NCBI GenBank assembly: GCA_003152955.1
Contig: PMBQ01000382.1
Coordinates: 1 to 10,370 of the forward strand
DNA from: Candidatus Bathyarchaeota archaeon
GTDB taxonomy: Archaea; Thermoproteota; Bathyarchaeia; 40CM-2-53-6; FEN-987
Direction: 5' to 3'
DNA length: 10,370 bases
Shown: piece after piece, positions 1 through 10,370 of the stretch
How positions within the stretch are numbered: the stretch's first letter is position 1
Layout: each line of letters opens with the position of its first letter
Translations under genes and position numbers: made by a program
Notes under the pieces: generated by a model
What the model saw: the letters and a program-made list of their open reading frames with translations, nothing else
What the model was told of the DNA's origin: nothing
Databases searched by the model: none

Positions 1-513
1 CGAAACGCTACACTGCTCTTTGGAGTCTTGTTCATACTTCCAACGTTCTTCGTCCTGTTCGCACCCACGCTAATCTTCGGCATCGTCATCGCCATCATCC
101 CAGCCTTCTTCCTGCTCATGGCCTATGCTCGACTGGGCGAGGTTGTCGCAAAATACGGACCTGTGGCGATCATGGGTGAAGCTTCTCCGGGAATGTCCTT
201 TGCGGGGCCTTCAGGTCCTATGGGTGTAGCTATGCCCGCTATGCCCGCGATGCCAGGGCCGATGGCTGGTCCTATGTCGGGTCCCATGCCTGGCATGATG
301 CAGGGGCCTATGGCGGGGCCTATGCCTGGCGTTGGTCAAATTCCGCCGGGTGCGGTCGGCCCTCCGATTCAGCCACTAACAGGCGTGGCGCCAAGAGTCC
401 CGCTGTGCCCAGGGTGTGGAAGAGAACTCTACTATTCGGCGAACCATCGTCGCTGGTATTGCATGACCTGCGATAATCCAATGGGCACTGGCGGCAGATT
501 GCACCGACCCTGA
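1..513 (+). CDS. Membrane protein with GPM-rich linker and C-terminal zinc ribbon (5' partial)
   Basis: The frame is open from base 1, so the gene starts outside the window; the first in-window start candidate is TTG at 28, but it lies inside a hydrophobic stretch. The visible 170 residues have three parts. Residues 5-50 are strongly hydrophobic, with FILPTFFVLFAP and IFGIVIAIIPAFFLLM giving one or two membrane segments. Residues about 59-110 are a low-complexity Gly/Pro/Met/Ala region with repeated GPM and MPAMP units. The C-terminus is a treble-clef or ribbon-like zinc site, CPGC at 136-139 and CMTC at 154-157, around aromatic residues (YY, RRWY). TGA stop at 511-513. The likely picture is a membrane-anchored protein with a flexible linker presenting a small zinc ribbon. 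I do not recognise a named family. Coding is supported by the organised domain plan; function is unknown. Confidence 0.75.
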   Translation, partial: RNATLLFGVLFILPTFFVLFAPTLIFGIVIAIIPAFFLLMAYARLGEVVAKYGPVAIMGEASPGMSFAGPSGPMGVAMPAMPAMPGPMAGPMSGPMPGMMQGPMAGPMPGVGQIPPGAVGPPIQPLTGVAPRVPLCPGCGRELYYSANHRRWYCMTCDNPMGTGGRLHRP

Positions 514-522
514 ATGCCCACC

Positions 523-529
523 TTTTTTT
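523..529 (+). terminator. Oligo-T tract, likely archaeal terminator
   Basis: A run of seven T on the plus strand lies 10 bases after the TGA of the zinc-ribbon gene and just before the end of the convergent phosphoesterase gene. Archaeal RNA polymerase terminates at oligo-T without needing a hairpin. No strong stem precedes it. Confidence 0.5.
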
Positions 530-531
530 CC

Positions 532-1383
532 TCATCCTAGCGTTTTCAACTGCGTTACGCGGCCCAAGTAGGTTCCATCTAACAAGTGGACCTCAGCTTC
601 ATTCATGTCAACCGCGCCAGACCTCAGTATCGGCCCAAGTCTTTCACCGGCATGTGCCTCCTCCATTCTTTTTGAATTAACAGGTCGGCCGCCAAGGAAG
701 TCATTGAACGGGGGAACGAAAACGCACCTCTCGGCTCTGAGTTTCACGTGAAATTCATCTGCCAAAACCTGTTCCAAGTCTCCCTTCATCTGGACCCCCG
801 CGGCCTTCATGGTTCCGCGGAGCAACTTTGTCGCATCACAGGGCGCCGTCACCCACGCCGGCTTGGTCAATCTGTAGCCCAGCGGATCTCGTAAGGTAAT
901 TGCAGGGTGAAGATGACCCAGAATCAGAGTCTCGCATCCAAGAAGCAAAGGTGAGGGCCATGCATGCCCATGTAACAAACCAAATCTCTGCCATAGCGCA
1001 ATGCCCGTTGGGCCCACTAATTCAACTTGAGAAGGCGTTAGTGGCTCCAAATTCCCATCATGATTTCCTGCGATAACTTGAATCGAAGGAACAAGTTTGA
1101 GAAGCTTCTCGAAGAACTCGGGAACATCCCGCCACTCTTCAAGCTCAGCACCGGTCACGCTGTGCTTGACGTCGCCCAGCATTACCACTTTTGAAGGTTT
1201 CTCATCAAGAACTATCTTCTTGAGACGTTCGAACATCTTTGACGTCTGGGATGGGATATGAATCCCTTGTTGTGCCAGTGTGACCTCCCAGCCAATGTGT
1301 AAGTCTCCCAATACGACTACGCGCTCCTTTCCTCGTCGTAAGAGAAGAGCGGGTTCGGAGTCTATCGGCTTGGGAGATTTCAT
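532..1383 (-). CDS. SbcD/Mre11-related archaeal metallophosphoesterase
   Basis: A 283-residue calcineurin-like phosphoesterase. From ATG at 1381-1383 the metal-binding motifs come in order: GDLHIG (26-31, Asp27/His29), GDVKHS (70-75, Asp71), GNHD (106-109), HGH (138-140) and GHLHP (156-160). This motif set matches the archaeal putative phosphoesterase family related to SbcD/Mre11, and the two-metal site predicts hydrolysis of phosphodiesters or phosphomonoesters; the substrate is unknown. The frame stays open upstream to an ATG at 1551, adding 56 residues of Arg/Ser-rich, domain-free sequence. I prefer 1383 because the fold starts about 20 residues later and the TATA-like box on this strand (1553-1560) would put transcription start inside that extension. 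No clear Shine-Dalgarno is seen. It converges with the zinc-ribbon gene and diverges from tRNA-Gln. Family assignment is secure, role is not. Confidence 0.88.
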   Translation of the reverse strand: MKSPKPIDSEPALLLRRGKERVVVLGDLHIGWEVTLAQQGIHIPSQTSKMFERLKKIVLDEKPSKVVMLGDVKHSVTGAELEEWRDVPEFFEKLLKLVPSIQVIAGNHDGNLEPLTPSQVELVGPTGIALWQRFGLLHGHAWPSPLLLGCETLILGHLHPAITLRDPLGYRLTKPAWVTAPCDATKLLRGTMKAAGVQMKGDLEQVLADEFHVKLRAERCVFVPPFNDFLGGRPVNSKRMEEAHAGERLGPILRSGAVDMNEAEVHLLDGTYLGRVTQLKTLG

Positions 1384-1550
1384 GTCTATCTCTAGCCCGA
1401 CGGGTCGTGGATCGGGCTTCGAAAAAGCTTGTTGTCTGCTGGTAATGAATTGTCTCTTGATACGAGTGGATGTGTGCTTGGTTCTGGATTGTCTGTTTGA
1501 GTCGGCGTCATCGCATTTCAGGTCTCGGCAAAAAAAGGTTAGATACCTCA

Positions 1551-1560
1551 TGTATATTTT
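1551..1560 (-). promoter_or_regulatory. TATA-like box, candidate promoter of the phosphoesterase gene
   Basis: Minus-strand reading gives AAAATATACA. A start about 26 nt downstream would lie near 1530, leaving a leader of roughly 145 nt before the preferred ATG. The element is too close (about 14 nt) to the 5' end of tRNA-Gln to serve that gene as a standard TATA box. Confidence 0.3.
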
Positions 1561-1570
1561 GAAAGCGCGT

Positions 1571-1671
1571 AGCCCGGTAGTCTAGTGGACAAGGATAGCG
1601 GGCTTTGGACCCGTCGACGGGAGTTCGAAAGACGTCGCAAAGGATGCCCGAACATCTCCCCCGGGCTACCA
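1571..1671 (+). tRNA. tRNA-Gln(TTG) with a 25-nt T-loop intron, CCA encoded
   Basis: The acceptor stem AGCCCGG (1571-1577) pairs with CCGGGCT (1661-1667); discriminator A is 1668 and CCA is encoded at 1669-1671. The D-stem is GTCT (1580-1583) with GGAT (1593-1596), including two G-U pairs. The anticodon stem GCGGG (1598-1602) pairs with CCCGT (1610-1614), and the loop CTTTGGA gives anticodon TTG, which reads CAA as Gln. The T-stem GGGAG (1619-1623) pairs with CTCCC (1656-1660), but the enclosed loop is 32 nt instead of 7. Removing 1630-1654 restores the T-loop TTCGAAT. Mature length is 73 nt plus CCA (variable loop CGAC, 4 nt). It lies between the phosphoesterase and atpF. Only a weak TATA-like tract (around 1539-1546, TTAGATAC) sits at the expected promoter distance, and there is no T-run directly downstream. 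Confidence 0.93.
1630..1654 (+). other. tRNA-Gln intron at position 59/60 (BHB)
   Basis: Central helix: TTCG (1624-1627, exon) pairs with CGAA (1649-1652, intron). The 5' bulge is AA|A (1628-1630) and the 3' bulge CA|T (1653-1655), each cut after the second base. The inner intron hairpin is imperfect: G1631-C1648, an A-C mismatch, then CGTC/GATG with one G-U pair, loop GCAAAG. The outer helix is the T-stem. This fits the substrate of archaeal tRNA splicing endonuclease; position 59/60 is non-canonical. Confidence 0.88.
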
Positions 1672-1701
1672 CAAATCTCAGAGCCCTCTGTATCGCGTTC
1701 C

Positions 1702-2016
1702 TTACTTCACTTTCAGCTCTATTCCGACAGTTCTCTTGATCAGTTGTGCGAGCACATCTGCTTGAGCTTTGGAGCCACCCTTCGCTGGGATTGATACGAC
1801 AAGTGGGAATTCTTTCTTAGTTCTCGCTAGCACTGGCTGTATCCACTCGAAGACGGGTTCCGTTACCATGACCAAAGATATCGTCTCGTCAGAATGCACA
1901 CGCCTAAAGACCTTCTCCGCGTCCTCCCTGTCCTTCACCGCATAGCTGTTCTTAATCCCGGTAACCTTGAAGTATGTGGAGGCTGCGCGGTCAGCAATCA
2001 GCGCGATCTTGCCCAA
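1702..2016 (-). CDS. atpF: A/V-type ATP synthase subunit F
   Basis: A 104-residue protein of the usual length for subunit F (NtpF/AhaF/Vma7-like). The N-terminal strand KIALIAD, the VTGI segment, the central ISLVMVTEPVFEWIQ strand-helix, FPLVVSIPAKGG and the C-terminal KRTVGIELKVK follow the family pattern. In the family, F sits in the central stalk of the membrane ATPase and contacts the rotor. The start is TTG at 2014-2016: an in-frame TAA at 2035-2037 blocks extension and no ATG or GTG lies between, while the next Met is far inside the domain. The gene follows pyrI by 31 bp on the same strand, so the two may be co-transcribed, although an AT-rich TTATAATTC (minus strand, about 2032-2040) could be an internal promoter. 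No other ATPase subunit gene is in the window, which is unusual since F is normally within the ATPase operon. Confidence 0.87.
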   Translation of the reverse strand: MGKIALIADRAASTYFKVTGIKNSYAVKDREDAEKVFRRVHSDETISLVMVTEPVFEWIQPVLARTKKEFPLVVSIPAKGGSKAQADVLAQLIKRTVGIELKVK

Positions 2017-2047
2017 ACCACTCTCAACTCCGAATTATAATCCATCC

Positions 2048-2515
2048 TCAAAACTGTCTTAGGACATCTTCTCTTTCCATGACGTGCCCGCAGAAGTAGC
2101 ATTTGAGCCGGATTGGCTGCCGTTTATCTACGCTAAATTGGGGTTCGACAGGTTCTCTTGAATTTGAAATGCACGACGGATTATCGCATCGAAGGGTTCC
2201 GCGTATCGTTTGAGGTAACTGAACCAGCTTTTTCGATGTAACGTCGTAGTTGCGAATTATGTTTATGGTCGCATTGGGCGCGATCAGAGCAATTTTGTCC
2301 ACCTCGTCCGGCTTCAGCTCTCTATCCTGAATCTTGACGATGTCCTTTCGTTCCTGTCGCTTGCTCACCACGTTCACAGCCGTCGATACAACCTCTCCCC
2401 CTTTCCCATCAATACCAAGAATCTTCAGGACGTCAAGGGCGAAGCCAGGTGTTATGTGATCGATCACTGTACCATCCTTGATTTTCCTGATGTACAGCTC
2501 CTGTCGGGTCTGCAA
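2048..2515 (-). CDS. pyrI: Aspartate carbamoyltransferase regulatory chain
   Basis: A 155-residue protein matching PyrI. The N-terminal allosteric domain opens with IRKIKDGTVIDHITPG (about 9-24), the region that binds CTP/ATP in the family. The C-terminal zinc domain carries Cys110, Cys115 (CDNPSC), Cys139 and Cys142 (CYFC), the four-Cys ligand set that bridges regulatory and catalytic chains. The start is TTG at 2513-2515: an in-frame TGA at 2522-2524 leaves no alternative upstream, and no ATG lies near the N-terminus. A TATA-like box at 2546-2555 predicts transcription start near 2524, so the mRNA would be leaderless or nearly so, which fits the lack of a Shine-Dalgarno. It diverges from pyrB, its catalytic partner; in many archaea pyrB and pyrI are instead consecutive in one operon. 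Identity is secure. Confidence 0.97.
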   Translation of the reverse strand: MQTRQELYIRKIKDGTVIDHITPGFALDVLKILGIDGKGGEVVSTAVNVVSKRQERKDIVKIQDRELKPDEVDKIALIAPNATINIIRNYDVTSKKLVQLPQTIRGTLRCDNPSCISNSREPVEPQFSVDKRQPIRLKCYFCGHVMEREDVLRQF

Positions 2516-2522
2516 AGCAACT

Positions 2523-2540
2523 CAGGCTACTCTAAGCCTG
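2523..2540. promoter_or_regulatory. Inverted repeat in the pyrI/pyrB spacer (candidate operator)
   Basis: CAGGCT (2523-2528) and AGCCTG (2535-2540) are perfect 6-bp arms around a 6-bp spacer. The dyad lies between the shared AT-rich box and the pyrI start, overlapping the predicted pyrI transcription start. It could be an operator or a short RNA hairpin; no T-run follows on either strand. Confidence 0.4.
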
Positions 2541-2545
2541 CCAAC

Positions 2546-2555
2546 AATTATTTAA
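2546..2555. promoter_or_regulatory. AT-rich TATA-like box shared by divergent pyrI and pyrB
   Basis: AATTATTTAA on the plus strand reads TTAAATAATT on the minus strand. At the usual 25-27 bp spacing, plus-strand transcription would start near 2577 (12 nt before the pyrB GTG) and minus-strand transcription near 2524 (9 nt before the pyrI TTG). A single box may therefore serve both genes, or two overlapping boxes may exist. Confidence 0.5.
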
Positions 2556-2588
2556 CCATGAGAGCCAACAGGTGACGGGCGCGTTGAT

Positions 2589-3509
2589 GTGGAGTTCGTC
2601 GGCAGAGACATTGTCTCAATAAGGGATTTCTCAAGAGAAGAAATTGATTACGTTCTGGAGATGACTGATGTCGTCGAACCCATGGCGAAGAAGGGTTCGC
2701 ATTTACTTGACGGGAAAATTATGGCAACTCTGTTCTTTGAGCCCAGTACGCGAACTCGCCTGAGCTTCGAGTCAGCTATGTATCGCATGGGCGGTAAGTG
2801 TCTAGGCTTCGCTGAACCTAAGGCCGCTTCAGTGGAGAAGGGAGAGAATCTGGCGGATACTGTGAGAGTAGTTGAGAGCTATGCAGATGTTCTCGTGGAT
2901 CGACATCCGCTTGAGGGTGCAGCGCGTCTGGCTGCCGAATTTGCTTCTGTGCCAGTGATGAATGGGGGGACTGGCGCAGAGGAGCATCCGACCCAAGCTC
3001 TTCTTGATCTCTATACAATACGAAAGGAACTTGGCAAGATAGATGGTTTGAACGTCGTTATGGCTGGTGATCTACGTTACGGACGAACAGTCCACTCCCT
3101 AGCTTACGCGCTATCCCTCTATGATGTCACTCTGCACTTAGTATCACCATCGTCGTTGAGACTGAGGAAGGAGGTCTTGGAAGAGGTAGGTGAGCGCATC
3201 AAAGTGCATGAACTTGAAGATCTTTCAAAAGCTATTCCTGAAGCTGATGTTATCTACATGACCCGAATCCAAAAAGAGCGATTCGGCTCACTCGAGGATT
3301 ATGAGAAGGTTCGTGGCTCGTATCGGCTCTCTGAGGACGACCTGATCAGTGCAAAGCCGGGTATGATAGTTATGCATCCTTTGCCGAGAGTTGACGAGAT
3401 TGCTTTCGGCGTTGACAATACTCCTCATGCGAAGTACTTCAAGCAGGTATGGTACGGGCTCTTGGTGAGAATGAGTCTGATCGGGCTAGTTCTGGGCGTT
3501 TTAGATTAG
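2589..3509 (+). CDS. pyrB: Aspartate carbamoyltransferase catalytic chain
   Basis: A full-length 306-residue ATCase catalytic chain, which condenses carbamoyl phosphate and L-aspartate to N-carbamoyl-L-aspartate in pyrimidine synthesis. Visible motifs: FFEPSTRTRLSFE (49-61; STRTR binds carbamoyl phosphate), the 80s loop ASVEKGE with Ser81 and Lys84, HPLEGAARLA (106-115), HPTQ (133-136), DLRYGRTVHSL (161-171, aspartate-domain entry) and HPLPR (263-267). All are intact. The start is GTG at 2589-2591: an in-frame TGA at 2559-2561 and the absence of ATG/GTG/TTG between leave it as the only choice; an out-of-frame ATG overlaps it at 2587. It diverges from pyrI across 73 bp, so catalytic and regulatory chains are probably co-regulated from the shared spacer. 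Confidence 0.98.
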   Translation: MEFVGRDIVSIRDFSREEIDYVLEMTDVVEPMAKKGSHLLDGKIMATLFFEPSTRTRLSFESAMYRMGGKCLGFAEPKAASVEKGENLADTVRVVESYADVLVDRHPLEGAARLAAEFASVPVMNGGTGAEEHPTQALLDLYTIRKELGKIDGLNVVMAGDLRYGRTVHSLAYALSLYDVTLHLVSPSSLRLRKEVLEEVGERIKVHELEDLSKAIPEADVIYMTRIQKERFGSLEDYEKVRGSYRLSEDDLISAKPGMIVMHPLPRVDEIAFGVDNTPHAKYFKQVWYGLLVRMSLIGLVLGVLD

Positions 3510-3513
3510 CTTC

Positions 3514-3532
3514 GTGTTACCTTAGGTAACAC
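3514..3532. promoter_or_regulatory. Perfect palindrome (8+3+8) next to a TATA box, candidate operator
   Basis: GTGTTACC, spacer TTA, GGTAACAC. The dyad ends one base before the TATA-like TTATATG (3533-3539), so it covers the position of the B-recognition element. A dimeric protein bound here would block or alter recruitment of TBP/TFB. The downstream gene encodes a winged-helix protein, making autoregulation likely. It also lies 5 bp after the pyrB stop, but no T-run follows, so a terminator is less likely. Confidence 0.6.
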
Positions 3533-3540
3533 TTATATGA
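3533..3540 (+). promoter_or_regulatory. TATA-like box for the winged-helix/metalloprotease unit
   Basis: TTATATGA centred near 3536 predicts transcription start near 3562, giving an 11-nt leader to ATG 3573. Confidence 0.5.
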
Positions 3541-3572
3541 TGATTTTCCGCACTACTGAGTGCTGAACGAGC

Positions 3573-4325
3573 ATGAGGCTAGAACTTCACCCGTCTTCAC
3601 GCAAACGCCGAATTCTCCCCATGCACGTGGTGAACTACACAGCCTTTCGAGACGATTTTCACGTAAAAGAAGACGAGAGCGAAATCCACCTCCTAGAGAA
3701 ATTCCATGCAGCGAGATCTCTATCCCAAGACGGAGATGTGGATACTTTCATCGAACCGGTTCTCTACGACCCAGAGAGGCATTCACATAGGGTCACCGCG
3801 GACCGCGCCGGAGTTGAGGGAGGTAGCGTGACGGCTGTTTTCTGTGAAACGCAGCCCCCGGGAGAGGCGTTGATGAAAGATCTGGAACTGATTGATGAGG
3901 CTGAGAATTCGAAAGCTGTCGTCGTCTACCCGTTCAAAGTGGACGCCGGAGCGATAGACGCAAAGTTCCGAACCTCGGTAAACAACGGCAAATTCATAAT
4001 CGAACACCTGAACTGGAGTGATCGATCGATAGAGAGAGCGTTCCGCGAAGCCTTGGAACTGATGGATCTTCTGTGCAACGAGACGCGTGTAAAGATGCTG
4101 CTTCCGTTGTTAGAGCAACCGCAGGGGAAGAAATATTTCAGAGAAGAGATAAATCCGAAACTGATCTACGAGAACGTCCCACTTCTAAGAACCCATAAGA
4201 TCATAGATGAACTATCAGACGACCTCTACGACCTCACCCCTATCGGGAAAACAATTCTTTGCGAATACCTATCATTCGTTGAGAAAGTTAGGCATCTTCT
4301 TGAAGAAGACCAAGAGGACGACTAA
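3573..4325 (+). CDS. Winged-helix regulator with an unrecognised N-terminal domain
   Basis: A 250-residue protein. Residues about 158-235 form a winged-helix DNA-binding domain: helix ALELMDLLCNETRVKMLLPLL, recognition-helix region REEINPKLIYENVPLLRTHKII, and the wing/strand DDLYDLTPIGKTILCEY, a typical archaeal LTPxGK ending. Residues 235-250 are very acidic (EEDQEDD). The N-terminal 150 residues are alpha/beta in appearance, with strands VTAVFCET (86-93), KAVVVYPFKV (114-123) and KFIIEHLNW (140-148); I do not recognise the family, and a role as ligand-binding or protein-interaction domain is only inference. The start is ATG 3573, 11 nt after the predicted transcription start; ATG 3621 (MHVVNYTAF) is the alternative and trims 16 basic residues. 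The gene is 19 bp upstream of the HExxH gene and probably forms an operon with it. The palindrome at 3514-3532 suggests autoregulation. Confidence 0.8.
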   Translation: MRLELHPSSRKRRILPMHVVNYTAFRDDFHVKEDESEIHLLEKFHAARSLSQDGDVDTFIEPVLYDPERHSHRVTADRAGVEGGSVTAVFCETQPPGEALMKDLELIDEAENSKAVVVYPFKVDAGAIDAKFRTSVNNGKFIIEHLNWSDRSIERAFREALELMDLLCNETRVKMLLPLLEQPQGKKYFREEINPKLIYENVPLLRTHKIIDELSDDLYDLTPIGKTILCEYLSFVEKVRHLLEEDQEDD

Positions 4326-4344
4326 GCGGAGTTTAGCGATCAAA

Positions 4345-4833
4345 ATGGCCTCAATATCTGAACGGTTAGATCTATGCGAGAACTTCAGTGATGTATTCGC
4401 CTTGGTGAAGAAATCTGCTGAGCGCTCACTGGGACAACGCAGAGCCGGGCTCATGCTCTACCTAGCAAGACTGCCCAATGAAATTGGAGCCTTCCACACC
4501 GTAGGATCGAATGGAATCGTAATGAACCGGAATATGCTTGACAACGTAACTCATGGCGCCCATTCTCTTCGAGAGATAAATTCCTACGTGTACTCGATTC
4601 TACTGCATGAATATCTGCACGCTCTTGGCCACGTGGAGGAGCAAGATGCTCGAAGATTAGTCTACGACATATCGCTGGAAACATTTGGTCCAGATCACCC
4701 CGCAACCAAAATTGCTTCCAAAGGTCCCAGATCGATCTTTCCCAGCATCGTATTCGATGAGCCACCCTCCGAAACGCCAGATATCGAAATGATCCCAGAT
4801 CTCGAACGTAGTAGCCACAAATACATCAGCTAG
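4345..4833 (+). CDS. Small HExxHxxGH metalloprotease-like protein
   Basis: A 162-residue protein from ATG 4345. The key motif is HEYLHALGHVEE (88-99): His88 and His92 are zinc ligands and Glu89 the general base of HExxH zinc proteases. The HxxGH continuation (Gly95, His96) resembles metzincins (HExxHxxGxxH/D), but the metzincin third-ligand position is Glu98, so the third ligand could be His96, Glu98 or Glu99. A preceding strand NGIVMNRNML (56-65) fits the edge strand that positions substrate in such folds. The last 40 residues are Pro/Asp/Glu-rich and probably disordered. No signal peptide or membrane segment is seen, so it should be cytosolic. The frame stays open upstream to an ATG at 4207 inside the regulator gene; I reject that because it would create a long overlap of no domain value. 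The 19-bp spacing to the winged-helix gene suggests co-transcription and a functional pairing. Peptidase activity is unproven. Confidence 0.78.
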   Translation: MASISERLDLCENFSDVFALVKKSAERSLGQRRAGLMLYLARLPNEIGAFHTVGSNGIVMNRNMLDNVTHGAHSLREINSYVYSILLHEYLHALGHVEEQDARRLVYDISLETFGPDHPATKIASKGPRSIFPSIVFDEPPSETPDIEMIPDLERSSHKYIS

Positions 4834-4865
4834 GTCAACGCAAGCAGGCTAGACTCATTTCGGAA

Positions 4866-7256
4866 TCAAGAGTGAACAGTTTCTTCTTTTCGGATTTCCA
4901 CTGAAGAGCCTGGAATCGTAGCCCGATTTTCGCTCCGCAATTCATGCAACGAGTATGCGATGCGGTCATTCACAGTCCTTTTCTTCGCTTCAGGCCAGAG
5001 GTTGAACGGCAGGAGGCCGTAGGACGATCTGCCCAGATACGTCAGTCTGTCAGAGCCACATCTGCTGCATTTCGGGGCTATTCCTGGTTCGGTTTGGTTG
5101 CACGCGCCGCAAGCCGAATAGTTCCCAGTATACGTCATGAATTTGCAATGGGCGTCGATCGCAATTCCGGTCCACTTCAATAGAGCAGCTTCTTGCACGA
5201 CCCCCGGAGAGACACAGATTACATTCAAATGTCCGCCGGGCGTTGCCGATTGGAATCTGGATTCTATCAAGAGCCTGGTCTCAATGGGCGTTTTTGTCGT
5301 CAAGGGGATGGTCGGTATGTCTGTGTAGTGTAATGATCCTCTTGACCCATCCGCAACAACGACTGCCCTGCCGTATTGCTCCACATCCAATTCGGCAAGC
5401 CTTCCCACAGCTTCGTCTCCGTGCCTTTGAGATATGCTGATCCGCATCTCAGTTTCTTCCGATGCTGATTTGGCGAACTTCGATAGCTCCGCCAAGAGCT
5501 TCAAACCAAATTCGAGGCTCGCTTTGTCTCGTTCCATCCTCTGCCCCGTGTGAGCTTCAACCGCTTCATGCAATCCAACAAATGACAAATTGTATGAAGC
5601 GTTTTTTTCATAGAAATACGGCGCCGGGCCTATCTCACCGATCAGGAGCGGCAGGAGAGGTTGCTTCAGTCTCTCGCCGACAAACTTTCTTTTCACTTTG
5701 AAACCTTCGACGGCTAGGAGCGTCGATTCCTTGAGAAGTGCGAACAATTTGTCATCACTTTTCTTCGCTTCATAAGATAGTCGGGGGAGATTCAGGAAAA
5801 TGGTGTCCATGCTGCCTGTCCTGATACAATCTGCGTCCCAGTGTCCAGTCCAATCATCACTCAACCTCAGCCCCGTGGCTGAGTAGCTGCACCTCTCTTG
5901 GTCTCCAGCAAGTACGAAGTAGGGTACACTCCTTGTTGCCGCAAGCTCATGTGCCTTCTCCGCAATCTTCCTGGTGTGCTCATCGATCAGAGTCTTCCGA
6001 TCCAGTCTTACAAGGAGGTGGGGTAGAAGGGGCGGTCTAGATTCTGACATCATGCGAAAAGCCTCCAAGGTCGCCTCAGCCAACCTCAAGGCCTCGGTCC
6101 GAAAATCTCCGTAATGCCCTTGGTTTTTCCCTCTCGGGCCTACCGCATCATCCTTGGATAGATACTCAGGGATCTCTAGGTCGATAGCTATCGAAACGCC
6201 AGCCTGAGGGTTGTCTGAAGCGATGTCGCGACGCATTGCTGTCAAAAAGTAGAACAGAGCGTTGGTAATGTCTCCAACAGATCGTCCGTGAACATAGGGA
6301 GCGAGGACAGTGTTGAAGAACTCGGCCGTCTGTTCTCCAGAGATCTCGCCTGAACCTATGTCCAACGCGTGGCGTATTAGCGCCAATGCCCCCTCAAACG
6401 TTTCTGGGGGAACCATTCCGGGAAGGCCGTTTTTTAGAAAGTAGCGAAGGTCATGAATGACCTCATTCGGCTTGAGTATCCAATTCTCAAGGTTTGCAAT
6501 GTGAATTGATCCTGAGAGATGAGCATCAGCGAGTTTGTGCGGGAGACAGTTAAGGAGAACGTATTCGGATAGAACAGATTTCGCAGAGTACCGATGAACA
6601 TAATCTGCGCTGAGTTGCCTTTCGCCAGCATCTCTTATCAGTTGTGCAACGTCATGGACGGGCATACCGAGGCGTGTCAGTTTGTGGCGATATTCCTCCA
6701 GCTTTTTCTCAATGAGTATTGCATTCACGAACTCACGTATCAGCGGTGCAGTTAGGTAGACCGTCTTGAGGCGGACGAGTCGGTCTTCGGCTTCTGCAGC
6801 TATTTCGTCCGCAATCTCTTGTGGAACCCCGGCTTCAACAACAAGGGACTTTGCGATCTTGTTACGGTGAAACTCTTCTATCGCGAGCCTAGAGGTTCTG
6901 ACGTAGAGTTTTCCGCGTTTTACATTGACATACTCGTCCATGTCCCTCGCGAAGGACACGATCATTAGACCGAGCTCGGTAACTTCATACTTCTTCGTCT
7001 TCTTGTCGAGCGCAACCAAGCCCGCATCGGTGAGACTTCTGAGATGATAGACGAATTTTCCAGCATCTCGAACAGGGTCCAGTTTCAATTGGAACATTAT
7101 TTCGGTGTACTGGAGTGATCCTTTCGTTGAGAGTAGTCGTAAAATTTGTAGTCGCACTGGAGCTGATGCGGCGTCAAAGATGGTGGCTCCGATTCTCTCC
7201 GATGAACGTAGCAATAGATTACCGCCTAGAAGCTGGATTACAGACTCCATAAGCAT
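4866..7256 (-). CDS. Winged-helix/ATP-cone/NrdD-like fusion, apparently catalytically inactive
   Basis: A 796-residue protein in three parts. Residues about 27-105 are an ArsR-like winged helix (SAPVRLQILRLL, then FVYHLRSLTDAGLV and KYEVTELGLMIV). Residues about 108-200 look like an ATP-cone (VNVKRGKLYVRTSRLAIEEF onward), the domain that senses ATP/dATP in ribonucleotide reductases and NrdR. The rest follows class III anaerobic ribonucleotide reductase (NrdD): IHIANLENW (251-259), NLPRLSY (489-495), a zinc site with Cys716, 719, 730 and 733, and a C-terminal tail. The radical motif, normally RVxGY, is RSSYG (743-747), so the radical glycine position is Tyr746. Around 460-461 the Cys preceding the RLRL-like strand appears as Ala/Thr, and the first conserved Cys aligns with Val266. 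These comparisons are from memory. The likely role is a nucleotide-responsive regulator rather than a reductase. No NrdG activase gene is nearby. Start: ATG 7256, or the second ATG at 7250; an AT-rich TTTTTTAAA (7266-7274, minus strand) lies just upstream. Confidence 0.85.
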   Translation of the reverse strand: MLMESVIQLLGGNLLLRSSERIGATIFDAASAPVRLQILRLLSTKGSLQYTEIMFQLKLDPVRDAGKFVYHLRSLTDAGLVALDKKTKKYEVTELGLMIVSFARDMDEYVNVKRGKLYVRTSRLAIEEFHRNKIAKSLVVEAGVPQEIADEIAAEAEDRLVRLKTVYLTAPLIREFVNAILIEKKLEEYRHKLTRLGMPVHDVAQLIRDAGERQLSADYVHRYSAKSVLSEYVLLNCLPHKLADAHLSGSIHIANLENWILKPNEVIHDLRYFLKNGLPGMVPPETFEGALALIRHALDIGSGEISGEQTAEFFNTVLAPYVHGRSVGDITNALFYFLTAMRRDIASDNPQAGVSIAIDLEIPEYLSKDDAVGPRGKNQGHYGDFRTEALRLAEATLEAFRMMSESRPPLLPHLLVRLDRKTLIDEHTRKIAEKAHELAATRSVPYFVLAGDQERCSYSATGLRLSDDWTGHWDADCIRTGSMDTIFLNLPRLSYEAKKSDDKLFALLKESTLLAVEGFKVKRKFVGERLKQPLLPLLIGEIGPAPYFYEKNASYNLSFVGLHEAVEAHTGQRMERDKASLEFGLKLLAELSKFAKSASEETEMRISISQRHGDEAVGRLAELDVEQYGRAVVVADGSRGSLHYTDIPTIPLTTKTPIETRLLIESRFQSATPGGHLNVICVSPGVVQEAALLKWTGIAIDAHCKFMTYTGNYSACGACNQTEPGIAPKCSRCGSDRLTYLGRSSYGLLPFNLWPEAKKRTVNDRIAYSLHELRSENRATIPGSSVEIRKEETVHS

Positions 7257-7265
7257 GCAGCGATG

Positions 7266-7274
7266 TTTAAAAAA
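7266..7274. promoter_or_regulatory. AT-rich TATA-like tract upstream of the NrdD-like gene
   Basis: Minus-strand TTTTTTAAA ends 10 bases before ATG 7256 and 16 before ATG 7250. For leaderless transcription the spacing favours 7250 or a slightly more distal start. Read on the plus strand it would predict a transcription start near 7296, ahead of the small HEAT ORF. Confidence 0.35.
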
Positions 7275-7344
7275 GTGTAGTAACCGGTGGATCCGCTAAA
7301 ACCCTACAACACTGCTGCGATTTCTGGCGATTGAGAATCCTCAT

Positions 7345-7542
7345 TTGAGCTCATCGTTAGTCCAGGCAATGATAGCTGATGTGAGCCCGATTGTCTGGCG
7401 CGAATCCGCTGTGGCACTGGGTTCGATTGGCGATGACGACATTATTCCTGAATTGGAAAAAGCGATTGGGGACAGGGATGAAGATGTTAGCAACTTGGCG
7501 TTGATTGCTTTCGAATATCTGACATATCTCAAGCGGAAGTGA
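7345..7542 (+). CDS. Short HEAT-repeat-like ORF, possibly a gene remnant
   Basis: A 65-residue ORF starting with TTG 7345; ATG 7369 would leave 57 residues. The segment VWRESAVALGSIGDDDIIPELEKAIGDRDEDVSNLALIAFEYL fits the HEAT/PBS-lyase-like repeat consensus (R..A..aLg.igd....p.L..ai.D.d..V...A..al), giving about one and a half helical hairpins. HEAT repeats are protein-binding scaffolds and normally occur in longer arrays, so this is either a very small adaptor or the surviving end of a larger gene. The frame stays open upstream to a TAA at 7297-7299, without ATG or GTG, and the upstream residues AIENPHLSSSLVQAM also look compatible with a preceding helix. It diverges from the NrdD-like gene. 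Coding is plausible from the consensus match only. Confidence 0.5.
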   Translation: MSSSLVQAMIADVSPIVWRESAVALGSIGDDDIIPELEKAIGDRDEDVSNLALIAFEYLTYLKRK

Positions 7543-7573
7543 CAGGATTTGTCTGAGACTGAAACCCAGAATT

Positions 7574-7605
7574 AGGCTGTGAGAAGCCTCTTGTTAGTTC
7601 GTTTT
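7574..7605 (+). terminator. Weak hairpin and T-rich stretch after the HEAT ORF
   Basis: AGGCT (7574-7578) pairs with AGCCT (7585-7589) around a 6-nt loop; a T-rich segment with TTTT (7602-7605) follows. It may terminate the HEAT ORF transcript before the tRNA gene. Confidence 0.25.
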
Positions 7606-7610
7606 CGGAA

Positions 7611-7620
7611 GCATTTTAGC
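7611..7620 (+). promoter_or_regulatory. TATA-like box for the intron-rich tRNA-Pro
   Basis: GCATTTTAGC is centred near 7616. The expected transcription start, 26-27 nt downstream, is 7642-7643, immediately before the tRNA 5' end at 7645. Confidence 0.45.
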
Positions 7621-7659
7621 TCTTGATCTGGACTAAGGGGCCTAGGGGCGGTGGTCCAG

Positions 7660-7687
7660 GCCGCGAGTCAACCCATCGTGGGGACAA
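7660..7687 (+). other. tRNA-Pro intron 1, D-loop position 15/16, 28 nt
   Basis: Central helix GTCC (7654-7657, the D-stem 5' strand) pairs with GGAC (7682-7685). The 5' bulge is AG|G (7658-7660) and the 3' bulge AA|C (7686-7688). The inner helix CCGCGA (7661-7666) pairs with TCGTGG (7676-7681) with one G-U pair and a 9-nt loop. The outer helix is weak. Excision yields a standard 11-nt D-loop. Confidence 0.8.
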
Positions 7688-7700
7688 CATGGTCTAAGAT

Positions 7701-7720
7701 AGCGAGGATCTCGCCTTCAA
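7701..7720 (+). other. tRNA-Pro intron 2, position 25/26, 20 nt
   Basis: The inner helix GCGAG (7702-7706) pairs with CTCGC (7710-7714) around loop GAT. The central helix TAAG (7695-7698) faces CTTC (7715-7718) with three pairs and one T-C mismatch. The 5' bulge is AT|A (7699-7701) and the 3' bulge AA|A (7719-7721). Exact ends could shift by one base because A flanks both sides. Confidence 0.7.
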
Positions 7721-7732
7721 ACCGGTCTCGGG

Positions 7733-7755
7733 ACCACAAAAGCGCACGGCGAGCA
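7733..7755 (+). other. tRNA-Pro intron 3, canonical position 37/38, 23 nt
   Basis: The central helix CTCG (7727-7730, anticodon loop) pairs perfectly with CGAG (7750-7753). The 5' bulge is GG|A (7731-7733), the 3' bulge CA|C (7754-7756), and the outer helix is the anticodon stem. The inner helix is short (CC 7734-7735 with GG 7748-7749). Confidence 0.85.
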
Positions 7756-7777
7756 CACCGGTGATCGAGGGTTCAAA

Positions 7778-7801
7778 ATGGTCTCTTGGAGATCATGATA
7801 A
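7778..7801 (+). other. tRNA-Pro intron 4, T-loop position 59/60, 24 nt
   Basis: The inner hairpin TGGTCTC (7779-7785) pairs with GAGATCA (7789-7795) in 7 bp with one G-U pair and loop TTG. The central helix TTCA (7772-7775) faces TGAT (7796-7799) with three pairs and one T-T mismatch. Bulges are AA|A (7776-7778) and AA|T (7800-7802). Position matches the tRNA-Gln intron. Confidence 0.85.
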
Positions 7802-7866
7802 TCCCTCCCGCCCCACCACACTTGCCATTTGCCTAACGAATCCGAAGCTGACAAGATGCTGCAATC

Positions 7867-8973
7867 TCACACCTGCGAAACCTTCCTGTACACTTTTTCG
7901 ATCTCATCAGTCATATTGCGCCAAGTATGCTTGAGCGCATAGTCACGCGCTTTGGTCTTGTATTCTTCCGCATGACTAACTATCTTTGTCATGGTCTTCG
8001 CCAAGTCTTCCACGTTCTGTGACTCGTAGACTGCTCCTGCGGAAGATTCGCTTATGATTTCGGGGTATGAACCGACCGAAGGACCTACAACAGGTTTTCC
8101 ACATGCCATTGCTTCGAGAACCGGTAGCCCAAACGATTCCCAAACGCTCGCGGAAACATAAGCATCGCACGATGCGTAGTAGAGCGGAAGCTCTCGCCGT
8201 GACACCCAAGACGTAACTATCTCAGTATTTCTCTCTAGATCAAGTCTTCTGATTTGATCTCGAAGCTCATAAAACCGCGGACCTGTACCTATGACTCTTA
8301 GAAATGCGTCCGGGTTCTCCTTCCGCACTGTAGCAATTGCGTCAAGGAGCCGGTTGATTGCCTTCTTCTTGACAAGGGCTCCCACGAACAGGAAAGATGG
8401 TGTGCCTCTACGGTACTTGGCAGGTAACTCTGTAGTAAAACTCTCAGTGTCAACCCCTGGATAGATCACATCAATCTCCGAGCGTACGTTGAATAATTCC
8501 TGTAGTTCTCTCTTGGCGAACTGTGACACTGTTATGATGGCAGCTGCCTTTGACGCATGCCTTCGGATCTGTCTGGCTTCGTACATGACCTTTGCATTCT
8601 CTTCAAATCGAGGGTTTGCCCCGTGATAATGAAGGATCACCCCACCATTCTCGAAGGGCAGTTTCCTCATTATGAGCGAGCCTTGGTGATGATGAATTAT
8701 GTCTCCCTTGATGTTTGACTGCCAATCTTGTGATAGAGCGAGTCCCCCGAATAATCTGGACAACGTTACATGTTTGGTAAAATAGAAGACCTTGCACCCC
8801 ACCGGGATGTCCGTCAAAACATATTTCTGTGCAAGCACCCCGACTGATACTGAGTAATTCTTTGCCACAAGATTAGAACAGAGATTCTTCACAATGTTGC
8901 CGATGCCGGATTCCTCGAAAAATCCCACCGTGATTGTTACTGACTTCAATCTCAACAGCCTGTAATAACACAA
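7867..8973 (-). CDS. GT4-family glycosyltransferase (GT-B fold)
   Basis: A 368-residue GT-B enzyme. The N-terminal Rossmann domain starts at about residue 10 (SVTITVGFFEESGIGNIVKNL), with the GIG loop near the acceptor site. AAIITVSQFAKREL (144-157) and IDVIYPGVD (167-175) are classic GT4 linker segments, FLFVGALVKKKAI (194-206) opens the C-terminal nucleotide-sugar domain, and ESFGLPVLEAMACGKPVV (279-296) holds the retaining-enzyme E-x7-E motif with Glu279 and Glu287. No membrane segment is visible, so it is probably a cytosolic or membrane-peripheral transferase acting on lipid-linked or surface glycans; sugar and acceptor cannot be read. The longest start is TTG 8971-8973 (no ATG or GTG upstream before an in-frame stop at 9019-9021); TTG 8947-8949 directly before the first strand is equally possible. 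It diverges from a second GT4 gene and ends 48 bp after tRNA-Pro on the opposite strand. Confidence 0.93.
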   Translation of the reverse strand: MCYYRLLRLKSVTITVGFFEESGIGNIVKNLCSNLVAKNYSVSVGVLAQKYVLTDIPVGCKVFYFTKHVTLSRLFGGLALSQDWQSNIKGDIIHHHQGSLIMRKLPFENGGVILHYHGANPRFEENAKVMYEARQIRRHASKAAAIITVSQFAKRELQELFNVRSEIDVIYPGVDTESFTTELPAKYRRGTPSFLFVGALVKKKAINRLLDAIATVRKENPDAFLRVIGTGPRFYELRDQIRRLDLERNTEIVTSWVSRRELPLYYASCDAYVSASVWESFGLPVLEAMACGKPVVGPSVGSYPEIISESSAGAVYESQNVEDLAKTMTKIVSHAEEYKTKARDYALKHTWRNMTDEIEKVYRKVSQV

Positions 8974-9117
8974 TTCAGTTGTATGAACCTGACGGAGTTC
9001 GGTAATGCGAATAGTCTTCTATCGAGAAAATTGCAGGTTCGAATTGGTGCGATGCTGTGGCGATGTCCATCCCAGAGGGGAAGTTCTTCGAAGTCTAGTG
9101 GAATGAAATGGAGCCTC

Positions 9118-9127
9118 TATTCATATA
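9118..9127 (+). promoter_or_regulatory. TATA-like box for the second glycosyltransferase
   Basis: TATTCATATA is centred near 9124 and predicts transcription start near 9150. That lies downstream of ATG 9129 but 15 nt before ATG 9165, favouring the latter as the true start. Confidence 0.4.
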
Positions 9128-9128
9128 G

Positions 9129-10298
9129 ATGAGCACTGAAAGCAATTTTCTCATAGGTCGTCGTATGAGAGCTGCGATTTATTGTTCACAAATGCTTCCC
9201 ATGGGCGGCAGCGAAAGAGTAGTGCTCGATGCGATTGAGGCACTCGTGCGTCTCGGTTGGGACGTAGACCTTTATGTGGAGACCAATTTCAACCCGTCTG
9301 ATCTTGTTGCTGGTTTTGGGAGTCCTGCAAGCCTTCGCTGTCGTGTGCATGTGAGGAAGCTGCCGCCAGGCTTCAGGTATCCTAGAGCTGCCAGTAGCCG
9401 AATTCACCTAGACTGGGCTTGGAGTCTTCTCGAAAAGCGTGTCGGAGAATGCGACGTTTTCATTGACACCGTCCCGTTTATCAATAGTCACTTTTCGCCA
9501 TACTTGCGAATTCCTGACGCCGTATATTGGAACCTGCTACCGAGCGACCTCTCATGGATGACAAATGAGCGGAATATTCTGAAAAGGCTCTATCTCGTTC
9601 CACTGCGTGTTCTTGCCCGCAGCTGTGCTCAGAGATGGAGAAGGATACAAGTACACATCGCCAACAGCGAATATACCGCGAAGGGCATCGTTGAACGTCT
9701 TTCAGTAGATTTGCACCCCATCGTCATCTACCCCCCAGTTGACCTGGAACGATGGCACGCAAGATCTGGCTCTAATGCCAGAAGCGGGGTCGTAACCTTG
9801 GCGCGATTTGAAAAATGGAAGAGACATGATCTACAATTAGCAGTCGCTCGTAAATTGAAAGCTCCGTTTAGAATGATTGGTCGCGCCCTAAGAGATGACG
9901 AAGTAACTCTTCTCTCGCATCTAAGAGCGGCGGCTGTAAACACGCCAGTTGAGTTCCACGTAAACGTCTCGCAAGAGCAAGCGAGGAGAATCCTTACGAC
10001 TAGCAAAGTGTTCCTGCATACCGCCGATGCAGAACCGTTCGGAATCTCAACGGTAGAAGCAATAGCCGCAGGCTGCCTCCCTATTGTAAGAAACAACGGA
10101 GGCACACCAGAGATTGTGCCTTTTCGAGAACTTCGTTTCGATACGATTATCGAAGCTGAAGAGAAAATACGCGCTGCACTTGAAGGGGAGTACGACTACC
10201 TTGCCCATCAACTCCAGGATCACATACGAAGATTCGACAGGAAGGAATTCCAAAAAAGGTTCGCAGATTGCCTTTTGACTGCCTCAAGTAGCCAGTAA
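9129..10298 (+). CDS. GT4-family glycosyltransferase, ALG11-like C-terminus
   Basis: A 389-residue GT-B protein, or 377 residues if it starts at ATG 9165. The first strand and glycine loop are MRAAIYCSQMLPMGGSERVV (13-32); VHIANSEYTAKGIVERL (175-191) and IVIYPPVDLERW (198-209) are the linker, GVVTLARFEKWKRHDL (220-235) starts the donor domain, and AEPFGISTVEAIAAGCLPIV (301-320) gives E-x7-E with Glu302 and Glu310. The following RNNGGTPEIV resembles the ALG11-type branch (GDP-mannose-dependent alpha-1,2-mannosyltransferases acting on dolichol-linked glycans), so a role in N-glycan or glycolipid assembly is a reasonable inference, without proof of sugar or linkage. I prefer ATG 9165 because it sits exactly before the Rossmann strand and suits the TATA-like box; the listed start keeps the longest frame. 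It is a different subfamily from the divergent GT4 gene, sharing only family motifs. TAA at 10296-10298. Confidence 0.92.
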   Translation: MSTESNFLIGRRMRAAIYCSQMLPMGGSERVVLDAIEALVRLGWDVDLYVETNFNPSDLVAGFGSPASLRCRVHVRKLPPGFRYPRAASSRIHLDWAWSLLEKRVGECDVFIDTVPFINSHFSPYLRIPDAVYWNLLPSDLSWMTNERNILKRLYLVPLRVLARSCAQRWRRIQVHIANSEYTAKGIVERLSVDLHPIVIYPPVDLERWHARSGSNARSGVVTLARFEKWKRHDLQLAVARKLKAPFRMIGRALRDDEVTLLSHLRAAAVNTPVEFHVNVSQEQARRILTTSKVFLHTADAEPFGISTVEAIAAGCLPIVRNNGGTPEIVPFRELRFDTIIEAEEKIRAALEGEYDYLAHQLQDHIRRFDRKEFQKRFADCLLTASSSQ

Positions 10299-10320
10299 TA
10301 GTTCTTGTAGCATCAGGATT

Positions 10321-10361
10321 GGGTAATAACGGGGGGAGGGCGGGAAAACCTGCCATTACCC
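10321..10361 (+). other. G-rich nested hairpin with a G-quadruplex motif
   Basis: Outer arms GGGTAAT (10321-10327) and ATTACCC (10355-10361) enclose an inner hairpin GGCGGG (10339-10344), loop AAAA, CCTGCC (10349-10354, one G-T pair). The 5' half also holds four G-tracts: GGG, then 7 nt, then GGGGGG, A, GGG, C, GGG (10321-10344), fitting a G-quadruplex with loops 7, 1 and 1. It begins 22 bp after the glycosyltransferase stop. It may be a 3'-end or termination structure, or part of an RNA gene that continues past the window. Confidence 0.45.
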
Positions 10362-10370
10362 CCTCTTGTT

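Follow-up and report, generated by a model that had tools for sequence, protein, structure and literature searches.

Excerpts of the published literature describe archaeal tRNA genes as having up to three introns (PMC8450103), as many as three introns (PMC3293823), or two or three introns per gene (PMC6379350). The tRNA-Pro(UGG) gene of Pyrobaculum islandicum is given as an example of up to three introns in the excerpted parts of PMC4390854 and PMC4090602. The list of intron sites excerpted from PMC4090602 includes sites 25/26 and 59/60; site 15/16 is absent from this list, which ends in 'etc.'. A literature search, judged by excerpts of main texts and by titles and abstracts, yielded no report of a tRNA gene with four introns; the papers it listed dealt with phage group II introns and plant organelle genomes. 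The DNA analysed here, a stretch of 10,370 nucleotides from a Bathyarchaeota archaeon (referred to as the window), contains a tRNA-Pro(CGG) gene of 174 nt at positions 7645-7818 of the plus strand, with introns at the four sites 15/16, 25/26, 37/38 and 59/60. With four introns in the window and in archaeon RBG_16_50_20, the stated maximum of three per gene is exceeded; this maximum is a description, not a mechanistic criterion. The original prediction, which was made from the sequence alone, had taken three introns as the upper limit and placed the gene at or beyond it, and this agrees with the excerpts of PMC8450103, PMC3293823, PMC4390854 and PMC6379350.

The gene is composed of five exons of 15, 13, 12, 22 and 17 nt and four introns of 28, 20, 23 and 24 nt (95 nt in sum), all on the plus strand. 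Exon 1 (7645..7659, tRNA positions 1-15) provides the 5' strands of the acceptor and D stems together with A14 and G15, and is followed at site 15/16 by intron 1 (7660..7687), which has an inner helix of 6 bp and all four central pairs (GTCC/GGAC). Exon 2 (7688..7700, positions 16-25) ends at site 25/26, where intron 2 (7701..7720) has an inner helix of 5 bp and three of the four central pairs. The anticodon CGG (7729-7731) is part of exon 3 (7721..7732, positions 26-37), which is separated from exon 4 (7756..7777, positions 38-59) by intron 3 (7733..7755) at the canonical site 37/38. Here all four central pairs are present, the anticodon stem serves as the outer helix and the inner helix has 2 bp. 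Intron 4 (7778..7801, site 59/60) has an inner helix of 7 bp, three of the four central pairs and the T stem as outer helix, and exon 5 (7802..7818, positions 60-76) supplies the 3' strands of the T and acceptor stems, A73 and an encoded CCA. Exons 1, 3, 4 and 5 are identical in RBG_16_50_20, and exon 2 differs from its counterpart there by a single A/T exchange at position 17. The order of the five exons is colinear and all of them lie within 174 nt, which is not the arrangement of a split or permuted tRNA gene.

The spliced RNA measures 79 nt including the encoded CCA; the mature length of 76 nt that was originally predicted is right as the length without CCA. When the exons are joined, a cloverleaf forms in which the acceptor, anticodon and T stems are fully paired, whereas the D stem contains one mismatch (C13-A22) and one wobble pair (G10-U25). 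The predicted arms do form, with these two irregularities in the D stem, and the loop bases, compared by eye with what we take to be the invariant positions, are present. ARAGORN calls the joined exons of both the window and RBG_16_50_20 as tRNA-Pro(cgg), a cloverleaf with clear identity. The unspliced gene of 174 nt was not called as a tRNA by ARAGORN or by Rfam at the gathering score, and the whole window also gave no call. Because the joined exons do get called, the missed call on the unspliced gene is a limit of the programs. Since ARAGORN and Rfam (at the gathering score) miss the gene, counts of many-intron genes may be too low, and a genome may seem to lack a tRNA.

In the window as well as in RBG_16_50_20, a bulge-helix-bulge or relaxed motif is found at four of four intron boundaries. 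The register is the same at all four sites, with bulges of 3 nt, a centre of four positions and a cut after the second bulge base. This is the register that had been predicted, together with a central helix at every site; however, one central pair is missing in intron 4 of both genomes and in intron 2 of the window. An outer helix of at least 5 pairs was found for introns 3 and 4 only, and none is in register for introns 1 and 2, whose motifs are therefore relaxed ones. Even with these irregularities and the inner helix of 2 pairs in intron 3, the motifs are supported by shuffling. In 100,000 letter shuffles for each intron of the window, motifs that reach the observed score arose with frequencies of 7e-5, 3.9e-4, 8.4e-4 and 6e-4 for introns 1 to 4, and the corresponding values for RBG_16_50_20 are 6e-5, 4e-5, 1.0e-3 and 1.2e-4; as the test keeps intron ends that were found beforehand, these frequencies somewhat overstate the significance.

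The number of introns was also varied in end-to-end matches to the mature tRNA of a relative. With one to six introns and free placement, the best scores were 26, 80, 116, 132, 134 and 136, so that the gain is nearly flat beyond four introns, and the best of 60 interior shuffles at four introns reached a score of 96. As the motif shuffles, the match-score curve and the presence of the same gene in a second genome demonstrate, the four-intron structure is not due to chance. One could instead assume a gene with three introns and a variant fold, given the central pairs missing in introns 2 and 4, the short inner helix of intron 3, and the fact that ARAGORN, after removal of three introns, called a tRNA for three of the four combinations. 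However, two of these three calls are Glu and Ala, and the third, a Pro(cgg) obtained with introns 2 to 4 removed, adds a further intron of 30 nt. In addition, going from three to four introns lifts the match score from 116 to 132, after which it is nearly flat, and every intron site is empty in some orthologue. We regard a three-intron gene as hardly credible, and a better model with fewer introns than the four predicted was not found.

The gene of archaeon RBG_16_50_20 (genome G001) is located at L001, the one locus that a scan of genome contigs with the neighbouring NRDD protein yielded (80% identity). This tRNA gene has the same four introns and is 88.6% identical to that of the window over 175 columns. 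Of the 79 exon columns 1 differs between the two genes, compared with 19 of the 96 columns in introns (3, 4, 7 and 5 in introns 1 to 4; Fisher p 6e-5). Since the two assemblies differ mainly in the introns, an assembly error is very unlikely and the exons have evidently been kept. The predicted tRNA-Pro(CGG) gene with four introns at 7645..7818 was thus borne out by the call on the joined exons, by the same gene in RBG_16_50_20 and by empty sites in relatives, and its four intron positions and intron total of 95 nt were right as well. The window's archaeon is a relative of archaeon RBG_16_50_20. The excerpted part of PMC9802188 assigns a GTDB family with the name RBG-16-50-20 to the class Bathyarchaeia, and from the name we infer that this is the family of RBG_16_50_20.

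The genome of RBG_16_50_20 is rich in tRNA introns: eight genes that score above the Rfam tRNA cut-off are 73 to 158 nt long, and genes that are anchored by their T arm and have a fully paired acceptor reach 155 and 158 nt (these are lengths only, without decoding of the introns). Other tRNA loci of this genome (L249, L250, L252, L253, L254 and L260) measure about 104 to 158 nt, and these long genes probably carry introns. A match of 84% in the same genome (C95, L047) contained no tRNA by eye and was rejected. L211 (C4 of this genome, about 3475-3505) and L221 (G015, C32, about 31923-31950) are 3' fragments of tRNAs that extend from the T loop to CCA, with no evident 5' half nearby. As such T-arm fragments they were set aside as candidates for other proline genes, and most other loci fetched alongside them are a different tRNA. 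Either fragment might mark the attachment site of an integrated element or belong to a split or many-intron tRNA.

In the window, the tRNA gene is flanked by the gene for NRDD, an anaerobic ribonucleotide reductase with an N-terminal winged helix (4866..7256, minus strand; Pfam PF13597), which is near the tRNA in relatives as well, and on the other side by a glycosyltransferase gene (7867-8973, minus strand). In several families of the order, tRNA-Pro(CGG) and NRDD are divergent neighbours (e.g. G025 C3, G032 C45 and G030 C49), a conserved neighbourhood. Between NRDD and the tRNA, locus L001 of RBG_16_50_20 has a gene for a protein of 172 aa (9350-9868, minus strand) that is HEAT-repeat-like by eye. 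At the corresponding place, the window has only an ORF of 65 aa (7345-7542, plus strand), which resembles the C-terminal part of the 172-aa protein. The truncation of this neighbour in the window would suit a pseudogene, i.e. a decayed and unused tRNA in which insertions have accumulated. In such a gene, however, one would not expect the above contrast between 1/79 exon and 19/96 intron differences, nor the retention of the splice motifs in both the window and RBG_16_50_20. The genome of RBG_16_50_20 moreover has only one exact match to exon 1. A pseudogene is therefore very improbable, if slightly less so than a gene with three introns.

As a working gene, the locus would yield a transcript of 174 nt that would fold locally into four motifs of the bulge-helix-bulge type. 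Each motif would be cut after the second bulge base by a heterotetrameric endonuclease of broad specificity, and the exons would be ligated by RtcB to give the tRNA of 79 nt. Endonuclease and RtcB were searched for in the genome of RBG_16_50_20. RBG_16_50_20 encodes two endonuclease paralogues (both PF01974), one of which (186 aa) matches the alpha subunit of Aeropyrum pernix (3p1z, E 1e-39). This paralogue retains the His that was replaced in 3ajv (H133A), and its Lys39 aligns with Lys44 of the Crenarchaea-specific loop, as counted on the alignment. A Tyr and a Lys, presumably the rest of the catalytic triad, also align. The second paralogue lacks the His. H133A and Lys44 are described in the excerpted part of PMC6379350, where broad specificity is also tied to the Crenarchaea-specific loop and to enzymes of the (alpha beta)2 type. 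A pair of paralogues, one with the loop Lys and one without the His, predicts an (alpha beta)2 enzyme that is able to cut relaxed motifs; by this analogy, RBG_16_50_20 would have a two-subunit endonuclease of the crenarchaeal type with broad specificity. A gene for RtcB was found in this genome, but as 9 of 14 control genomes also have one, it is not a specific sign.

The hairpins of introns 2 and 4 are present both in the minimum-energy fold of the full-length precursor and in the consensus fold of the two sequences, whereas the motifs of introns 1 and 3 are missing from these folds. When one motif at a time is imposed on the full precursor, the cost is 2.9 to 4.3 kcal/mol for the window and 0.9 to 6.4 kcal/mol for RBG_16_50_20. 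Over the splicing states tested, the cost of a motif ranges from 0.6 to 6.4 kcal/mol, and in nascent pieces it reaches up to 7.3 kcal/mol. The motif of intron 3 becomes easier to form once introns 1 and 2 are gone (from 4.3 to 1.9 kcal/mol in the window and from 6.4 to 3.5 kcal/mol in RBG_16_50_20), and that of intron 1 once intron 3 is gone (from 2.9 to 0.6 and from 5.3 to 3.0 kcal/mol, respectively). In both genomes, introns 1 and 3 thus stand in each other's way, but no order of splicing is forced. In the two-sequence fold, no pair has changed on both sides and five have changed on one side (four of them in helices of the competing fold, the fifth in the inner helix of intron 4); without two-sided changes, covariation adds little. 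The folds and the cost of the motifs speak against a working gene; from the call on the joined exons, the same gene in RBG_16_50_20, the motif shuffles, the empty sites in relatives and the enzyme genes, we nevertheless consider it very likely that this is a working four-intron tRNA-Pro(CGG) gene, which would be transcribed, cleaved and ligated as outlined.

The exact pattern of exon 1 is present in 30 of the 38 genomes of the order. When one ambiguous base is allowed, 32 of the 256 genomes of the class contain it, all of them among these 38. In addition to the window, 34 orthologues were read by spliced alignment, with the splice motif included in the score. In G027, G030, G031 and G032, the script put the intron of the anticodon loop at 39/40, 44/45, 36/37 and 36/37, respectively, and these were read by eye as 37/38; in G023 and G024, its start was one base off and both were read by eye as 37/38 plus 59/60. 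The counts do not include G006, the remaining genome of the family, which has an empty site 15/16 and a run of N in the gene, nor G022, G036 and G037, which yielded no gene that was read.

Among the 35 genes read, all four introns occur together in the window and RBG_16_50_20 only. Of the 19 other genomes of the family, 18 have the 15/16 intron plus one D-arm intron, and G018 has 15/16 alone. The 14 genomes of other families mostly have 37/38 plus 59/60 (12 genomes); G028 has 15/16, 37/38 and 59/60, and G029 has 37/38 alone. The comparison with related genomes that had been proposed along with the prediction therefore reveals both presence and absence at every site. Site 15/16 is empty in G025, G026, G035 and others; among the 14 genomes of other families, it is empty in 13. 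The D-arm site (25/26 in the window) is empty in G018 (L025) and in all 14. Both 37/38 and 59/60 are empty in all 19 other family genomes read, and 59/60 also in G029. Among the 34 orthologues, every site is thus found empty at least once, which fixes the junctions of the window gene. The window gene is the union of two intron patterns that occur apart in its relatives. An intron-free gene was not found among the 35 read (window included). In the family's 18 genes with a D-arm intron, the script chose site 23/24 in 12 cases and 24/25, 22/23 and 21/22 in two cases each. At L020 to L038, the site of this second intron hence ranges from 21/22 to 24/25 within one family, compared with 25/26 in the window and RBG_16_50_20; such a shifting site may result from sliding or from repeated or separate gain.

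An RpoB tree was calculated from 34 members of the order, with 6 genomes of the class as outgroup; G013 is missing from it for want of an RpoB match. In this tree, RBG_16_50_20 is the sister of the 19 other family members included, with an SH-aLRT support of 91, which is not decisive, and the genomes that have 37/38 plus 59/60 lie outside the family. The fewest changes on the tree are 2, 2, 1 and 2 for 15/16, the D-arm intron, 37/38 and 59/60, counted over 32 of the 34 genomes read, as G013 and G033 are absent from the tree. As in RBG_16_50_20, the 59/60 intron of the early branch G023/G024 starts with ATGATC and contains GATCATGA close to its end, and this likeness supports an old 59/60 intron. 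The probable course of events is that the 37/38 and 59/60 introns are old in the order, that the 15/16 intron and the D-arm intron (25/26 here) were gained on the stem of the family, which would have led to four introns, and that the rest of the family later lost 37/38 and 59/60. Points against this history are the NrdD tree, in which the window and RBG_16_50_20 are not joined to the rest of the family (long branches were flagged), the lack of a fixed site for the D-arm intron, and the 15/16 intron of G028, outside the family.

The last of these points would also fit an older 15/16 intron with losses, and thus an ancestor of the order that had all four introns, with the two sides losing different pairs. 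This would be compatible with a branch joining RBG_16_50_20 to the family that is supported by 91 only and is absent from the NrdD tree. However, outside the family 15/16 is empty in 13 of 14 genomes and the D-arm site in 14 of 14, so that a four-intron ancestor requires repeated losses of both introns there, compared with the minimum of 2, 2, 1 and 2 changes on the RpoB tree. We consider such an ancestor rather unlikely and prefer the history with stepwise gain and loss. As RBG_16_50_20 stands beside the rest of the family in the RpoB tree (support 91), the gene then resembles an intermediate stage of intron replacement that has survived. Whether the replacement was a complete one, in which the new introns came in before the old ones left and the gene was never free of introns, is a bolder proposal that we put forward tentatively, as possible though doubtful. 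If it is true, some intron in tRNA-Pro(CGG) is under selection while its position is free to change; the intron might, for example, protect the gene from integrating elements or guide a modification. Since the lineage has many sequenced relatives in which each half of the pattern occurs by itself, the question of ancestral versus late tRNA introns can be tested at one orthologous gene.

Of the known systems, the tRNA-Pro(UGG) gene of Pyrobaculum islandicum, with introns at 25/26, 37/38 and 56/57 according to the excerpt of PMC4090602, is similar in that it is a proline gene with the canonical and two non-canonical introns, and 25/26 is common to both genes. In contrast to the gene described here, it has three introns, another anticodon, 56/57 instead of 59/60 and no 15/16, and it belongs to another lineage. 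Three-intron tRNAs of the Crenarchaeota, such as the tRNA-Glu(UUC) of Pyrobaculum calidifontis, likewise have several small introns per gene, but their number is three, and a figure legend in the excerpted part of PMC4390854 speaks of up to three. In the Asgard archaea Atabeyarchaeia and Freyarchaeia from wetland soil, more than half of the tRNA genes contain more than one intron, frequently at a non-canonical site (PMC11291895); these are a different archaeal group, and the figure in the excerpt of that study is a share of genes. The gene of the window is real and conserved, and by the maximum of three stated in these excerpts it has a record intron count for a known kind of gene. As far as we know, the number of introns in one tRNA gene is thereby raised from three to four.
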